Assembly: GCF_015709515.1 (NCBI RefSeq)
Contig: NZ_JADNQZ010000051.1
Span: 1 to 64,000, forward strand
DNA from: Methylocystis sp. H62
GTDB taxonomy: Bacteria > Pseudomonadota > Alphaproteobacteria > Rhizobiales > Beijerinckiaceae
Length of the DNA stretch: 64,000 nt
Direction of reading: 5' to 3'
In this document: piece after piece, positions 1 to 64,000 of the stretch
Position numbering within the stretch: position 1 is the first letter of the stretch
How the letters are laid out: each line of letters begins with the position of its first letter
Notes under the pieces: model-generated
Told to the model about the DNA's origin: nothing
Database searches by the model: none
What the model saw: the letters and a program-made list of their open reading frames with translations, nothing else
Translations under genes and position numbers: made by a program

Positions 1-386
1 ACAAGGTTCCTGGCCGTGAGCTGACGATCAACGTCAAGGTCACGAACACGACCTCCGAGCCGCTTCGCCTTGGCGAATATACGGCGGCCGGCCTGCGCTT
101 CCTGAACCCTGACGTGTTCACGACGAAGCCCGACTTCCCGGACTATCTGTTGGCCGACCGCGGTCTGTCGACGGACCCGACGCCGATCGCGCCGGGCGAG
201 ACCAAGGAAATCGCCGTGAAGGTGCAGGACGCGCGTTGGGACATCGAGCGTCTGTCTGACCTGGCTTACGACACCGACAGCCAGATCGGCGGCCTCTTGA
301 TGTTCTTCTCGCCGACGGGTCGCCGCTTCGCGGCCGAAATCGGCGGTCCGGTCATTCCGAAGTTCGTCGCGGGCGATATGCCCTGA
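1..386 (+). CDS. pmoB: Particulate methane monooxygenase subunit B, C-terminal part
   Basis: The reading frame is open from the window edge and ends at a TGA at 384-386, giving about 128 residues. The text matches the C-terminal cupredoxin domain of PmoB (LGEYTAAGLRFLNP, then GGLLMFFSPTGRRFAAEIGGP). PmoB is the periplasmic subunit of the membrane methane monooxygenase and carries copper sites. The copper-binding N-terminal half lies outside the window, so those ligands cannot be checked. A strong terminator follows within 25 bases, so this is the last gene of the pmoCAB transcript. Confidence 0.95.
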   Translation, partial: KVPGRELTINVKVTNTTSEPLRLGEYTAAGLRFLNPDVFTTKPDFPDYLLADRGLSTDPTPIAPGETKEIAVKVQDARWDIERLSDLAYDTDSQIGGLLMFFSPTGRRFAAEIGGPVIPKFVAGDMP

Positions 387-410
387 TCGATACTGACGAA
401 TTGAACTAAA

Positions 411-446
411 AAGCCCCCGGCCCATAAAGCCGGGGGTTTTCTTTTG
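411..446 (+). terminator. Rho-independent terminator after pmoB
   Basis: An 8-bp perfect GC stem (414-421 with 429-436, CCCCCGGC/GCCGGGGG) with a 7-nt loop is followed by a T-rich tract. It lies just after the pmoB stop and should end or attenuate the pmo transcript. Confidence 0.9.
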
Positions 447-909
447 GGGACTGCGCCGCGAAGCCTTGCGGTCCGCCAGGGATGCGCGGGCGGGCGTGGC
501 GCAAAGCGCCGCTGCGTTCGAAAAGGCTGCCCGCGGAGTTGGCGCCGTCGCGGCCAAATGAATTGAAACGACCGCCTTCGCCCTTGGCGCCGCGCTGATC
601 TTCGTGAGTTGTTCGGTCGCCGCCTGGCGAGAGCCGGCGCAAGGCGATCGCTAGAGCCGAGGTGTCATCCGGTTCGATTGCCTCCAGAAGGCGGTGCGTC
701 CTTTGGACGCAAATCGTTCCGCTGTTTTTGCTCGCGTCAATTTCTGGCTTTTGTCAAAAGTAGGAGGAGCATCCAGCCGCGCGGCGATGTGCTGGCAAGG
801 GACAATAATCGAGCCGCGAACCAAAAATCCGCTATAGAAGATGCAGGGCTCAGCAACGTTCGCCAACAAGAGCGACAGCCCGGGAATCAATATGGATCGA
901 GGGATGGAA
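447..909. other. Intergenic region between pmoB and pmoD
   Basis: About 460 bases lie between the pmoB terminator and the chosen pmoD start. Short open frames on both strands overlap each other and show no family resemblance or convincing ribosome site. The promoter for the pmoD-copC-copD-pmoF genes is probably here, but no clear -35/-10 pair could be picked. Confidence 0.5.
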
Positions 910-1524
910 ATGAAGAATAGGCGTAGCGTTGCAGCCGCAGTTCTCGGCGCGCTTTTCTCGCTGGCTTTGCTGGCTCCCCTGCGCGCATCAGAGGGCGGCG
1001 CGGGCCCCGAAGCCATGTCGATGGGCAATATGTGCATGGTCATGTTCGGCTACGACATGATTCACATCACAGCCTATCAGCCCGGCAAATCGCGCAGCGA
1101 ATATTGCGCCGAGATCCCGACATCCGGACCGACCATTCTGGTGTTCGACATCGAAAATCCGTCGTTTCGCGACATGCCGCTGGAACTGCGAATCATTCGC
1201 GATCCGCTGACGCCGATCACCAAGGGCACCGATCTTGAGGCGCTGACCGAAGTTCATCGTCCCGCGACCAAATACGTCAAGGGCACCTTCAATCTGGAGC
1301 ACGATTTCAAGGAAAACGGCCATTATATCGGGCTCGTCACTCTGACCCGCCCCGACGGCACGCAGGAGACGTCCGAATTCAAATTCACGGTCGGCGAAAC
1401 CCTGTGGGCCTGGGTGCCGCAGATCGCTGGGACCGTGCTCATCGCCGGCATCGTTTTCGTGTATTGGAAGCACACGCATCCCGCCGGCAAGAAGAAGGAC
1501 GCCGCCGACGCCACTGCGTCTTGA
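910..1524 (+). CDS. pmoD: PmoD, periplasmic CuA-like copper protein of the pmo locus
   Basis: A 204-residue protein with an N-terminal signal/anchor (residues 5-26), a periplasmic beta-rich domain, and a C-terminal membrane helix near 165-186 followed by a Lys-rich tail. The family signature NMCMVMFG is present, with M41-C42-M43, and a second conserved cysteine at C66 (EYCAEI). PmoD proteins of methane and ammonia oxidisers are known to form a dimeric CuA-like centre with such residues; a role in copper supply to pMMO is inferred. The start at 910 is chosen because GAGGG lies 6-7 bases upstream; ATGs at 841, 892 and 904 are also in frame. It is followed at once by copC. Confidence 0.9.
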   Translation: MKNRRSVAAAVLGALFSLALLAPLRASEGGAGPEAMSMGNMCMVMFGYDMIHITAYQPGKSRSEYCAEIPTSGPTILVFDIENPSFRDMPLELRIIRDPLTPITKGTDLEALTEVHRPATKYVKGTFNLEHDFKENGHYIGLVTLTRPDGTQETSEFKFTVGETLWAWVPQIAGTVLIAGIVFVYWKHTHPAGKKKDAADATAS

Positions 1525-1585
1525 TTGCGGCGACATGCGTAAACATCTCAAAACAAAGAGAGGCTCAGGCCTCTGGGAGGACGCT

Positions 1586-2008
1586 ATGACTTACGCTGAC
1601 AGAACTTCGCCGGCGCGCGTGCGCCGTCAGGGCGGGTTCGGCTTCTCCGGCGCCGCCGCGGCTTTCGCCATCGTCATAGTCGCCGCCTTTGGGACGAGCT
1701 CGGCGCTCGCGCATTCTTTCCTTGTCGACGCTGCTCCTTCTTCAAAGGAGCATGTCGCGGCGCCGCCAAAGACCATCAAGTTGCGGTTCGGCGGCGGAGT
1801 CGAACCGCCTTACTCGAAGATCACCATCGAAACGCCCGACGGTAAGGTGCTGGCCCAAGGCAATAGCGCTGTTCCCGACAAGCCGCGCGAATTGTCGGCC
1901 AATGCGCCGGAACTCGCGCCCGGCAAATATATCGTGCGTTACCGCGTGCTCTCCACCGACGGTCACATCGTCGAGGGAAATTACGAATTCACCGTGGACG
2001 CGAAGTAA
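1586..2008 (+). CDS. copC: CopC-family periplasmic copper-binding protein
   Basis: A 140-residue CopC/YobA domain protein. The signal peptide ends ...SSALA, so the mature protein begins with H43 (HSFLVDAAPS). D125 and H127 (STDGHIVEG) complete the usual Cu(II) site of N-terminal His, Asp and His. The Met-rich Cu(I) site of classical CopC is absent. The start at 1586 has GGGAGGA upstream; an ATG at 1535 is in frame but has no such site. It sits between pmoD and copD, 61 bases after pmoD, and probably passes copper to or from the CopD membrane protein. Confidence 0.92.
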   Translation: MTYADRTSPARVRRQGGFGFSGAAAAFAIVIVAAFGTSSALAHSFLVDAAPSSKEHVAAPPKTIKLRFGGGVEPPYSKITIETPDGKVLAQGNSAVPDKPRELSANAPELAPGKYIVRYRVLSTDGHIVEGNYEFTVDAK

Positions 2009-2121
2009 ACGCCATGGGCGAGTGACAGGCTCGCGGCTACGCTTGCGCGACGCGCGGCTCGTTTCTCGCTTCTCGTGCGAGCTGAAGAGATGAGCGCCAG
2101 AGAACATCGGGCGAAACAAAA

Positions 2122-4047
2122 ATGTATCTCTCTCTTGCGGCGATCCGCTTCCTTCTGAGTTTGCCTTCGGCCCTCGCGGTCGGGCTCCTGCTCCTGCCGC
2201 GTCTCATCGGCGAGGACGGGAAGCGCTTCAAACCCGCCGTCGCGGCGCTGGCGCTGGTGCGCGCCGTTTTCGGCTTCGCGCTGCTGTATGTCACCGCGCG
2301 TGCGATCTTTCCCGCCGATCGTCCGATTGAATTCGACACGCTCTGGGAGTTTACCGTCAACACGAGCGTCGGAAACGCCTGGATCTGGACGCAGCTGATC
2401 GCTTTCCTCTTCGCGGCTCTCGCGGCGGCGCGCCTTTTCATCGCTTCCGATTTGCTCGATCAGGTGACGCTGTGGGTCGGCGTGGTTCTTATCGCCGTTG
2501 TTTCAGTGACCGGCCACGCCATCGACGACGGTCTGCCGCGGTGGACCCAGGTGAGTTTCCTTCTCCACACGGCCGCCGGCCTCACTTGGCTTGGCGGCTT
2601 GCTCGGTCTCGTCTGGTGGATGTTCACGGCGCGCGGCAAACCGCCGGAACTGGCGGCGCAGCTCGCCGAACGCTGGTCATTCATCGCAAAGGTCGCCATG
2701 GCGATCGTCGCCGTCTCGGGATTTGCGATCGCCTGGGAGAACGTCGGAAGCATCCCGAATATGCTGGCGACGCCCTATGGTCGGATGCTGACGTTGAAGC
2801 TGGTTTTTCTATGCGCCGTCTTGCTCGCGGCGTTGGCGCTGGCGCGCTACATCACCCGCAGACCCGAAGGCGAATTCAATTTTGCCTGGTACAGCAAGGT
2901 CGGCGCGGGCGAGTCGGTCTTTGCGCTCGCGCTGCTGTCGATCGCCGGCTACATCGCGGTCATCACGCCAGCCGCGCATGAAACCAGTCTCTATTGGCCG
3001 TTGCCATTTCGCCTGTCCTACATCGCGACGTGGGGACAGAACCCAGCGATGTTCAGCGCGATCTGGTGGTGGGGCATCGCCGCCGTCGTTCTTGCGGTCG
3101 TCGCCGCGCTGATCTGGTGGACGCCAAGGACGCGCCAATATCGTCTCTATGCAACGCCAGCCATTTCCGCCGCAGCGTTGATCTCGCTTTCCGTGTCCTT
3201 TGCGACAGAGGCCTATACCGACACGTATGACGATCCGACGCAGGACTACACAGCGGAATCGGTTTCGCGCGGGCTCGCGCATTTTCAGGAGAACTGCATC
3301 GGCTGCCACGGCGCGCAGGGCGAGGGAAATGGACCGCTCGCCAAAGACCTCAAGAACCAGCAAGGACTCCTCGTGCAGCCCGCCGATCTGACGGCCCCGC
3401 ATGTCGGCACCCATACGATCGGCGACATCTTCCACTGGCTGACTCACGGCGGACAAAGCGGCGTTATGCCGGCCTTCGGCGAGCAGCTCGATGTCGACGA
3501 CCGCTGGGACGTGATCAACTTCCTGCTGATGATGTCCTATTCAAACCGCGCGCGCTTCATGAGCGCTCAGCCGATGATTCAATGGCTGATCGCGCCGGAT
3601 TTCGCGCTGATCGATCCAGAGGAGAATGCAACGTCTCTCTTCAAGTTGCGCGGCGTTCCAACGCTGGTCTCCTTTGCGCGCTGCGGGTCGTCCAACGGCG
3701 ATCCCACGGCGCGCGCGGCAAGCGTCAAGATCGCGCATGCCGCCGCCAAGGCCGCCGGCGTAAACCAGGTGACGATCTATGACGCGGCCTGCCCGCAGGA
3801 GGCGAAAGGTCGAGAAGTCGTTCATCCAAAGGCGGTTGAGACCGCTTATTCGGTGATCAATCGCTACCCCAATGAAACGCCGTCCGAGGAGATTGAAGAG
3901 GCGCATTTCCTGGTGGATCGTTCCGGCTACATTCGGGCGCGTTTCCGCACATTCGCGCCCGACGAGGGGAATACTCAGAAACTGTCCGGTCTCGCCGCCG
4001 AACTCGCCCGGGAGCCCTTGATCGAGATCAGCCTGCACTCGCATTAG
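2122..4047 (+). CDS. copD: CopD-family copper transport protein fused to cytochrome c and a thioredoxin-like domain
   Basis: At 641 residues this is about twice a simple CopD. Residues ~1-310 hold eight or so membrane helices of the CopD family with conserved histidines (for example HTAAGLTWLGG and HAIDDGLPRW). A further helix follows, then a c-type cytochrome domain with C392-I-G-C395-H396 and a likely axial Met near 449 (GVMPAF). Residues ~490-641 resemble a redoxin-like fold (GVPTLVSFARC ... FLVDRSGYIRARF) but lack a CxxC motif. CopD domains are thought to move copper across the inner membrane. The fused haem and redoxin-like parts would lie in the periplasm and suggest redox control of the metal; that is inference. 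Confidence 0.88.
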   Translation: MYLSLAAIRFLLSLPSALAVGLLLLPRLIGEDGKRFKPAVAALALVRAVFGFALLYVTARAIFPADRPIEFDTLWEFTVNTSVGNAWIWTQLIAFLFAALAAARLFIASDLLDQVTLWVGVVLIAVVSVTGHAIDDGLPRWTQVSFLLHTAAGLTWLGGLLGLVWWMFTARGKPPELAAQLAERWSFIAKVAMAIVAVSGFAIAWENVGSIPNMLATPYGRMLTLKLVFLCAVLLAALALARYITRRPEGEFNFAWYSKVGAGESVFALALLSIAGYIAVITPAAHETSLYWPLPFRLSYIATWGQNPAMFSAIWWWGIAAVVLAVVAALIWWTPRTRQYRLYATPAISAAALISLSVSFATEAYTDTYDDPTQDYTAESVSRGLAHFQENCIGCHGAQGEGNGPLAKDLKNQQGLLVQPADLTAPHVGTHTIGDIFHWLTHGGQSGVMPAFGEQLDVDDRWDVINFLLMMSYSNRARFMSAQPMIQWLIAPDFALIDPEENATSLFKLRGVPTLVSFARCGSSNGDPTARAASVKIAHAAAKAAGVNQVTIYDAACPQEAKGREVVHPKAVETAYSVINRYPNETPSEEIEEAHFLVDRSGYIRARFRTFAPDEGNTQKLSGLAAELAREPLIEISLHSH

Positions 4048-4162
4048 CGCGCCATATTGTCGCAAGCGCGAACGGAGCGCGAGGCTATCGGAGCGGCGCG
4101 TCCTTGGTCATGATGCCAAGCAGTCCGGCGAGAGAAAAGTCCGGGCAAAAGGGAGAAGCGAG

Positions 4163-4741
4163 ATGCTAAAGCGGCGTGATTTTTTGCTGACCGGCGGAAC
4201 TCTGCTCACTGGGACGGCGCTCGGGCTCTTCGCCGGGCGCGGTTCCGCGGCTGCGCATGAATACGACGTCGGCAGTCTGAAAGTGGAGCATCCTTGGCTT
4301 CGCGCCCCCGTCGACGGCGACAACAAGGCGCAGTTCTATGCAATGCTGCACAATAGCGGCGCGACGCCGGACAAGTTGATCGCCGTCAAGTCAGAAAAAT
4401 TCGGGAAGGCCGAGATCCACGGCGACCCCAAGAAGCTCGACCTCATCACGCCTATCGTCCTGCCGCCCAAGTCGAAAGTCACGCTCGCGCCTGGCGGCGT
4501 TTACGTGACGCTTTTGGACATCAAGAAGCATCTTGAGGTGGGCTGGGGCCTGGAGATGACGCTCGTCTTCGAAAAGGCCGGCGAAGTGGTTGTTGACGCG
4601 GCGATCGATGCGCCGGACGCGGCCCATGCGCATGACGCCGAAGCGATGGAGCGCTGGCAAAAGTCGCATGGCCAGGACTCCGCCGGGCCTAAGGAAGGCG
4701 GCGACTCGCATCACGAGCACCATCACATGGATAAGAAGTGA
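4163..4741 (+). CDS. pmoF: PCuAC-domain copper chaperone of the pmo locus (PmoF type)
   Basis: A 192-residue protein with a twin-arginine signal (RRDFLL) ending in ...SAAA, which would leave H32 as the mature N-terminus. H43 follows 11 residues later (KVEHPW). Classical PCuAC chaperones use an HxM motif; here the corresponding place reads H86-G-D, so the Met is lost. Methanotroph PCuAC proteins of the PmoF group are known to bind Cu(II) through a histidine brace built on the N-terminal His, and the sequence fits that type. The C-terminus is Asp/His-rich and ends HHEHHHMDKK, a possible second metal site. The start at 4163 has GGGAGAAG upstream. It is the last gene of the pmo accessory set. Confidence 0.88.
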   Translation: MLKRRDFLLTGGTLLTGTALGLFAGRGSAAAHEYDVGSLKVEHPWLRAPVDGDNKAQFYAMLHNSGATPDKLIAVKSEKFGKAEIHGDPKKLDLITPIVLPPKSKVTLAPGGVYVTLLDIKKHLEVGWGLEMTLVFEKAGEVVVDAAIDAPDAAHAHDAEAMERWQKSHGQDSAGPKEGGDSHHEHHHMDKK

Positions 4742-4839
4742 TCGCGGATTGAAGCGGCTCGTTTGACTCGTCGACGTAGCGCAAACAGAAACCGGCCGCT
4801 TGAAAGGCAGCCGGTTTGTTCAGCGCGTTGTACTCGCCA

Positions 4840-4870
4840 AAAAGATTGCGCGCGTCGAGAGACGCGCGCC
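4840..4870 (-). terminator. Rho-independent terminator of the small gene at 4904
   Basis: A perfect 9-bp stem (4848-4856 with 4861-4869, GCGCGCGTC/GACGCGCGC) closes a GAGA tetraloop. Read on the minus strand it is followed by AATCTTTTT. It lies 35 bases after the stop of the minus-strand gene and may also block read-through from pmoF. Confidence 0.75.
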
Positions 4871-4903
4871 GTGTTACCCGCGATTGAAATTCGCAGAAGA
4901 GAT

Positions 4904-5137
4904 TTAGCGGTCGATCGTCACCAATCGCCCGGCGAAAACGCCGCCGTCGGTCGCAACAGGGGTGGCCTTCTGGGCGGGCGAACCGATCGGCAGGGCGAAG
5001 CCGAGCACGAAGGCGGCCATCGCCATGGCGGCGACCAGCAGAAGCGAAACGCGAAACTGGCGACGCGCCGAATCCCTATCGAAGCTGCGCGTGAAGGCGG
5101 GCTCCATCTGATCTTCAAATTTGTCAACGAGCGACAT
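4904..5137 (-). CDS. Small single-helix membrane protein, unknown function
   Basis: A 77-residue protein with an acidic/basic N-terminal stretch (residues 1-29), one membrane helix (about 30-50) and a short outer tail ending RLVTIDR. The start ATG has GGGAAA close upstream, and a good terminator lies after the stop, so it is likely a real single-gene unit. It belongs to no family I can name. Confidence 0.65.
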   Translation of the reverse strand: MSLVDKFEDQMEPAFTRSFDRDSARRQFRVSLLLVAAMAMAAFVLGFALPIGSPAQKATPVATDGGVFAGRLVTIDR

Positions 5138-6804
<1,667 letters not shown>

Positions 6805-6984
6805 CCCACAATGCGTTGCGCATTGCGCCCGCCGCTCTAAACTGACGCCCAGCGCGTCAGGCGGCGGGCGTGAGCGAGCGCTTCGCGAGAGCGGAGTCTC
6901 TCTCGGTCCGGAGAGCGCGGAACGAAATTGCGAGCCCGTGGGCCGTTCGGTCGACGGACTCACGCTCTTGCGGAGACCTGCACC

Positions 6985-7533
6985 ATGACGCTTTTCGCTC
7001 TCCTATTCCTGGCTCTCGTCAGCGCGCTGATCGCCTACATCTCCTTCTTGCCCGATAAGTTCCGCATCGCCCGCTCGATCGTGATCGACGCGCCGCCGGA
7101 AGTGGTCTTTCGCCACATCAACGATTTTCACAATTGGGCCGACTGGTCGCCCTGGGCCAAGCTCGACCCGAATATGAAGGATGAGTATGGAGGGACGCCG
7201 CAGGGCTATGGCGCGACCTATTCATGGTCCGGCGACAAGCAGGTCGGCGTCGGTCAGATGGAGATCGTCGAGAGCCGCCAAGGCGAGCGCGTCGGCATCA
7301 AGCTCGAATTCAAAAAGCCGTTCAAGGCCAAGCACGACGTGCAATTCAATCTCAAGCCTTTGGGCGAGGACAGCACCGAAGTCACCTGGGCGATGTCCGG
7401 CCACCACGAATTTATAAGCAAGGCGATGTATAAGTTTTTGAACATCGACAAGACGCTGGGGGCGCAATTTGATCGAGGCCTCGCGGACCTAAAGCACGTC
7501 GTCGAGTCGCAGCCGAAAATCGCCGCTGATTGA
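6985..7533 (+). CDS. SRPBCC-family (START-like) protein with N-terminal membrane anchor
   Basis: A 182-residue protein. Residues 1-20 form a hydrophobic helix, then an SRPBCC ligand-binding fold follows with the typical opening SIVIDAPPEVVFRHINDFHNWADWSPW and a C-terminal long helix (FDRGLADLKHVVE). These folds bind hydrophobic ligands or act in polyketide-cyclase-like reactions; the ligand here is unknown. A DUF1772-like gene follows 41 bases downstream on the same strand. Confidence 0.8.
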   Translation: MTLFALLFLALVSALIAYISFLPDKFRIARSIVIDAPPEVVFRHINDFHNWADWSPWAKLDPNMKDEYGGTPQGYGATYSWSGDKQVGVGQMEIVESRQGERVGIKLEFKKPFKAKHDVQFNLKPLGEDSTEVTWAMSGHHEFISKAMYKFLNIDKTLGAQFDRGLADLKHVVESQPKIAAD

Positions 7534-7574
7534 CCGCGCCGGGCGGACGATCGGCGCAGCGAAGGAAGCCCCTG

Positions 7575-8042
7575 ATGCTTTTTGGCTTGCAGATCGCCGC
7601 GATCACGAGCGTCGTGCTCTGCGTCATTCCGGCGGGCGCGCATTTTTTCGAACGCGCCAACAAGATGGCGCTTTCGCCGGCCGACTACATGACTGTCCAG
7701 CAGATCTACGCCGGCTGGGCCTATTTCGGAATCGCCGTCGTCCTCGCACTACTGACGACGCTGGCGCATACGATCGCCGTTCGCCGCAACCGGATTGCCG
7801 CGGTCCTCTCGTTCGCGTCCTTCGTGACGCTCACCGGAACGCAGGCGATCTTCTGGACGTGGACCTATCCCATGAATGTCGCGACGCGGAATTGGACCAA
7901 GATGCCGGCGGCGTTCGAGGCGGCGCGACGTCAATGGGAAGATTCGCATGCCGTGGCGGCCGTGCTCGCCTTTGCGGCGCTGCTTCTGCTTGTCGTCTCC
8001 GCGCTTCTTCACAATTCGCAAAATGCGCGGCGCACGAATTAG
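7575..8042 (+). CDS. Four-helix membrane protein, DUF1772-like
   Basis: A 155-residue integral membrane protein with four predicted helices and the conserved-looking WTWTYPMNVATRNWTKMP segment between helices 3 and 4, which recalls the DUF1772/anthrone-oxygenase-like family. The function is unknown. The chosen start (7575) has GAAGG upstream; a frame extension to 7530 overlaps the end of the previous gene. Confidence 0.65.
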   Translation: MLFGLQIAAITSVVLCVIPAGAHFFERANKMALSPADYMTVQQIYAGWAYFGIAVVLALLTTLAHTIAVRRNRIAAVLSFASFVTLTGTQAIFWTWTYPMNVATRNWTKMPAAFEAARRQWEDSHAVAAVLAFAALLLLVVSALLHNSQNARRTN

Positions 8043-8067
8043 GCGCGCCGCGCAGAATGAAGTGGCG

Positions 8068-8661
8068 CTACGCCGCGTCGAACATTTCCTCGACATGTTC
8101 CCAATTGACGAGATGGTCGAGAAACGCCTTCAAGTAGTCGGCGCGGCGATTGCGATAGTCGATGTAATAGGAATGCTCCCAGACGTCGGCGACGAGGATC
8201 GGCGCCGCGCCATGAATGAGCGGATTTTCCGCGTTCGGCGTCTTGCGAATGGCGAGCTTTCCATCCTTCGCTTCGAGCCACACCCAGCCGGAGCCGAATT
8301 GGCCGAGGCCTTCCTTCTGGAATTCTTCGCGGAATTTGTCGACCGAGCCGAAGGACTCGATGATCGCCTTCTCGACCTTGCCGGGAATGGCGCCGCCGCC
8401 GTTCGGCTTCATCCACTTCCAATAGTGGTGATGGTTGAAATGCTGGGCGACGTTATTGAAGATCGGCGTGTTGCGATTGTAGGCGGTGACGATCACTTCC
8501 TCGATCGGCTTGCCTTCGTATTCGGTGCCTTTCACCAGATTATTTGCATTGGCGACATAGGTCGCGTGATGCTTGTCGTGGTGATATTCGAAGGACTCGC
8601 GGGAAAGATAAGGCTGCAGAGCGTCGTAGGGATAAGGCAAATCTTCCAGGGTGAAGGACAT
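8068..8661 (-). CDS. sodB: Superoxide dismutase, Fe/Mn family
   Basis: A 197-residue enzyme of the usual length. The metal ligands are visible: the early His in EYHHDKHHATYV, the His in QHFNHHHYWKWM, and Asp and His in DVWEHSYYIDY. The QPYLS-type opening and the GGG segment after the second ligand favour an Fe or cambialistic enzyme, but metal choice cannot be settled from sequence. It removes superoxide in the cytoplasm. It lies downstream of the pmoD paralogue but is separated by that gene's terminator. Confidence 0.95.
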   Translation of the reverse strand: MSFTLEDLPYPYDALQPYLSRESFEYHHDKHHATYVANANNLVKGTEYEGKPIEEVIVTAYNRNTPIFNNVAQHFNHHHYWKWMKPNGGGAIPGKVEKAIIESFGSVDKFREEFQKEGLGQFGSGWVWLEAKDGKLAIRKTPNAENPLIHGAAPILVADVWEHSYYIDYRNRRADYLKAFLDHLVNWEHVEEMFDAA

Positions 8662-8793
8662 AATTCTCTCCTGAATACGTTAGACGAGCGTAGCCTGTCA
8701 GCCTCAGCTGCACGCGCTTAACTAAACCCGCGCGCCTCGTGCGGCAATATCGCGAGATCCCGAACGGCGCAGCTATGTTCGCTTTGTAGCGAC

Positions 8794-8828
8794 AAAAAAG
8801 CATGGCTCGTCGGCGACCGAGCCATGCT
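8794..8828 (-). terminator. Rho-independent terminator of the pmoD paralogue
   Basis: A perfect 11-bp stem (8799-8809 with 8818-8828, AGCATGGCTCG/CGAGCCATGCT) is followed on the minus strand by a run of six T. It lies 20 bases after the stop of the gene at 8849, making that gene a single transcript separate from sodB. Confidence 0.9.
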
Positions 8829-8848
8829 GCAATCTTCGGGCCGCTTGC

Positions 8849-9460
8849 TTAGGCGATCGCGTCGCCCGCTTGCGTCTTCTTTTTTGCGCCTGCGCGCAGC
8901 ATCCACCACATCAGGCCGAGAAGGGAAAAGAAGCCGACGGCGTAGAGGATATATTCGATCAGTCCCCAGAAGGTGTAGAGCCCAACCGAGAAGGGAAAGC
9001 GCGAGACCCATTCATTGCCAAGATCATCGCGCACCGTGACGATTCCGACATAACGACCAGCATCCTTGAAGTCATGTTCGAAGGTCATGATGCCGTTGCG
9101 ATAGACCTTCGGCTCGAGAAAGGCGACGGTGACCGCATTGAGGTTGGCCTTTTCCTTCTCTTCGCCGACATCCTTAACAATGCGGATGCCGATCGCCATG
9201 TCGCGCAGATCAGGCGAAACCGCGGTCAGCGCAATGACGGTCGGCCCGGTTTTAGCGATGTCCTCGCAAAACTCCGCTTCTTCTCCCGAGCGCTGATAGC
9301 CGATGAAGTGCATGGTGTTCGGACCGATCCGCAGCACGCACTCGTCTTGCTCGAGCATCACGCCGCCATGCGCGAAAGCGGCTGATGGCGCGATGAAAAA
9401 GGCCGCGGCCGCAATCATTGCGCCAGCCAGCCGCCCGCGCACGCCAGTTAAACTTGTCAT
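8849..9460 (-). CDS. Divergent PmoD paralogue
   Basis: A 203-residue protein with the same plan as PmoD: signal peptide ending ...SAAFA, a periplasmic domain (FEHDFKDAGRYVGIVTVRDD matches FNLEHDFKENGHYIGLVTLTRPD) and a C-terminal membrane helix with a Lys-rich tail. Both family cysteines are kept with identical spacing (C41 and C65, 24 apart as in PmoD). The methionines around the first are gone: NMCMVM has become DECVLR. Cleavage after A30 would leave H31 as N-terminus. The metal site is therefore probably altered. The start at 9460 gives the best signal peptide, though GGAG abuts the ATG; 9418 is an alternative. Confidence 0.82.
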   Translation of the reverse strand: MTSLTGVRGRLAGAMIAAAAFFIAPSAAFAHGGVMLEQDECVLRIGPNTMHFIGYQRSGEEAEFCEDIAKTGPTVIALTAVSPDLRDMAIGIRIVKDVGEEKEKANLNAVTVAFLEPKVYRNGIMTFEHDFKDAGRYVGIVTVRDDLGNEWVSRFPFSVGLYTFWGLIEYILYAVGFFSLLGLMWWMLRAGAKKKTQAGDAIA

Positions 9461-9822
9461 CTCCGGTTCTCCCCACGATTGCCGACGGCGGCGCTCTTCC
9501 ACCGCACGCGACGCTGTGACGATGACGTTTGTATTGAGCAATCGAATTACGATGCGGCGCCATGACGCATCTTGTAAATACTGTTAGATCGTTGAAAATA
9601 AATGAAAATGTATACACCAGCGCCAGCATGGCGGATAAATTCAATCACTACATATTGATGTTATATACAGTAACATACGTATATATAGTTTTAAATTTTT
9701 CAGGCGGCGGGCGCTGCGCGCGCGTGCAAGTATTCGCGCGTCTTCCCCGGGGGCTTGCGTTCCTATGGCGGTCGGCGCGCCTTGTGATAGGTTCCCGCCC
9801 AGACAATCACTGAAGGATGACG
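9461..9822. promoter_or_regulatory. AT-rich control region between the pmoD paralogue and the gene at 9823
   Basis: This 360-base divergent intergenic region holds a block at about 9575-9702 that is strikingly rich in A+T against a GC-rich background. It has several near-palindromic pieces, such as GTTATATACAGTAAC at about 9659-9673. It probably carries the promoters of both flanking genes and perhaps a regulator site. The open frame at 9562 inside it has no family resemblance and is not called. Confidence 0.5.
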
Positions 9823-10275
9823 ATGAGACGATACGGCCTGGGCGTCATTTTTCTCGGGCTCGCGCTCGCGCTTTCCGGCGCCTACGGCATGTGGTCCGGG
9901 TGGGATTACATTCAGCTCGAGCGCGGTTGGAGCCTGTTCATCGGCGGCGCCACGGCGGTCTCTGGCGGCGTGGTGACGATCGCGATCGGACGCGCAATCG
10001 GCGTTTTGAGCCGCATCGCCGACAAGGTTCCGGCGACGCAGGCGCACGCGGCGGCGGATCGGGTGGAAGACGCGCCGGCGCGGCAACATCAGCAGCAGCC
10101 TGTCGCCGCCACACTGCCGCAAAAGCCGCCGGTTGAAGTCGACCGTTATATCGCCAGCGGATCCGTCTATGTGATGTTTTCCGACGGATCGGTCGAAGTG
10201 CAGACCGATGGCGCCGCGCGGCGCTATCCTTCGCTTGCGGCTTTGCGCGCCGACACTGGCGTCGGCGGCGGGTGA
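9823..10275 (+). CDS. Small membrane protein with C-terminal soluble tail, unknown function
   Basis: A 150-residue protein with two membrane helices in the first 65 residues, a Gln/Pro/Ala-rich linker, and a short C-terminal domain (SGSVYVMFSDGSVEVQTDGAARRYPSL). The start at 9823 is preferred because AAGG lies 6 bases upstream; an ATG at 9817 abuts that site. It is convergent with the CBS-domain gene. No function can be named. Confidence 0.65.
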   Translation: MRRYGLGVIFLGLALALSGAYGMWSGWDYIQLERGWSLFIGGATAVSGGVVTIAIGRAIGVLSRIADKVPATQAHAAADRVEDAPARQHQQQPVAATLPQKPPVEVDRYIASGSVYVMFSDGSVEVQTDGAARRYPSLAALRADTGVGGG

Positions 10276-10282
10276 CGCGCAC

Positions 10283-11224
10283 TCAATTGCGCGCGGCGCT
10301 CCACATCAGGAAGAGCGCGGCGTCGCCGGGAAGACCTTCGGGGAAATCGACGATTTGCGCGGCGATACGAAAGCCGCGAGGGTGCAGTTCATTACGCCAC
10401 CGCTGAAAGACGTCGGCTGGCTCGCCGCGCAGAGTCGCTGGCCAATCGGGGTCCGGCGCATTGATCGCGCGGCCGCCGTCGACGCAAAGCTGCGACGGAA
10501 ACCGGATGAGCACATGTTCGGTGAGCCCGGCCGCCGCACTGCGTCGCGCCTGCTCCAGCATCTCGCGCCATTGCGGGTCTGTCAGCCGCTGGCTCGCGAG
10601 ATCGCGAATGCGTTGTTCGCGCAGTTCGATCGCCGTCTGTCGACGTTCGACGCGCTCGAGGTCGAGCTGACGCTCATGCGCTGCGACGAGCTCGCGAAAT
10701 TCCAGCGCCGTCGCGACGGCGCAGCGATCGCCGGTTTGCTGCGGAAGGGCGATCAACGGACGACGCCGATGCGCCTCCAGCGCCATCGCCGTAAAGCCTC
10801 CCGCCATCGCCTCCATGACTTCTTTGCGCAGCACGAGGCCAATGATCTTGTGCCCTTCAACGACGGGGATGCGTTTGAGGCTATGGCTCTCCATAATTCG
10901 CGCGATGTCGGGAACTTTGGCGAAGTCGGAAATCGATATCGCCGGCGACGTCATCACTTCGCGCAACACGCGACCATTCGAGTGAAATACCGGCTTGGGC
11001 CTGTTGCGCAGCAGAAATCCCGGAATGGCGCCAAGGTCGGGCAGGGGTTGCGGGCGCATTTGTTCGAGATTGCTGCGCGTCACGATTCCGATGGGCGCCA
11101 GCTCGTCGTCGACGACCGGCACGGCGCCCAGCCCGCATTCAGCGAGAAGTTTCGCGACGTAATCGAGATCCGCGTCCGCCGTCACATAAGGAAAGTCGCT
11201 GTTCATCAGATCGCGCGCGATCAT
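10283..11224 (-). CDS. CBS-domain pair protein with unknown C-terminal region
   Basis: A 313-residue protein. Residues ~1-135 form two CBS motifs (ARDLMNSDFPYVTADADLDYVAKLL ... GAVPVVDDE and REVMTSPAISISDFAKVPDIARIM ... RIPVVEGHKIIGLV). Such pairs bind adenine nucleotides and act as regulatory switches. The remaining ~175 residues contain a charged coiled-coil-like stretch and a C-terminal domain I do not recognise. The N-terminal start in other proteins of this type is often longer; here the frame closes just upstream. Confidence 0.75.
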   Translation of the reverse strand: MIARDLMNSDFPYVTADADLDYVAKLLAECGLGAVPVVDDELAPIGIVTRSNLEQMRPQPLPDLGAIPGFLLRNRPKPVFHSNGRVLREVMTSPAISISDFAKVPDIARIMESHSLKRIPVVEGHKIIGLVLRKEVMEAMAGGFTAMALEAHRRRPLIALPQQTGDRCAVATALEFRELVAAHERQLDLERVERRQTAIELREQRIRDLASQRLTDPQWREMLEQARRSAAAGLTEHVLIRFPSQLCVDGGRAINAPDPDWPATLRGEPADVFQRWRNELHPRGFRIAAQIVDFPEGLPGDAALFLMWSAARN

Positions 11225-11257
11225 GCCGCCGTCTCGCCTCCCGATCCCCGTTTTCGC

Positions 11258-12073
11258 TCAGTCCGATAGTTCGATCGTCACCGGCACGTGGTCGGACGGG
11301 CGGGTCCAGCTGCGCGCGTCGCGCAGCACGTCTAGACGTTCCAGCCCGCCGCCAAGCGCCTCGCTCACCAGAATATGGTCAAGCCGGCGCCCCCGGTTCG
11401 ACGCCTCCCAATCGGCGGCGCGGTAGCTCCACCATGTATAAAGCTTTTCGTCCGCCGGCACGAAATGCCGCATGGCGTCGACCCAAGCGCCAGCCCGAAG
11501 CACGCCGGCAAGCTTCTCGACCTCGACCGGGGTGTGGCTCACGACTTTCAATAGCGCCTTATGGCTCCAGACGTCATGTTCGAGCGGCGCGACATTTAGG
11601 TCTCCGACCAGCACCACGCGGCCGCGCGAGACGCCTTCAGTGACGATCCAGTCGCGCATCTCATCGAGAAAATCGAGCTTGTGCTGAAACTTCGGATTGA
11701 TGTCGACGTTTGGCTCGTCGCCGCCGGCCGGCACATAGAAATTATGCAGCGATATCGGGCCGCTCCGGGCGTCGATTTCCACGCAGATATGACGCGCGTC
11801 GCCCTTTTCGCAGAAATCGCGCTTCTCGACGAAACGTAAAGGCCGCTTCGAAACGACGGCCACGCCGTGGTAGCCCTTCTGGCCATTGATCGCGATATGC
11901 TCATAGCCGAGCGCATGGAGATCCTTCATCGGGAATTCGGCGTCCCGACATTTCGTCTCCTGCAGGCAGAGCACGTCCGGCGCCCGGCTCTTGAGAAATT
12001 CGGCGACGAGCGGCATGCGCAGCCGCACGGAATTGATGTTCCAGGTGGTGATCTTCAGGCTTGCTGCTTTCAA
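11258..12073 (-). CDS. xth: Exodeoxyribonuclease III
   Basis: A 271-residue Mg-dependent AP endonuclease/3'-5' exonuclease. All family blocks are visible: ITTWNINSVRLRM, VLCLQETKCRD, GYHGVAVVSK, VGDLNVAP, RLDHILVS and the C-terminal SDHVPVTIEL with the catalytic His. It acts in base-excision repair. It is followed upstream on the same strand by the DUF697 gene, 6 bases apart, suggesting one transcript. Confidence 0.95.
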   Translation of the reverse strand: MKAASLKITTWNINSVRLRMPLVAEFLKSRAPDVLCLQETKCRDAEFPMKDLHALGYEHIAINGQKGYHGVAVVSKRPLRFVEKRDFCEKGDARHICVEIDARSGPISLHNFYVPAGGDEPNVDINPKFQHKLDFLDEMRDWIVTEGVSRGRVVLVGDLNVAPLEHDVWSHKALLKVVSHTPVEVEKLAGVLRAGAWVDAMRHFVPADEKLYTWWSYRAADWEASNRGRRLDHILVSEALGGGLERLDVLRDARSWTRPSDHVPVTIELSD

Positions 12074-12079
12074 TGCGGA

Positions 12080-13156
12080 TCAGCTCTTGGTCTTGTCGCC
12101 GAAGAGGAAAGGCGCGACGTCCCTGACGCCCGGCTGCTTCTCGGCGATGAAGGGCGTCGGTCGGCAGACGGCCATGGCGGAAAGGCCGACTCGCGCGGTG
12201 AGAAGCCCATTCAATACGCCCTCGCCGAGCTTTGCGGAAATGCGTGCGGCGATGCCGTGGCCGAGCGCCTGCTGAAGGATAGAGTCCCCGACCGCCACGC
12301 CGCCGGTGATGGCGAGATGCGCGCCGACCGAGCGGGCCAGCTTGAAGAAACCTAGCAGCCCCGGCTTGCCGCCGTAAATCTCGGCGATTTTTCGCATCAG
12401 CACGATCGCCTGGCCGACGACAAAAAGCACGTCGAGGAGCGCGCGCGGGCTGATCGCCGTGACGACAGAGACGCGTTTGGCGGCGCCGGCGATTTCGCGC
12501 CGCGCTTCTTCATCCAGAGGCGCGACGAGATTACGCTCGGCGAGGGTGATGAGATCGCGTCCGTCGATAATCCGCTTTAAATAGTCGTTGAGCAGCGCGC
12601 GGGCCCGACCTGTGTCCGGACGATCTTCATAGAGCTTGCAAAGTTCGCCGACGCGCTCGCGTGCGGCTTTGCCGTCATCGCTTGCGTGCGCCTCGGCCAG
12701 CGCAACGTGCAGCTTGGCGATGCGATTCTGCCGGCCGATGGCGCGAAACTCGCGCGTCAGGGAGATGATGGCCGCGACCGTGGCGAGGCCGGCAAGGACC
12801 AGGCCCAGCGTCCCGAGAATGGCGGAGTGGCGGAAGGAGTCTTCTACAACCCCCCATATCCACATCGTCAGCGCCAGCGATAGAAGCCCGCTGACCGCCG
12901 ATAAAAAGACGCCGCCCCATGAGAAAACGTAGCGGCGCAGCATGCCATCGGCCTGCGCCGCTTCAACGGCCGCTTCATCCCCGGTCATGCCGTCCGCGAG
13001 CTGCGCGGCTTCAAGCGCGAAAGCGTCAACTTCCGCTTCGACGACCTCGATAGACGGCGTCCCGGCATCGTCTGTCGACGGCGTCGCCTTGGCGGTGACC
13101 GTCTGGTCGCCTTCGAGGCGAAAAGCCCGTGGGCGCGGCCTGCGTTGCTCAGTCAT
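12080..13156 (-). CDS. YcjF-family (DUF697) inner membrane protein
   Basis: A 358-residue protein with two adjacent membrane helices near residues 75-130 and a C-terminal DUF697 region (SPRALLDVLFVVGQAIVLMRKIAEIYGGKPG). This is the layout of the TIGR01620/YcjF family, whose function is unknown but which is often linked to envelope stress. The N-terminal ~50 residues are acidic and low in complexity. It probably shares a transcript with xth. Confidence 0.82.
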   Translation of the reverse strand: MTEQRRPRPRAFRLEGDQTVTAKATPSTDDAGTPSIEVVEAEVDAFALEAAQLADGMTGDEAAVEAAQADGMLRRYVFSWGGVFLSAVSGLLSLALTMWIWGVVEDSFRHSAILGTLGLVLAGLATVAAIISLTREFRAIGRQNRIAKLHVALAEAHASDDGKAARERVGELCKLYEDRPDTGRARALLNDYLKRIIDGRDLITLAERNLVAPLDEEARREIAGAAKRVSVVTAISPRALLDVLFVVGQAIVLMRKIAEIYGGKPGLLGFFKLARSVGAHLAITGGVAVGDSILQQALGHGIAARISAKLGEGVLNGLLTARVGLSAMAVCRPTPFIAEKQPGVRDVAPFLFGDKTKS

Positions 13157-13387
13157 TCGATTCCTGATTTTGGCCTTCTTACCGCCTCGAGTTCAGAAAT
13201 GCGACGCGCGCATGTGTCGCCGGAGCTTCGAGGGAGCGATTTCAATTAAAAAAGGCCCCCACAAGGCATCGACCGCCGCCCTGAAATATAGGCGTTCACC
13301 GCGACTGAAAACGCTTATTGCGGCGCGATAGCGCCTCCTTTAGCATCCTCAGGCCCTTCGCTGTCGAGAAGTATCGCGTTTTCACGG

Positions 13388-13981
13388 ATGAACTCCATCA
13401 TTTACGACATCGTCGCCCTTGCGATCGGCTATTTGCTGGGCTCCATCCCCTTCGGTCTACTGCTCACGCGCGTCGCGGGCACGACGGACCTGCGCGCGAT
13501 CGGCTCCGGCAATATCGGCGCAACCAATGTGTTGCGCACCGGTCGGAAGGATCTGGCGGCCGCGACGCTGCTGCTGGACGGCCTGAAAGGCACGGCGGCG
13601 GTGCTCATCGGCGCCTCGCTTTCGCCCGAAGGGGGCATGATCGCCGGCCTGGCCGCGTTCATCGGCCATATTGCGCCAGTCTGGCTGCAGTTTAGGGGCG
13701 GGAAAGGGGTCGCGACCTTTCTTGGCGTGCTCTTCGGGCTCAGCTGGCCGGCGGCGCTGATTTTCTGCGCCGTCTGGCTCTCGGCGGCGGCGCTGTGGCG
13801 TTATTCGTCTCTGGGCGCGCTGACCGCGAGCGCGACGGCGCCATTGGTCCTCTTCACGCTCGGCCATCGAGCCGAAGCCTTTGTCGTGGCGGCGATGGCC
13901 GCCATCGTCTTCTATAGACATCGCGAGAACATCGCCCGTCTGCGCGCCGGCACCGAAGCGCGCATCGGACAGAAGGCGTGA
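13388..13981 (+). CDS. plsY: Glycerol-3-phosphate acyltransferase PlsY
   Basis: A 197-residue membrane acyltransferase that moves an acyl group from acyl-phosphate to glycerol-3-phosphate in phospholipid synthesis. The three family motifs are present: [21 protein letters not shown] and [12 protein letters not shown], spread over five predicted helices. The 3' end overlaps the dprA start by four bases (GTGA), so the two are translated together. Confidence 0.95.
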
Positions 13982-15258
13982 CCGAGGCGTCGCCAGGTCG
14001 GCTGAGCGAAGAGCAGCTCGTCGACTGGCTGAGGCTCATCCGCAGCGAAAATGTCGGGCCGCGCACGTTCAGACAGCTCATCAATCGTTTCGGCGGCGCC
14101 GGCGCGGCGTTGGACGCGCTGCCGTCCCTCGCGGCGCGGTCCCTGCGCGGGCGGATCATCCGCATCGCCACGCGTGAGGAAGCGCTGCGCGAGATCGAGG
14201 CGGCGCGCGCGCTGGGCGTTCGCTTCGCCACCACGGGCGATCCGGACTATCCGCCGCTGCTGCGGGAAATCGCCGATGCGCCGCCGCTCATCGCAATGCG
14301 CGGCGTTTTTTGGACCGCGCAGCGCGACGGCGTGGCGATTGTCGGCTCGCGCAACGCTTCAGCCGCAGGTCTCGCCTTCGCCGAACGGCTCGCGCGCAGC
14401 CTCGCGCTCGAGAATTACGTCATTGTCTCTGGCCTCGCGCGCGGCATCGACGCCGTCGCGCATCGCGCCACGCTCGAAACAGGCACGGTCGCCGTGCTCG
14501 CCGGCGGCCATGCGCGACCCTATCCGGCCGAACATGCGCGGCTTGTCGAAGAGATCGCCGAGAGGGGACTGATCGTCTCTGAAATGCCCATCGAATGGGA
14601 GCCGCGCGGCCGCGATTTTCCGCGCCGAAATCGCATCATCTCCGGGCTCAGCCGCGCGACCATCGTCGTCGAGGCGGCGCGGCGTTCCGGCTCGCTGATC
14701 ACGGCGCGTTTCGCCAATGAGCAGGGGCGAGAGGTCTTTGCCGTTCCGGGTTCGCCGCTGGATCCGCGCGCTGAAGGCGTCAACGATCTCATTCGCCAAG
14801 GCGCGACGTTGTGTGCGCGTCCCGAGGACGTCACTTCGGTGCTTGCCGAGAACGCGGGAACCCCGCCGCGCAAGAATCTTTTTGACGACGACTCTCTCGA
14901 AGGACAGGATACGCTGATCGACGAACTGGATCTTTTCGCCAGCCTCGACGGTTCGGCGTTTGAAGAAAGAGCCGCTCCCAAACGATTCTCGTCGCCACGC
15001 TTGCCGCCAAGCCCGCCAGCAGATTGCGTCGCCGATCTTGACGCGCGCACGCGAGTCGACGAGACGCCGCAGCGGGACGCGCATGAGGTCATCCTGTCCC
15101 TGCTCGGGCCTGCGCCTATCGCGATCGACGATCTCATCCGCGTCGCTGGATTGACCGCCCGCGAAGTGCAGGGAGTCCTCGTCGAACTCGACATCGAGGG
15201 GCGCTTGCAACGTCACGGCGCCAGCAGCGTTTCCCTCGTAATCAACTATAAGTTGTAA
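13978..15258 (+). CDS. dprA: DNA-processing protein DprA
   Basis: A 426-residue protein beginning at a GTG that overlaps the plsY stop. It has an N-terminal helical SAM-like part, the Rossmann DprA core ([42 protein letters not shown]) and a C-terminal winged-helix (ITSVAGLT-like segment near 375-425). DprA loads RecA on incoming single-stranded DNA in natural transformation; many non-competent alphaproteobacteria also carry it. Confidence 0.93.
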
Positions 15259-15259
15259 A

Positions 15260-15505
15260 TTATGCCGAGCGGTCGATTGGATAGCCGCCAAGCTCACGCG
15301 CCCGCATGTCCGCCTCGGCGCGGGCGAGGTTCAAAAAATAGCAGAGCATGGGCATGTCGCAGCGACTGGCGAGTTTCGCCATTTCGTCTGACATATCAGC
15401 AATATATGACGCTATTGACGCCGCTTCCTGATTGGCTTTGGCGCTGTCTGCAGTCATTCCGGAGGTCTTGCTGCAATCTTTTTGAGAAGCATCTGGCCGG
15501 GGCAT
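15260..15505 (-). CDS. Small conserved-looking soluble protein, unknown function
   Basis: An 81-residue, Ala/Met-rich helical protein with the segment CDMPMLCYFLNLARAEADMRARELGG, convergent with dprA and ending one base after its stop. An internal ATG at 15457 is a possible alternative start. Composition and codon use look coding, but I cannot name a family with confidence. Confidence 0.6.
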   Translation of the reverse strand: MPRPDASQKDCSKTSGMTADSAKANQEAASIASYIADMSDEMAKLASRCDMPMLCYFLNLARAEADMRARELGGYPIDRSA

Positions 15506-15643
15506 CGCTGTCAGTCTCCGCGGACCACGAGGCAGGTTATGAATAAGGTAAGCATCGGACTTTCTTGTATTTTTCTTCCATTACGCCTATCCCGAGTCAA
15601 GAACAAAATTCTATCAAAAGTTGTAATGCTGCGATGGAGGCGG

Positions 15644-16165
15644 CTACAGACGTTTCAAACGGTCGAGCGCGCCCTGCAGGATATAGGCGGCCGCCATTCG
15701 GTCGACGACTTCGGCGCGTTTGGCGCGCGAGGCGTTCTGCGCGATCAATTCGCGCGTTACCGCCGCAGTCGACAGGCGCTCGTCCCAGAAGGCGAAGGGC
15801 AGGGATGCGAGCTTAGAAAGATTCCGCATGAAGGCGCGCGTCGCCTGCGCGCGGGGCCCTTCCGTGCCGTCCATGTTGAGCGGCAGCCCGACCACCAGCG
15901 CGCAAATATCGAAATCGGCCGCGCGTTTGAGCAAGGCGGCGGCGTCCTGAGAAAACTTCGCTCGCGCGATCGTATCAAGTGGCGACGCGAGCCGCCGCTC
16001 AACGTCCGAAAGCGCCAATCCGATGGTTTTGGTCCCGAGATCCAATCCCATCAGCCGGCCCTTAGGCGGCAGAAGCGCCACCAGTTCTTCAAGGGTCGTC
16101 GCGCGCTTGTTCACCGCGATTTCGCTAACACGCCGCCGCATTTCCGCAAACTCAGCGGGCTCCAC
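15644..16165 (-). CDS. ruvX: Putative pre-16S rRNA nuclease / Holliday junction resolvase, YqgF family
   Basis: A 173-residue RNase H-fold protein. The catalytic opening GRLMGLDLGTKTIGLALSD, the LVVGLPLNMDGTEG block and FWDERLSTAAVTREL are all present, as is the C-terminal Asp in KRAEVVDRMAAAYILQ. The family trims pre-16S rRNA 5' ends. It is divergent from gatC with a 98-base gap. Confidence 0.93.
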   Translation of the reverse strand: MEPAEFAEMRRRVSEIAVNKRATTLEELVALLPPKGRLMGLDLGTKTIGLALSDVERRLASPLDTIARAKFSQDAAALLKRAADFDICALVVGLPLNMDGTEGPRAQATRAFMRNLSKLASLPFAFWDERLSTAAVTRELIAQNASRAKRAEVVDRMAAAYILQGALDRLKRL

Positions 16166-16263
16166 GCTTCGGCTTTTTGCCTCTACGATCCGCTTCGCAA
16201 CATTGCGCCGCGAAAGGCCAAGCGCTATAGCGCCCCTTCGAGACCTTTCTTGCGGAGCCCTAG

Positions 16264-16551
16264 ATGTCCGTTGATTCCGCGACCGTCCGCCGGATCGCCC
16301 ATCTCTCGCGTATCGCCATCGAAGACAGCGAGGTCGAGCGCCTGCGCGGCGAACTCAACGCCATCCTGGCATTCGTGGAGACGCTGAGCGAAGTCGATGT
16401 CGATGGCGTCGAGCCGTTGACCTCCGCTTTGCCGATGCAAATGAAGAAGCGCGCCGACGTCGTGACCGACGGCGGCATCGCCGATGAGATTCTCGCCAAC
16501 GCGCCTTTGCGGGAGGATCATTATTTCGTCGTGCCCAAGGTGATCGAATAG
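16264..16551 (+). CDS. gatC: Aspartyl/glutamyl-tRNA amidotransferase subunit C
   Basis: A 95-residue protein of normal length for GatC, with the family pattern [20 protein letters not shown] near the start and the C-terminal [11 protein letters not shown]. It stabilises GatA in the GatCAB complex that converts misacylated Glu-tRNA(Gln) or Asp-tRNA(Asn). gatA follows 52 bases on. Confidence 0.95.
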
Positions 16552-16603
16552 CGCTTGTCGCGCCGGCGCCGCGCATGCGGCGGCCTCAGATATAAAGGGA
16601 CAA

Positions 16604-18094
16604 ATGTCCGACCCCACGCATCTTTCATTGGCCGAGGCGCGCGACGCGCTCAAATCCAAACAGCTTTCCGCCGTTGAACTGGCGCAGGCGCATATCGACG
16701 CTATCAGCAAATCGCGCGCGCTCAATTGCTTCATCACGGAGACGCCGGAGTTCGCGCTGGCGCAGGCGCAAGAGAGCGACGCGCGCATTGCGCGCGGCGA
16801 TGCGCGACCGCTTGAAGGTCTGCCGCTCGGCATAAAGGATCTCTATTGCTCCAAAGGCGTGCGCACGACGGCGGGGAGTCGAATTCTCGATGACTTCACG
16901 CCGACATATGAATCGACAGTCTCGGCGAATTTGCTGCGTGACGGCGCGGCCACGCTCGGCAAGCTCAATCTCGACGAATTCGCGATGGGATCGTCGAATG
17001 AAACGAGCGCCTTTGGCCCCGTTGTTTCGCCGTGGCGCCGCGCCGCGGATCCCGACGCCAAGATCGTGCCGGGCGGTTCTTCGGGGGGCTCGTCGTCGGC
17101 GGTGGCCGCACGTCTTTGCCTTGGCGCCACGGCGACAGATACAGGCGGCTCAATCCGTCAGCCCGCCGCCTTCACTGGCACTGTCGGCATCAAGCCGACT
17201 TACGGCCGCTGCTCGCGCTGGGGCATCGTCGCCTTCGCCTCGTCGCTGGATCAGGCGGGTCCGATCACGCGCACCGTGCGCGACGCAGCGATCATGCTCA
17301 GGTCGATGGCCGGCCACGATCCGAAAGACACGACCAGCGTCGACGCGCCTGTGCCGGACTACGAAGCCGCCGTCGGCGCCTCCGTGAAGGGACGCCGTAT
17401 CGGCGTGCCGAAGGAATATCGCATCGACGGAATGTCGGCGGAGATCGCCGCTTTATGGGATAGAGGCGCCGCTTGGCTGAAGGACGCGGGCGCGGAGATC
17501 GTCGAAATCTCCCTGCCGCATACGCGCTACGCCTTGCCGACATATTACATTATCGCGCCGGCTGAAGCCTCGTCCAATCTCGCGCGCTACGACGGCGTGC
17601 GGTACGGGTGTCGTGAGCAGGGCCGCGACGTCAGCGAAATGTATGAGAAGACGCGCGCAGCGGGCTTTGGTCCGGAGGTGCGGCGGCGCATCATGATCGG
17701 CACTTATGTGCTCTCCGCCGGCTATTACGACGCTTATTATGTCCGTGCGCAGAAAGTCCGCAGCCTGATCAAGCGCGACTTTGACGAAGCCTTCGCGTCC
17801 GGCGTCGACGCCGTCCTGACGCCGGCGACGCCTTCGACCGCCTTCGCGCAAGGAGAGAAGGGCTCGGCCGATCCCGTAGAAATGTATCTCAACGACGTGT
17901 TCACCGTTACAGTGAACATGGCCGGTCTTCCCGGCGTCGCCGTTCCGGGCGGTCTCGCGGCGAACGGCTTGCCGCTGGGGTTGCAGCTCATCGGCAAAGC
18001 ATTCGACGAAGAGACGCTGTTCTCTCTCGCCGCGGCGATCGAACGGGCGGCGCCGAAGATCGAACTTCCGCAGCCATGGTGGCGCGAGGGCTGA
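16604..18094 (+). CDS. gatA: Aspartyl/glutamyl-tRNA amidotransferase subunit A
   Basis: A 496-residue amidase-signature protein. The Ser-cisSer-Lys triad is visible in [10 protein letters not shown] (Lys), the [11 protein letters not shown] block and [10 protein letters not shown]. It hydrolyses glutamine and supplies ammonia for transamidation of tRNA in the cytoplasm. Its TGA overlaps the ATG of the chorismate-mutase-like gene, so those two are translationally coupled. Confidence 0.96.
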
Positions 18095-18477
18095 TGATGA
18101 CGACGCCGAGCGCTGAAAAGGACATTGCTGAACGCCCGCAGCAAGCGCTGCAGGACGAAATGTCCGACGTGCGTCGTTTGATCGACGAGCTGGACGAAGA
18201 GCTTGTGGCGCTGCTCGCAAAGCGCCAGCAACAGATCGAGCGGGCCGCAAGGATCAAACCCGCGCTGGGAATTCCGGCCAATGTCCCCGAGCGCGTCGAC
18301 GAAGTATTGGCGCATGTGCTTGGCGCCGCGCGTCGCGAGGGACTGTCGGTCGAGGTCGCGATGACCCTGTGGCGCGCGCTGATCGACTGGTCGATCCAGC
18401 ACGAAGAGCGGCTGATGGGCGCTCGCGCGCTAAAGGGCGTCTCTCAAGAATCGGCGGAGCGCGATGGGTCTTTATGA
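18094..18477 (+). CDS. Chorismate mutase type II (AroQ)-like protein
   Basis: A 127-residue protein whose residues ~20-110 match the helical AroQ fold: VRRLIDELDEELVALLAKRQQQ, then RIK, VPERVDEVLAHV and ALWRALIDWSIQHEERLM-like text. Arg, Lys and Gln/His positions typical of the chorismate site appear present. It would turn chorismate into prephenate, but in this position in GatCAB operons its role is unclear. The start overlaps the gatA stop (TGATG). The last 34 bases overlap the convergent gene at 18444. Confidence 0.75.
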   Translation: MMTTPSAEKDIAERPQQALQDEMSDVRRLIDELDEELVALLAKRQQQIERAARIKPALGIPANVPERVDEVLAHVLGAARREGLSVEVAMTLWRALIDWSIQHEERLMGARALKGVSQESAERDGSL

Positions 18478-18776
18478 TCGCCACTGGGCGTCTTGATCTT
18501 GACGCGGACGAAACCGTTGCGGATCGACCAGCGCAGGACCCTTAACGACCACCGATGAAAACGCCGCGACAGCCTGTGCGCGTGGGGCGAGTGCGGGGCG
18601 AGGATCGCAAGGCCCAAAGGAAACATCCACACCCCGAAGACGGGAAGCGGCGCGAGAATGGTTCCGCCGAGGATCAGGCCGACGCCTAACGGAACGCCCA
18701 CATAGCGGGGTGCGCCGCGCATGCGGGCGATGAGGCCTTTTCGGCGGCTGTCCTCAGAATTCCGTTCCGGGGCCAT
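18444..18776 (-). CDS. Small membrane protein, PGPGW-like, unknown function
   Basis: A 110-residue protein with two hydrophobic segments around LGVGLILGGTILAPLPVFGVWMFPLGLAILA, flanked by very basic ends. The helix-Pro-helix arrangement recalls small transmembrane proteins of the PGPGW group. It lies on the opposite strand between the chorismate-mutase-like gene and gatB, overlapping the former by 34 bases. Confidence 0.6.
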   Translation of the reverse strand: MAPERNSEDSRRKGLIARMRGAPRYVGVPLGVGLILGGTILAPLPVFGVWMFPLGLAILAPHSPHAHRLSRRFHRWSLRVLRWSIRNGFVRVKIKTPSGDHKDPSRSADS

Positions 18777-18863
18777 CTCGCCGCTTCCCTCTGCTTCGCG
18801 CCGGCCGTTCCGCTCTTGCGAAGCGTGGTTTATATGTAAGGCGCAAGTTTAGCGAGGCGGATA

Positions 18864-20333
18864 ATGACGACACAGGCGGCCCCCAACAAGCTCATCAGCG
18901 GCGCAACCGGCGACTGGGAAGTCGTGATCGGCATGGAGATACATGCGCAAGTGACGAGCAACGCCAAGCTCTTCTCCGGCGCTTCCGCGGAGTATGGCGG
19001 CGCGCCGAACGATCACGTCTCCCTGGTCGATGCGGCCATGCCGGGCATGCTGCCGGTCATCAACGAGGAATGCGTCAAACAGGCGATCCGCACAGGTCTC
19101 GGCTTAGAGGCCAAGATCAACCTGCGTTCGGTTTTCGACCGCAAGAACTATTTCTATCCCGACCTGCCGCAGGGCTACCAGATCTCTCAGTACAAGCATC
19201 CGATCGTCGGCGAAGGCGCCGTGATCGTCGACGTGTCGCCGAGCGAGCGCATCACCGTGGGCATCGAGCGTCTGCATCTCGAGCAGGACGCCGGCAAGTC
19301 GCTGCATGATCTTTCGGCGACCGAAAGCCACGTCGATCTCAATCGCAGCGGCGTCGCGCTCATGGAGATCGTCTCCAAGCCCGACCTGCGCTCGGCTGAG
19401 GAGGCGCGCGCTTATGTTTCGAAGTTGCGGACGATCTTGCGCTACATCGGCTCCTGCGACGGCAACATGGAAGAGGGTTCGCTGCGCGCCGACGTCAATG
19501 TCTCCGTGCGCCGCCCCGGCGCGCCGCTCGGCACGCGCTGCGAAATCAAGAACGTCAACTCCATTCGCTTCATTGGCCAGGCGGTCGACGTCGAGGCGCG
19601 TCGACAGATCGGCATTCTCGAAGATGGCGGCGCGATCGCCCAGGAGACGCGGCTCTTCGATCCAGGGAGGGGAGAGACGCGCGCGATGCGCTCCAAGGAG
19701 GAAGCGCATGATTATCGGTACTTTCCCGATCCGGATCTGCTGCCGCTCGAGTTCGACCAGCCATATGTCGACGCGCTAAGGGCGCAGTTGCCGGAGCTGC
19801 CCGACGCGAAGCGCGCGCGCTTTATCCAGCAATACGGCCTGCCGCCGTACGACGCCGGCGTGCTTGTGATGGAGCGGGCGGCCGCCGACTATTTCGAGGA
19901 GACGGCGAAGGGACGCGACGCCAAGCTTGCGGCCAACTGGGTGATCAACGAGTTGTTCGGCCGTCTGAACAAGGAGGGGCTCGACGTCGCGCGCTCGCCA
20001 GTGTCGTCGCAGGCTTTGGGCGCGATCATCGACCTCATCTCGCAGAATGTTATTTCGGGCAAGATCGCCAAGGATCTTTTCGAGATCGTCTGGACGGAAG
20101 GCGGCGACCCCAAAGCGATCGTCGAAGCGCGCGGCATGAAGCAGGTGACCGACACAGGCGCCATTGAAGCCGCCGTCGACGCCGTCATCGCCGCCAATCC
20201 CGACAAGGTAGAGCAGGCGAAGGCGAAGCCGACGATGCTCGGCTGGTTCGTCGGACAGGTGATGAAGCAGACGGGCGGCAAGGCGAATCCGCAGTCGGTG
20301 AACGAGCTGCTCAAGCGCAAGTTGGGCGTCTGA
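18864..20333 (+). CDS. gatB: Aspartyl/glutamyl-tRNA amidotransferase subunit B
   Basis: A 489-residue GatB with the opening [13 protein letters not shown], the Zn/ATP kinase-type core ([35 protein letters not shown]) and the C-terminal YqeY-like helical domain ending in [19 protein letters not shown]. It activates Glu-tRNA(Gln)/Asp-tRNA(Asn) by phosphorylation before amidation. It is separated from gatC-gatA by two small genes. Confidence 0.96.
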
Positions 20334-20994
20334 CGCACGCCCGTTCGTCGAAAAAACGAATCAGTTCACGACACGCGCTGCGCGATTCTTCTCCCGGCGG
20401 AGCTGTCGCGCGCCATTTTTTTTTGATCCGACCGCGCTGACCACAATTTTTTTTTCTCTCCGAATGCGCGGCCTCGCGCGCGCCTTCGAGGCGCGCGAGG
20501 TCGGCGCCGCTCCGCATCCTCCGTCTCTCCGCCGGCGTCGAGTCGCGCGACCGGCACAGGCGCGTTCCGCAGATTTTCATCGTGTTCCGATAGATCGCGC
20601 CACGGACGATCTCGGGCAGAGTGCGCGCGTCGCAACTGTTCGCGGATACGAAAGCAAATCAAGTAATTGAACAGCAGGCGCGACTTGCGCCAAAGCGTGC
20701 GTCCGCACGTCTGGAGGCCTTCTCGGAGCGGATGTCGCGAACCGAATCCGCGCGCGGATCGTCGTTAATAAAACGCGTGGCGCAAACCTGTCGCGATAGT
20801 CTCGCCGAAGCGTTTGCAAAGCAGCGTCGCGATCATTTTGCTTGTCTCGCGACAGCGCTCAACATGCCTCGTCATGCGTTGCGTTGATCACTTCTGCCCG
20901 CGCAGCACTTGAACGACTGCTTAACCGCGTTACGCTATTTGCGCGTATTGTCGGTGGACCATAGTTCCGGCAATTCGGATCAAGGGGACTTATT
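20334..20994. other. Long intergenic region with two poly-T runs and a GC hairpin
   Basis: About 660 bases without a supported gene. Two long T runs (about 20417-20425 and 20447-20455) stand 20 bases apart in an otherwise GC-rich stretch. A strong GC inverted repeat follows at about 20471-20500 (CCTCGCGCG ... CGCGCGAGG). The promoter of the basic protein gene at 20995 should be near the right end. Short open frames here overlap and look non-coding. Confidence 0.5.
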
Positions 20995-21297
20995 ATGGCG
21001 AGAGCTACAATGAAGCGTAAGCCGGCCAAGAAGGCTGCGGCGAAGAAAGGTGCGCGTAAAACCGCAAGGAAGGCTGCGACGAAGAAGTCGACGGCCAAGA
21101 AGGGCGCCCGCAAGGCTACGCGAAAAACCGCTGCGAAAAAGACGGCCCGCAAGGGCGTCCGCAAGGTGGCGACGAAAAAGCGCGGCGCTGTGAAGAAGGC
21201 CAGCGCCAAGAAGAGCACGCGCAAGGCTACCGCGAAGAAGCGCACGCCGCGCAAGGCGAAAACGCCAACCCCGCCAGCTGCGCCAGTGACCGCGTAA
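20995..21297 (+). CDS. Histone H1-like, Lys/Ala-rich nucleoid protein
   Basis: A 100-residue protein made almost wholly of Lys, Arg, Ala and Thr in short repeats of the AKK, ARK and TRKA type, ending in a Pro-rich tail (TPTPPAAPVTA). This is the composition of the C-terminal arm of eukaryotic H1 and of bacterial Hc2/AlgP-like proteins, which bind DNA without sequence preference. AAGGGG lies 6-7 bases before the ATG. The gene stands alone between two long non-coding stretches. Confidence 0.8.
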   Translation: MARATMKRKPAKKAAAKKGARKTARKAATKKSTAKKGARKATRKTAAKKTARKGVRKVATKKRGAVKKASAKKSTRKATAKKRTPRKAKTPTPPAAPVTA

Positions 21298-21358
21298 GCC
21301 GAAGCGCCTCGCATGCGCGATCGTTCTTTCGCGTCACTGCGGCAGCGCTTCACGCACT

Positions 21359-21401
21359 CATCGCCCGGGGGCGCGCGTCCAGTGAGACGCATCCCGGGCG
21401 A
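21359..21401. repeat. Inverted repeat downstream of the H1-like gene
   Basis: A 10-bp outer stem (ATCGCCCGGG/CCCGGGCGAT) encloses an inner GCGTC/GACGC stem. It lies 60 bases after the stop. There is no T run, so it could be a factor-dependent terminator or an RNA-stabilising element. Confidence 0.55.
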
Positions 21402-21470
21402 TAGCATTCAAAGCTCACTGCATTTTCGGCGCGCGCGACGCGTCCGGCGCGTGTCAGCCGTTAGAGGCGC

Positions 21471-21947
21471 CTAGCGCGTCAGGCATTGCGTCGCGAAATC
21501 ACGCCACATCGGCAAACCGTCTTTCGACTCGCGCTTCATCTTGTCCCATTCCTCGGCGCAGGCCCGCATCTTCTCGCGCGGCGCGCGGGGAAGAGTCGGC
21601 GGGGGCTGGCTTGTATCGACCGCAGGCGGCGCTTGCGGCGGCGAAAGCGCATCGACGCCCGGCGGCCGCGGAGTTTGCGGAGCGGGCTTCGCGCTCGGCG
21701 TTAGCGGTACAACACTCTGAGGTCGCGTTGCGCGGGGCTGGCCCGCCGCCGGTCGCCCCACGTCCTGTTGAGGCGCGGGAGGTCTTTGCTTTTGCTGCGC
21801 CGGGCCGGAGCGCGCTCGAGTCGGCGGCGTTGGCGTCGCCGGCTTGATCTGTGCAAGTGATGCGCTCGCAGCGAGAAGCGCGCCGGCGGCGATCGCCAAA
21901 GCGCGCGCCAAGCGGCTCAGAGAAGAGTTGCGCGAGCCGATTTTCAA
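21471..21947 (-). CDS. Secreted Pro-rich protein with C-terminal PsiF-like motif
   Basis: The product is about 158 residues: a signal peptide (ALAIAAGALLAASASLAQ), ~90 residues very rich in Pro, Ala, Gln and Thr, and a short C-terminal motif (MRACAEEWDKMKRESK ... MWRDFATQC). That motif is common in alphaproteobacterial secreted proteins. A TTG start at 21947 is chosen since GAGGAA lies 7 bases upstream and a signal peptide follows directly; an ATG frame start at 22088 would bury the signal and overlap the hemB promoter region. Confidence 0.65.
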   Translation of the reverse strand: MKIGSRNSSLSRLARALAIAAGALLAASASLAQIKPATPTPPTRARSGPAQQKQRPPAPQQDVGRPAAGQPRATRPQSVVPLTPSAKPAPQTPRPPGVDALSPPQAPPAVDTSQPPPTLPRAPREKMRACAEEWDKMKRESKDGLPMWRDFATQCLTR

Positions 21948-22075
21948 TGTTTTTTCCTCGCGCAAGCACAATGGCCGTCCATCCTCTATAGCCTGAAGTC
22001 CGTTCCCCTCGAAAGCGGATGACAGCGATGACCGGGGAAGGGCGTATGTCAGCGAGCCCAGAGAGCGGAGGCGCC

Positions 22076-23101
22076 ATGAACGATGCACGAAAGCCCGTCG
22101 AAGCAGCAGCGCGGCTGAGCCTGCTACAGCGCCCTCGTCGGAATCGGAAGAGCGAATGGGCGCGTCGTCTCGTCAGGGAAAACGCGCTTGAGGTCTCGGA
22201 CCTCATCTGGCCCCTCTTCTTGATCGACGGTTCGGATCGACGCGAGCCCGTATCCTCGATGCCGGGCGTGTTCCGGTATTCGGTCGACGCGGCGGTTGAA
22301 GCCGTCGCACAGGCGGCTGCGCTCGGCGTGCCCGCTGTTGCGCTCTTCCCCTATACAGATCCGGACTTGCGCGACGAGATCGCGAGCGCGGCGCTCGATC
22401 CCGAGAATCTCGTCTGCCGCGCCTGCCAAGCGATCAAGGCCGCCGTACCCGGCATCGGCATCATTACCGACGTCGCTCTCGATCCTTACACGAGCCACGG
22501 GCATGACGGCCTTCTCGTCGGCGACGAGATTGTCAACGACGCGACCGTCGCCGTGCTGGCGCGGCAGGCGGTCACCCAGGCGCGCGCAGGCGCGGACATC
22601 ATCGCGCCCTCGGACATGATGGACGGACGCGTGGAAGCGATCCGCAACGCGCTCGACGCCGAGGGTTTCGAGAATGTTCAGATCATGAGCTACGCCGCGA
22701 AATATGCGTCGGCGTTTTACGGGCCGTTCCGCGACGCGATCGGCACGAGCAAGACGCTGCGAGGGGACAAGCGGACCTATCAGATGGACCCCGCCAATTC
22801 GGACGAAGCGCTGCGCGAAGTGGGTCTCGACCTTGAGCAGGGCGCCGATATGGTGATGGTGAAGCCTGGAATGCCGTATCTCGACATCGTGCGACGCGTC
22901 GTCGACGTCTACCGCGCGCCTACATTCGCCTATCAGGTGTCGGGCGAATACGCGATGATTACCGCGGCAGCGCAAAACGGCTGGATCGATGGCGAACGCG
23001 CCATGCTCGAAAGTCTGCTCGCCTTTAAGCGGGCCGGCGCCTCAGGCGTTCTGACCTATTTCGCGCTCCGCGCCGCGCGGGCGCTACAAGAAAGTAAGTG
23101 A
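22076..23101 (+). CDS. hemB: Delta-aminolevulinic acid dehydratase (porphobilinogen synthase)
   Basis: A 341-residue HemB that joins two 5-aminolevulinates in haem synthesis. The two active-site lysines are visible in SYAAKYASAFYGPFRDA and MVKPGMPYLD. The metal-site loop reads ALDPYTSHGHDGL with Asp in place of the zinc cysteines, the Mg-type form common in alphaproteobacteria. The ATG at 22076 has GGAGG 5 bases upstream; ATGs at 22019 and 22046 are also in frame. A perfect palindrome overlaps the stop codon. Confidence 0.95.
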   Translation: MNDARKPVEAAARLSLLQRPRRNRKSEWARRLVRENALEVSDLIWPLFLIDGSDRREPVSSMPGVFRYSVDAAVEAVAQAAALGVPAVALFPYTDPDLRDEIASAALDPENLVCRACQAIKAAVPGIGIITDVALDPYTSHGHDGLLVGDEIVNDATVAVLARQAVTQARAGADIIAPSDMMDGRVEAIRNALDAEGFENVQIMSYAAKYASAFYGPFRDAIGTSKTLRGDKRTYQMDPANSDEALREVGLDLEQGADMVMVKPGMPYLDIVRRVVDVYRAPTFAYQVSGEYAMITAAAQNGWIDGERAMLESLLAFKRAGASGVLTYFALRAARALQESK

Positions 23102-23121
23102 CGCGCCCGCGTCACTTACTT
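23092..23121. terminator. Perfect 14-bp inverted repeat across the hemB stop, possible terminator
   Basis: Arms 23092-23105 and 23108-23121 (AAGTAAGTGACGCG/CGCGTCACTTACTT) are perfect complements with only two bases between them, and they include the hemB TGA. It lies between the convergent hemB and DUF2383 genes. No T run follows on either strand, so it may be a bidirectional factor-assisted terminator or a protein site. Confidence 0.5.
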
Positions 23122-23134
23122 CCAAGAACGATCG

Positions 23135-23575
23135 TTACGCGGCGTCGCGCAGGCTGCGTACGCGGTCGTGGTTTTCCTTCACGCCCTGATACTGGCGCTG
23201 GACCATCGACCTGATCTCCGGAGGCAGAGGCTGCGCGATGGCCTGCTGATAGGCGTCCTTGGCGGCGTCTTCGCCGCGCTCGACCTCCTCCAGCACCGCC
23301 TGTTCCGAGCGGCTTGTCAGGGCGGCCTTCAGATTTGTCCAAGCCCGGTGCATCGCGCCGGTCATGGAGCCGCTTTTCGAGGGCTCGCCGCCCAAGCTGA
23401 CGATCTTCGATTCGAGCTCCTTGGCGCCTTCAGCGCAGCGCGCGGCCGCCGTTCGAAACACAGTCTTTAGAGTGGGATTTTCGACGTCTTCAGCCGCGGC
23501 CAAAAACCCTTGCTCGCCGTCGCGACTGATTTCGGCAAGCTCATTCAACGTGGTGATGACTTCAGACTTTTCCAT
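23135..23575 (-). CDS. DUF2383 (PA2169-type) four-helix-bundle protein
   Basis: A 146-residue helical protein with the ferritin-like DUF2383 pattern (LNELAEISRDGEQGFLAAAEDV ... LKTVFRTAAARCAEGAKELE). Members are small four-helix-bundle proteins of unknown function, often in stress-related contexts. The start has GGAAA upstream. It converges on hemB. Confidence 0.85.
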   Translation of the reverse strand: MEKSEVITTLNELAEISRDGEQGFLAAAEDVENPTLKTVFRTAAARCAEGAKELESKIVSLGGEPSKSGSMTGAMHRAWTNLKAALTSRSEQAVLEEVERGEDAAKDAYQQAIAQPLPPEIRSMVQRQYQGVKENHDRVRSLRDAA

Positions 23576-23804
23576 TTTCCTGCCTCCCGACGACGCAAGC
23601 GCGTACGGGTCCTAAACAATAGCCCGATTGCTTTGTTCCGGCGGACTGCAGGGCAGGGAGCGTCGTAGGACAGGCGGCGCGGCGAGACTCCGAGCTCGCG
23701 GGGTGGACAAAGACTCGCAAGCATGGTTTGCAGGACCGCCCGCTGCGCCGCTTTCGCGCGCGTCAGCGAGTTATCTTCAGCCCCCTTCAGGCATCGCTAA
23801 AGAT

Positions 23805-24224
23805 ATGATTCGACGCGCCGTTCTTGTTGCCGCTCTAACGTTTTGCGCCGCCGGGCCGGCCCGAGCGGATTTTCGTCTGTGCAACAACACGAGCGCGCGC
23901 ATCAGCGTCGCCATCGCTTATACCGACGGGCGCAACTGGTTGTCGGAGGGTTGGTGGAACCTTCGGCCGAGCGTTTGCGAGACGCTTCTGCGCGGTCCGC
24001 TCGCCGCCCAATATTACTATGTCTACGCAATGGACGAGCGCGGCGGCGAATGGAAGGGCAAAGCGTTCATGTGCACGCGTGATCGGGAATTCCGCATCGA
24101 CGGCCGAGAGGACTGTTTCGCGCGCGGTTTTGATCGAACCGGATTCTTCGAAATCGACACGGGACGGGACGCGAAGAGCTGGACGGTTCAGCTCACGGAC
24201 CCCAACGCCGCGCCCGCGCAATAA
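23805..24224 (+). CDS. DUF1036 secreted protein
   Basis: A 139-residue protein with a signal peptide (VLVAALTFCAAGPARA) and a DUF1036 domain (FRLCNNTSARISVAIAYTDG ... WSEGWWNL-like text, then YYVYAMDERGGEWKG). Function is unknown; the family is secreted and widespread in alphaproteobacteria. The start at 23805 is the one that places the signal peptide at the N-terminus. pyk follows 25 bases on, so the two may be cotranscribed. Confidence 0.85.
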   Translation: MIRRAVLVAALTFCAAGPARADFRLCNNTSARISVAIAYTDGRNWLSEGWWNLRPSVCETLLRGPLAAQYYYVYAMDERGGEWKGKAFMCTRDREFRIDGREDCFARGFDRTGFFEIDTGRDAKSWTVQLTDPNAAPAQ

Positions 24225-24249
24225 TGACTCATTCAGGAACGGCTTCATC

Positions 24250-25692
24250 ATGAGAAGGTCGCGGCGCGTCAAAATTATCGCAACGCTTGGTCCGGCGACG
24301 GTCGACAAAGCGGTCATCGCGGGGCTCGTGCGCGCCGGCGCCGACGTCTTCCGCATCAACATGAGCCACACGGATCATGCCGGCCTCGCCAGCTATGTTC
24401 GGATCATCCGCGAAATTGAGAACGATATCTCGCGCGCGATCGCTGTGCTCGTCGATCTCCAGGGCCCGAAGCTGCGCATCGGCGCCTTCGAGGAAGGCTC
24501 GGTGCATCTGCGCAAGGGCGACGTCTTCGTCTTCGACAGCGATCCCAAACCCGGCGACGCCACGCGCGTGCGCTTGCCGCATCCCGAGATTTTAGCGGCG
24601 CTCAAGGTCAATGATTCGATTCTCATCGACGATGGCCGGGTGCGGCTGCATGTCGTGGAAACGTCTCCGGAGCGGGCGCACGCCGTCGTCGACGTCGCCG
24701 GGCGCCTCTCGAACCGCAAGGGCGTCAGCCTGCCCGACACCGAAATTCCGATCACCTCGATGACCAACAAGGATCGCGCTGATCTCGACGCCGCGCTCAA
24801 AGAGCGCGTCGACTGGGTTGCGATCTCCTTCGTCCAGCGTCCCGAAGACGTCCTTGAAGTGAAGCAGATCACGCAAGGCCGGGTGATGGTCATGGCGAAG
24901 ATCGAGAAGCCTCAAGCGATTTCGCGTCTCGAGGAGGTGATCGAGGTTTCCGACGCGCTGATGGTGGCGCGCGGCGACCTTGGCGTCGAAGTGCCGCTCG
25001 AGCGGGTCCCTGGACTTCAAAAACGCATCAACCGTTCGGCGCGACGACTGGGCAAACCGGTCGTCATCGCGACGCAGATGCTCGAGTCGATGATCCTGTC
25101 GCCCTTGCCGACGCGCGCCGAAGTGTCTGACGTGGCCACCGCCGTCTTTGAAGGCGCGGACGCCGTCATGCTCTCCGCCGAAAGCGCAGCGGGGCAATAT
25201 CCGCACGAAGCCGTCGCCACGATGAGCCGAATCGCGGAAGAGGTCGAGACGGACGCGATCTACCGCTCGATCATCAATGCGCAGCGCGGGGAATTGCCCA
25301 ATCCGACCTCAGCCGACGCCATCGCCGTCGCCGCCCGCGACGTGGCGCAAACGCTTCATTCGAAGGCGATCATCGCCTGGACGTCATCCGGAACGACGGC
25401 GCTGCGCATCGCCCGGGAACGGCCGCAGTCGCCGATCCTCGCGCTGACGCCGAAGCGCGACACGGCGCGTCGCCTGGCGCTTGTCTGGGGCGTGCACGCG
25501 CTGGAGACGCGCGACGCGGTCGACATTGAAGATATGGTGGGCCGCGCCTGCGAATATTCGGAGAGCGAGGGGTTCGGCGGCCCTGGCGACCGGGTCATCA
25601 TCGTCGCCGGCATGCCTTTCGGCACGCCGGGCGCGACAAACATGATCCGCATCGCACATCTGGGCGAGCAGCGCCAAGACGGCGACGTCTAG
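24250..25692 (+). CDS. pyk: Pyruvate kinase
   Basis: A 480-residue enzyme converting phosphoenolpyruvate and ADP to pyruvate and ATP. Seen are [40 protein letters not shown] and the substrate-site block [22 protein letters not shown], plus the C-terminal allosteric domain. The start at 24250 matches the family start; the frame runs upstream to 24019 across the previous gene. Its stop codon overlaps the stop of the convergent cold shock gene by two bases. Confidence 0.95.
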
Positions 25693-25901
25693 TCCTGCAA
25701 CTGCAGCTTATCGGCGGACGACCTGCCGCTACGCTTGTCCACGACAAGTTCGTAGGAAACCTTCTGGCCTTCGGCGAGGCTGTCCAGGCCTGCACGCTCG
25801 ACGGCGCTGATATGAACGAAGACGTCCTGGCCGCCGGCGTCCGGCTGAATGAATCCGAAGCCCTTTTGTGCATTGAACCACTTTACGGCGCCTGTCGGCA
25901 T
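25689..25901 (-). CDS. cspA: Cold shock protein, CspA family
   Basis: A 70-residue single CSD protein: [21 protein letters not shown] (RNP1) and [13 protein letters not shown] (RNP2). It binds single-stranded RNA/DNA as an RNA chaperone. The start at 25901 is the family start; a frame extension to 25958 is not needed. It is closely similar to the second cold shock protein at 35726, especially in the first 50 residues. Confidence 0.93.
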
Positions 25902-26088
25902 GGCTTTTCCTTTCAAAATAGCGGGAACGCTGCGGATCGCTGCGTTCTTCTCAGTCAATCGAAGCTTGGGAAAGGTCAGGCGCCGCGCGTCTTGAGACGA
26001 GAGAGCAAGATCGTTCGGCCGAAACTCGAATGCGCGAATAATATTATAGGAGCGAACGCCCGATGAAAACCCGGCAGGCGAGGAATTG

Positions 26089-26568
26089 TTATTCTCCCTG
26101 CGGCCGCCATTCCATCATGACCGTTTCGCGACCGGACAATGTGTTCGCGCCGCGCCCGACGCGGGAAAATCCGTCGCGTTCGTAAAAATGGATGGCGCGA
26201 GCGTTGTCCGCATTGACGTCCAGCCGGATAAGCCTTGGCGAGACGTTTCGCGCCGCCGACAACAGCGACGCGCCGAGGCCTGCGCCGAATCGATCCGGAG
26301 CGACGCAAATCTGATCGAGCCAGCCGTCCGCCGGGTTGATCACGACGAAGCCTGCAAGCGTCGACTGGGCGTCAAACAGGCAGAGCGTCACAGATCCGGT
26401 CGCCTCCAACTCCCCAATACGGCGTAGGAGCCAGTCGCGGCGCGCCTCGAAGTCGATTTCGGGGTAGGTGGCCTGCCAGGAAGCGACCCAGACGTCGAGA
26501 ATGAAGGGCCAGTCGTCGTCGACGCGCGAACGCAGATTCAACGACGCCTGTGCGGTCGGGGCGTTCAC
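26089..26568 (-). CDS. GNAT-family N-acetyltransferase
   Basis: A 159-residue GCN5-fold protein: [14 protein letters not shown] near the start, then [22 protein letters not shown] (acetyl-CoA pyrophosphate loop, variant of RGxGxG/A) and [19 protein letters not shown]. The substrate is unknown. It overlaps suhB by four bases and is translated after it. Confidence 0.85.
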
Positions 26569-27356
26569 GCCTTCCTCATCAGATCGAGCAGCTGGCGGTG
26601 AATCGCCTCATTGCCTGCGCAGATCTCGCCCTTGCCAAGCATGTCCGGGCCGCCTGAAAAGTCGCTGACGAAGCCGCCGGCTTCGCGCACGAGAACGATT
26701 CCCGCCGCCACATCCCAGGAGCTGATGCCGCGCTCCCAATAGCCGTCGAAACGCCCGCAGGCGACCATCGCGAGATCGAGCGCGGCGGCGCCCAAGCGGC
26801 GAATATTGGCGATCTTTCCCATGCCGGCTGCAAGCTCGCGCTTGAAGGATTCATGATCGCGGACCCGCGCCAGCGGCGGTATTCCGCAGGCCACCATGGA
26901 CTCGCCGAGCGACCGCCGTGCCGCGACGCGCATGCGGCGATTGTTGAAATAGGCGCCTTGGCCCAGCTCAGCGACGAACATGTCGTCGGTGGCGGGATTA
27001 TAGACGAGGCCGGCGACGAGACGGTCCTCGCGCTCCAGGCCGATAGAGATGGCGAAGACCGGAACGCCATGGAGGAAATTCGAGGTGCCGTCGAGCGGGT
27101 CGATAATCCAGCGATGGCTCTTGTCGGCGCCTTCTACGACGCCGCCTTCCTCCAGAATGAAGCCATAGCCCGGGCGCGCCTTCGACAGCTCGTCGAAGAG
27201 AGTCTTCTCGGCGCGTTTGTCGGCCGCGCTAACGAAATCGCCCGGACCCTTCACCGATACTTGGAGGTTCTCCACCTCCCCGAAATCGCGTTTAAGGCCA
27301 CGTCCAGCTTTCAGCGCGGCGGCGGTCATCACATTCATCAAGGCGGAGCGAATCAT
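26565..27356 (-). CDS. suhB: Inositol-1-monophosphatase family protein
   Basis: A 263-residue Mg-dependent phosphatase with the motifs ILEEGG, DPLDGTSNFLHGVPVFAISIGLE and SWDVAAGIVLVREAGG. It cleaves inositol phosphates and, in enterobacteria, also acts in rRNA antitermination. A second member of the superfamily, the histidinol-phosphatase-like gene, lies at 31434. The GNAT gene overlaps its 3' end. Confidence 0.92.
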   Translation of the reverse strand: MIRSALMNVMTAAALKAGRGLKRDFGEVENLQVSVKGPGDFVSAADKRAEKTLFDELSKARPGYGFILEEGGVVEGADKSHRWIIDPLDGTSNFLHGVPVFAISIGLEREDRLVAGLVYNPATDDMFVAELGQGAYFNNRRMRVAARRSLGESMVACGIPPLARVRDHESFKRELAAGMGKIANIRRLGAAALDLAMVACGRFDGYWERGISSWDVAAGIVLVREAGGFVSDFSGGPDMLGKGEICAGNEAIHRQLLDLMRKA

Positions 27357-27905
27357 TTAAGGAGAGCCTAGGGGGAGGGTTGTGGGAGGTTCAACGCTTT
27401 TCGAGCGCGGCGAGCGCCCGAGGACGCGCGCGGAGGCTTGTTCAAATGCGCCAGTTTTCGCCCTGGAGCCAGTCCCTTTTTCGGCTTGATTGACAGAACG
27501 TTGGGTTGAACTGGCGCGTTGTCCGGTAATTGGGTCGGCGTTTCTTTTTGTCGCCGATGCTGGCGAGCGGCGCTAACCGGCCCCCGCAAGGGAAGCTCTT
27601 TTGCCGCCCGCTTCGCCTCCATCGGCCAAAAACGCTCGACACAGGAGCAGTTTGGCGCGTTAACCTTAAATTAAGGATTATCATGCAGCCTGAAAGCGTC
27701 CCTTCAGTGGGACGTCCGAGTGGCTTCTTCTCCACTCGTCCTTGATGCCTCCCTGTCAAGAAGCCTTGAGAGCCGCCGTCGCGGCTCTCTTTTTGCGTCC
27801 GGCGCCCGCGCCGGCCCGTTAAGGTTAAGGAAAGGCTAAGCGCGCGCCCCTCGGTCCTCTGCGATACAGTTCAAGCCATCGGAGACGCAACCGCGTCCAA
27901 TTTGC
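27357..27905. other. Intergenic region between suhB and rcdA
   Basis: About 550 bases without a supported protein gene. The frame at 27368-27622 on the minus strand lacks a ribosome site and any family match. The stretch holds the candidate small RNA described separately, and just before it the inverted repeat CCTTAA-A-TTAAGG (27664-27676), a possible control site. Confidence 0.5.
27681..27798 (+). ncRNA. Candidate small RNA with three hairpins and terminator
   Basis: In order: GTCCC-ttcagt-GGGAC, then CGAGTGG-cttcttct-CCACTCG with a pyrimidine loop, then single-stranded CCTCCCT, which could pair with ribosome sites, then a perfect terminator stem GAGAGCCGC-cgtc-GCGGCTCTC and TTTTT at 27768-27794. 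No protein frame explains it. Its place next to suhB recalls the alphaproteobacterial suhB/MmgR RNA family, but that link is by position and general form only. The 5' end is a guess. Confidence 0.55.
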
Positions 27906-28448
27906 GTGAACGTTCGTATGGCTCGAGTCAAAGGCAGCGTAGGGGAGAAGCAGCCGGTCTCTTTCATCGAGAGACTGGCGGGGTCCGAGGGCTTTTGCGC
28001 TCTATTTCGCGAGGGAATGAGCCTCGTGGAGGAGGCGGCCGCCTATCTCGACGGCGACGGACGTTTCGACGCGAAGGCGCTGCCGCGGACCGAAGCTCTC
28101 GCCTATGCGGCTGAAAGCATGCGGTTGACGACAAGGCTGATGCAGATTGCGTCCTGGCTGTTGCTGCAGCGCGCGGTGAATCAGGGAGAGCTGACGCGCC
28201 ATCAGGCGGCGAGCAACCGGCACCGCGTCAAGCTTCGTGAGCAGGAGCTCGCCTCGGCCCCCGACCTCTTCCAGCGCCTGCCGCTCCGCCTGCGCGAGCT
28301 GTCGCTGCAGTCGCTGCGCCTGCAGGCGCGGATTATCCACCTTGACCGGCTGATCCATGCGCTCGAGCCAGCGCTCGCCGCGCCGGCGCCAACGTCCAGT
28401 CCGGTCGAAGCGCAGATCGCGAGACTGCGGGCCGCTTTCGCCCAGTAA
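27906..28448 (+). CDS. rcdA: RcdA-family (DUF1465) adaptor for CtrA degradation
   Basis: A 180-residue helical protein with the family core EAAAYLDGDGRFDAK and LAYAAESMRLTTRLMQIASWLLLQRAV. In Caulobacter RcdA links CpdR-primed ClpXP to CtrA and other substrates at the cell pole. The frame starts at a GTG; an ATG at 27918 is an alternative. A cpdR gene lies 2 kb away, so both adaptors of the same protease step are in this window. Confidence 0.88.
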   Translation: MNVRMARVKGSVGEKQPVSFIERLAGSEGFCALFREGMSLVEEAAAYLDGDGRFDAKALPRTEALAYAAESMRLTTRLMQIASWLLLQRAVNQGELTRHQAASNRHRVKLREQELASAPDLFQRLPLRLRELSLQSLRLQARIIHLDRLIHALEPALAAPAPTSSPVEAQIARLRAAFAQ

Positions 28449-28470
28449 AATCCTTCAGGCGAGCAACTGA

Positions 28471-28500
28471 GGCGGCGGTTCTCCCGCCGCCTTCTTTTTA
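28471..28500 (+). terminator. Rho-independent terminator of rcdA
   Basis: A perfect 8-bp stem (28471-28478 with 28484-28491, GGCGGCGG/CCGCCGCC) with a 5-nt loop is followed by TTCTTTTTATTT. The T run overlaps the last codons of rpmE on the other strand. Confidence 0.88.
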
Positions 28501-28728
28501 TTTCTTGCCGAAAGAGAGATTTCCGAAGCGGGAGTTGAAGCGCGACAAGCGTCCGCCGCGGTCGAGCAGTTGCGTCGATCCGCCCGTCCAGGCCGGGTGC
28601 GTCTTCGGGTCGATGTCGAGCTGCATCGTGTCCCCCGCCTTACCCCAGGTGGAACGGGTCGTAAATTCCGTGCCGTCGGTCATCACGACCTTGATCATGT
28701 GATATCCGGGGTGGATGTCCTTCTTCAT
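28498..28728 (-). CDS. rpmE: 50S ribosomal protein L31
   Basis: A 76-residue L31 beginning [22 protein letters not shown] and ending [11 protein letters not shown]. It has no cysteines, so it is the zinc-free form usual in alphaproteobacteria. The start at 28728 is the family start; the frame upstream to 28848 is not coding. It converges on rcdA, whose terminator overlaps its stop. Confidence 0.95.
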
Positions 28729-28892
28729 AACGATGCATCCTTTTTGCGATGGAAACGACTGAAGACCCACGCCGCGGCGGCGCGGGGTCGGCCGTTCGAA
28801 ACAAGCGAATTTGCTGGCGCTGATAACGCACTGCGGGCAAATGGGCAAGTTGGCCCCTCGCGGCCGGGCGCCACAAGCGAGGAATACAGGTA

Positions 28893-29828
28893 ATGACCAG
28901 ATACCGAGCAGATCTGCCGCAGCTGAAGCCGGGTCTCTTCGTCAGCGACGGGGGCATGGAGACGACGCTTATCTTTCATGAGGGCGTCGAGTTGCCGCAT
29001 TTCGCGTCGTTTGTCCTGCTCGACAGTGAGGATGGCCGGGCGCGGCTCCGCGCCTATTACGAACGCTACCTCGCGATCGCGCGGCGCCACGGACGCGGCT
29101 TGATGCTGGACAGTCCGACCTGGCGCGCAAATCCCGACTGGGGCGCGAAGCTTGGCTATGACGCGGCAGGGTTGAAGCGCATCAATGAAGCATCGATTGC
29201 GCTTCTCGACGAGCTTCGGCGGTCTTGGCAGACGGCTCAAACGCCGATCGTCGTCGCCGGCGTGGTCGGGCCGCGCGGCGACGGCTACGCCGAAGGGCGC
29301 ATGAGCGCCGTGGAAGCGGAAGACTATCACGCGCCGCAGATCGCCTCCTTCGCCCAAACGGCCGCCGACATGGTCGCGGCCTACACGCTGAATTATGTCG
29401 AGGAGGCGATCGGGATCGCCCGCGCCGCCCGCGCGCTCGCCATGCCCTGCTCAATTTCCTTCACGGTGGAGACCGACGGCAAACTTATCGGCGGGCGGAG
29501 CTTGCGCGACGCGGTCGAGACGGTGGATCGCGAAACCGACGCAGCGCCTGCCTATTTCATGATCAACTGCGCCCATCCGACGCATTTCGAGCAGGCGCTC
29601 TCCGCGGACGCGCCTTGGATAAGTCGGCTGCTCGGCGTCAAGGCCAACGCTTCGACAAAAAGCCACGCCGAGCTGGACGAATCGGAGACGCTCGACTCCG
29701 GCGATCCCGTCGATCTCGGCCGCAGATATCGAAGATTGCGCGAGACATATCCCGGCCTGCGCATCCTGGGCGGATGCTGCGGGACGGACGATCGCCATGT
29801 CGCCGCGATCTGCGAAGCCTGCGCCTAG
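28893..29828 (+). CDS. Homocysteine S-methyltransferase family protein
   Basis: A 311-residue TIM-barrel methyltransferase. The zinc cysteines are present as one in [12 protein letters not shown] and two in [10 protein letters not shown]; the opening [12 protein letters not shown] is also typical. The family moves a methyl group from a small donor (S-methylmethionine, betaine or similar) to homocysteine. The donor cannot be told from sequence. It is divergent from rpmE. Confidence 0.87.
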
Positions 29829-29886
29829 AGCGCGCCGCGTGATCTGCATTGGGCGATAAAGCCGGATGCAGCGTGATCTAAAGCGC

Positions 29887-30261
29887 TCAGGCCGCAAGCA
29901 TTCTGTGCACCTCGCTGACCAAATCGCGCAGATGGAACGGCTTGGAAAGGATTTTCGCCTGTCGCGGCGCGTGACTGTCGGGGTTGAGCGCCACGGCGGC
30001 GAAGCCGGTGATGAACATGACCTTGATGTCGGGATCGAGTTCGGTCGCCCGGCGGGCGAGTTCGATTCCGTCCATCTCGGGCATGACGATGTCGGTCAGC
30101 AGGAGTTCGAAGGGTTCGACCCGAAGCTGATCGTAGGCAGAAAGCCCGTTGTCGAATGACGTGACGGAAAAACCGGCCTGCTGCAAAGCCTTGACCAGGA
30201 AGCGCCGCATGTCGTTGTCGTCTTCCGCAAGCAGAATTCTTGCGGTCGGTCTATCGTTCAT
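29887..30261 (-). CDS. cpdR: Single-domain response regulator CpdR
   Basis: A 124-residue receiver-only protein. The acidic pocket (LLAEDDND), phospho-acceptor Asp in LLLTDIVMPEMDGIELARRATELDPDIK and Lys in ILSKPFHL are present, and the text MFITGFAAVALNP is characteristic of CpdR. It ends in two alanines, as the Caulobacter protein does, where they serve its own turnover by ClpXP. Unphosphorylated CpdR primes ClpXP for substrates brought by RcdA. GCGAGG 6 bases before the ATG at 30261 favours that start over 30267. Confidence 0.9.
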   Translation of the reverse strand: MNDRPTARILLAEDDNDMRRFLVKALQQAGFSVTSFDNGLSAYDQLRVEPFELLLTDIVMPEMDGIELARRATELDPDIKVMFITGFAAVALNPDSHAPRQAKILSKPFHLRDLVSEVHRMLAA

Positions 30262-30440
30262 CGCCATCCTCGCGGGTTTTTAGCCATATCGCCCGAGCTT
30301 CGTAAATTTCAGGTGAAACCGGGGTGGCGCCGCGTTAACTTAGCGCCCAGTATAGCGCGACGCACCGTCCTTTTTGAGCTGATCCGTCACGCCGGCGCTC
30401 ATCTGCAGCGGCGGTCGCGGCGCGGAAATGAGAAAAACGA

Positions 30441-31400
30441 ATGAACGACGGCATGCGCGAGTGGCGCGAAACCAATTTGACGGCGACGCCCTGCTGCGAA
30501 CCGGAATTTGAACGCGCCTTCGACATCATCGAGCCGGATGCGCTCATCTCGCCGCTGGTCTTTTCCTCACCGCATTCGGGGCGGATCTATCCTGCGCGCT
30601 TTCTCGCCGCGACGCCGCTCGACGCGGCGACGCTGCGCCGTTCGGAAGACGCCTATGTCGACGATCTCTTCGCCTCGGCGTCATCCCTGGGAGCGCCTCT
30701 GCTGCGGGCGCGATTTCCCCGCGCCTATCTCGATCTCAATCGCGAACCTTACGAACTCGACCCAAAGCTCTTCGAAGGCGGTTTGCCGTCCTTCGCCAAC
30801 ACGCGCTCGCTGCGCGTCGCAGCGGGACTGGGCACGATCCCGCGCGTGGTCGCCGACGCGCGCGAGATCTATGCAAGCCGCCTCACGCTCGAGGAGGGCT
30901 TGCGGCGCATCGACAGCCTCTACAAGCCCTACCATGCGGCCTTGCGCGGCCTGATGGAGCGCGCCGCGGCGCATTTCGGCGTCGCCGTGCTGATTGATTG
31001 CCATTCGATGCCTTCGACCGGCGCGCGCGACCCTTTGCTTTCGACGCGGGGCGACAAGCGGCGCATCGACTTCGTCATCGGCGACCGCTACGGCGCCAGC
31101 GCCTCCACCGGACTCGTCGATATTGTCGAGGATCGGTTGCGCGGACGCGGCTATCACGTCATGCGCAATCGGCCCTATGCGGGCGGTTTTATCACCGAGC
31201 ATTACGGCAAGCCCGCCGGGGGCTGGCACGCGCTGCAGATCGAAGTGTCGCGTGGTCTTTACATGGACGAGTCTACGCTCCAGAAGAACGAGCGCTTCGA
31301 CGCCGTCGCCCGCGATCTTGCGGACGTCATGGCGGTGGTGGCGCGCCATGAAGACTTGAGCGAGATTTTGGGCGGCGAGCGGCGGGCGGCGGCCGAATAG
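30441..31400 (+). CDS. N-formylglutamate amidohydrolase family protein
   Basis: A 319-residue FGase-family hydrolase. Seen are VFSSPHSGRIYP with a metal-type His, RSEDAYVDDLF, LIDCHSMP and GGFITEHYGKPAGGWHALQIEVSRGLYMDE. The family hydrolyses N-formylglutamate at the end of one histidine-breakdown route. No other hut gene is nearby, and the gene is commonly found beside cpdR in this group of bacteria. hisN follows 33 bases on. Confidence 0.88.
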   Translation: MNDGMREWRETNLTATPCCEPEFERAFDIIEPDALISPLVFSSPHSGRIYPARFLAATPLDAATLRRSEDAYVDDLFASASSLGAPLLRARFPRAYLDLNREPYELDPKLFEGGLPSFANTRSLRVAAGLGTIPRVVADAREIYASRLTLEEGLRRIDSLYKPYHAALRGLMERAAAHFGVAVLIDCHSMPSTGARDPLLSTRGDKRRIDFVIGDRYGASASTGLVDIVEDRLRGRGYHVMRNRPYAGGFITEHYGKPAGGWHALQIEVSRGLYMDESTLQKNERFDAVARDLADVMAVVARHEDLSEILGGERRAAAE

Positions 31401-31433
31401 CCGGGCGCTCGATGCGCCCCGCTGGGAGCTGGC

Positions 31434-32255
31434 ATGACCGCCGTTGATTTCGATAAGTTCGTTGAGCGCCTCGCCGACGTTTCGGCGGAAGCCATCATGC
31501 CTTTTTTCAGGACCGCGCTCGCCGCCGACGACAAGGCGCATGGGGGGGCGTTCGATCCCGTCACGGAAGCCGACCGCGGCGCCGAACTCGCCATGCGGCG
31601 GCTGATCGAGGCGACCTTTCCCGACCACGGGGTCTATGGCGAAGAATTCGGACATTTGCGCGAAAACGCTGAATATGTCTGGGTGCTCGATCCGATCGAC
31701 GGCACCAAGAGTTTCATCTGCGGCCTGCCGCTGTGGGGCACGCTGATCGGCCTCACGCATCGCGGGCGTCCCTGCTATGGCCTGATGAGCCAGCCGTTCA
31801 CCCGAGAGCGGTTCTTCGGCGACGGCGAGGCCGCCTATTGGCGCGGGCCGGCGCGCGGGCCGGAGGGCGCGCGCGGCGTTCTTGAGACGCGTAGGATCGC
31901 CACCCGCCACTGTCCAGAGCTCGCGCAGGCGACGCTGATGACGACATCGCCGCTGCTGATCGACCCGGCGCTGCGCGAGCATTTTCACCGCGTTGAGCGC
32001 GGGGCGCGGCTTTCCCGCTACGGCGGCGACTGCTACGCCTATTGCGCGCTTGCGGCCGGCCATGTCGACCTCGTCATCGAGACGAATTTGCAGCCCTACG
32101 ACATCGTCGCGCTGATTCCGATCATCGAGGGCGCGGGGGGCGTCGTCACCAATTGGAACGGCGGCGCGGCGGCGCTGGGCGGCGCCATCGTCGCCGCGGG
32201 CGACCCGGCGCTGCACGAACAGGCGTTGAAGCTGCTCGGCGAGCACGCGCTCTAG
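31434..32255 (+). CDS. hisN: Histidinol-phosphatase, inositol monophosphatase superfamily
   Basis: A 273-residue Mg-dependent phosphatase with GVYGEEFG, DPIDGTKSFICGLPLWGTLIGL and GGDCYAYCALAAGHVDLVIE. The GTKSFxxG-plus-PLWG pattern fits the HisN-type histidinol-phosphatases of alphaproteobacteria better than SuhB. It would make histidinol in histidine synthesis. Its last four bases overlap the stop of the convergent hydrolase gene. Confidence 0.87.
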   Translation: MTAVDFDKFVERLADVSAEAIMPFFRTALAADDKAHGGAFDPVTEADRGAELAMRRLIEATFPDHGVYGEEFGHLRENAEYVWVLDPIDGTKSFICGLPLWGTLIGLTHRGRPCYGLMSQPFTRERFFGDGEAAYWRGPARGPEGARGVLETRRIATRHCPELAQATLMTTSPLLIDPALREHFHRVERGARLSRYGGDCYAYCALAAGHVDLVIETNLQPYDIVALIPIIEGAGGVVTNWNGGAAALGGAIVAAGDPALHEQALKLLGEHAL

Positions 32256-33199
32256 GAAACGCGCGCTTCGCCCGGAATGAAAGCGTCAAAGCCGCGCCAG
32301 AACTGACTGCGAAACTCGTCGCGCTCCATCATGAGTTCATGCTTGGCGCCGGGGACCATCGCGAGAGCGCCGCTGTCGAGATTTTGAGCGAAACGCTCGA
32401 TGGCGGCGTTGGAGACGATCATCTCGCGCCCGCAGCCGAACATCAGGATGGTCGCGCGGATTCTTCGGGCATAGTCGGGCGATTCGAAGCCCCTCATGAG
32501 ACGGAAGGCGGCGTTGACCCAGCCGATCGTCGGATCGCCGATGGCGAGCTGCGGCGCCACCCTGAGGATCGCCGCGTTTCGTTCAAAGCGAACCGGATCC
32601 GTGGTCAGGAGATTGCCGTTGAAGGGCTTTTCGATAAAGGAGGCGCCGGTTCCGCCCGGAATGTACATGCCGCCCAGTCCGCCCATGTCGAGCGTGTCGG
32701 CGAGCCAGCGTGAGGCGCGCGGAAAGCGCAGATTGGCGAGATCAATCATGGGGGCCGTCAGCACGAAGCGCTGGAACGGCGTTTTTCCTGCATGCGCCGC
32801 GTCCAGCAGGATGGCCGCGCCCATCGAATGGGCCAGGGCGAACCAGGGCTGCGGCCGGTCGCTCAACACCTGGGAAATGAAAACCTCCAGATCGCGCTGA
32901 TATTGCGAGAAGTCGTCGATATGGCCCTTGCGCGAGTCGGCGAGTTCGCGCTCCGAGCCGGCCTGGCCGCGCCAATCGAGCGCCACCACGTCGAGGCGGC
33001 GACTGCGCAAGTCCTCGATCGTCTCGAAATATTTTTCGATGAATTCATTGTGGCCCTGAAACAGCGCCACCGTGCCACGCGCACTTCCGCTGCAGGGAAA
33101 TGCGGCGGCGCGCAATCGCCGGCCGTCCCGCGTCTTCAGGGAGTAAACGGCGGCGCCCTCGGGGATCGGGTTGCCGGGCGACGCGACAAGTTCTCGCAT
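32252..33199 (-). CDS. pldB: Alpha/beta hydrolase, lysophospholipase-like
   Basis: A 315-residue serine hydrolase with the nucleophile elbow FALAHSMGAAILLDA, an early oxyanion segment (LFQGHNEFIEKYFETIEDL) and a C-terminal His in PGAKHELMMERDEFR. The EKYFETIEDLRSR text is typical of the monoacylglycerol lipase / lysophospholipase L2 group. The substrate is inferred from family only. Confidence 0.87.
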   Translation of the reverse strand: MRELVASPGNPIPEGAAVYSLKTRDGRRLRAAAFPCSGSARGTVALFQGHNEFIEKYFETIEDLRSRRLDVVALDWRGQAGSERELADSRKGHIDDFSQYQRDLEVFISQVLSDRPQPWFALAHSMGAAILLDAAHAGKTPFQRFVLTAPMIDLANLRFPRASRWLADTLDMGGLGGMYIPGGTGASFIEKPFNGNLLTTDPVRFERNAAILRVAPQLAIGDPTIGWVNAAFRLMRGFESPDYARRIRATILMFGCGREMIVSNAAIERFAQNLDSGALAMVPGAKHELMMERDEFRSQFWRGFDAFIPGEARVS

Positions 33200-33277
33200 G
33201 GGATCTCCTCGGCGCTTCAGAGCCGAATCTTCGCGCCAAGATAATGCATTTTGGCGACAAGGCCGAACGGCGCCGTT

Positions 33278-33422
33278 TCAGTCGGCGCAGAAGGCGGCGA
33301 GACGTCGCGGCTCTTCAAAGTTCAGTCTGCCGTTGACGATGGCGTCGACCCGTCCGGAAGCGCCGATCAGATAGTGCAGCGGCGTGACCACGCCGCCGCC
33401 GGCCGTGGCGCCGTAGAACGTT
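33278..33422 (-). pseudogene. Remnant of a redoxin-like protein C-terminus
   Basis: The minus strand has a 47-codon open stretch reading TFYGATAGGGVVTPLHYLIGA then SGRVDAIVNGRLNFEEPRRL, ending in TGA. This resembles the last strand and helix of a thioredoxin-fold protein, without any start or active site. It stops exactly where a second broken gene begins, so it looks like a deletion remnant. Confidence 0.5.
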
Positions 33423-33869
33423 CAGAGTCGCAAAATCGGCCTCTTCAGGAGACGCTGCATATCGAGCCCAAAAGCTTTGATGTGATCAAGCGCGAAGACT
33501 TCTCTGGCAAGGCCGCTCATCGACAAAGTCGTCGGCGTCGGAATCGCGGCGCATGAGGGTCATCTGTTCGGCGTCGTAAATCAGCTGCTCGGCCTTTTCA
33601 CGGCTTTATCTTTTCTGACGCTCGTCGTGACGTCGATCCTGATGTGGCTGCGGCGTCGCCCGAAAGGCGCATTGGGCGCCCCGCCGGCGCTCGTAACGCC
33701 GCCGCGTCTGGCGCCTGCGCTCGTCTTGCTGATTTTGGCGATAGGCGTTTTTCTGCCTACCCTCGGCGTGTCGCTCATCCTTGTTCTCGGCTTTGAAGCT
33801 ACCGCGCGGCGCTTCCTGCCCGGCGTTTCACGATGGCTCGGGCTGACGCCGCGCGCCGCCCCAGTTTGA
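33421..33869 (+). pseudogene. Truncated and frameshifted PepSY-associated membrane protein remnant
   Basis: Near the left end one frame reads LHIEPKSFDVIKREDFSGKAA; the coding sense then moves to another frame near 33517 and continues VGVGIAAHEGHLFGVVNQLLG, a membrane helix, MWLRRRPKG, and a final helix pair ending at TGA 33867-33869. This is the C-terminal part of a PepSY-TM (PiuB-like) protein. The first several hundred residues are missing and a shift is needed to read through. The short frame from GTG 33627 is part of this remnant. Confidence 0.65.
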
Positions 33870-33998
33870 GACGATTCAGAGCTCAATTCGCTCGCTGCAT
33901 CCGGAAGCTTCACATGGCTTTAAAGGACGTGTGAGGGACATGATCGGCGCCGCTCACTGAAACCGAAACGCCGCCGCAACCCGAAAAGCTTTCGAATT

Positions 33999-34400
33999 CT
34001 ACTGCGGGAAGTGCTCCACATGCGTTTCAGCGGTGCGGCCAAAGTAGAGTACGCGGCGGCCCGAGAAGGACACGATGTAGCCCGCGCATCCCAAGGCCTT
34101 CACATTCTTGCAGAAGGCGGCATAGGAGTAGCCAGGCGGATTGGTCTGCGCCCATTTGACCTGAGCCGAAACTCCCGCCCCGTCGAACTGCGCGGCAATC
34201 ACTCCGTCCGACGGGCGGTTTTCGAGCACGACGCTATCCCCATCCGGCAGGAAATAGGTCGTGGCGTTACGGCGGTAATCGACGAAATAGCCCTCGAACC
34301 CAGCTTGTATCAGCGCTCCGACGATATCGGGAAACGCCATCGTCTTATCGTAGGCCGCATTCAGGCAGTTTTGAGCAATAGAGATCCGCTGCGCTTGCAT
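33999..34400 (-). CDS. DUF1398 family protein
   Basis: A 133-residue protein matching the YbcV-like DUF1398 pattern (FPDIVGALIQAGFEGYFVDYRRNATTYFLPDGD ... YAAFCKNVKALGCAGYIVSFSGRRVLYFGR). Function is unknown. The ATG at 34400 has AAGGA upstream and is preferred over a TTG at 34445. It follows marR by 47 bases and may be its target or partner. Confidence 0.82.
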   Translation of the reverse strand: MQAQRISIAQNCLNAAYDKTMAFPDIVGALIQAGFEGYFVDYRRNATTYFLPDGDSVVLENRPSDGVIAAQFDGAGVSAQVKWAQTNPPGYSYAAFCKNVKALGCAGYIVSFSGRRVLYFGRTAETHVEHFPQ

Positions 34401-34447
34401 CGCGCCATCCTTCTCGTCCGTGTATAGCGTCCTTCCGCCGATCAACG

Positions 34448-34909
34448 TCAGTCGATCGGCGCCTTCGTCAGTTTGCGTTCGGATATGATTTTCATGAGCA
34501 GCGCTCTCAATGCGCGCTGCTCATCGGGCGCAAGCATCTTGAAGAAAGCGGCGTCGTTCGCATCCGCGATCGCCGCCAGCGCTGGGACCAGCGCCCGGCC
34601 GGCTTCCGTGAGAGCCAGCACCTGAGCCCGCCGATCCGTCGGATTTGCCTCATGCTCCACAAGGCCCTTCTCGTCGAGGCGCTCTGCGAGCTTCGAGATT
34701 GCCCCCCGGGTCATGCCCATGCGTTCCGCGAGCATTGACGGCGCAATGCGGTTGGCGTCGTAGAGCGTTCTCAGAAACACCCATTCCGCTACGGTGACCC
34801 CTTCCTTTTCCACTCGCCGGGCGAAATTTTGCGATACAGCGTTGGAAACCGCTCTAAGCCAATAGCCGAGGTGGTGGTGGAGATCCGATGGTGGCTTGTC
34901 GTTTGGCAC
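34448..34909 (-). CDS. MarR-family transcriptional regulator
   Basis: A 153-residue winged-helix regulator. Recognition region: LAERMGMTRGAISKLAERLDEKGLVEHEANPTDRRAQVLALTEAG, with the wing Arg residues present. The GTG start at 34909 is chosen because GGAG lies five bases upstream and upstream codons run through an operator-like inverted repeat; the frame itself is open to 35119. It should repress itself and perhaps the DUF1398 gene downstream. The ligand is unknown. Confidence 0.85.
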   Translation of the reverse strand: MPNDKPPSDLHHHLGYWLRAVSNAVSQNFARRVEKEGVTVAEWVFLRTLYDANRIAPSMLAERMGMTRGAISKLAERLDEKGLVEHEANPTDRRAQVLALTEAGRALVPALAAIADANDAAFFKMLAPDEQRALRALLMKIISERKLTKAPID

Positions 34910-34918
34910 AGGCGCTCC

Positions 34919-34958
34919 GTTGACTAGGAAACTGCCTGAATGTCGTTTCCTAGTCAAC
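34919..34958. promoter_or_regulatory. Perfect 14-bp inverted repeat, likely MarR operator
   Basis: Arms 34919-34932 (GTTGACTAGGAAAC) and 34945-34958 (GTTTCCTAGTCAAC) are exact complements with a 12-base spacer. The left arm lies 9 bases before the marR GTG codon. The size and place suit an autoregulatory operator for a MarR dimer, and the arm also holds a TTGAC promoter-like element. Confidence 0.75.
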
Positions 34959-35064
34959 AAGTAGTTGCGGCGGCACGCGCTGCATTCACACCCGCGGTCG
35001 ATGCGCCAAACTTCAAAGGGCGTTTCGCGGTCCGCCAGGTCCCGCATCCACGCTGGCGCGCCGC

Positions 35065-35343
35065 TCAGATCGTGATCGGCGGCGCGTCGGCGCGAAATGT
35101 TCGCGAAAGAATGCGCCAAGCCATCCTATCGCCGGTCAGAGCGAAGTCCCCGTCATCGCAGCAGTCCGCGGCAAGTTCGGCAACTATCCGCCACTCGTCT
35201 GTGGTCGGCGAGAGCCAGATCTCCTCTGGGGTCCGATCATCGCTGGAGAGCGACAGAATCGCATGCACGACGACCAGATGGGCGCGGGGATGTTCAGCCC
35301 ACCACGCTGATGATGCAAAGGGGAGAATCACTTTTTCGCTCAT
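35065..35343 (-). CDS. Small soluble protein, unknown function
   Basis: A 92-residue protein rich in Trp, Asp and Ala (MSEKVILPFASSAWWAEHP ... SPTTDEWRIVAELAADCCDDGDFAL). GCAAGGGCG lies upstream of the ATG. It is upstream of marR on the same strand with the inverted repeat between them. I cannot name a family. Confidence 0.55.
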   Translation of the reverse strand: MSEKVILPFASSAWWAEHPRAHLVVVHAILSLSSDDRTPEEIWLSPTTDEWRIVAELAADCCDDGDFALTGDRMAWRILSRTFRADAPPITI

Positions 35344-35725
35344 CGCCCTTGCTCCTTCGCCTTATGCTCACTGCCGCAAAGCCGGAGGGTGTTTACGAAA
35401 TGGGCGCTGCGGCCGATGAAAGCAATTTTAATTTGGACTTATTTCGTCTCGAAGGTGAAGCCCAATGTATTCTTGACTCCCCAAACCGGGCCGAAATGTT
35501 TTTCCCTCGAAGCCCGGCCGAGGTCTCAACTTCGCTCAGTTCTTCCTGCGTTACAGCTTGTATTTTCGCCCATATGCGCTAAATATTGAACATCGAGTTT
35601 CGGCCGAATGATCTTGCTTCCGCTCCCTTGGCGCGTCGGCTTCTGACTTCCTCTCCAGAACTTCGATCCCCAAGCGCCACGCAATCTTGCATGGCGCAGA
35701 CAGCTGTTCTCGAAAGGACACGTCA
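35344..35725. other. Intergenic region and likely 5' leader of the second cold shock gene
   Basis: About 380 bases without a supported gene; overlapping short frames on both strands lack ribosome sites. The right-hand part should contain the promoter and untranslated leader of the cold shock gene at 35726, but no defined element was recognised. Confidence 0.4.
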
Positions 35726-35938
35726 ATGCAGACCGGTATCGTAAAATGGTTCAACGCCCAAAAAGGCTTCGGCTTCATCCAGCCGGAGTCCGGCGGCCCG
35801 GACGTATTCGTCCACATCAGCGCGGTTGAGCGCGCAGGGTTGATGGGCCTCGCCGAAGGCCAGAAGCTCAGCTACGAAATCGCCATCGATCGTCGTAGCG
35901 GAAAGTCTTCGGCCGATCAGCTGCAGGTCGCAGCTTAA
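35726..35938 (+). CDS. cspA: Cold shock protein, CspA family (second copy)
   Basis: A 70-residue CSD protein with [19 protein letters not shown] and [13 protein letters not shown]. It differs from the copy at 25689 mainly in the second half ([23 protein letters not shown]). AAAGGA lies upstream of the ATG. A GC-rich hairpin follows the stop. Expression is likely controlled through its leader, as is usual in the family. Confidence 0.93.
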
Positions 35939-35946
35939 TCATCTTC

Positions 35947-35993
35947 CCGGCCCCTGGTGGTCCGGCCGCAACGCGGCCGATCGCCGGGGCCGG
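35947..35993 (+). terminator. GC hairpin after the cold shock gene
   Basis: Outer arms CCGGCCCC/GGGGCCGG (35947-35954 with 35986-35993) enclose an inner CGGCCGC-aa-GCGGCCG hairpin. It starts 8 bases after the stop codon. No T run follows, so it may be a factor-dependent terminator or 3' protection element. Confidence 0.45.
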
Positions 35994-36090
35994 CGAGTTC
36001 CTTTAGAAGGAATGAGACTCTTCAAGCGTCCGCGCAGGATTGCGCAGTAGGGGACGTTGAGCGCGCGGCCCATTCATACGAGGGGCGGAC

Positions 36091-36243
36091 ATGGCTAAAG
36101 GCCAACAACGCAGTAATCGCGAAGCGAAAAAGCCCAAGAAAGACAAACCCCGCGACGGGGGTGCGGCGGTCGTCAAGGATTCGTCCTGGCAGACCGTTGA
36201 AAAGCTCCAGGCGCGCGAAGCCGAAGCGAAGCGACGGCGGTAA
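36091..36243 (+). CDS. Very small Lys-rich protein
   Basis: A 50-residue protein beginning MAKGQQRSNREAKKPKKDKP and ending in KRRR, with GAGGGGCGG just before the ATG. Short proteins with this opening are common in Rhizobiales genomes but have no assigned role. It starts a run of small same-strand genes to 37.5 kb. Confidence 0.65.
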   Translation: MAKGQQRSNREAKKPKKDKPRDGGAAVVKDSSWQTVEKLQAREAEAKRRR

Positions 36244-36308
36244 GTCGAGCGCATGGCGGGCTCATCGCCTGAATGCGCTCGTGACGATCACTCGAGGAGC
36301 GCCTCCAC

Positions 36309-36572
36309 ATGACCAATGACAACGACACGATCCGAAGCTTTCGGCGTCCGGCGCAAAGGCTTACCGCCTCTCCATCGCATAAATTCGCGATCGGGGTTCG
36401 CGTGATCCAAAAATTCGGAGCCGCGACGGGGACGGATTCGTTCAGCATCTCCCGCCATCTGCCAGACGCCGGCGCCGGCCTGCAGTACCGGATGAAGAGA
36501 GAACGCGATGGGCAGGAACGGGTCGCCGTAGAATCCGCTCTCGAACTCGTCGCGAAAGACTTCATGCAGTAG
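36309..36572 (+). CDS. Small soluble protein, unknown function
   Basis: An 87-residue protein whose C-terminal part (LQYRMKRERDGQERVAVESALELV) looks like a small beta-helix fold found in many short alphaproteobacterial proteins. GAGGAGCG lies upstream of the ATG. The next gene begins 16 bases after its stop. Confidence 0.6.
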   Translation: MTNDNDTIRSFRRPAQRLTASPSHKFAIGVRVIQKFGAATGTDSFSISRHLPDAGAGLQYRMKRERDGQERVAVESALELVAKDFMQ

Positions 36573-36588
36573 CTTTTTGGAGGGCTCG

Positions 36589-36831
36589 ATGGACGCAAAG
36601 CAATATACAGCGGAAGCCGCCCTCTATTTTTCAAAAGCGGCCCATTCGAATTCAAAGTCCCTCAATTTTCGGCGCTTCGAGCACGCCTCCGAAGCTATTC
36701 GCTTCGCCGTAGAGGAGCTTACGCCAAAGGCGCTCGCCGGCTGCTCCCTCGAAGTGGATGAACAGCATTTCTTCGGCCGCGAGATTCGGCCGCTTTACGA
36801 CAGCGAAGATTATCCGTTACGCCGCAGGTGA
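36589..36831 (+). CDS. Small soluble protein, unknown function
   Basis: An 80-residue protein (MDAKQYTAEAALYFSKAAHS ... FEHASEAIRFAVEELTPKAL ... LEVDEQHFFGREIRPLY). TGGAGGG lies 4-6 bases before the ATG at 36589, which is preferred over a TTG at 36577. The ribosome site and tight spacing to the gene before suggest a two-gene unit. No function can be given. Confidence 0.62.
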   Translation: MDAKQYTAEAALYFSKAAHSNSKSLNFRRFEHASEAIRFAVEELTPKALAGCSLEVDEQHFFGREIRPLYDSEDYPLRRR

Positions 36832-37047
36832 TAAGAGCCGCGTATCGCGCCTGAGACGGCCGCGCCTTAAGTCGGATTGAAATATCTTGCTAGAGCGCGG
36901 CGTCGCATCACGCGCGCAGTTGTCGTCAGCCCCCTTCCTTAAGCTGCTTCAGCGTTCGCGCGCCTCGTCCTTTCGAAGCGTGGCGCCCTATCTGTCCTTG
37001 CGAGCGCGATCAGGCGGAAGGCCTGAGCGCAAGCGAGGATCAGAACA

Positions 37048-37281
37048 ATGGCCAAGACACAGAAGATGGCCAAGACAGACGTCAAGACATACGTCATGTC
37101 GGACGCAAAGACCTCTGACGACATCAGCGGCGCGACGGCTCCGCTCGCCTTCGCCGGAATCGGCTCCGCACTGGCCGCAGGTTTGGGCGTCGCCGCGGCA
37201 GGACTTTCCGTTGCATTCACGTGCGCCATCGCCGGGGCGATCGGCGGAGCGGTCCTCGGCGTGTGGCTCAACCGCCGCTGA
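37048..37281 (+). CDS. Small Gly/Ala-rich membrane protein
   Basis: A 77-residue protein with a polar N-terminal third and two Gly/Ala-rich membrane segments (ALAAGLGVAAAGLSVAF and AIAGAIGGAVLGVWL), ending in NRR. The glycine-zipper-like pattern suggests a small channel or stress-type membrane peptide. AGGA lies 8 bases before the ATG; 37066 is an alternative start. Confidence 0.6.
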   Translation: MAKTQKMAKTDVKTYVMSDAKTSDDISGATAPLAFAGIGSALAAGLGVAAAGLSVAFTCAIAGAIGGAVLGVWLNRR

Positions 37282-37406
37282 GGCAATTCCTGCGGAAGGC
37301 ATAGAAGCCACACGATCCTCTCTCCACGAGGGGCGCGTGCGACGGCGCACATTCGCGCGGTTCTGCAACGGGTAGCGTTTTCCTCACAAAACAACAGGAG
37401 GACGTC

Positions 37407-37541
37407 ATGTCGAAATTTACCAGCGCGTTTGTCGGAGCCATCATCGGATCGGTCATCTTCTTTGGAGTCGGCGCCGGTTTGGCTCATGCCCATACTGCGC
37501 CTCAGCAGACTGGATCCGTTGTCTATGTCGAGGCGCCTTAA
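37407..37541 (+). CDS. 44-residue secreted or membrane-anchored peptide
   Basis: A short frame with a strong site (AGGAGGAC, 5 bases before ATG): MSKFTSAFVGAIIGSVIFFG, then VGAGLAHAHTAPQQ and ending VVYVEAP. It is one hydrophobic segment with a short outer tail and could be a signal-cleaved peptide (cut near AHA). Its TAA overlaps the stop of the convergent DoxX gene. Confidence 0.6.
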   Translation: MSKFTSAFVGAIIGSVIFFGVGAGLAHAHTAPQQTGSVVYVEAP

Positions 37542-38041
37542 GCGCGCCTCGGCGACCACGCTCGAAACAGCAGATGGTCGAGGGAGATCGCGCCGGGCCC
37601 ACGGGCGATCAGCACGGTGAGGATCGCCACCCAATAGGCGTGGACGGTCCACCATGCATCGGGATAGACGAAGATCTGGATGACGATTGTCATCACCAAA
37701 AGAATGAACGCCGACAAGCGCGTCAAAAGCCCAAGGACAAGCAGCAGCGGCAGGACGAATTCGAGGCCGCTCGCCACATAGGCGGCGGCGGTCGGCGAAA
37801 TGAGCGGCAGTTTATATTCGTCGGCGAACAGCGCGAAGGTCGCGCTGCGCACGGCTGTCGGAATCTGGAACGATAGATCAAGGCCGAAAATTTCGCGGCC
37901 GAGAGTCGGTCCTTCAATCTTCGTCTGACCGGAGACGAAGAACGGATGCGCGGCGACGATGCGCAGGAAGAGGGCGATCAGAGAGTAGGGGATCGCATCC
38001 AACCAGCGCACGATCTTTCTTATGAAATTCATTGCGTTCAA
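37538..38041 (-). CDS. DoxX-family membrane protein of the bufferin locus
   Basis: A 167-residue protein with four membrane helices and DoxX features (RIVAAHPFFVSGQTKIEG, ASGLEFVLPLLLVLGLLTRLSAFIL, HAYWVAILTVLIARGPG). DoxX proteins commonly end bufferin operons (bufD position), with a possible redox role. It lies 47 bases after bufC on the same strand. Confidence 0.85.
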   Translation of the reverse strand: MNAMNFIRKIVRWLDAIPYSLIALFLRIVAAHPFFVSGQTKIEGPTLGREIFGLDLSFQIPTAVRSATFALFADEYKLPLISPTAAAYVASGLEFVLPLLLVLGLLTRLSAFILLVMTIVIQIFVYPDAWWTVHAYWVAILTVLIARGPGAISLDHLLFRAWSPRRA

Positions 38042-38088
38042 GCTCCATCAATGATCGCCGCGGCCACGCCAAAACGCGTTTTCTAAGT

Positions 38089-38862
38089 TCAGTGCGCGAC
38101 GCTGACGGCCACGAAGGCTCCAGTCAAGAAAAGCTCGCGCAAGCAATCGATCAGTTTGAATTCCGCCGCGACGCCGGTCGCCGCATTCATGGCTTCGCCG
38201 AAAGTTCTTCCGTTCCTGAGCGCGTCCACGAAAGCCGATCCGCCGGAAGGAAGCGGCGACACGCTGATCGCCAGCTCAGGACGAACGACGAGCGCCTCTT
38301 CGCCGTGGTCCAATACCACTGGCGTCATCTCGTCGTCCGACATGTGCCGCCGCCAGATCGAAACGATTGGATACGCGGACGCCACGACATGCGTTGAGGG
38401 ATGCAGAACAGCCGTTGCGTTGTCTAGTCGCTCGTGTGAGAGGGCGCGCAGGAAATCCAATGGCAGCGGCGCGGCGTCAGCGGCGTGATAGGCTTGGCCG
38501 ACGGCATATTCCAGCCGCGCGACGTCCGGAAGGTAAGGAAGTTCGCGCGCCGGTTCAAATTCCGAAACGAACGCCGGAAACGCGTCGCCATACTCGAAAC
38601 GCATCGGCGTGCGCGGAAGGCGTTCGCGCACATAGCATTGCGCCATGGCGCGGAAAAATTCATCGCCGACCAACTGCAGGCAAATTGGAAAGCGCTCCGC
38701 CAGCGCGTCGACCAGTCCGACGCACACATTGTTGCGATAGACCGCGAAGCGTCGCTTTGGCGCAAAGCCGTGGCTTGCTTCAACCTCGTTGGGCGGCGGC
38801 AGCTCTGGGTCGAGCAGCGCGCGGACAAATGCGCTCTGATCGAAATCAGCCGAGGTCGTCAT
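38089..38862 (-). CDS. bufC: Bufferin maturation partner BufC (DUF2063, DNA-binding-domain-like)
   Basis: A 257-residue protein starting with the DUF2063 pattern (FVRALLDPELPPPNEV ... RRFAVYRNNVCVGLVDALAERFPICLQLVGDEFFRAMAQCYV). Despite the historical name of the domain, proteins next to MNIO enzymes in bufferin clusters act as the recognition partner for the precursor peptide. Its start overlaps the end of bufB by 17 bases, so the two are coupled. Confidence 0.87.
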   Translation of the reverse strand: MTTSADFDQSAFVRALLDPELPPPNEVEASHGFAPKRRFAVYRNNVCVGLVDALAERFPICLQLVGDEFFRAMAQCYVRERLPRTPMRFEYGDAFPAFVSEFEPARELPYLPDVARLEYAVGQAYHAADAAPLPLDFLRALSHERLDNATAVLHPSTHVVASAYPIVSIWRRHMSDDEMTPVVLDHGEEALVVRPELAISVSPLPSGGSAFVDALRNGRTFGEAMNAATGVAAEFKLIDCLRELFLTGAFVAVSVAH

Positions 38863-39772
38863 GAAGCGCCTTCGATCTTAAGCCATCTTCAACAGCGCGC
38901 CGCCGCGTTTCAAGGAACGCCTCGGCTTGCGTCGCTTGCGCCAAGAGGGTCGGCCAGGGCGGGACGTCGTTGTCCCATTCGATCAGCGTCGCGACTGGTC
39001 CGCGTCGCGCCAGCGCGCGATGATATAGGCGCCAAACCGCATCAGGGACGGGCGCGCAATGCGCGTCGATCAGCAGAGGGTCGCCAATCTCGTCGAGATC
39101 CTCGGCATATCCGGCAAGATGAATCTCTTCGACGTAGGCCATCGGGAAGGCGTCGATATAGTCCTCCGCCGAATAGGCGAGGTTCGTTGCGCTGACATAG
39201 ACGTTGGTCACGTCGAGCAGCAGCCGGCAATCCGTGCGGCGCACGACCTCGTGCAGGAAGTCGATCTCCGAATGCTCCGAGGATCGGAACCGCAGATAGG
39301 CTGCTGGGTTTTCGAGGAGGATCGGCCTGCCGAGCGCCTCCTGGATTTCGTCTACATGAGCGACGACATGCGCCAACGTCGTCGCGTTATAGGGCAGGGG
39401 CAGCAAGTCGTTGAGAAAGCGCGCGCCTTGCGTCGACCAGGCGAGATGTTCGGAGAACGCGGCCGGTTCGTAGCGATCGACAAGACTCTTCACGCGCCGA
39501 AGATGCGCGCGGTCGAGGGGCTCAGCGCCGCCGACGGACAGGCCGACGCCATGGATCGAGAGCGGCGAATCTTTGCGCAAACGCATCAGCTGCGCGTGCG
39601 GAGTCCCGCCGGCGCCCATGTAATTCTCGGCGTGGATTTCGAAAAATCCGAGATCGTGCGCGGAGGCTTCGATGTCGGCGAGATGCACGCTCTTGAAACC
39701 GACTCCAGCGCGGGCGGGCAGCGAGGACGCTGCGCGCTCACGGCTATGTTCGGGGGCGGAATGCGCGCCCAT
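38846..39772 (-). CDS. bufB: MNIO-family (DUF692) bufferin-modifying enzyme BufB
   Basis: A 308-residue TIM-barrel multinuclear non-haem iron enzyme. Putative metal ligands are seen in IHGVGLSVGG, FSEHLAWS, LLENPAAYLRF, LLLDVTNVYVSA, EIHLAGYAED and LIDAHCAPVPD. MNIO enzymes convert cysteines of precursor peptides into heterocycles; in bufferins these bind copper. Pairing with DUF2063 and DUF2282 genes, rather than an mbnA/mbnC pair, argues that this is a bufferin enzyme and not methanobactin MbnB. It begins 9 bases after the bufA1 stop. Confidence 0.9.
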   Translation of the reverse strand: MGAHSAPEHSRERAASSLPARAGVGFKSVHLADIEASAHDLGFFEIHAENYMGAGGTPHAQLMRLRKDSPLSIHGVGLSVGGAEPLDRAHLRRVKSLVDRYEPAAFSEHLAWSTQGARFLNDLLPLPYNATTLAHVVAHVDEIQEALGRPILLENPAAYLRFRSSEHSEIDFLHEVVRRTDCRLLLDVTNVYVSATNLAYSAEDYIDAFPMAYVEEIHLAGYAEDLDEIGDPLLIDAHCAPVPDAVWRLYHRALARRGPVATLIEWDNDVPPWPTLLAQATQAEAFLETRRRAVEDGLRSKALHDDLG

Positions 39773-39781
39773 GCCGGGGCC

Positions 39782-40060
39782 TCAGTGCGAAATCGGCTCG
39801 AGGCTGCCTTTGCCCTTGGGCGTCACGATAGACGTGCACGTGCCCTTGGGAACATATTTCCACGCGTCGCCTTGATAATTGGTCTTTGACGTTCCCGCGC
39901 AACTGGTTCCCGGGCCTGCCGCACAATCATTCTTGCCCTTCAGGGAGACGCCGAAGCACTTTTCCTGGTCGTTCGCGGCCTGAGCCGTTTCCGCCAGAGC
40001 GACAGCCGTCGCGAAGGCGCCGGCGATCGCAAAGGCGGCGCAAAGCTTCTTGTCTGACAT
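39782..40060 (-). CDS. bufA1: BufA1-type bufferin precursor (DUF2282)
   Basis: A 92-residue precursor. A signal peptide (about residues 1-29, ending AQAA) is followed by the core with four cysteines C35, C46, C54 and C75: [16 protein letters not shown], then [23 protein letters not shown]. This is the DUF2282 bufferin pattern. The cysteines are the expected targets of BufB, giving a secreted copper-binding peptide. The ATG at 40060 has GGGAG upstream; the longer frame to 40168 lacks a site and would bury the signal. A SigF-type promoter lies 110 bases upstream. Confidence 0.9.
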
Positions 40061-40169
40061 CCTGATCTCCCTCTGCTTGCGTCCGATTCGTCCATAAAAG
40101 GCGATCGGTTGAAATCTGACGTATTCGGCGTGCAATTCAAGACGACCGTTCGCCGTCTCAAGGGTCAAT

Positions 40170-40195
40170 TTCGTCTCGACGGCGTCAAAGGTTAC
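40170..40195 (-). promoter_or_regulatory. SigF-type ECF promoter of bufA1BC-doxX
   Basis: On the minus strand, GTAACC (40195-40190), exactly 16 bases, then CGAA (40173-40170). This is the form reported for Caulobacter SigF targets. The same pair with the same spacing occurs upstream of bufA2, and the sigma gene is adjacent. Confidence 0.8.
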
Positions 40196-40291
40196 AGCCG
40201 AAGGAGTTCATCGAAAACTACGAAAAAGTCGAGTAGGGTGAGATGGCGCGCGGACGCTTGATTGATTAGAGCTGGCAGATTCGCAGCGGAC

Positions 40292-40867
40292 ATGAGCGAA
40301 TTGAGCGATACGTCGAACGATCGGGAAAGCCGCTGGCGCGCGCTGATGGCGTCGGCGCAGGACGGCGATCATGCCGCGTATGGCGAGCTCTTGTCCGATC
40401 TCTTTCCCGTTTTGCTCCGGTTCGTCGTGCGAAAATGGCCGAACGCGCACGACACGGAAGACGTGGTTCAGGAAATCCTGGTGTCCATTCACACCGTGCG
40501 CCAGACCTACGATCGCCGGCGTCCGTTTACGCCCTGGCTGATGACCATCGCGGCGCGGCGCGTCGCCGACGCCGCGCGAAGTCGTTACGCACGCGGCGCC
40601 AACGAAACGACCGTCGATGTTTTGCCTGAAACCTTTGACGGCGACGGCGCGAAATCCGAACAAGAGACGAGGGACGATCGCGAGGCGCTTCGCAGAGCCA
40701 TGGCGATCCTGCCGGCTAGCCAGCGCCAGGCGATTGAACTGATCAAGATCCAGGGTCTTTCGTTGGATGAAGCGTCTCAGGTCACGGGGAAGAGCGTTGG
40801 CGCGCTGAAAGTCGGAATCCATAGAGCCATCAAAGCGATGCGGCAGGCCCTGGAGCGGATTGGCTAG
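40292..40867 (+). CDS. sigF: ECF sigma factor, SigF (ECF16-like) type
   Basis: A 191-residue sigma-70-family protein. Region 2: AAYGELLSDLFPVLLRFVVRKW ... DTEDVVQEILVSIHTVRQTYDRRRPFTPWLMTIAARRVADAAR; region 4: AMAILPASQRQAIELIKIQGLSLDEASQVTGKSVGALKVGIHRAIKAMRQAL. It is divergent from bufA1 and is followed four bases later by nrsF. It should direct transcription from the GTAACC-N16-CGAA boxes in front of both bufferin genes. No such box was seen in front of sigF itself. TTG at 40262 is a possible longer start. Confidence 0.9.
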   Translation: MSELSDTSNDRESRWRALMASAQDGDHAAYGELLSDLFPVLLRFVVRKWPNAHDTEDVVQEILVSIHTVRQTYDRRRPFTPWLMTIAARRVADAARSRYARGANETTVDVLPETFDGDGAKSEQETRDDREALRRAMAILPASQRQAIELIKIQGLSLDEASQVTGKSVGALKVGIHRAIKAMRQALERIG

Positions 40868-40870
40868 CGA

Positions 40871-41554
40871 ATGTTGAACCAAGACCTGATCGAAACCCTG
40901 ACCGACAATTGCGCGCCGATACGCCCGCTCCCGCATCCTGCGTGGCGCGCGCTCGTTTGGTTCGCGGTTTCGCTTTGTTATGTCGCGATCGTGGTGGCGG
41001 TCATGGGGGTGAGGCCCGACTTTGTCGCCAAGATCGCCGACCCGCAGTTCGCGACGGAATTGGCTGCGGCGTTCCTGACGAGCGTCGTCGCCGCAGCGGG
41101 CGCCTTCAGCGCCGGCTGTCCGGCGCGCCCGATCTGGGAGCGGCTCGCCGCCGGATTGTTCTTCTTGCTCTGGGCAGGCGCGCTCGTCGTTGGATGCTGG
41201 AGGGACGTTGACGCCTTCGGCGTGTCCGGTCTCCTCTCGCATTCGGACATTTATTGCCTGCCCGCCATTCTCGCCATCAGCATCCCGGCGGCGGTGTTGA
41301 TCCTGTCGATGGTCAAGCGCGGCGCGCCCATCGCGCCATTCGTGACGATTGGACTTGCGGCGCTCGCATCGACGGCCTTGGCGGCGGCGGCGCTACGTCT
41401 TTCCTTCAGACAGGACGCGGCAGTGTCGGTCTGCATCTGGCAGTTCGGTTCCGTCGTCCTGCTGACGGGAATCGCCTCGCTGTTCGGCCGGGCGCTCCTG
41501 CATTGGACCAGGCGCGACGAGCTGATGGCCTCTTTTCAAGCGGATCGTCGCTAA
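40871..41554 (+). CDS. nrsF: NrsF-type membrane anti-sigma factor (DUF1109)
   Basis: A 227-residue protein with six predicted helices and a short cytoplasmic N-terminus, starting four bases after the sigma gene stop. It matches the DUF1109 anti-sigma family. Six cysteines occur (C14, C36, C83, C109, C129, C188); in Caulobacter, periplasm-facing cysteines of NrsF sense metal or oxidant and release SigF. Which of these face the periplasm is not certain. Confidence 0.87.
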   Translation: MLNQDLIETLTDNCAPIRPLPHPAWRALVWFAVSLCYVAIVVAVMGVRPDFVAKIADPQFATELAAAFLTSVVAAAGAFSAGCPARPIWERLAAGLFFLLWAGALVVGCWRDVDAFGVSGLLSHSDIYCLPAILAISIPAAVLILSMVKRGAPIAPFVTIGLAALASTALAAAALRLSFRQDAAVSVCIWQFGSVVLLTGIASLFGRALLHWTRRDELMASFQADRR

Positions 41555-41569
41555 TCTGACGCTCCGGAA

Positions 41570-41619
41570 ATTTAAAAACGGCGCGGAACGGACGAAGAAA
41601 GCGTATCCGTCCGCGCCGC
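41570..41619 (-). terminator. Terminator of bufA2
   Basis: Read on the minus strand, a long stem built from CGGCGCGGACG (41618-41608) and CGTCCG...CGCGCCG (to about 41579), with one unpaired pair, is followed by TTTTTAAATTT. It lies a few bases after the bufA2 stop and could also end the nrsF transcript. Confidence 0.75.
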
Positions 41620-41624
41620 TTGGC

Positions 41625-41891
41625 TTACATCTCGGCGACCTTGCCGCCCTTCGCCTCGCAAGCCGCTGCTGATTTTTCGGGCACCCACCCCTGACCCTTG
41701 CATGAGTTCATGCCCTTGCAGGCGTTGTTCGCGGTCTTGCAGGCGCTGGTTCCCTTGCACGAATTGATTCCGGCGCAATGGACCGACTTGCTCATTTTTT
41801 TGGCGAGCGCCGGCGCAGGCGCCGCGCCGCTTAGAACCAGGGCGATCGCCGCGGCGGCCATTGAGGCGCCCGAAACGGTTTTGACGTTCAT
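41625..41891 (-). CDS. bufA2: BufA2-type periplasmic bufferin precursor
   Basis: An 88-residue precursor with a signal peptide ending ...APALA and six cysteines: C39, C45, C51, C58, C64 and C78, in repeats of the form HCAGINSC, KGTSAC, NNAC, KGMNSCKGQGW. This is the BufA2 pattern. AGGAG lies 6 bases before the ATG at 41891; the longer frame to 42182 crosses the promoter. It is 1.9 kb from bufB with nrsF in between and on the opposite strand, but shares the SigF-type promoter. Confidence 0.87.
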   Translation of the reverse strand: MNVKTVSGASMAAAAIALVLSGAAPAPALAKKMSKSVHCAGINSCKGTSACKTANNACKGMNSCKGQGWVPEKSAAACEAKGGKVAEM

Positions 41892-41958
41892 TTCCATCTC
41901 CTTGAAATTCAGCTCGCAGGACGAGCGTTCCAGGTTCACGGGGAACCTGCGGACGCTA

Positions 41959-41984
41959 TTCGTCACCGCTGCGAATAAGGTTAC
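41959..41984 (-). promoter_or_regulatory. SigF-type ECF promoter of bufA2
   Basis: On the minus strand, GTAACC (41984-41979), exactly 16 bases, then CGAA (41962-41959). It lies 68 bases before the bufA2 ATG. Motif and spacing are identical to the box before bufA1. Confidence 0.8.
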
Positions 41985-42250
41985 AGCGCGCGGCGCGTGC
42001 GAGGAGCGGGCGGCGCTCCCGACTTCGGCCTTATTTGCGGCCGCGCGGGCAAGAACGACGGGCCCGCTCCGCCCTTCGTCTTTAAAAAAGTCCACTGTGA
42101 AAAACTTCTGCAGTATCGCGGAGTTGATCGATGGGAGATCACGCGTGATCGGCCGAGTTCGGAGAAGATTAGTGACAGGCATATACTTTGCTGTGACGAT
42201 TAATCAGACTGTGGGATCAGTTCCGCAGGCGAGAAAAATTTGGAGACGCC

Positions 42251-44062
42251 GTGTATCCACCGCTCCGCGGCTTTTTGCGCCGCTGCCATGAACAGTTCGC
42301 CGCCGACGATTCCGGCGCGGTCGCCAATTACATTCCGGAATTGACGAGGGCGAACCCAGCGCATTTCGGCGTCAGCCTCGCGACGATCGACGGACATGTC
42401 TATGAGGTCGGCGACAGTTCCACGCCTTTTACGATTCAGTCGATATCGAAGGCCTTTGTCTTCGCGCTCGCCCTCGAAACGCTTGGCCACGAGCGCGTCG
42501 AGTCGGTGATCGGCGTCGAGCCTAGCGGCGAGGCTTTCAATTCGATTCGACTGACGGGCGACAACAAGCCGTTCAATCCCATGGTCAACGCTGGAGCGAT
42601 CGCCTGTTCCGGGCTGATCCATCAGCATGAAGGCGATGGCGCTTTTGACCTCATCCATCGGACGCTCGGCCGCTTCGCCGGACGCGAACTCGACGTCGAC
42701 GAAGCGGTGTTCGCCTCGGAACGCGCGACCGGCGACAGGAATCGCGCTATCGCCTGGCTGCTTCGTAATTATTCGGTGCTCGGCGACGACGTCGACGCCG
42801 TTCTGGACGTCTATTTTCGTCAATGCGCCGTGCTCGTCACCGCGCGCGATCTGGCGGTCATGGCGGCGACGCTAGCCAACAGCGGCCGCAACCCGCTCAC
42901 CGGCGAGCAGATCATTTCCCCTTACGTCGTGGCGCGCACGCTATCGGTGATGACGAGCTCCGGCATGTACGACTATGCCGGCGAGTGGATCTATCGGGTG
43001 GGAATTCCCGCGAAGAGCGGGGTCGGCGGCGGAATCATCGCCGCCCTTCCGGCGCAACTGGGGCTCGGCACGTTTTCGCCCCGGCTCGACAGTCATGGCA
43101 ACAGCGTCCGCGGTCTAAAGGTCTGCGAGGCGCTGTCGGCGCATTTCGGATTGCATGTGCTCAATCGCAGCGACGATGTGCGCACCTGCATCATCAGCGA
43201 TTACAACGCAGCCGGCGTTTCCTCGCGCCGCAACCGACAGAATTTCGAGCTGGCGATTCTTCAAGAGCGCGCAAGCGACATTCGGGTGATCGAACTCGTC
43301 GGCGCGCTCTCATTCGCCGCAATGGACTACGTCTCGCGCAGGCTGGATGGCGAAGGGCCGCCGGGCGAGCTGCTGATTTTGGACTTTCGACGCGTTCCGA
43401 GCGCGACGACCGCCGCTGCGCGACTTCTGGCGGAGACGCTCGCTGGCCTCGCTACTCGCGGCGTCACCCTTATCGTCGCCGGCTTTGAAAAGGCGTCGCA
43501 GCTCTGGCAGGCGATCCACGCAGAGCGCGACGTTTTGCCAAAACTGCGTCATTTTTCGCTGCTCGACGACGCAATCGAATGGGCCGAAGATCAAGTGATC
43601 TATCGCTATGGCGGCTTCGAAGGCCTGGCCAAGACGACCCATCTCAGTGAGCAGGCGCTGCTCGCTGGGCTGTGTTCGGATGAAATAGACCACATCGCGG
43701 CGATCGGGTTTGCGCGTAATTTCAAAACCGGCGAGCGGATCATCGCCGCCGGAGATCCGGCAGCCTCGCTGTTCTTTCTGCAAAGCGGCATGGTCAGCGT
43801 GAAATTGCGCAGCGGCGCGCGTTTGGCGTCGATTTCGCCGGGCATGGCATTCGGCGAGATGGCGCTCATCGAACGCGAGCGCAGCGCAGACGTATGGGCC
43901 GACACGGCGGTGCAGTGCCTCGAATTGCCGCTCGGCGCCTATGCGTCGTTTCGCAAGAGCCATTCAGCAAGCGGAGAACTGATCATGCGAAATCTTGCAG
44001 CTTTATTGGCAAGGCGCCTAGTGCTTGCAAACGCCAAAGTCGACCTGCTCAGCGCCTATTGA
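42251..44062 (+). CDS. glsA: Glutaminase A fused to STAS and cyclic-nucleotide-binding domains
   Basis: A 603-residue protein starting at GTG. Residues ~1-305 are a serine-type glutaminase with the Ser-x-x-Lys pair in TIQSISKAF, PFNPMVNAGAI and SGVGGGIIAALP. Residues ~330-440 form a STAS domain (IRVIELVGALSFAAMDYV ... LLILDFRRVPSA). Residues ~470-590 form a cNMP-binding fold (FARNFKTGERIIAAGDPAASLFFLQSGMVSVKL ... GMAFGEMALIERERSADVWAD). It turns glutamine into glutamate and ammonia. The two added domains, seen in a subset of bacterial glutaminases, suggest ligand control. Confidence 0.9.
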   Translation: MYPPLRGFLRRCHEQFAADDSGAVANYIPELTRANPAHFGVSLATIDGHVYEVGDSSTPFTIQSISKAFVFALALETLGHERVESVIGVEPSGEAFNSIRLTGDNKPFNPMVNAGAIACSGLIHQHEGDGAFDLIHRTLGRFAGRELDVDEAVFASERATGDRNRAIAWLLRNYSVLGDDVDAVLDVYFRQCAVLVTARDLAVMAATLANSGRNPLTGEQIISPYVVARTLSVMTSSGMYDYAGEWIYRVGIPAKSGVGGGIIAALPAQLGLGTFSPRLDSHGNSVRGLKVCEALSAHFGLHVLNRSDDVRTCIISDYNAAGVSSRRNRQNFELAILQERASDIRVIELVGALSFAAMDYVSRRLDGEGPPGELLILDFRRVPSATTAAARLLAETLAGLATRGVTLIVAGFEKASQLWQAIHAERDVLPKLRHFSLLDDAIEWAEDQVIYRYGGFEGLAKTTHLSEQALLAGLCSDEIDHIAAIGFARNFKTGERIIAAGDPAASLFFLQSGMVSVKLRSGARLASISPGMAFGEMALIERERSADVWADTAVQCLELPLGAYASFRKSHSASGELIMRNLAALLARRLVLANAKVDLLSAY

Positions 44063-44090
44063 ATTGCGGAAAAGGCATGGAGCCGGCATG

Positions 44091-44426
44091 CTACGCCGTC
44101 GTTTTTGGCGTCATGTTCGGGGCCGTGGCCGCCTGCAGGAGCATCGCGCTCGTCTCGTCAGCCGAGAATACTCTGGTGAGGCGATTGCGGCTCAGATGCC
44201 CTGCGGCGACGTCCGCGATCTCTATAGCCGCGGCGGTGGTTTCATCGGGCGCTTCGAAGAGCGCGAACCCGTCATATTCTGCGCCGGGCGTGTAATATAA
44301 GCCGATGAGGCGGCCACCGAAGTGCCTGAGAAGCGCTTCTGAAGCCGCAGCGCGATCCTGGGGCGCCTTGATGAGGGTCGCCCAAGCGGCAGGAGAATAG
44401 GCAAACTGCGCCAGGAACAAGGGCAT
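44091..44426 (-). CDS. GYD-domain protein
   Basis: A 111-residue ferredoxin-like-fold protein with the GYD family pattern: MPLFLAQFAYSPAAWATLIKAPQDR, then FGGRLIGLYYTPGAEYDGFALFEAPDE. Function is unknown. The ATG at 44426 is preferred, with GGAGG a few bases upstream. It is divergent from the RND adaptor gene. Confidence 0.8.
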   Translation of the reverse strand: MPLFLAQFAYSPAAWATLIKAPQDRAAASEALLRHFGGRLIGLYYTPGAEYDGFALFEAPDETTAAAIEIADVAAGHLSRNRLTRVFSADETSAMLLQAATAPNMTPKTTA

Positions 44427-44605
44427 GTTATCAGCTCCTCCGTCCGGAGGCGGTAGTTTGCGCGTTTTAGCAAAGCTTGGCAATGCGGGCGGGCGAGGCG
44501 CAGCGGAGCACGATTTGCCTTCTGGTGGCGCTGCCCTTACGTCGTCTGCGCTGTGCGCCGGTCAAGAATGGCCGGTTCAATGCGAACGTCAAAACCGGAG
44601 GTGAG

Positions 44606-45802
44606 ATGCTGTTGGCTTTTGTGGCGGCGCGCGGCGGCGATGGTCACGGGAGAGTCGCTAGCGCATTGTTTAAAACGCTCGCGGCATTGGTGTTTCTCGG
44701 CCAATCAGCGGGGGCGCGCGCAGAGGGTCCAGCCCCCGAAGTGGTGGTCTCCCGCCCACTCGCCAGGACGATTCCGCGCTGGGACGAATATACGGGTCGT
44801 TTCGAGGCCCTAAAGCAGGTCGAGGTGCGCGCGCGCGTCTCCGGCGCTCTGGAGAAGATCAATTTCACCGATGGGCAGTTCGTCAAAGCCGGCGACGTCC
44901 TCTTCGTCATCGATCAGCGGCCGTATCTGATCGCGGTCGACAGCGCGCGGGCGGAACTCACTCGGGCGCAGGCGCAAGCCGTGGCGTCGATCCGCGATTA
45001 CGCCCGCGCTCAGGAAATGACGCAGGGTCGCACCATCACCGCGCGCGACGTCGATCAGCGCAAAGCGAGCAATGATATCGCCAGGGCGCAGGTTTTGAGC
45101 GCCGAAGCCGCACTTCGCAACGCGGAGCTCAATCTGGAATGGACGCAGGTCCGTGCGCCGATCGCCGGGCGGGTGTCGGACCGTCGCGTCGATTCGGGCA
45201 ATCTCGTTCAGGGCGGACAGGCGGATGCGACTTTGCTCACGACGATCGTGACGCTCGATCCCATCCACTTCATCTTCGACGCCTCCGAGGCCGACTACAT
45301 TCGCTATGCGCGCGCAGCGGAGCGCCAGAAAGAAAACTCGCGCGAATTCAAAAATCGCGTTTCGGTACGCCTTGCCGACGAGACCGAGTGGACCCGCAGC
45401 GGCGTCATGGACTTCATGGACAATCAGCTCAATCGGCGCTCCGGCACGATCCGTGGCCGGGCCGTCTTCGACAACAAGGACTATTTCCTGACGCCCGGCA
45501 CCTTTGGGCGCCTGCGCCTGTTCGGCGGCGACGTCTCCGCGCTGCTCATTCCCGATGCTTCCGTCGTCTCCGATCAGACGAGCAAGACCGTGCTTGTCGT
45601 GTCGGACGACAACAAGGTCATCGCCAAATCGGTGAGTCTTGGCCCCATTCACAATGGTTTGCGCGTGATCCAATCCGGCCTCGACGCGAAGGATCGGATC
45701 GTGATCGGCGGGCTCGCAAATCCGATGGTTCGATCCGGCGCGACCGTTCAGCCCAAGGAAGGCGAGATCAAGGAAGCGCCTGTCGCGGTCAGCGACCGAT
45801 AG
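44606..45802 (+). CDS. RND efflux periplasmic adaptor (membrane fusion protein)
   Basis: A 398-residue AcrA/MexE-type adaptor. A signal peptide lies in the first ~40 residues. The lipoyl halves (VRARVSGALEKINFTDGQFVKAGDVLFVID and ITLEWTQVRAPIAGRVSDRRVDSGNLVQGG-like text) flank a helical hairpin, followed by beta-barrel and C-terminal parts. GGAGG lies 5 bases before the ATG at 44606. It joins the RND pump downstream to an outer membrane channel; no tolC-like gene is adjacent. Confidence 0.92.
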   Translation: MLLAFVAARGGDGHGRVASALFKTLAALVFLGQSAGARAEGPAPEVVVSRPLARTIPRWDEYTGRFEALKQVEVRARVSGALEKINFTDGQFVKAGDVLFVIDQRPYLIAVDSARAELTRAQAQAVASIRDYARAQEMTQGRTITARDVDQRKASNDIARAQVLSAEAALRNAELNLEWTQVRAPIAGRVSDRRVDSGNLVQGGQADATLLTTIVTLDPIHFIFDASEADYIRYARAAERQKENSREFKNRVSVRLADETEWTRSGVMDFMDNQLNRRSGTIRGRAVFDNKDYFLTPGTFGRLRLFGGDVSALLIPDASVVSDQTSKTVLVVSDDNKVIAKSVSLGPIHNGLRVIQSGLDAKDRIVIGGLANPMVRSGATVQPKEGEIKEAPVAVSDR

Positions 45803-45822
45803 ACGTCGAGATCAGGAACGCT

Positions 45823-48800
45823 ATGCGCATTTCGCACTTCTTCATCGAGCGGCCGATCTTTGCGGCGGTGCTTTCCGTGCTTCTGACGCTTGCGGGCGCG
45901 ATTGCGCAAGGCGCGCTTCCCGTTTCCGAATATCCGGAAATCGCGCCGCCGACGGTGAATATCAGCGCAACCTATCCCGGCGCGTCGGCGGACGTGATCG
46001 CCGAGACCGTGGCCTCGCCCATCGAGCAGGAGGTCAATGGCGTCGACGACATGCTCTATATCACGTCGCAGTCGACAGGCGACGGACGCGTGTCGATCGA
46101 CGTCGTGTTCAAGCCGGGCGTCAACATCGATCTCGCGCAGGTGCTCGTTCAGAACCGCGTCGCCATCGCCAATCCGCGCTTGCCGGAGGAGGTGACGCGT
46201 TTCGGCGTCGTGGTGAAGAAGGCATCGCCGGATCTGATGATGGTCGTCCATCTGCTGTCGCCCGACGGCTCGCGCGACCAGCAATATATTTCAAATTACG
46301 CGACGCTTTACGTGAAGGACGCCATCGCCCGAATCGACGGGGTCGGCGACGCGCGCCTCTTTGGCGCGAGAGATTATTCGATGCGCGTATGGCTCGATCC
46401 GGCGAAAGTCGAAGCGCGCGATCTGACGGCGGGCGACGTCATCGCCGCTTTGCGCGGCGCCAATCTGCAAGTCGCCGCGGGCGCGGTCAATCAGCCGCCG
46501 GCGGCCTCGGCGGGCGCCTTCCAGCTTTCGGTGCAGACTCTGGGACGGCTCAGCACGCCGGAGCAATTCGGCGACATCGTCATCCGCGCCGACGCCGACG
46601 GCCAGATTCATCTGCGCGATATCGCGCGCATCGAATTCGGCGCGCAGGATTATACGCTCAACGCCTATCTCAACCACGACGTTGCGACGGCGCTCGGCAT
46701 CTTTCAGCGTCCCGGCTCGAACGCCTTGCAGACGGCCGAAGCCGTCAAGCAGGAGATGGAACGGCTCAAGAAGAATTTCCCTGCCGGCGTCGATTACACG
46801 GTCGTCTACAATCCCACCGAGTTCATCCAGCAGTCGGTCGATGAGGTCGTTCATACGCTGCTCGAGGCGATCGTTCTCGTCGTTCTCGTCGTCATCCTGT
46901 TCCTGCAGACATGGCGCGCGGCGATCATTCCCGTGGCGGCGATCCCGGTGTCGCTGATCGGCAGCTTCGCCGTGATGAAGGCGGCCGGCCTCAGCTTCAA
47001 CACGCTCTCGCTCTTCGGCCTGGTGCTCGCCATCGGCATCGTCGTCGACGACGCGATCGTCGTCGTGGAGAATGTCGAGCGCTATCTTGCGCAAGGGCTA
47101 TCGCCCAAGGAAGCCGCGCACAAGACCATGGACGAAGTCGGCGGGGCGCTGATCGCGATCGCGCTCGTGCTCTGCGGCGTGTTCATCCCCACCGCCTTCA
47201 TCAGCGGCTTGCAGGGCGCGTTCTATAAGCAATTCGCCATCACCATCGCGAGCGCCACGCTGATCTCAGCCTTCGTTTCGCTGACCCTGTCGCCGGCGCT
47301 GGCGGCGATGTTGTTGAAGCCGCATGATGTGGAGGAGGAAGAGAAGACGCATCGGCTGAGCTGGGCGCATGCGCCGCTGCGGCGCTTCTTCGACGCCTTT
47401 AATTCTGCATTCGACAGGGTGTCGACGGCATATGGCGCGGCGACGGGCCGTCTCGTGCGGCTTGGCGTCGTCATGCTCGCCGTCTATGCGATCCTCATCT
47501 TTTTCGCCTTCGATCTGCTGCGTCGAACGCCGACCGGCCTCATTCCGCAACTCGATCGCGGCTATGTGATCGCCGCTTTCCAATTGCCGCCCGGGGCGAC
47601 GCTCGATCGCACGGATAAGGTCATGCGCGCGGCGACCGACATTATTTTGAAACGTGCGGGCGTGAAGGACGCCGTCGTTTTCACCGGCTTCGATGGCGCG
47701 ACATTCACCAATGCGCCGAACACCGGCGTGATTTTCGTCACGCTGGAGGCCTTCGAGGAACGTGCAAAGAAGGGGCTGTCCTCCGCCCAGATCCAAGCCG
47801 ACCTTTACGGCCAATTGTCCAAGCTGAACGACGCCTTCGTCTTCGTGCTGGCGCCGGCGTCGGTGCCCGGCATCGGCACCGGCGGCGGCCTCAAGGGCTA
47901 TGTGCAGGATCGCGCCGGGCGTGGACTTCCCGCGCTCGAAGGCGCGACGTGGGCGCTGGCGGGCGCGGCCGGTCAGTCGGGAGAATTCACGCAGGCGTTC
48001 ACGCTGTTCAACACGCGCACGCCGCAAATCTTCGCTGACGTCGATCGCACGAAAGCCGAACTCATCGGCGTGCCGATCTCGCGCGTTTTCGAGACGCTTT
48101 CGGTCTATCTTGGCTCGACCTTCGTCAACGACTTCAATGTCCTTGGACGCACCTACCGCGTCATGGCGCAGGCGGACGATCCCTTTCGCCTGACGCTGCG
48201 CGACATCGCCAATCTGAAGACCCGCAGCGCCTCGGGCGCGATGGCGCCGATCGGCGCGGTGGCCACCTTCCGCGATGCGACGGGGGCGTTCCGCGTGCCG
48301 CGCTACAATCTCTATCCGGCCGCCGAGGTGCAGCTCAATCTCGCGCGCGGCGTCTCCTCGGGCCAGGGCATCGCGGCGGTCGAGAAGCTCGCGTCGGAGA
48401 AGCTGCCGCAAGGATTCGGCTTCGAATGGACCGAAATCGCCCTGCAGGAGAAGCTTGCCGGGAATACCGCCGCCATCGCGTTTGGCCTGGCGGTGGTGTT
48501 CGTCTTTCTGCTGCTCGCCGCGCTTTATGAGAGCCTGCTCCTGCCGGTTTCGGTGATCCTCATCGTGCCGATGTGCATTCTCGCGGCGATGCTCGGGGTC
48601 GTCTCACGGGGGCTCGATCGCAACATATTGGTCGAGATCGGGCTGGTCGTGCTGATCGGCCTCGCGGCGAAGAACGCGATTCTAATCGTCGAATTCGCCA
48701 AGCAGGCGGAAGACGCCGGCCAATCCAAATTCGACGCCGCCGTCACCGCCGCCCGTACGCGTCTTCGGCCCATTCTGATGACGTCGCTGGCGTTCATTCT

Positions 48801-49104
48801 CGGCGTGCTGCCGCTCGCCGTCGCCGAAGGCGCGGGCGCCGAAATGCGTCAATCCATCGGCACGGCGGTGTTCTTCGGCATGCTCGGCGTGACGCTGTTC
48901 GGCCTCGCGTTCACGCCGACCTTCTACGTGGTCGTGCGCATCTTCGCGCGATATTTCCGGTCGGGAAGCGACCGCGACTCCACGCCGGCGGCTGCAAGGT
49001 CTGGCGGGAGCTTCGCGCAAGAGATCGGCTTGCACGAAGCAAAAAAGATTGATCTGGGCCGAGCCAAGAGGTGGCTCGCCGGCCTTCGGCGCAGGCTGCA
49101 ATGA
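45823..49104 (+). CDS. RND multidrug efflux permease, AcrB family
   Basis: A 1093-residue pump with the start MRISHFFIERPIFAAVLSVL, 12 helices and two large periplasmic loops. The proton-relay residues are present: the Asp pair in GIVVDDAIVVVENV and Lys in GLAAKNAILIVEFAKQ. The HAE1-type FxGFDGATFTN loop also appears. The frame runs upstream to 45139 inside the adaptor gene; the start at 45823, 20 bases after the adaptor stop, is the family start. Substrates are unknown; nearby genes give no hint. Confidence 0.95.
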   Translation: MRISHFFIERPIFAAVLSVLLTLAGAIAQGALPVSEYPEIAPPTVNISATYPGASADVIAETVASPIEQEVNGVDDMLYITSQSTGDGRVSIDVVFKPGVNIDLAQVLVQNRVAIANPRLPEEVTRFGVVVKKASPDLMMVVHLLSPDGSRDQQYISNYATLYVKDAIARIDGVGDARLFGARDYSMRVWLDPAKVEARDLTAGDVIAALRGANLQVAAGAVNQPPAASAGAFQLSVQTLGRLSTPEQFGDIVIRADADGQIHLRDIARIEFGAQDYTLNAYLNHDVATALGIFQRPGSNALQTAEAVKQEMERLKKNFPAGVDYTVVYNPTEFIQQSVDEVVHTLLEAIVLVVLVVILFLQTWRAAIIPVAAIPVSLIGSFAVMKAAGLSFNTLSLFGLVLAIGIVVDDAIVVVENVERYLAQGLSPKEAAHKTMDEVGGALIAIALVLCGVFIPTAFISGLQGAFYKQFAITIASATLISAFVSLTLSPALAAMLLKPHDVEEEEKTHRLSWAHAPLRRFFDAFNSAFDRVSTAYGAATGRLVRLGVVMLAVYAILIFFAFDLLRRTPTGLIPQLDRGYVIAAFQLPPGATLDRTDKVMRAATDIILKRAGVKDAVVFTGFDGATFTNAPNTGVIFVTLEAFEERAKKGLSSAQIQADLYGQLSKLNDAFVFVLAPASVPGIGTGGGLKGYVQDRAGRGLPALEGATWALAGAAGQSGEFTQAFTLFNTRTPQIFADVDRTKAELIGVPISRVFETLSVYLGSTFVNDFNVLGRTYRVMAQADDPFRLTLRDIANLKTRSASGAMAPIGAVATFRDATGAFRVPRYNLYPAAEVQLNLARGVSSGQGIAAVEKLASEKLPQGFGFEWTEIALQEKLAGNTAAIAFGLAVVFVFLLLAALYESLLLPVSVILIVPMCILAAMLGVVSRGLDRNILVEIGLVVLIGLAAKNAILIVEFAKQAEDAGQSKFDAAVTAARTRLRPILMTSLAFILGVLPLAVAEGAGAEMRQSIGTAVFFGMLGVTLFGLAFTPTFYVVVRIFARYFRSGSDRDSTPAAARSGGSFAQEIGLHEAKKIDLGRAKRWLAGLRRRLQ

Positions 49105-49141
49105 TCAAGCGCGGGGGCGAAGGGACGCGCCTGGCGCAGAC

Positions 49142-49387
49142 TTAACGGAAATGTTCTTCGCGCAGCTTCGTGCTCTGAGTCGGGCCGAACTCACGGCGGC
49201 AGGCGGGGCTCAGTCGCGCTACATTTTCGCTCAGGCAGGATTCGATCTCATCGACGAAGGGAATGTCGGAGCTGCAGAATCTCAAGGCGTCGCCCATGCA
49301 GTCGGAGCGTTCCTGCGACGTGCCCTGAGCCCAGGCGGGGGTCGCGGCGAACGCCAGGAGAAGCAAGAACGGAATGAGCTTACGCAT
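49142..49387 (-). CDS. Small secreted Cys-containing protein
   Basis: An 81-residue protein with a clear signal peptide (LIPFLLLLAFAATPAWA) and four cysteines in the mature part (DCMGDALRFC ... ESCLSE ... SPACRREFG). The spacing is like the short cysteine-rich-repeat (GLG1-like) proteins. The start at 49387 places the signal at the N-terminus; GGAAC lies upstream. Confidence 0.72.
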   Translation of the reverse strand: MRKLIPFLLLLAFAATPAWAQGTSQERSDCMGDALRFCSSDIPFVDEIESCLSENVARLSPACRREFGPTQSTKLREEHFR

Positions 49388-49479
49388 GTTGTTCCTTTCA
49401 CGCCTACGGATTCTGTGATGCGCAAAACTTAGCGTAGAACCGCCCCCTAGAAAAGCGCAGTGAACTTGCAAAGCCTTTG

Positions 49480-49782
49480 TTAATCGTAACGTCGCGATGG
49501 CGCTGGGATTTGTTCGGCAAGGGCGGCGCGGGCGAGACGCAACAGGTCGTCGAGCGAGGGACTGGACAGGGCGTCGCCTGACGGTTCGAACCGCACGACG
49601 GGATCGCGCGTGCAGAGCCGCAGACAGTCGCGCGTCGCAATGGCGAGACGGCCGGAAGCCAGCTCCTGCGAAAAGTCTTGCGAAAAACACTGCTGCACAG
49701 ACGCGAGCAGCGTGCGACCCTTGCCCTCCGCGTCGCAGCGCGGGCCGACGCAGACGAGGAGACGAACGGGGGGAGCGTTCAC
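49480..49782 (-). CDS. Thioredoxin-like [2Fe-2S] ferredoxin domain protein
   Basis: A 100-residue protein. Four cysteines are placed as in the thioredoxin-like ferredoxins: CVGPRC near the start and DCLRLCTRDPVVRF in the middle. Its start overlaps the end of the SHMT-like gene by four bases (ATGA), so the two are co-translated. A redox partner role for that enzyme is not expected from known SHMT chemistry. Confidence 0.75.
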   Translation of the reverse strand: MNAPPVRLLVCVGPRCDAEGKGRTLLASVQQCFSQDFSQELASGRLAIATRDCLRLCTRDPVVRFEPSGDALSSPSLDDLLRLARAALAEQIPAPSRRYD

Positions 49783-51047
49783 GGCGCTTCATAGATTGGG
49801 TGTTGCGCGCAGAGCGCCGCGACATCTTTGCGGACAGCTTCGATCAGCGCGTTATCGCTCGGGTTTTTCAGCACGCGATCGATCCATCCCGCGATCGCTT
49901 CGAATTCGGCGACGCCGAAGCCGCGCGTCGTGCCGGCGTTGCTCGAAAGGCGCAGCCCCGACGGCGCCTCGGGCGGACGCGGATCGAAGGGGATCATATT
50001 CTTGTTGACGGCGAGGCCGGCGCGCTCCAGCGCCTTGGCGGCGACATCGCCGGTGAGTTCGCGAGCAGCAAGATCGACGAGCATCAGGCCCATATCCGTG
50101 CCGCCCGTGACAATGCGCAGGCCGGCGTCTGCAAGAACGCGCGCCAGCGCCCGCGCATTGTCGATCACCGCGCGGTTATAGGCTGTAAATTCCGGCCGCA
50201 AGGCTTCGCCAAGGCATGCGGCCTTGCCGGCGACGCCATGCAGCAGCACCGAGCCTTGCACGCCGGGGAATATGCCGGCGTTGATCCGGCTGCTCAGGCC
50301 TTCGTCGTTCCACAGAACCATGCCGCCGCGCGCGCCGCGCAGCGATTTGTATGTCGTCGTCGTCACGACATGCGCATGGGGCAGGGGATCGGGATAGAGG
50401 CCGGTCGCGACAAGGCCGGCGAAATGCGCCATGTCGACGAGGAGATAGGCGCCGACCTCGTCGGCGATCGCGCGCATCGACGCGAAATCGATGGCGCGCG
50501 CATAGGCGGAGCCGCCGGCGATGATCATGCGCGGTCTTTCGCGCCGCGCGAGATCGCGCACCTCGTCGAGATCGATGCGTTCGGACTCGCGGCTGACGCC
50601 ATAGGAGACGATTCTATAATCGCGTCCTGTCAGCGTCGCCGGATGGCCATGGCTGATATGGCCGCCGGCGGCGACATTCATCGACAGGATCACATCGCCG
50701 AGCTTCAGAAGGCCGAGAAAGACGCCGGCGTTGGCGTTGGAGCCCGAATGCGGCTGCACATTGGCGAAGCGACAGTTGAAGAGTTTCTTTGCGCGCTCAA
50801 CGGCGAGCGCCTCGATGGCGTCGGCGAACCGCGCGCCGCCGTAATAGCGCGCAAAGGGCAGGCCCTCGACGGTCTTGTTGGTGAGGATCGAGCCCTGCGC
50901 TTCGAGCACGAGCCGCGAGACGATATTTTCGGAAGCGATCAGTTCGATGCCGTCCTGCTGGCGCCGCAACTCGCCGGCGATGGCCGAGGCGAGCTCGGGA
51001 TCAGCGGAGAGGCCGAGGTCTAAGTATGGACTATGCGCCGTCATCAT
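49779..51047 (-). CDS. Serine hydroxymethyltransferase paralogue, possibly alpha-methylserine hydroxymethyltransferase
   Basis: A 422-residue fold-type I PLP enzyme with SHMT text throughout (IELIASENIVSR, NVQPHSGSNAN, VDMAHFAGLVATG) and the PLP lysine K234. Three normally fixed places differ: NKYAEGYPG reads NKTVEGLPF (Tyr to T59), TTTTHKTLRG reads TTTTYKSLRG (His to Y233), and GGTDNHLM reads GGTDMGLM. The Tyr-to-Thr change is the one linked to alpha-methylserine hydroxymethyltransferases, which act on D-alanine or alpha-methylserine. A housekeeping serine-cycle glyA is therefore expected elsewhere. Confidence 0.85.
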   Translation of the reverse strand: MMTAHSPYLDLGLSADPELASAIAGELRRQQDGIELIASENIVSRLVLEAQGSILTNKTVEGLPFARYYGGARFADAIEALAVERAKKLFNCRFANVQPHSGSNANAGVFLGLLKLGDVILSMNVAAGGHISHGHPATLTGRDYRIVSYGVSRESERIDLDEVRDLARRERPRMIIAGGSAYARAIDFASMRAIADEVGAYLLVDMAHFAGLVATGLYPDPLPHAHVVTTTTYKSLRGARGGMVLWNDEGLSSRINAGIFPGVQGSVLLHGVAGKAACLGEALRPEFTAYNRAVIDNARALARVLADAGLRIVTGGTDMGLMLVDLAARELTGDVAAKALERAGLAVNKNMIPFDPRPPEAPSGLRLSSNAGTTRGFGVAEFEAIAGWIDRVLKNPSDNALIEAVRKDVAALCAQHPIYEAP

Positions 51048-51216
51048 TACTCAGTTTTGTGGCGCCGACACTTCTCTCGATCAATCCAAATACGAAGTCA
51101 TCGTCGTGCGCGTAGTGTCAAACGCGAACTCCTCGTACAACGATGGGTTCGCCCGCAGGTGAATTGGAACAGACAGTGCATATTTCACTTATGCCGCGTT
51201 TGCCTAAGCAGTCCTC

Positions 51217-51346
51217 ATGCTGAGGAGGCGCCTGAAAGGCGCCGTCTCGAAGCACGAGGGCTGCGCTGACACTCGTTGGTTTCTGGAGGCGGCCTCGTCC
51301 TTCGAGACGCGCGCATTGCGCGCTCCTCAGGATGAGGGCCTTTGGC
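51217..51346. repeat. REP/BIME-like inverted repeat element
   Basis: The block has two facing copies of one short GC element: CCTCATGCTGAGGAGGCGCC ... GTCTCGAAGCACGAGG (from 51217) and CTCGTCCTTCGAGACGCGCG ... GCTCCTCAGGATGAGG (to 51344). Such palindromes are scattered in many alphaproteobacterial genomes between convergent or same-strand genes. It lies between the SHMT-like gene and gyrB's 3' end. Confidence 0.7.
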
Positions 51347-53851
<2,505 letters not shown>

Positions 53852-54050
53852 TCAAATGGCTGCGTCAATGCACGGAAATAGTTGACGATTGGGCGCTTTT
53901 GCCAGGGAACGCGCCCCCATGTCGGGCGCCCCCGCCGACCTTCGGGCCGAGCTGGAACCATTCGCTGCGGCCGCTAGTTCACAGGCGGGGCGACGCGCTC
54001 GCGTTTCGGACTGGCTAAGTTCGCGGGCCGCCAAGAGAAAGTCTCTTTCC

Positions 54051-55220
54051 ATGAAAGCGCTTACCTTCCACGGCAAAAGCGACATTCGCTGCGAGAGCGT
54101 TCCCGATCCCAAAATCGAAGACCCGCGCGACGCCATCATCAAGGTCACCGCCTGCGCGATCTGCGGCTCCGATTTGCATATTTTCGACGGCGTCGTTCCT
54201 GAGATGCACAGTGGAGACGTGCTCGGGCACGAAACCATGGGCGAGGTGGTTGAGGTCGGGTCGGAAACGAAAAAACTGAAGGTCGGCGACAGGGTGGTCG
54301 TTCCCTTCACGATCTCCTGCGGTGAATGTTTCTTCTGTCAGCGCGGCTATTTTTCCGCCTGCGAGCGCACCAACCGCGACCAAACCAAAGCAGAAAAGCT
54401 CTGGGGGCACTCTCCGGCGGGTCTTTTCGGCTACTCGCATCTCCTGGGCGGTTACGCTGGCGGCCAGGCGGAATATCTGCGCGTGCCGCACGCCGATGTC
54501 GGCCCCATCAAGGTCCCCTCTCAGCTTCGGGACGACCAGGTGCTGTTTTTGTCGGACATTTTTCCGACGGGTTATATGGCGGCCGAATTCTGCGACATTA
54601 AGCCCGGCGACGTCATCGCGATCTGGGGGTGCGGCCCGGTCGGGCAATTTGCCATCCGCAGCGCGTTCCTGCTTGGCGCCGAACGCGTCATCGCGATCGA
54701 CAAGGTGCCTGAGCGGCTCAGCCTCGCCAAAGCGGCCGGGGCGGAGACGCTCGACTATAGTAAGGTTGATGTTTACGACGCGATCCAGAGCCTGACGAAG
54801 GGCCGCGGCGCCGACGCCTGCATTGACGCGGTCGGAACCGAACCCGACCCGACCGCGAGCATCGACTCGATGATCGACCGCGCCAAGGTCGCGACGTTTC
54901 TTGGGACCGATCAGCCGCATGTGCTGCGCCAGGCGATTCATTGCTGCCGCAATTTCGGAACGGTGTCGATCGTCGGCGTTTACGCTGGATTTCTCGACAA
55001 AGTGCCGCTGGGATCGGCGATGAATCGCGGCCTCACCTTCCGCATGGCGCAGACTCCCGTTCAGCGCTATTTGCCGAGGTTGCTTGAACGTATCGAGTCC
55101 GGGGAAATCGATCCGTCCTTCGTCGTCACGCACCGCGGATCGCTCGAGGACGGGCCTGAACTCTACAAGACTTTTCGCGACCGGAAGGACGGCTGCGTGA
55201 AAGTCGTGCTTACTCCCTGA
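54051..55220 (+). CDS. Zinc-dependent alcohol dehydrogenase (formaldehyde dehydrogenase-like)
   Basis: A 389-residue MDR-family enzyme. Catalytic zinc: ICGSDLH and GHETMGEV. Structural zinc: four cysteines in [15 protein letters not shown]. The cofactor loop reads [26 protein letters not shown]. The group contains enzymes for alcohols and for formaldehyde or its adducts; in a methylotroph a C1 role is possible but not shown. The start at 54051 is the family start ([15 protein letters not shown]). Confidence 0.9.
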
Positions 55221-55230
55221 TAGCTAAGCG

Positions 55231-55443
55231 CTAGTCCCCGGATACGTTCGGAGGATCGCGGTCGCGGACCTTCGCGCGGCGGCGGAGAATGCCCCGCGTC
55301 ACCACGTCGACGCGCAAGGCGAAGAGCAGGGCGACGAGCAGGAATGTGGCGCCGATGAACCAGGCCGCGAATCCGGCAAGAGCGCCGACAGCCAGCCAGA
55401 CCGCACAGAGGGCCAATCCGAGTATCGCCAGTCCGGTAGTCAT
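55231..55443 (-). CDS. Small two-helix membrane protein, unknown function
   Basis: A 70-residue protein with two hydrophobic segments (LAILGLALCAVWLAVGALAGFA and GATFLLVALLFAL) and a basic C-terminus (RGILRRRAKVRDRD). It converges on the alcohol dehydrogenase. The ribosome site is weak; a start at 55503 is also possible. Confidence 0.5.
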   Translation of the reverse strand: MTTGLAILGLALCAVWLAVGALAGFAAWFIGATFLLVALLFALRVDVVTRGILRRRAKVRDRDPPNVSGD

Positions 55444-55641
55444 TCTGCCCGATAGTGGTTGTCCGTTGGGGAAACAGGAGACCGCCGCTGTCACGTTCTG
55501 CACGCCATGAGGCTTACTCCAATTTTTTCAATTTCGACGCGAAATCTCGCGAAATCCCCTCTTCTTTCGTTCATATTCGCGTAATACGAGTAAGTCGCTC
55601 ATCGATAAATCTCAAGTTGTAGCCTGCCGAGCGGCGCACCC

Positions 55642-56781
55642 TCAGACATGGGTGGCGCATCCGGGCGTGACAAGCATAGGCTCGGCCGACAATCGCAGGG
55701 GCGCAAATAAGGCGGGGTCGGCGCCGGTCATCCAGACCTGGCCACCAAGCGCCTGTAGTTCCTCGTAGAGAGCCTCCCGGCGCTTCACGTCGAAATGCGC
55801 GGCGATCTCATCGAGAAGAAGAATTGGCGCATGTCCGGTCATGGCGCCGATCAGCTTCGCATGCGCCAGAGTCAGCCCCGTCAACAGGGCTTTCTGCTCG
55901 CCGGTCGAACAGGCCCGAGCCGCCTCGTTCTTCGGACCGTGGCGCACGGCGAGATCGCTCGCCTGTGGACCAATTAATGTTCGTCCAGCGGCGGCGTCAC
56001 GGCGGCGCGACGCGGCGAGTTCGCCGCGGTACCATTCCTCCACCGCGAGCGCTGGCTCGAGCGCCAGCCGCCGCTCCAGCTCGCCCTCGATCGTCACCTC
56101 CGCCCAAGGGAAGGGCGAGGCGTCGTCGCGGCCTGCGGCGATCAGCGCGACGAGCCGCGCAACAGTCTCGCGTCTTGCCGCGGCCACGGCGACGCCGAGC
56201 GCGGCGATCTCCTGCTCAGCGGCGTCGAGCCAGCGCCGGTCCGCGACGCCTTCTTCGAGAAGCCGGTTTCGGTTACGCAGCGCTCGCTCCAGCCTGTTGG
56301 CGCGCGCGCCGTGCTCGGCGTCGACGCCGAGCGCTAGCCGATCCAGAAAGCGCCGTCGTTCGCCGGCTGCACCGGAAAAAAGTCCATCCATCGCCGGCGT
56401 GAGCCAGAGCACACGCACATGATCGGCGAAGGCCCGCGCTGAGCTCACAGGCATGCGATCAACGCGAAAAAGCCGCTCGCTTGAGGGCGTCAGACCATGG
56501 CCGAGCTGCGTCGTCACGCCGTCGACTTCAACTTCGATCGAGACGGCGAAGCCGCCGGCGCCGCCCCGCCTCGCGCATTCGGCGAGTTCCGCGCGGCGCA
56601 GGCCGCGGCCGGGCGAGAACAGCGACAGCGCTTCGAGCAGATTGGTCTTGCCCGCGCCATTCTCCCCAAAGAGCGCAATCATCGTCGACTCGAACCGGCA
56701 ATCGAGCGCCGCATAGGAGCGGAAGTCGCTGAGCGTCAGGCGGCGCACGCGCGGCGCGCTCTTAGGCGTAAGGGTCATCAT
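55642..56781 (-). CDS. recF: DNA replication and repair protein RecF
   Basis: A 379-residue SMC-like ATPase: Walker A GENGAGKTNLLEALSLFSPGRGLR, signature CSTGEQKALLTGLTLAHA and Walker B PILLLDEIAAHFD. It helps load RecA at gaps with RecO and RecR. No dnaN is adjacent, unlike the classical dnaA-dnaN-recF-gyrB order. Confidence 0.95.
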   Translation of the reverse strand: MMTLTPKSAPRVRRLTLSDFRSYAALDCRFESTMIALFGENGAGKTNLLEALSLFSPGRGLRRAELAECARRGGAGGFAVSIEVEVDGVTTQLGHGLTPSSERLFRVDRMPVSSARAFADHVRVLWLTPAMDGLFSGAAGERRRFLDRLALGVDAEHGARANRLERALRNRNRLLEEGVADRRWLDAAEQEIAALGVAVAAARRETVARLVALIAAGRDDASPFPWAEVTIEGELERRLALEPALAVEEWYRGELAASRRRDAAAGRTLIGPQASDLAVRHGPKNEAARACSTGEQKALLTGLTLAHAKLIGAMTGHAPILLLDEIAAHFDVKRREALYEELQALGGQVWMTGADPALFAPLRLSAEPMLVTPGCATHV

Positions 56782-56824
56782 GACGCCGTCGCGTCGAAGC
56801 GGCGCGGCGCCTGCGCGTGAGCGA

Positions 56825-57385
56825 TCATTGCGCGCGGGAAACGCGGCGTCCTGGCGAGAGGATGGCGTAGCTGTGTGGTCCGGTGTAGGAGGTCATGACG
56901 GCTTCGATCAAGGGTTCGTCCGACCCTTCCGACATTGACCAATCGACCGTGAAACTGGCGCCCGTGCCGCCGCGAACGTCGTCTTGCGCGATGATGACCT
57001 GCAATGAGGCGTAAGGCTTCAGATAGATGGGCTCATTCAGGTAGCTTTCGATCAGTTGACCCGAGCCGCTGCGATATTCGATCTTTTCGATCGCGAGAAT
57101 ATTCGTCGCCGAGGCGTTGTGTATGGAGAGCGCGCCGGAGAAGTTTAGCCGCGTCACGCCGCCTTGCCCGATGAGCGTCGAATGCAGCGGAATGAGCGTG
57201 CGCCCGCGGAGGCCGAGTTTCTCCGCCGGCGCAGATGTCGTGGCGTCGGGGCTGACGATGACCGGCTGAGCCGACGGCGACCGCGCCGCGCACTCCGTGA
57301 CGAAGGCGCTCATGACCAGAGCGAGCGCAAGAACACGCGGGGCAAGAACACGCGGGGCAAGAACACGGGCAAGGCTAAGCGGCAT
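56825..57385 (-). CDS. DUF3124 secreted protein with repeated signal segment
   Basis: A 186-residue protein with a signal region and a DUF3124-like domain (RTLIPLHSTLIGQGGVTRLNFSGALSIHNAS ... DVRGGTGASFTVDW ... EAVMTSYTGPHSYAIL). Function is unknown. The hydrophobic signal is enlarged by three copies of a 15-bp unit giving ARVLAPRVLAPRVLALAL. The start at 57385 has AAAGG upstream; 57415 is also in frame. Confidence 0.75.
   Translation of the reverse strand: MPLSLARVLAPRVLAPRVLALALVMSAFVTECAARSPSAQPVIVSPDATTSAPAEKLGLRGRTLIPLHSTLIGQGGVTRLNFSGALSIHNASATNILAIEKIEYRSGSGQLIESYLNEPIYLKPYASLQVIIAQDDVRGGTGASFTVDWSMSEGSDEPLIEAVMTSYTGPHSYAILSPGRRVSRAQ
57327..57371. repeat. Tandem 15-bp repeat inside the DUF3124 gene
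   Basis: The unit GCAAGAACACGCGGG occurs twice exactly (57327-57341 and 57342-57356), followed by a third partial copy. It is in frame and lengthens the signal peptide by multiples of five residues, so copy number may vary without breaking the gene. Confidence 0.85.
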
Positions 57386-57509
57386 TGCGCATACCTTTTC
57401 CTTTCGACTCGACATATGCGGCGCCGGCGCACACTAGCATCGCGCTGCGAAAGGTCTAATCGAATGTCATTCGCCGTGGAGGCCGACGGTTGGGCATGCG
57501 CCACGCGGC

Positions 57510-57719
57510 GTCGCCATCGCTGAAGCCAGACGCGTTTTCGGTGATCCCGGAGGCTGCCAAGCCACGCTTCAACTGGGAGAGACCGTGCTTGACGGCTTGG
57601 GTCTGCCGGAAAGCGTCGCGCGCGACCTTGTCGCGGAGCGACGGTTGATCGCGCAAGCATCCGCCGCGAGCAAAAGCTCTCCCGATCGGATGAGCGAAGT
57701 CGTTTGGCCTTGCGCATAA
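57510..57719 (+). pseudogene. Possible remnant of a Kef-type antiporter C-terminus
   Basis: Between the DUF3124 gene and coaBC (343 bases without a gene) one plus-strand frame reads like coding text to a TAA: VAIAEARRVFGDPGGCQATL, LQLGETVLDGLGLPESVARD, then LVAERR. It resembles the last helices of KefB-type cation/proton antiporters but has no start and no upstream part. This is a weak call; the resemblance is short. Confidence 0.3.
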
Positions 57720-57758
57720 AATCTGTATTCTCCGCTTGCGGCGATCGGAGTTTTTTCA

Positions 57759-59024
57759 GTGGCGGGCGTGGGTTGTGCGCGGAGCCTTGAGGCTAAGCGC
57801 GTCTTGCTGATCGTCGGCGGGGGAATCGCCGCGTATAAATCGCTGGATCTCGTGCGGCGCCTGCGCGCGCGCGGCGCGCGGGTGCGCGTCGTCATGACGG
57901 CGGCGGCGAAGGAGTTCGTGACGCCGCTCGCCTTCGTCAGCCTCGCGAACGAAAAAGTCTACGACGATCTCTTCTCCGCAACCGACGAGCAAGAGATGGG
58001 CCATATCCAGCTGTCACGGGACGCCGACCTTCTCGTCGTCGCTCCCGCGACGGCGCATATTCTTGCGCGCGCCGCGCGCGGTCTCTGCGACGATCTTGCG
58101 ACCACGCTGCTGCTCGCAACCGACAAGCGCGTGCTTTATGCGCCGGCGATGAATGTACGCATGTGGCTTCACCCGGCGACGCAGCGTAACGTCTCGACGC
58201 TGCATGGCGACGGCGCCTGGTTTGTCGGGCCAAACGTCGGCGACATGGCCTGCGGCGAATATGGACCCGGGCGCATGAGCGAGCCGCTGGAGATCGTCCA
58301 AGCGATCGAGACGGCGCTGAAGCAAGACACTCTGTTGCCCGCGCCCGAAGGATTATCGATTCGCGGCGGCGCGCTCGAAGGGCTGCATGTCGTCGTCACC
58401 TCCGGCCCCACGCATGAGCCGATTGATCCGGTTCGCTACATCGCCAATCGCTCGTCGGGACGGCAAGGGCACGCCATTGCGGCGGCGGCGGCGCGCGCAG
58501 GAGCGCGCGTGACGGTGATCTCGGGGCCGGTCGCCCTCCCGGACCCCCCCGGCTGCGAGACCACACATATAGAGAGCGCGCGAGACATGCTGGCGGCCGT
58601 GAACGCCGCGCTTCCGGCGGATATATTCGTCGCCGCAGCGGCGGTCGCCGATTGGCGCGCGGAGCCGGCGGTCGACAAAATCAAGAAGGGCGAGCGCGGC
58701 GCGCCGAGTCTGTCGCTTGTCGAAAATCCCGACATTCTTGCGAGCGTCTCACGCGGACCGAACCGCCCTCGCTTGGTCGTCGGCTTTGCTGCGGAAACCC
58801 GCGACCTTATCCGCCACGCGCAGGAAAAGCTCGCCCGAAAAGGATGTGATCTCATTGTCGCCAACGACGTCAGCGAGGGAACCGGCGTTTTTGGCGGGGC
58901 CATGAACCAGGCCCATCTCGTCTCGCGAGCGGGCGTCGAAGATTGGCCGCGTCTTCGCAAGGAAGACGTCGCGGAGCGGCTCGTGGCGCGCCTTGCGCAG
59001 TTGATCGGCGGCCAAATGTCATGA
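57759..59024 (+). CDS. coaBC: Phosphopantothenoylcysteine decarboxylase/synthase CoaBC
   Basis: A 421-residue bifunctional enzyme. CoaC (flavin decarboxylase) covers residues ~10-180 with [20 protein letters not shown], the active-site His in [12 protein letters not shown], and [16 protein letters not shown]. CoaB (synthase) covers ~190-415 with [30 protein letters not shown]. It makes 4'-phosphopantetheine for CoA. The start is GTG with GGAG 8 bases upstream. The stop overlaps dut by four bases. Confidence 0.95.
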
Positions 59025-59482
59025 AAGTCGCGATCCGCCGACTGCCGAACGCCGAAGGTCTGCCGTCCCCGGCTTACGCCAGCGAAGGCGCAGCGGGGCT
59101 TGATCTCCACGCCGCGCTGGCGCCGGGGCAAAAGCTGGTGCTGGAGCCTGGCGCCCGCGATCTCATCCCCACAGGGCTCTCGATCGCGTTGCCTCGGGGC
59201 TATGAGGGACAGGTTCGCCCGCGATCGGGCCTCGCCGCGGAGCACGGAGTCACCGTGCTCAACGCGCCGGGCACCATCGACAGCGACTATCGCGGCGAGA
59301 TCAAGACGCTGCTGATCAATCTCGGGGGGCTGCCCTTTGAGATCGTTCGCGGCATGCGCATCGCGCAGCTCGTGATCGCGCCGGCAGCGCATGTGACGCT
59401 TGAGGAGGTCGATGATCTCGACGCAACGACGCGCGGCGCCGGCGGCTTCGGGTCGACGGGAGTGAGCGGAGAAGGCGCGTGA
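59021..59482 (+). CDS. dut: Deoxyuridine 5'-triphosphate nucleotidohydrolase
   Basis: A 153-residue trimeric dUTPase with the five family motifs: [44 protein letters not shown] and the flexible C-terminal arm [10 protein letters not shown]. It makes dUMP and keeps uracil out of DNA. ATG overlaps the coaBC stop, and its own stop overlaps the Rrf2 gene start. Confidence 0.95.
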
Positions 59483-59928
59483 TGAAGCTTCTGCCGCGCA
59501 CCGCTCGCTTCGCGCTCATGGCGACGCTCGACGTGGCGCTTCATGCACGGGGCCGGCCGGTGTCGTCAAAGCAGCTCGCCGCGCGTCACGATCTGCCGCC
59601 GCGACGATTGGAGACGGTCCTGCAGGCCTTGGTGAGAGCGGGGATTCTCAAAAGCGTCAGAGGGCCAGCAGGAGGCTATGCTCTGGCGCGCGAGAGGCGT
59701 CGTCTTTCAGTCGGCGAGATCGTTCGCGTCGCCTTGCGGGCAGAAGAGGAAGAGGCGCCGGACGTGGCGCCGCCGCTGCTCTCGGCGGTGCTGGAGCCGA
59801 TCATCGCCGAAGCCGAAGAGAGCGCGCTCCGGCGATTGGACGACGTGACGCTCGACGATCTGCACGCCCGCGCGGTCGCGCTCGGCTTTGGAGAAAGGCC
59901 GGACGCGAGCGGCGCTTTTGAGATATGA
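59482..59928 (+). CDS. Rrf2-family transcriptional regulator without Fe-S cysteines
   Basis: A 148-residue winged-helix regulator with [17 protein letters not shown], the helix [43 protein letters not shown], and [10 protein letters not shown]. Unlike IscR or NsrR it has no cysteine at all, so it cannot hold the usual Fe-S cluster. It overlaps dut (TGATG), so it is part of the coaBC-dut unit. A GTG at 59479 is a possible start. Target and signal are unknown. Confidence 0.82.
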
Positions 59929-59971
59929 AGCGCGCGAGCCGGCAAAGTTGCCGGATGGGCGAGGAGGCCGC

Positions 59972-60745
59972 ATGACTTATGAAACGATCGCAGTCGAGAC
60001 GCAGGGCAGAGTCGGGCTGATCCGTCTCAACCGGCCTGAAGCGCTCAACGCGCTGAATGCGCAGCTCATCGCCGAGCTCGACGACGCCCTCGCAGCGTTT
60101 GAATCAAACGAGGGCGTCGGCTGCGTCGTTCTCACCGGCTCCGAGAAAGCCTTCGCCGCTGGCGCGGACATCAAGGAGATGCGCGACAAGGGCTTCGTTG
60201 ACGCCTTTCTCGACGATTTCATCGGCCGATGGGACGTCGTGGCTCGGGCCCGCAAGCCCATCATCGCCGCCGTCTCGGGGTTCGCGCTGGGAGGCGGCTG
60301 CGAAATCGCGATGATGTGCGACTTCATTCTCGCGGCGGACACGGCGGTATTCGGCCAGCCGGAAATCAAGCTTGGCGTGATTCCCGGCGCCGGCGGCACG
60401 CAGCGGTTGACCCGCGCCGTCGGCAAGGCCAAGGCGATGGATCTCATATTGACGGGTCGCATGATGGGCGCCGAGGAGGCCGAGCGCGCCGGCCTCGTCG
60501 CGCGGATTGTCCCGGCCGCCGATCTTCTCGCCGAGGCGACCAAGACGGCGGCGACGATCGCGTCGATGTCGCTTCCTGCCGTGCTCATGGCCAAGGAGGC
60601 GGTCAACCGCGCTTTTGAGTCGACGCTCGCGGAGGGAATCCGGTACGAGCGAGGGCTTTTCTATTCACTTTTCGCCACGGGCGATCAAAAGGAAGGCATG
60701 AGCGCCTTCGTCGAAAAGCGGAAGCCGGCCTTCGCTAATCGATAA
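59972..60745 (+). CDS. ech: Enoyl-CoA hydratase/isomerase family protein
   Basis: A 257-residue crotonase-fold protein. Oxyanion hole: [10 protein letters not shown] and [21 protein letters not shown]; the two catalytic Glu positions are filled ([18 protein letters not shown] and its neighbour). This is the normal enoyl-CoA hydratase set and would hydrate 2-enoyl-CoA. GAGGAGG lies 7 bases before the ATG at 59972. Confidence 0.93.
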
Positions 60746-60791
60746 GCCGCCATTGACGAACGGCGGCCGCCGCGCTTATAAACCACGCCAC

Positions 60792-60823
60792 TTGGCCGCG
60801 ATTTCGCGGCCGCTTGGTTTTTA
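60792..60823 (+). terminator. Hairpin between ech and rpsT
   Basis: A perfect 8-bp stem (60794-60801 with 60104-like partner at 60804-60811, GGCCGCGA/TCGCGGCC) with a two-base loop is followed by GCTTGGTTTTTA. It may end the ech transcript or form a leader structure of rpsT, which starts 50 bases later. Confidence 0.55.
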
Positions 60824-60861
60824 GGCGGCGCATCGCCGTCACTTTCGAGGACACGCAAAGC

Positions 60862-61134
60862 ATGGCCAATACGAGTTCGGCCAAGAAAGCCGTTCGCCAG
60901 ATCGCCCGCCGCACTTCGGTCAATCGGGCGCGTCGCAGCCGCATGCGCACTTTTGTGCGCAAGGTCGAGGAGGCGATCGCGTCGGGCGACGCCTCGGTGG
61001 CGGCGGACGCGCTGCAAAACGCCGTGCCGATCGTCATGCGCGCTGCGCAGCGCGGCGTCATTCACAAGAACACGGCCTCGCGAAAGGTTTCGCGATTGAC
61101 CGCGCGAGTGAAGGCGCTGGCCGCACAGGCGTAG
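60862..61134 (+). CDS. rpsT: 30S ribosomal protein S20
   Basis: A 90-residue basic helical protein beginning [20 protein letters not shown] and ending [14 protein letters not shown], the normal S20 length. It binds 16S rRNA early in 30S assembly. The frame upstream to 60814 is not needed. A strong terminator follows. Confidence 0.96.
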
Positions 61135-61172
61135 AAGTTTCGCTGCGCATAGCGTGAACGCAACATTCTAGG

Positions 61173-61198
61173 AGCCCGGCGAGAGCCGGGCTTTTTTA
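61173..61198 (+). terminator. Rho-independent terminator of rpsT
   Basis: A perfect 8-bp stem (61173-61180 with 61185-61192, AGCCCGGC/GCCGGGCT) with a GAGA loop is followed by TTTTTTA. It lies about 40 bases after the rpsT stop. Confidence 0.92.
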
Positions 61199-62076
61199 TT
61201 GCGCAGGAAGGCGACGGCAATTCGTCGCATGAAACGAAGATGACACGGTCAGGAATTTTTTTTTCAGCAATAATGCGTGATCATTCAAAATTCTCCCGAT
61301 TCAATCTCTTGCAATCAAGCTGTCACGAACGGGAAAAAGCTCGGGCACTTGACACTATTCTTGGCGCTTGTCGGGAGCGCCGCCAGCGCGCGGCGGTCGC
61401 CCCGACGCGCATGTCACGCGCGGAATTTTAAAGGCGGCGAATCATCGGCTTATCGCCGAATATGAAGAAAGCTCGCGATGCGGCGCGACAAAAGCCCAAT
61501 CATTATGACAGATTTAATCGCGAGCGTCGTTGCGCGTGATGGCGCTGACGTGTAGCTTCAATGTGTCGAACGAAAGGCGGTCGGCGTCGGTTTTTCATGG
61601 GCGCGCAATAGTAAGGGGAACGACCTGCGTTCCCTAGCGCGGATGGGCCCACAGAGCGAGACGCATTGCCGCCTTCCAGCCGTTCGGCTTGAAAACTCAA
61701 GTGATCAGTTCGCAAGGGCGTAGAGTAGATTCCGTTTCCTGCGACGCGCATCAATCCGGGATTCTCGCTGATCCCGGACGAGGGGAGGCTTTGCCATGGC
61801 GAAGGGGCGGTTGGCCGAGACAGTCCAAGGAGCGCGCAGCGTCAACGATCGCATCAACATGCGGTCGTTCGCGACGCATTGCGGCGTCTGTTTCATGCAG
61901 GAGGCCAACGTCGGCGGATGCGCGCGGCTCGCAATTGGGCCGCCTACAAGAGTGCTGATTTAGCGCCGTTCGCGGCGGCAATTACTCGATCCAACTAGGT
62001 TCCTTTCGATCAGCGCCAGCGGCGAGATTCGCCGAGGGCTCCCTTTCTGGCGCTCGTTTCGGAAAAAAGGTCTGAT
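61199..62076. other. Long non-coding region upstream of dnaA
   Basis: About 880 bases without a strongly supported gene. The left half has A/T-rich patches (61255-61300) and the right end must carry the dnaA promoter. No run of DnaA boxes of the TTATCCACA type was seen on either strand, so an origin cannot be called. One short frame with a good ribosome site is listed separately. Confidence 0.5.
61796..61963 (+). CDS. Possible 55-residue small protein
   Basis: A short frame with GAGGGGAGG 8 bases before the ATG. The product begins MAKGRLAETVQGARSVNDRI and holds three cysteines (HCGVCFMQEANVGGC). It is alone in the dnaA upstream region and has no recognised relatives; the ribosome site is its main support. 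Confidence 0.3.
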   Translation: MAKGRLAETVQGARSVNDRINMRSFATHCGVCFMQEANVGGCARLAIGPPTRVLI

Positions 62077-63579
62077 ATGTCCGATCATAGAGAACAATTG
62101 GCAGACGACGGAGTAACCGCTGAAGATCGCTCGAAATGGGACCGAGTCCGACACAGGCTGAGGAGCGACCTCGGCGACGCGGTTTACAATTCCTGGTTCA
62201 CGCGATTGGAACTCGAGCGCATCGACGGCGGCGCAGTGCATCTCACGGTGCCCACCAAATTTTTGAAAAGCTGGGTGCAGTCGCACTATGCGCCGCGCAT
62301 CAAGGCGCGCGTGGCGAGCGAATTCTCAAAAGTAGAGCGAGTCCTCATCGACGTGCGTTCGCCGATGCGCAAGACGCGCTCGCGTGAAGACGGCGCAGAT
62401 CAGGTCGAGTCCAGCGCGCCGCACTGCGTCGCGCGCGCCGTCGCGACATTCGCGCCGGCCCTCGAAGCGGCCAGCGAAGGCAATGCGCGCCGCGCCGCTC
62501 GCCCGATGACCTTGCGTCACGACGCCGACGCATTCGTCGGCTCGCCGCTCGATCGTCGGCTGTCCTTCTCGACCTTTCTCGTCGGGCCCTCGAACCAGCT
62601 GGCCTACGCGGCCGCCTGCCGCGTCGCGGAGGCGCGCGCCGGCGATCTTCCGATGTTCAATCCGCTCTACGCCCATGCGGCGGTCGGGCTCGGCAAGACG
62701 CATCTTCTGCAAGCGCTTGCGCATGCGTCGAACGACAACCGCCGCCATACGATTTATCTGACGGCTGAACGCTTTATGAGCGGCTTTGTCTCTTCGCTGA
62801 CCACGCATACGTCGCTAGCGTTCAAGGAGAAGCTGCGCGGCATCGACGTGCTGATCATCGACGACGTTCAGTTTCTCCAAGGCAAATCAATCCAGCAGGA
62901 GTTCTGCCACACGCTGAATGCGCTGATTGACGCCGGCCGTCAGGTCGTCGTCGCCGCCGACCGGCCGCCGTCGGAACTCGACACGCTCGACGAGCGCGTG
63001 CTGTCGCGATTCAAGGGCGGGCTTTGCGTGGACATCGGCCCGCTGGACGAGTCCTTGCGCGTCAAGATCCTCGCCGCGCGTATTGCATCGGCGAAGGAGT
63101 CGCAATCCAGTTTCCACGTGCCGCCGGAGGTCATCTCCTATGTCGCGCACACGATCGCCACCAACGGCCGTGATCTCGAGGGCGCCGTCAACCGGCTTCT
63201 CGCCCACGCGACGCTGACCGGGGCGCCGTTGACCGTCGAGACCGCGGAAACGGCCATTCGCGATCTCGTGCGCACACAGGATCCCAAACGCGTCAAGATC
63301 GACGATATCCAGAAGCTTGTGGCGAGCCACTACAATATTTCACGCTCCGACATTCTGTCGTCTCGGCGCACCGCCAATGTGGTGCGGCCTCGGCAGATCG
63401 CCATGTATCTGTCCAAAGTGCTGACGCTGCGCTCGTTGCCGGAGATTGGCCGCAGATTCGGCGGCCGCGATCACACAACCGTGCTGCACGCGGTGCGGAA
63501 AATCGAGGAACTCGCCTCCAAGGACAAAGGGCTGGCCGAAGTCATCGAACTTCTGAAGCGCATCTTGAGCGAGCAGTAG
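62077..63579 (+). CDS. dnaA: Chromosomal replication initiator protein DnaA
   Basis: A 500-residue AAA+ protein. Domain [24 protein letters not shown]; a variable linker; Walker [15 protein letters not shown]; Walker [15 protein letters not shown]; domain IV with [22 protein letters not shown] that binds DnaA boxes. It opens the origin for replication. dnaN is not adjacent on the downstream side. Confidence 0.97.
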
Positions 63580-63651
63580 ACTGCGGCGCTGGCTCGGTTC
63601 ACGCGTAACGCGTGGCGCGATCCGTCGGGCGCAAGTCGGCGCAAGATCTTT

Positions 63652-64000
63652 TCATCGGCCGGTCTTCACCGTCGTCCACATTCGGGTGATCAGTTTCTGA
63701 ACCGTCTGATCGGGCGCCGTGACGGTAAACAGGCGTCGCATCGTGAGGTCGTTTGGATAGACCGACGGATCATTGGCGACCGCCTTATCGATCAGCGGTC
63801 GCGACGGCGCGACGCCATTGGCGAAATTGGTGGCGATTGAATTGCGCGCGGCGATGTCGGGTCGAAGCAGATAATCGATAAAGAGATAGGCTTCGTCGAG
63901 ATGGCGCGCATCCTTTGGAATCGCGAGATTGTCCAGCGACAGGAGCGAACCCTCGGCCGGTATCGCGTAAGCGATATCAACGTCGGTTCCGGCTTCGCGG
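63652..64000 (-). CDS. potF: Polyamine ABC transporter substrate-binding protein, C-terminal part
   Basis: A minus-strand frame runs from the window edge to a TGA at 63652-63654, about 115 residues. It reads IAYAIPAEGSLLSLDNLAIP, KDARHLDEAYLFIDYLLRPD, then VAPSRPLIDKAVANDPSVYP, as at the C-terminus of PotD/PotF proteins. These are periplasmic binders of putrescine or spermidine for an ABC importer. The N-terminal part with the signal peptide is outside the window. It is convergent with dnaA. Confidence 0.88.
   Translation of the reverse strand, partial: REAGTDVDIAYAIPAEGSLLSLDNLAIPKDARHLDEAYLFIDYLLRPDIAARNSIATNFANGVAPSRPLIDKAVANDPSVYPNDLTMRRLFTVTAPDQTVQKLITRMWTTVKTGR

Follow-up and report, generated by a model that had tools for sequence, protein, structure and literature searches.

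The locus described here lies within a 64-kb window, the whole stretch of Methylocystis sp. H62 DNA that was analysed, and consists of a four-gene unit on the minus strand, a divergent pair of regulatory genes and a further single gene. The minus-strand unit begins with bufA1 (39782–40060), which encodes a DUF2282 bufferin precursor (PF10048, 88 bits, cut-off 22.4) whose four cysteines and Sec-like N-terminus were recognised by eye from the sequence. It continues with bufB (38846–39772) for an MNIO bufferin maturase (PF05114/DUF692, 337 bits) of the BufB1 type (NF050167, 368 bits, cut-off 310), then bufC (38089–38862) for the DUF2063 partner of the MNIO (PME type 1; PF09836, 86 bits) and, as the terminal gene, one for an HvfX-like membrane protein of the DoxX family (37538–38032; PF07681, 54.5 bits). 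Divergent from this unit, on the plus strand, are sigF (40262–40867), encoding an ECF sigma factor (PF08281, PF04542; TIGR02937, 68.7 bits, cut-off 42.9), and nrsF (40871–41554), encoding a membrane anti-sigma factor (DUF1109/NrsF; PF06532, 83 bits). The sigF coordinate 40262 is the first possible start, and an alternative ATG at 40292 is kept in nine of the 12 readable relatives, the window included. Beyond the pair, and convergent with nrsF, lies the single gene bufA2 (41625–41897, minus strand), the product of which is a bufferin precursor of the six-Cys, Cys-Lys type with four Cys-Lys motifs (NF050166, 100 bits, cut-off 60). NCBIfam cut-offs are passed by BufB, BufA2 and the sigma factor, and Pfam cut-offs only by BufA1, BufC, DoxX and NrsF.

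These profile matches bear out what a sequence-only reading had proposed, namely a bufA1-bufB-bufC-DoxX unit on the minus strand with those genes in that order, an ECF sigma/DUF1109 pair divergent from it and a second six-Cys precursor beyond the pair; its description of the locus as a complete bufferin system holds, by profile and gene order, for one of Buf1 type. The metal-ligand motifs of BufB align with those of the solved MNIO 3BWW and of the MbnB encoded in the same genome, and match those of MbnB 7DZ9 within the aligned part. A search for solved relatives of BufC at an E-value of 0.001 found none.

The window layout was found by coordinates in 16 of 39 genomes of the genus (bufA1 lies on a separate contig in G029), and 13 of these 16 loci, the window among them, were read. 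DoxX is similarly placed in 12 of the 13, the exception ending at a contig end (L069). Given this recurrence across the genus, the layout is beyond chance. Median pairwise dN/dS is 0.074 for bufA1 and 0.155 for bufA2 (78 pairs from 13 orthologues in each case), and all six cysteines of BufA2 are retained across the 13 window-type copies. A single frame spanning DUF2282 and MNIO in G013 (L083) was rejected as a true fusion because, compared with L084, the reading frame seems to shift where the precursor ends.

Two exact copies of the sigmaF promoter GTAACC-N16-CGAA, a consensus taken from the available part of a Caulobacter study (PMC3511200), were found by motif search on the minus strand, one for bufA1 at 40170–40195 and one for bufA2 at 41959–41984. 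They are absent from the sequence-only reading, and 0.16 such sites would be expected in the window. All 13 window-type loci read (160 kb) have exactly two exact sites, one ahead of each precursor gene. With the 16-base spacer, the genome (4.54 Mb) has an exact match at three places, the third of which (C41:65422, L019) was rejected as a regulon member and taken as chance, since it lies inside a 385-aa coding frame, presumably that of a Fic protein judging from a motif. With spacers of 16 or 17 bases there are seven matches in the genome (four of them with the 17-base spacer) against 27 for a reversed-pattern control, so the motif has no genome-wide enrichment, and the weight of the promoter evidence lies in the position of the two window sites and their conservation. 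When up to two mismatches are allowed, the window has 48 sites against 41.8 expected, which is the level of chance, and for that reason no wider sigmaF regulon is claimed. Upstream of sigF, on the plus strand, no 16-spacer site was found within two mismatches, and between 37300 and 42300 sigma-70-type promoters and terminators are at or below chance.

No MNIO maturase adjoins bufA2 in any of the 13 window-type loci read. At the level of the order, a BufB2 MNIO adjoins BufA2 in 18 of the 19 loci read, the 19th being cut by a contig end, and none of the 19 has an exact sigmaF site upstream of BufA2, with one-mismatch sites in L119 only. The sole BufB2 of the window genome is on another contig, together with BufC2 and a His-rich precursor of its own (L012, G000:C58:373353-375357); this precursor has the Cys spacing of BufA2 (5-5-6-5) but lacks Cys-Lys, and has no NCBIfam model. 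The second lone BufA2 of the genome is also on contig C58. BufA2 and BufB2-type MNIOs, taken as those 64% or more identical to the L012 enzyme, co-occur in the identical 32 of 39 genus genomes, a soft figure in that five of the seven genomes without both are 64–81% complete.

Further lone BufA2 genes occur in L094, L096 and L104, and a second copy in L119; the contig of L094 does not break off on the side expected to carry a maturase. Genome G012, whose completeness is rated at 100%, carries a lone BufA2 (L078), and its only MNIO match is of L012 type and about 1.5 Mb away, so this BufA2 would be modified in trans or not at all. The L078 protein falls in another branch than window-type BufA2. 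In the BufA2 tree the window-type copies form one group (91/76) within a clade (99/98) to which copies adjoining BufB2 also belong.

One way to account for the solitary bufA2 is that its maturase was lost and that BufA2 is exported unmodified as a plain thiol-rich metal scavenger. The missing neighbour in all 13 loci read would fit, as would the suggestion that some precursors may go unmodified (PMC12452194), but all 13 copies keep their six cysteines and all 16 window-type genomes hold an L012-type MNIO (at least 93%), and we regard this explanation as improbable.

Another is that the BufB–BufC pair of the window modifies BufA1 and BufA2 alike in cis, with the L012 pair serving only its own His-rich precursor and perhaps the other lone BufA2. 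bufA2 and bufB share the sigmaF switch, and in G015 (L074) the order bufA2-bufA1-bufB1-bufC-doxX in tandem means that BufB1 might process both precursors there. Tandem precursor genes have also been reported, and multi-substrate MNIOs suggested (PMC12452194). Enzyme and precursor types pair, but not strictly: G001 (L080) has bufA1-bufC-doxX with no intervening bufB, its only MNIOs being of BufB2 and MbnB-like type; in L097, bufA1 and doxX are accompanied by an adjoining BufB2, and no BufB1 was found. From these two cases it seems that a bufferin MNIO may act across families.

Against this stand the neighbours of BufA2 in most other loci read, where it adjoins BufB2, and two features of the proteins themselves. 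The first is the specificity site, which reads EWDN in the window BufB, with Asn after the catalytic Asp. The residue at this position is Asn in 21 of 23 DUF2282-linked BufB sequences and Gly in the other two; in BufB2 it is Asp in 13 of 14 readable sequences and Glu in one. Asp at this site has been linked to Cys-Lys substrates, and a Phe-to-Asp change there still yielded modified product, according to the available part of PMC12668002. The MbnB of the genome also has Asp in this place (ERDD), which is hence not exclusive to BufB2. The second feature is the signal peptide, which in preliminary Buf1 data forms part of the BufBC recognition sequence (PMC12452194). The signal peptides of BufA2 and the L012 precursor align with a score of 83, reached by none of 148 control N-termini, and those of BufA2 and BufA1 with a score of 25, which 72 of the 148 controls equal or exceed and which is thus no better than for unrelated N-termini. 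The controls are signal-like and were chosen by a simple pattern (252 candidates, from which 104 bufferins were removed). As the L012 precursor is apparently a homologue of BufA2, the common signal peptide may reflect ancestry only. On balance modification in cis seems rather unlikely to us. The test proposed with the sequence-only reading had assumed BufB to modify both precursors; the evidence leans instead, not decisively, to BufB2 for BufA2.

The genes, the promoter motifs and their conservation, the co-occurrence of BufA2 with BufB2 and the lack of a maturase adjoining BufA2 are read directly from the DNA. Building on them, we think it probable that the locus is a sigmaF-controlled metal-stress regulon in which BufA2 is induced by sigmaF and modified in trans by BufB2–BufC2; here we infer the nature of the signal, the peptide chemistry, maturation in trans and the copper role. 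NrsF would keep the ECF sigma factor held at the membrane until metal stress, probably from copper and possibly from other thiophilic metals, released it. SigmaF would then act at two promoters, giving a bufA1-bufB-bufC-doxX transcript and one of bufA2 alone. BufBC would turn the central cysteines of BufA1 into heterocycles that bind copper, after which the peptide would reach the periplasm by Sec export, and BufA2 would most likely be modified by BufB2–BufC2 from L012 and not by BufB. No sigmaF site was found ahead of the L012 operon in L012, L087 or L089 (up to two mismatches, spacers of 15–17), and so under stress the amount of substrate would go up, with the maturase supplied under separate control. 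The two peptides would act as copper buffers in the periplasm, and the same cell would produce methanobactin to take copper up.

A more ambitious version, to which we give slightly less than an even chance, is a split RiPP system. Sigma-driven BufA2 would have no maturase of its own, and an MNIO pair elsewhere, outside the sigma regulon, would serve at least three scattered precursors (the window BufA2, the lone BufA2 on C58 and the His-rich relative) through a common signal-peptide recognition leader, with methanobactin importing copper in the same cells.

Methanotrophs are textbook copper-hungry bacteria, and methanobactin is an uptake peptide. The host was called a methanotroph in the sequence-only reading, and the name holds, since its genome carries pmoA (PF02461, 361 bits) as well as mbnA, mbnB and mbnC over curated cut-offs (L014; 446 bits for MbnB with TIGR04159); with the bufferin locus in the same genome, copper-scavenging and presumed copper-buffering peptides coexist. 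In Caulobacter, the available part of PMC8224329 describes the sigF/nrsF operon as copper-induced, the sigmaF regulon as copper-induced under all conditions tested, and a sigF mutant as copper-sensitive. Copper stress is, by analogy, a plausible trigger of the window locus, and the copper role of its bufferins would likewise follow from Caulobacter. The regulon might alternatively answer mainly to chromate, cadmium, gold or oxidants, without being specially linked to copper or pMMO: chromium and cadmium induce the Caulobacter sigmaF genes (PMC3511200, available part), and related gig operons are gold-responsive. The copper induction and copper sensitivity just described speak against this, as does the chromium and cadmium sensitivity of the sigF mutant, given as similar to the parent in the same portion of PMC8224329, and we consider it unlikely.

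If the favoured reading of a sigmaF–bufferin regulon is true, it would be the other half of methanotroph copper balance beside methanobactin, and would make the question of periplasmic copper supply versus poisoning testable. The maturase-less BufA2 would offer a natural test of the signal peptide as recognition leader for bufferin enzymes, a question raised in PMC12452194.

Among known MNIO systems, the oxazolin HvfABCX system shares with the window an MNIO, a DUF2063 partner, a DoxX-like protein and a precursor with a Sec-type signal peptide. It differs in having Phe after the catalytic Asp where the window BufB has Asn, and its EGKCG (Lys-Cys) repeats were not found in the BufA1 or BufA2 sequences. 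The HvfB, HvfC and HvfX models all score under cut-off (PRK05409 for BufB, 227 bits against 360; NF050145 for BufC, 43 against 142; NF050144 for DoxX, 47 against 80). Methanobactin (MbnABC), encoded in the window genome, is likewise an MNIO-modified copper-binding peptide, but its precursor has no signal peptide, it serves copper uptake instead of buffering, and its enzyme belongs to another MNIO subfamily; the window BufB scores 47 bits with the MbnB model TIGR04159, below the cut-off of 325.

The likeness to bufferin clusters is closer. With Buf1 clusters the window shares a DUF2282 precursor with four Cys and an MNIO/DUF2063 pair in one unit; the copper-binding, Cys-derived thiooxazoles of that class would be expected here by likeness of the genes. 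With Buf2 (BufA2-BufB2-BufC2) clusters the window BufA2 shares the NF050166 match, six Cys and four Cys-Lys. Such clusters usually, not universally, have their own MNIO and partner adjacent, whereas the window BufA2 does not and adjoins sigma/anti-sigma genes, neighbours described in PMC12452194 for Buf1 clusters and not for Buf2 ones.

The nearest counterpart is the Caulobacter sigmaF regulon (sigF-nrsF and CC3254-3257, Buf1), which, as set out in the available part of PMC3511200, agrees with the window locus in gene content and gene order (DUF2282, DUF692, DUF2063, DoxX) and in the promoter GTAACC-N16-CGAA. Caulobacter has a sigmaF site ahead of sigF and the window none that was found; this site is a Caulobacter trait and need not be a defining one for the family. 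Its regulon also includes CC2907-2905 and CC2748, while the other exact 16-spacer site of the window genome is intragenic. Caulobacter NrsF has two conserved cysteines, C131 and C181; in our alignment of 28 NrsF sequences (Caulobacter not included) 27 have Cys in the Cys129 column and the other is a fragment gapped there, and a second near-invariant Cys column is absent. The window adds a Buf2 precursor gene, convergent with nrsF and with its own sigmaF site, and a search of the Caulobacter genome with NF050166 gave no BufA2 match. Judged by its genes, the window locus is the known Caulobacter sigmaF–bufferin layout with BufA2 added, and its unusual point is that the gene for the enzyme that usually modifies BufA2 is not beside it and seems to lie elsewhere in the genome.

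The bufferin genes are on contig C51, part of a genome of 4.54 Mb, and profile searches bore out every gene named in the sequence-only reading. The minus-strand unit comprises bufA1 (39782-40060; DUF2282, 88 bits against a cut-off of 22.4), bufB (38846-39772; 368 bits with the 'bufferin maturase' model, cut-off 310), bufC (38089-38862) and the DoxX gene (37538-38032). On the plus strand are the ECF sigma gene sigF (40262-40867), also identified by profile search, and nrsF (40871-41554), with which bufA2 (41625-41897, minus strand; 100 bits with the BufA2 model, cut-off 60) is convergent. The products of bufA1, bufC, nrsF and the DoxX gene pass Pfam cut-offs only. Over the aligned parts, BufB has the same metal-ligand motifs (listed in PMC8888699) as MNIOs of solved structure, and at these motifs it lines up with the genome's own MbnB. 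The predicted set of BufB, BufA1, BufC and DoxX with sigF-nrsF is a plain member of the known Buf1 cluster kind, and heterocycles would presumably form on the bufferin precursors. Just past doxX are two small plus-strand frames (37048-37281 and 37408-37542; 77 and 44 aa) with no Pfam or NCBIfam match, and beside the bufA2 promoter a plus-strand gene (42251-44062) encodes a 603 aa fusion of glutaminase, STAS and cyclic-nucleotide-binding domains.

The sigmaF promoter of Caulobacter is reported as GTAACC-N16-CGAA (PMC3511200), and exact copies, both on the minus strand, precede bufA1 (40170-40195) and bufA2 (41959-41984), giving two in the window where 0.16 are expected. Across the whole genome, spacers of 16 or 17 bases give 7 matches against 27 for a reversed-pattern control, and the 16-base spacer gives three, namely the two window sites and one within a coding frame. 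The window-type layout, in which a bufA1 unit, sigF-nrsF and a lone bufA2 occur together, was found by coordinates in 16 of the 39 genus genomes, including G029, where bufA1 is on another contig. In the 13 of these loci that were read (window counted; G027, G029 and G030 left out), which together span 160 kb, 26 exact sites occur, each locus having one before bufA1 and one before bufA2; both promoter motifs are conserved. Upstream of sigF there is no 16-spacer site within two mismatches. The Caulobacter sigF operon of the same kind is reported to be induced by chromium and cadmium (PMC3511200) and by copper, a sigF mutant being copper-sensitive (PMC8224329), and by analogy metals may release sigmaF here and the locus may confer copper tolerance.

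The description of the host as a methanotroph is upheld by pmoA (PF02461, C59:2801-3505, 361 bits), and mbnA, mbnB and mbnC each exceed their cut-offs at one locus (L014), so the genome of a methanotroph equipped for methanobactin has bufferin genes as well. MbnB is over its cut-off in 21 of the 39 genus genomes and in all window-type genomes except G032 and G033 (14/16); PF02461 occurs in 31/39 and likewise in 14/16 (all except G021 and G027). By gene content the bufferin locus coexists with methanobactin and pMMO genes, and its products may buffer copper around pMMO.

Four MNIOs are encoded in the genome: window BufB, MbnB and the enzymes of loci L012 and L013. The L012 enzyme, of BufB2 type, is accompanied by a DUF2063-like partner and preceded by a small His-rich, six-Cys precursor of 76 aa (L012:7354-7584, plus strand) that matches no NCBIfam model. 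Three precursor genes of this type stand in tandem in G008 (L089), and in G017 (L076) a related gene adjoins a BufA2. At L013 (6194-8509, plus strand) the MNIO is preceded by a TIGR04222 membrane protein and followed by a small protein whose RiPP-type (Os1348/NHLP) match stays below threshold. The genome has one DUF2282 gene and two BufA2 genes, the second lying alone on contig C58 (L018:6440-6697, minus strand; C58:10451-10675), with neither maturase nor sigmaF site found in its vicinity; several genomes of the genus likewise have related copies that stand alone (L077-L079, L086, L088, L090).

We lean towards maturation of window BufA2 in trans by the L012 enzyme, to which co-occurrence, the presence of L012-type enzymes, genome G012, the Asp site, signal peptides and Cys spacing all seem to point. 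BufA2 and BufB2-type MNIOs are found in the identical 32 of 39 genus genomes, a co-occurrence that is soft because five of the seven genomes lacking both are only 64-81% complete, and an L012-type enzyme at at least 93% identity is present in all 16 window-type genomes. In G012, whose completeness is rated at 100%, a BufA2 stands alone (L078; in the tree it groups with the L018 branch and not the window branch), and the single MNIO hit, of L012 type, is some 1.5 Mb distant. Asp follows the catalytic Asp in 13 of 14 readable BufB2 sequences, L051 having Glu and L056 being truncated; the DUF2282-linked BufB sequences have Asn there in 21 of 23 cases, the exceptions being Gly in L083 and L084. 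Asp here has been linked to Cys-Lys substrates (PMC12668002), and BufA2 has four Cys-Lys; the same Asp is also found in the genome's MbnB, and an Asp change at the specificity site is reported as tolerated (PMC12668002), both of which count against the trans reading. The BufA2 and L012-precursor signal peptides align with a score of 83, which none of 148 controls reaches, and those of BufA2 and BufA1 with a score of 25, equalled or exceeded by 72 of 148. Preliminary evidence from the Buf1 system places the signal peptide in the recognition sequence (PMC12452194), and the likeness may be plain homology. The L012 precursor, itself without Cys-Lys, shares the Cys spacing 5-5-6-5 with BufA2.

Processing of BufA2 by the window's own BufB instead would fit L074 of G015, where bufA2 is in tandem with bufA1-bufB1. 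Pairing is not strict: the bufA1-bufC-doxX unit of G001 (L080:6973-8703, plus strand) lacks bufB, and as BufB2 and MbnB account for the genome's MNIO hits, one each, its BufA1 would either stay unmodified or depend on an enzyme of a different type. In L097 bufA1 and doxX occur with BufB2 and no BufB1 was found; bufferin enzymes may therefore cross families. In G013 the DUF2282 precursor and MNIO share one open frame (L083:4852-6876, minus strand); comparison with the relative L084 suggests a frame change at the precursor end, whether real or a sequencing error.

Outside window-type loci, BufA2 is in most cases accompanied by an MNIO of its own. Order-level loci were fetched from 19 of the 45 genomes over the BufA2 cut-off (G196, G284 and G231 because the genome also has NrsF, the others from various score-list positions), and an L012-like MNIO adjoins BufA2 in 18 of them, the 19th (L113) ending at a contig end; L119 has an additional BufA2 without an MNIO within 1.5 kb. 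No exact sigmaF site precedes BufA2 in these 19 loci, one-mismatch sites occurring in L119. Among 12 named loci an MNIO neighbours BufA2 in eight (L095, L097-L103), while L093 ends just past BufA2 and L094, L096 and L104 have none on the sides seen. Within the genus, bufA2, its BufB2 and the partner lie together in L050, L051, L054, L055, L059, L067, L072 and L073, with a sigmaF site before bufA2 that is exact in L050 and otherwise one-mismatch. In the BufA2 tree, a short alignment with many forks open, window-type copies form one group (91/76) within a clade (99/98) that includes BufB2-adjoining genus copies. The simplest history would be an ancestral sigmaF locus with both bufferin units, from which the window lineage then lost its local BufB2 pair. 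Local BufB2 looks broken in two genomes: in G015 it is split into two fragments, and in G008 the match covers just residues 5-200 out of 288; the L012-type enzyme is whole in both. The sequence itself shows that the window type lacks a local BufB2 and has an L012-type enzyme.

No paper on bufferins in Methylocystis was found among the literature matches listed, which covered the open literature with subscription papers outside the search, and term searches of the available text of the OB3b copper transcriptome paper (PMC12811070) gave no DUF692, DUF2282, DoxX or sigma factor, the sole match for 'bufferin' being 'buffering'. Control of two bufferins by sigmaF is not new in itself, since Caulobacter is reported to have a second, unlinked DUF2282-DUF692-DUF2063 operon (CC2907-2905) under sigmaF (PMC3511200). 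In L049, L052 and L056 the neighbours of BufA2 are an NrsF match and a sigF-like gene that has diverged; sites with one mismatch are present there and DUF2282 is absent from the stretch, and the genomes of G004 and G008 as a whole give no DUF2282 match. In L097, from Novosphingobium, sigF, an nrsF-like gene, bufA1 and bufA2-bufB2 lie together with two exact sigmaF sites. The available text of PMC12452194 places sigma and NrsF genes in Buf1 and not Buf2 clusters, whereas here a Buf2 precursor adjoins sigF-nrsF under a promoter of the same type.
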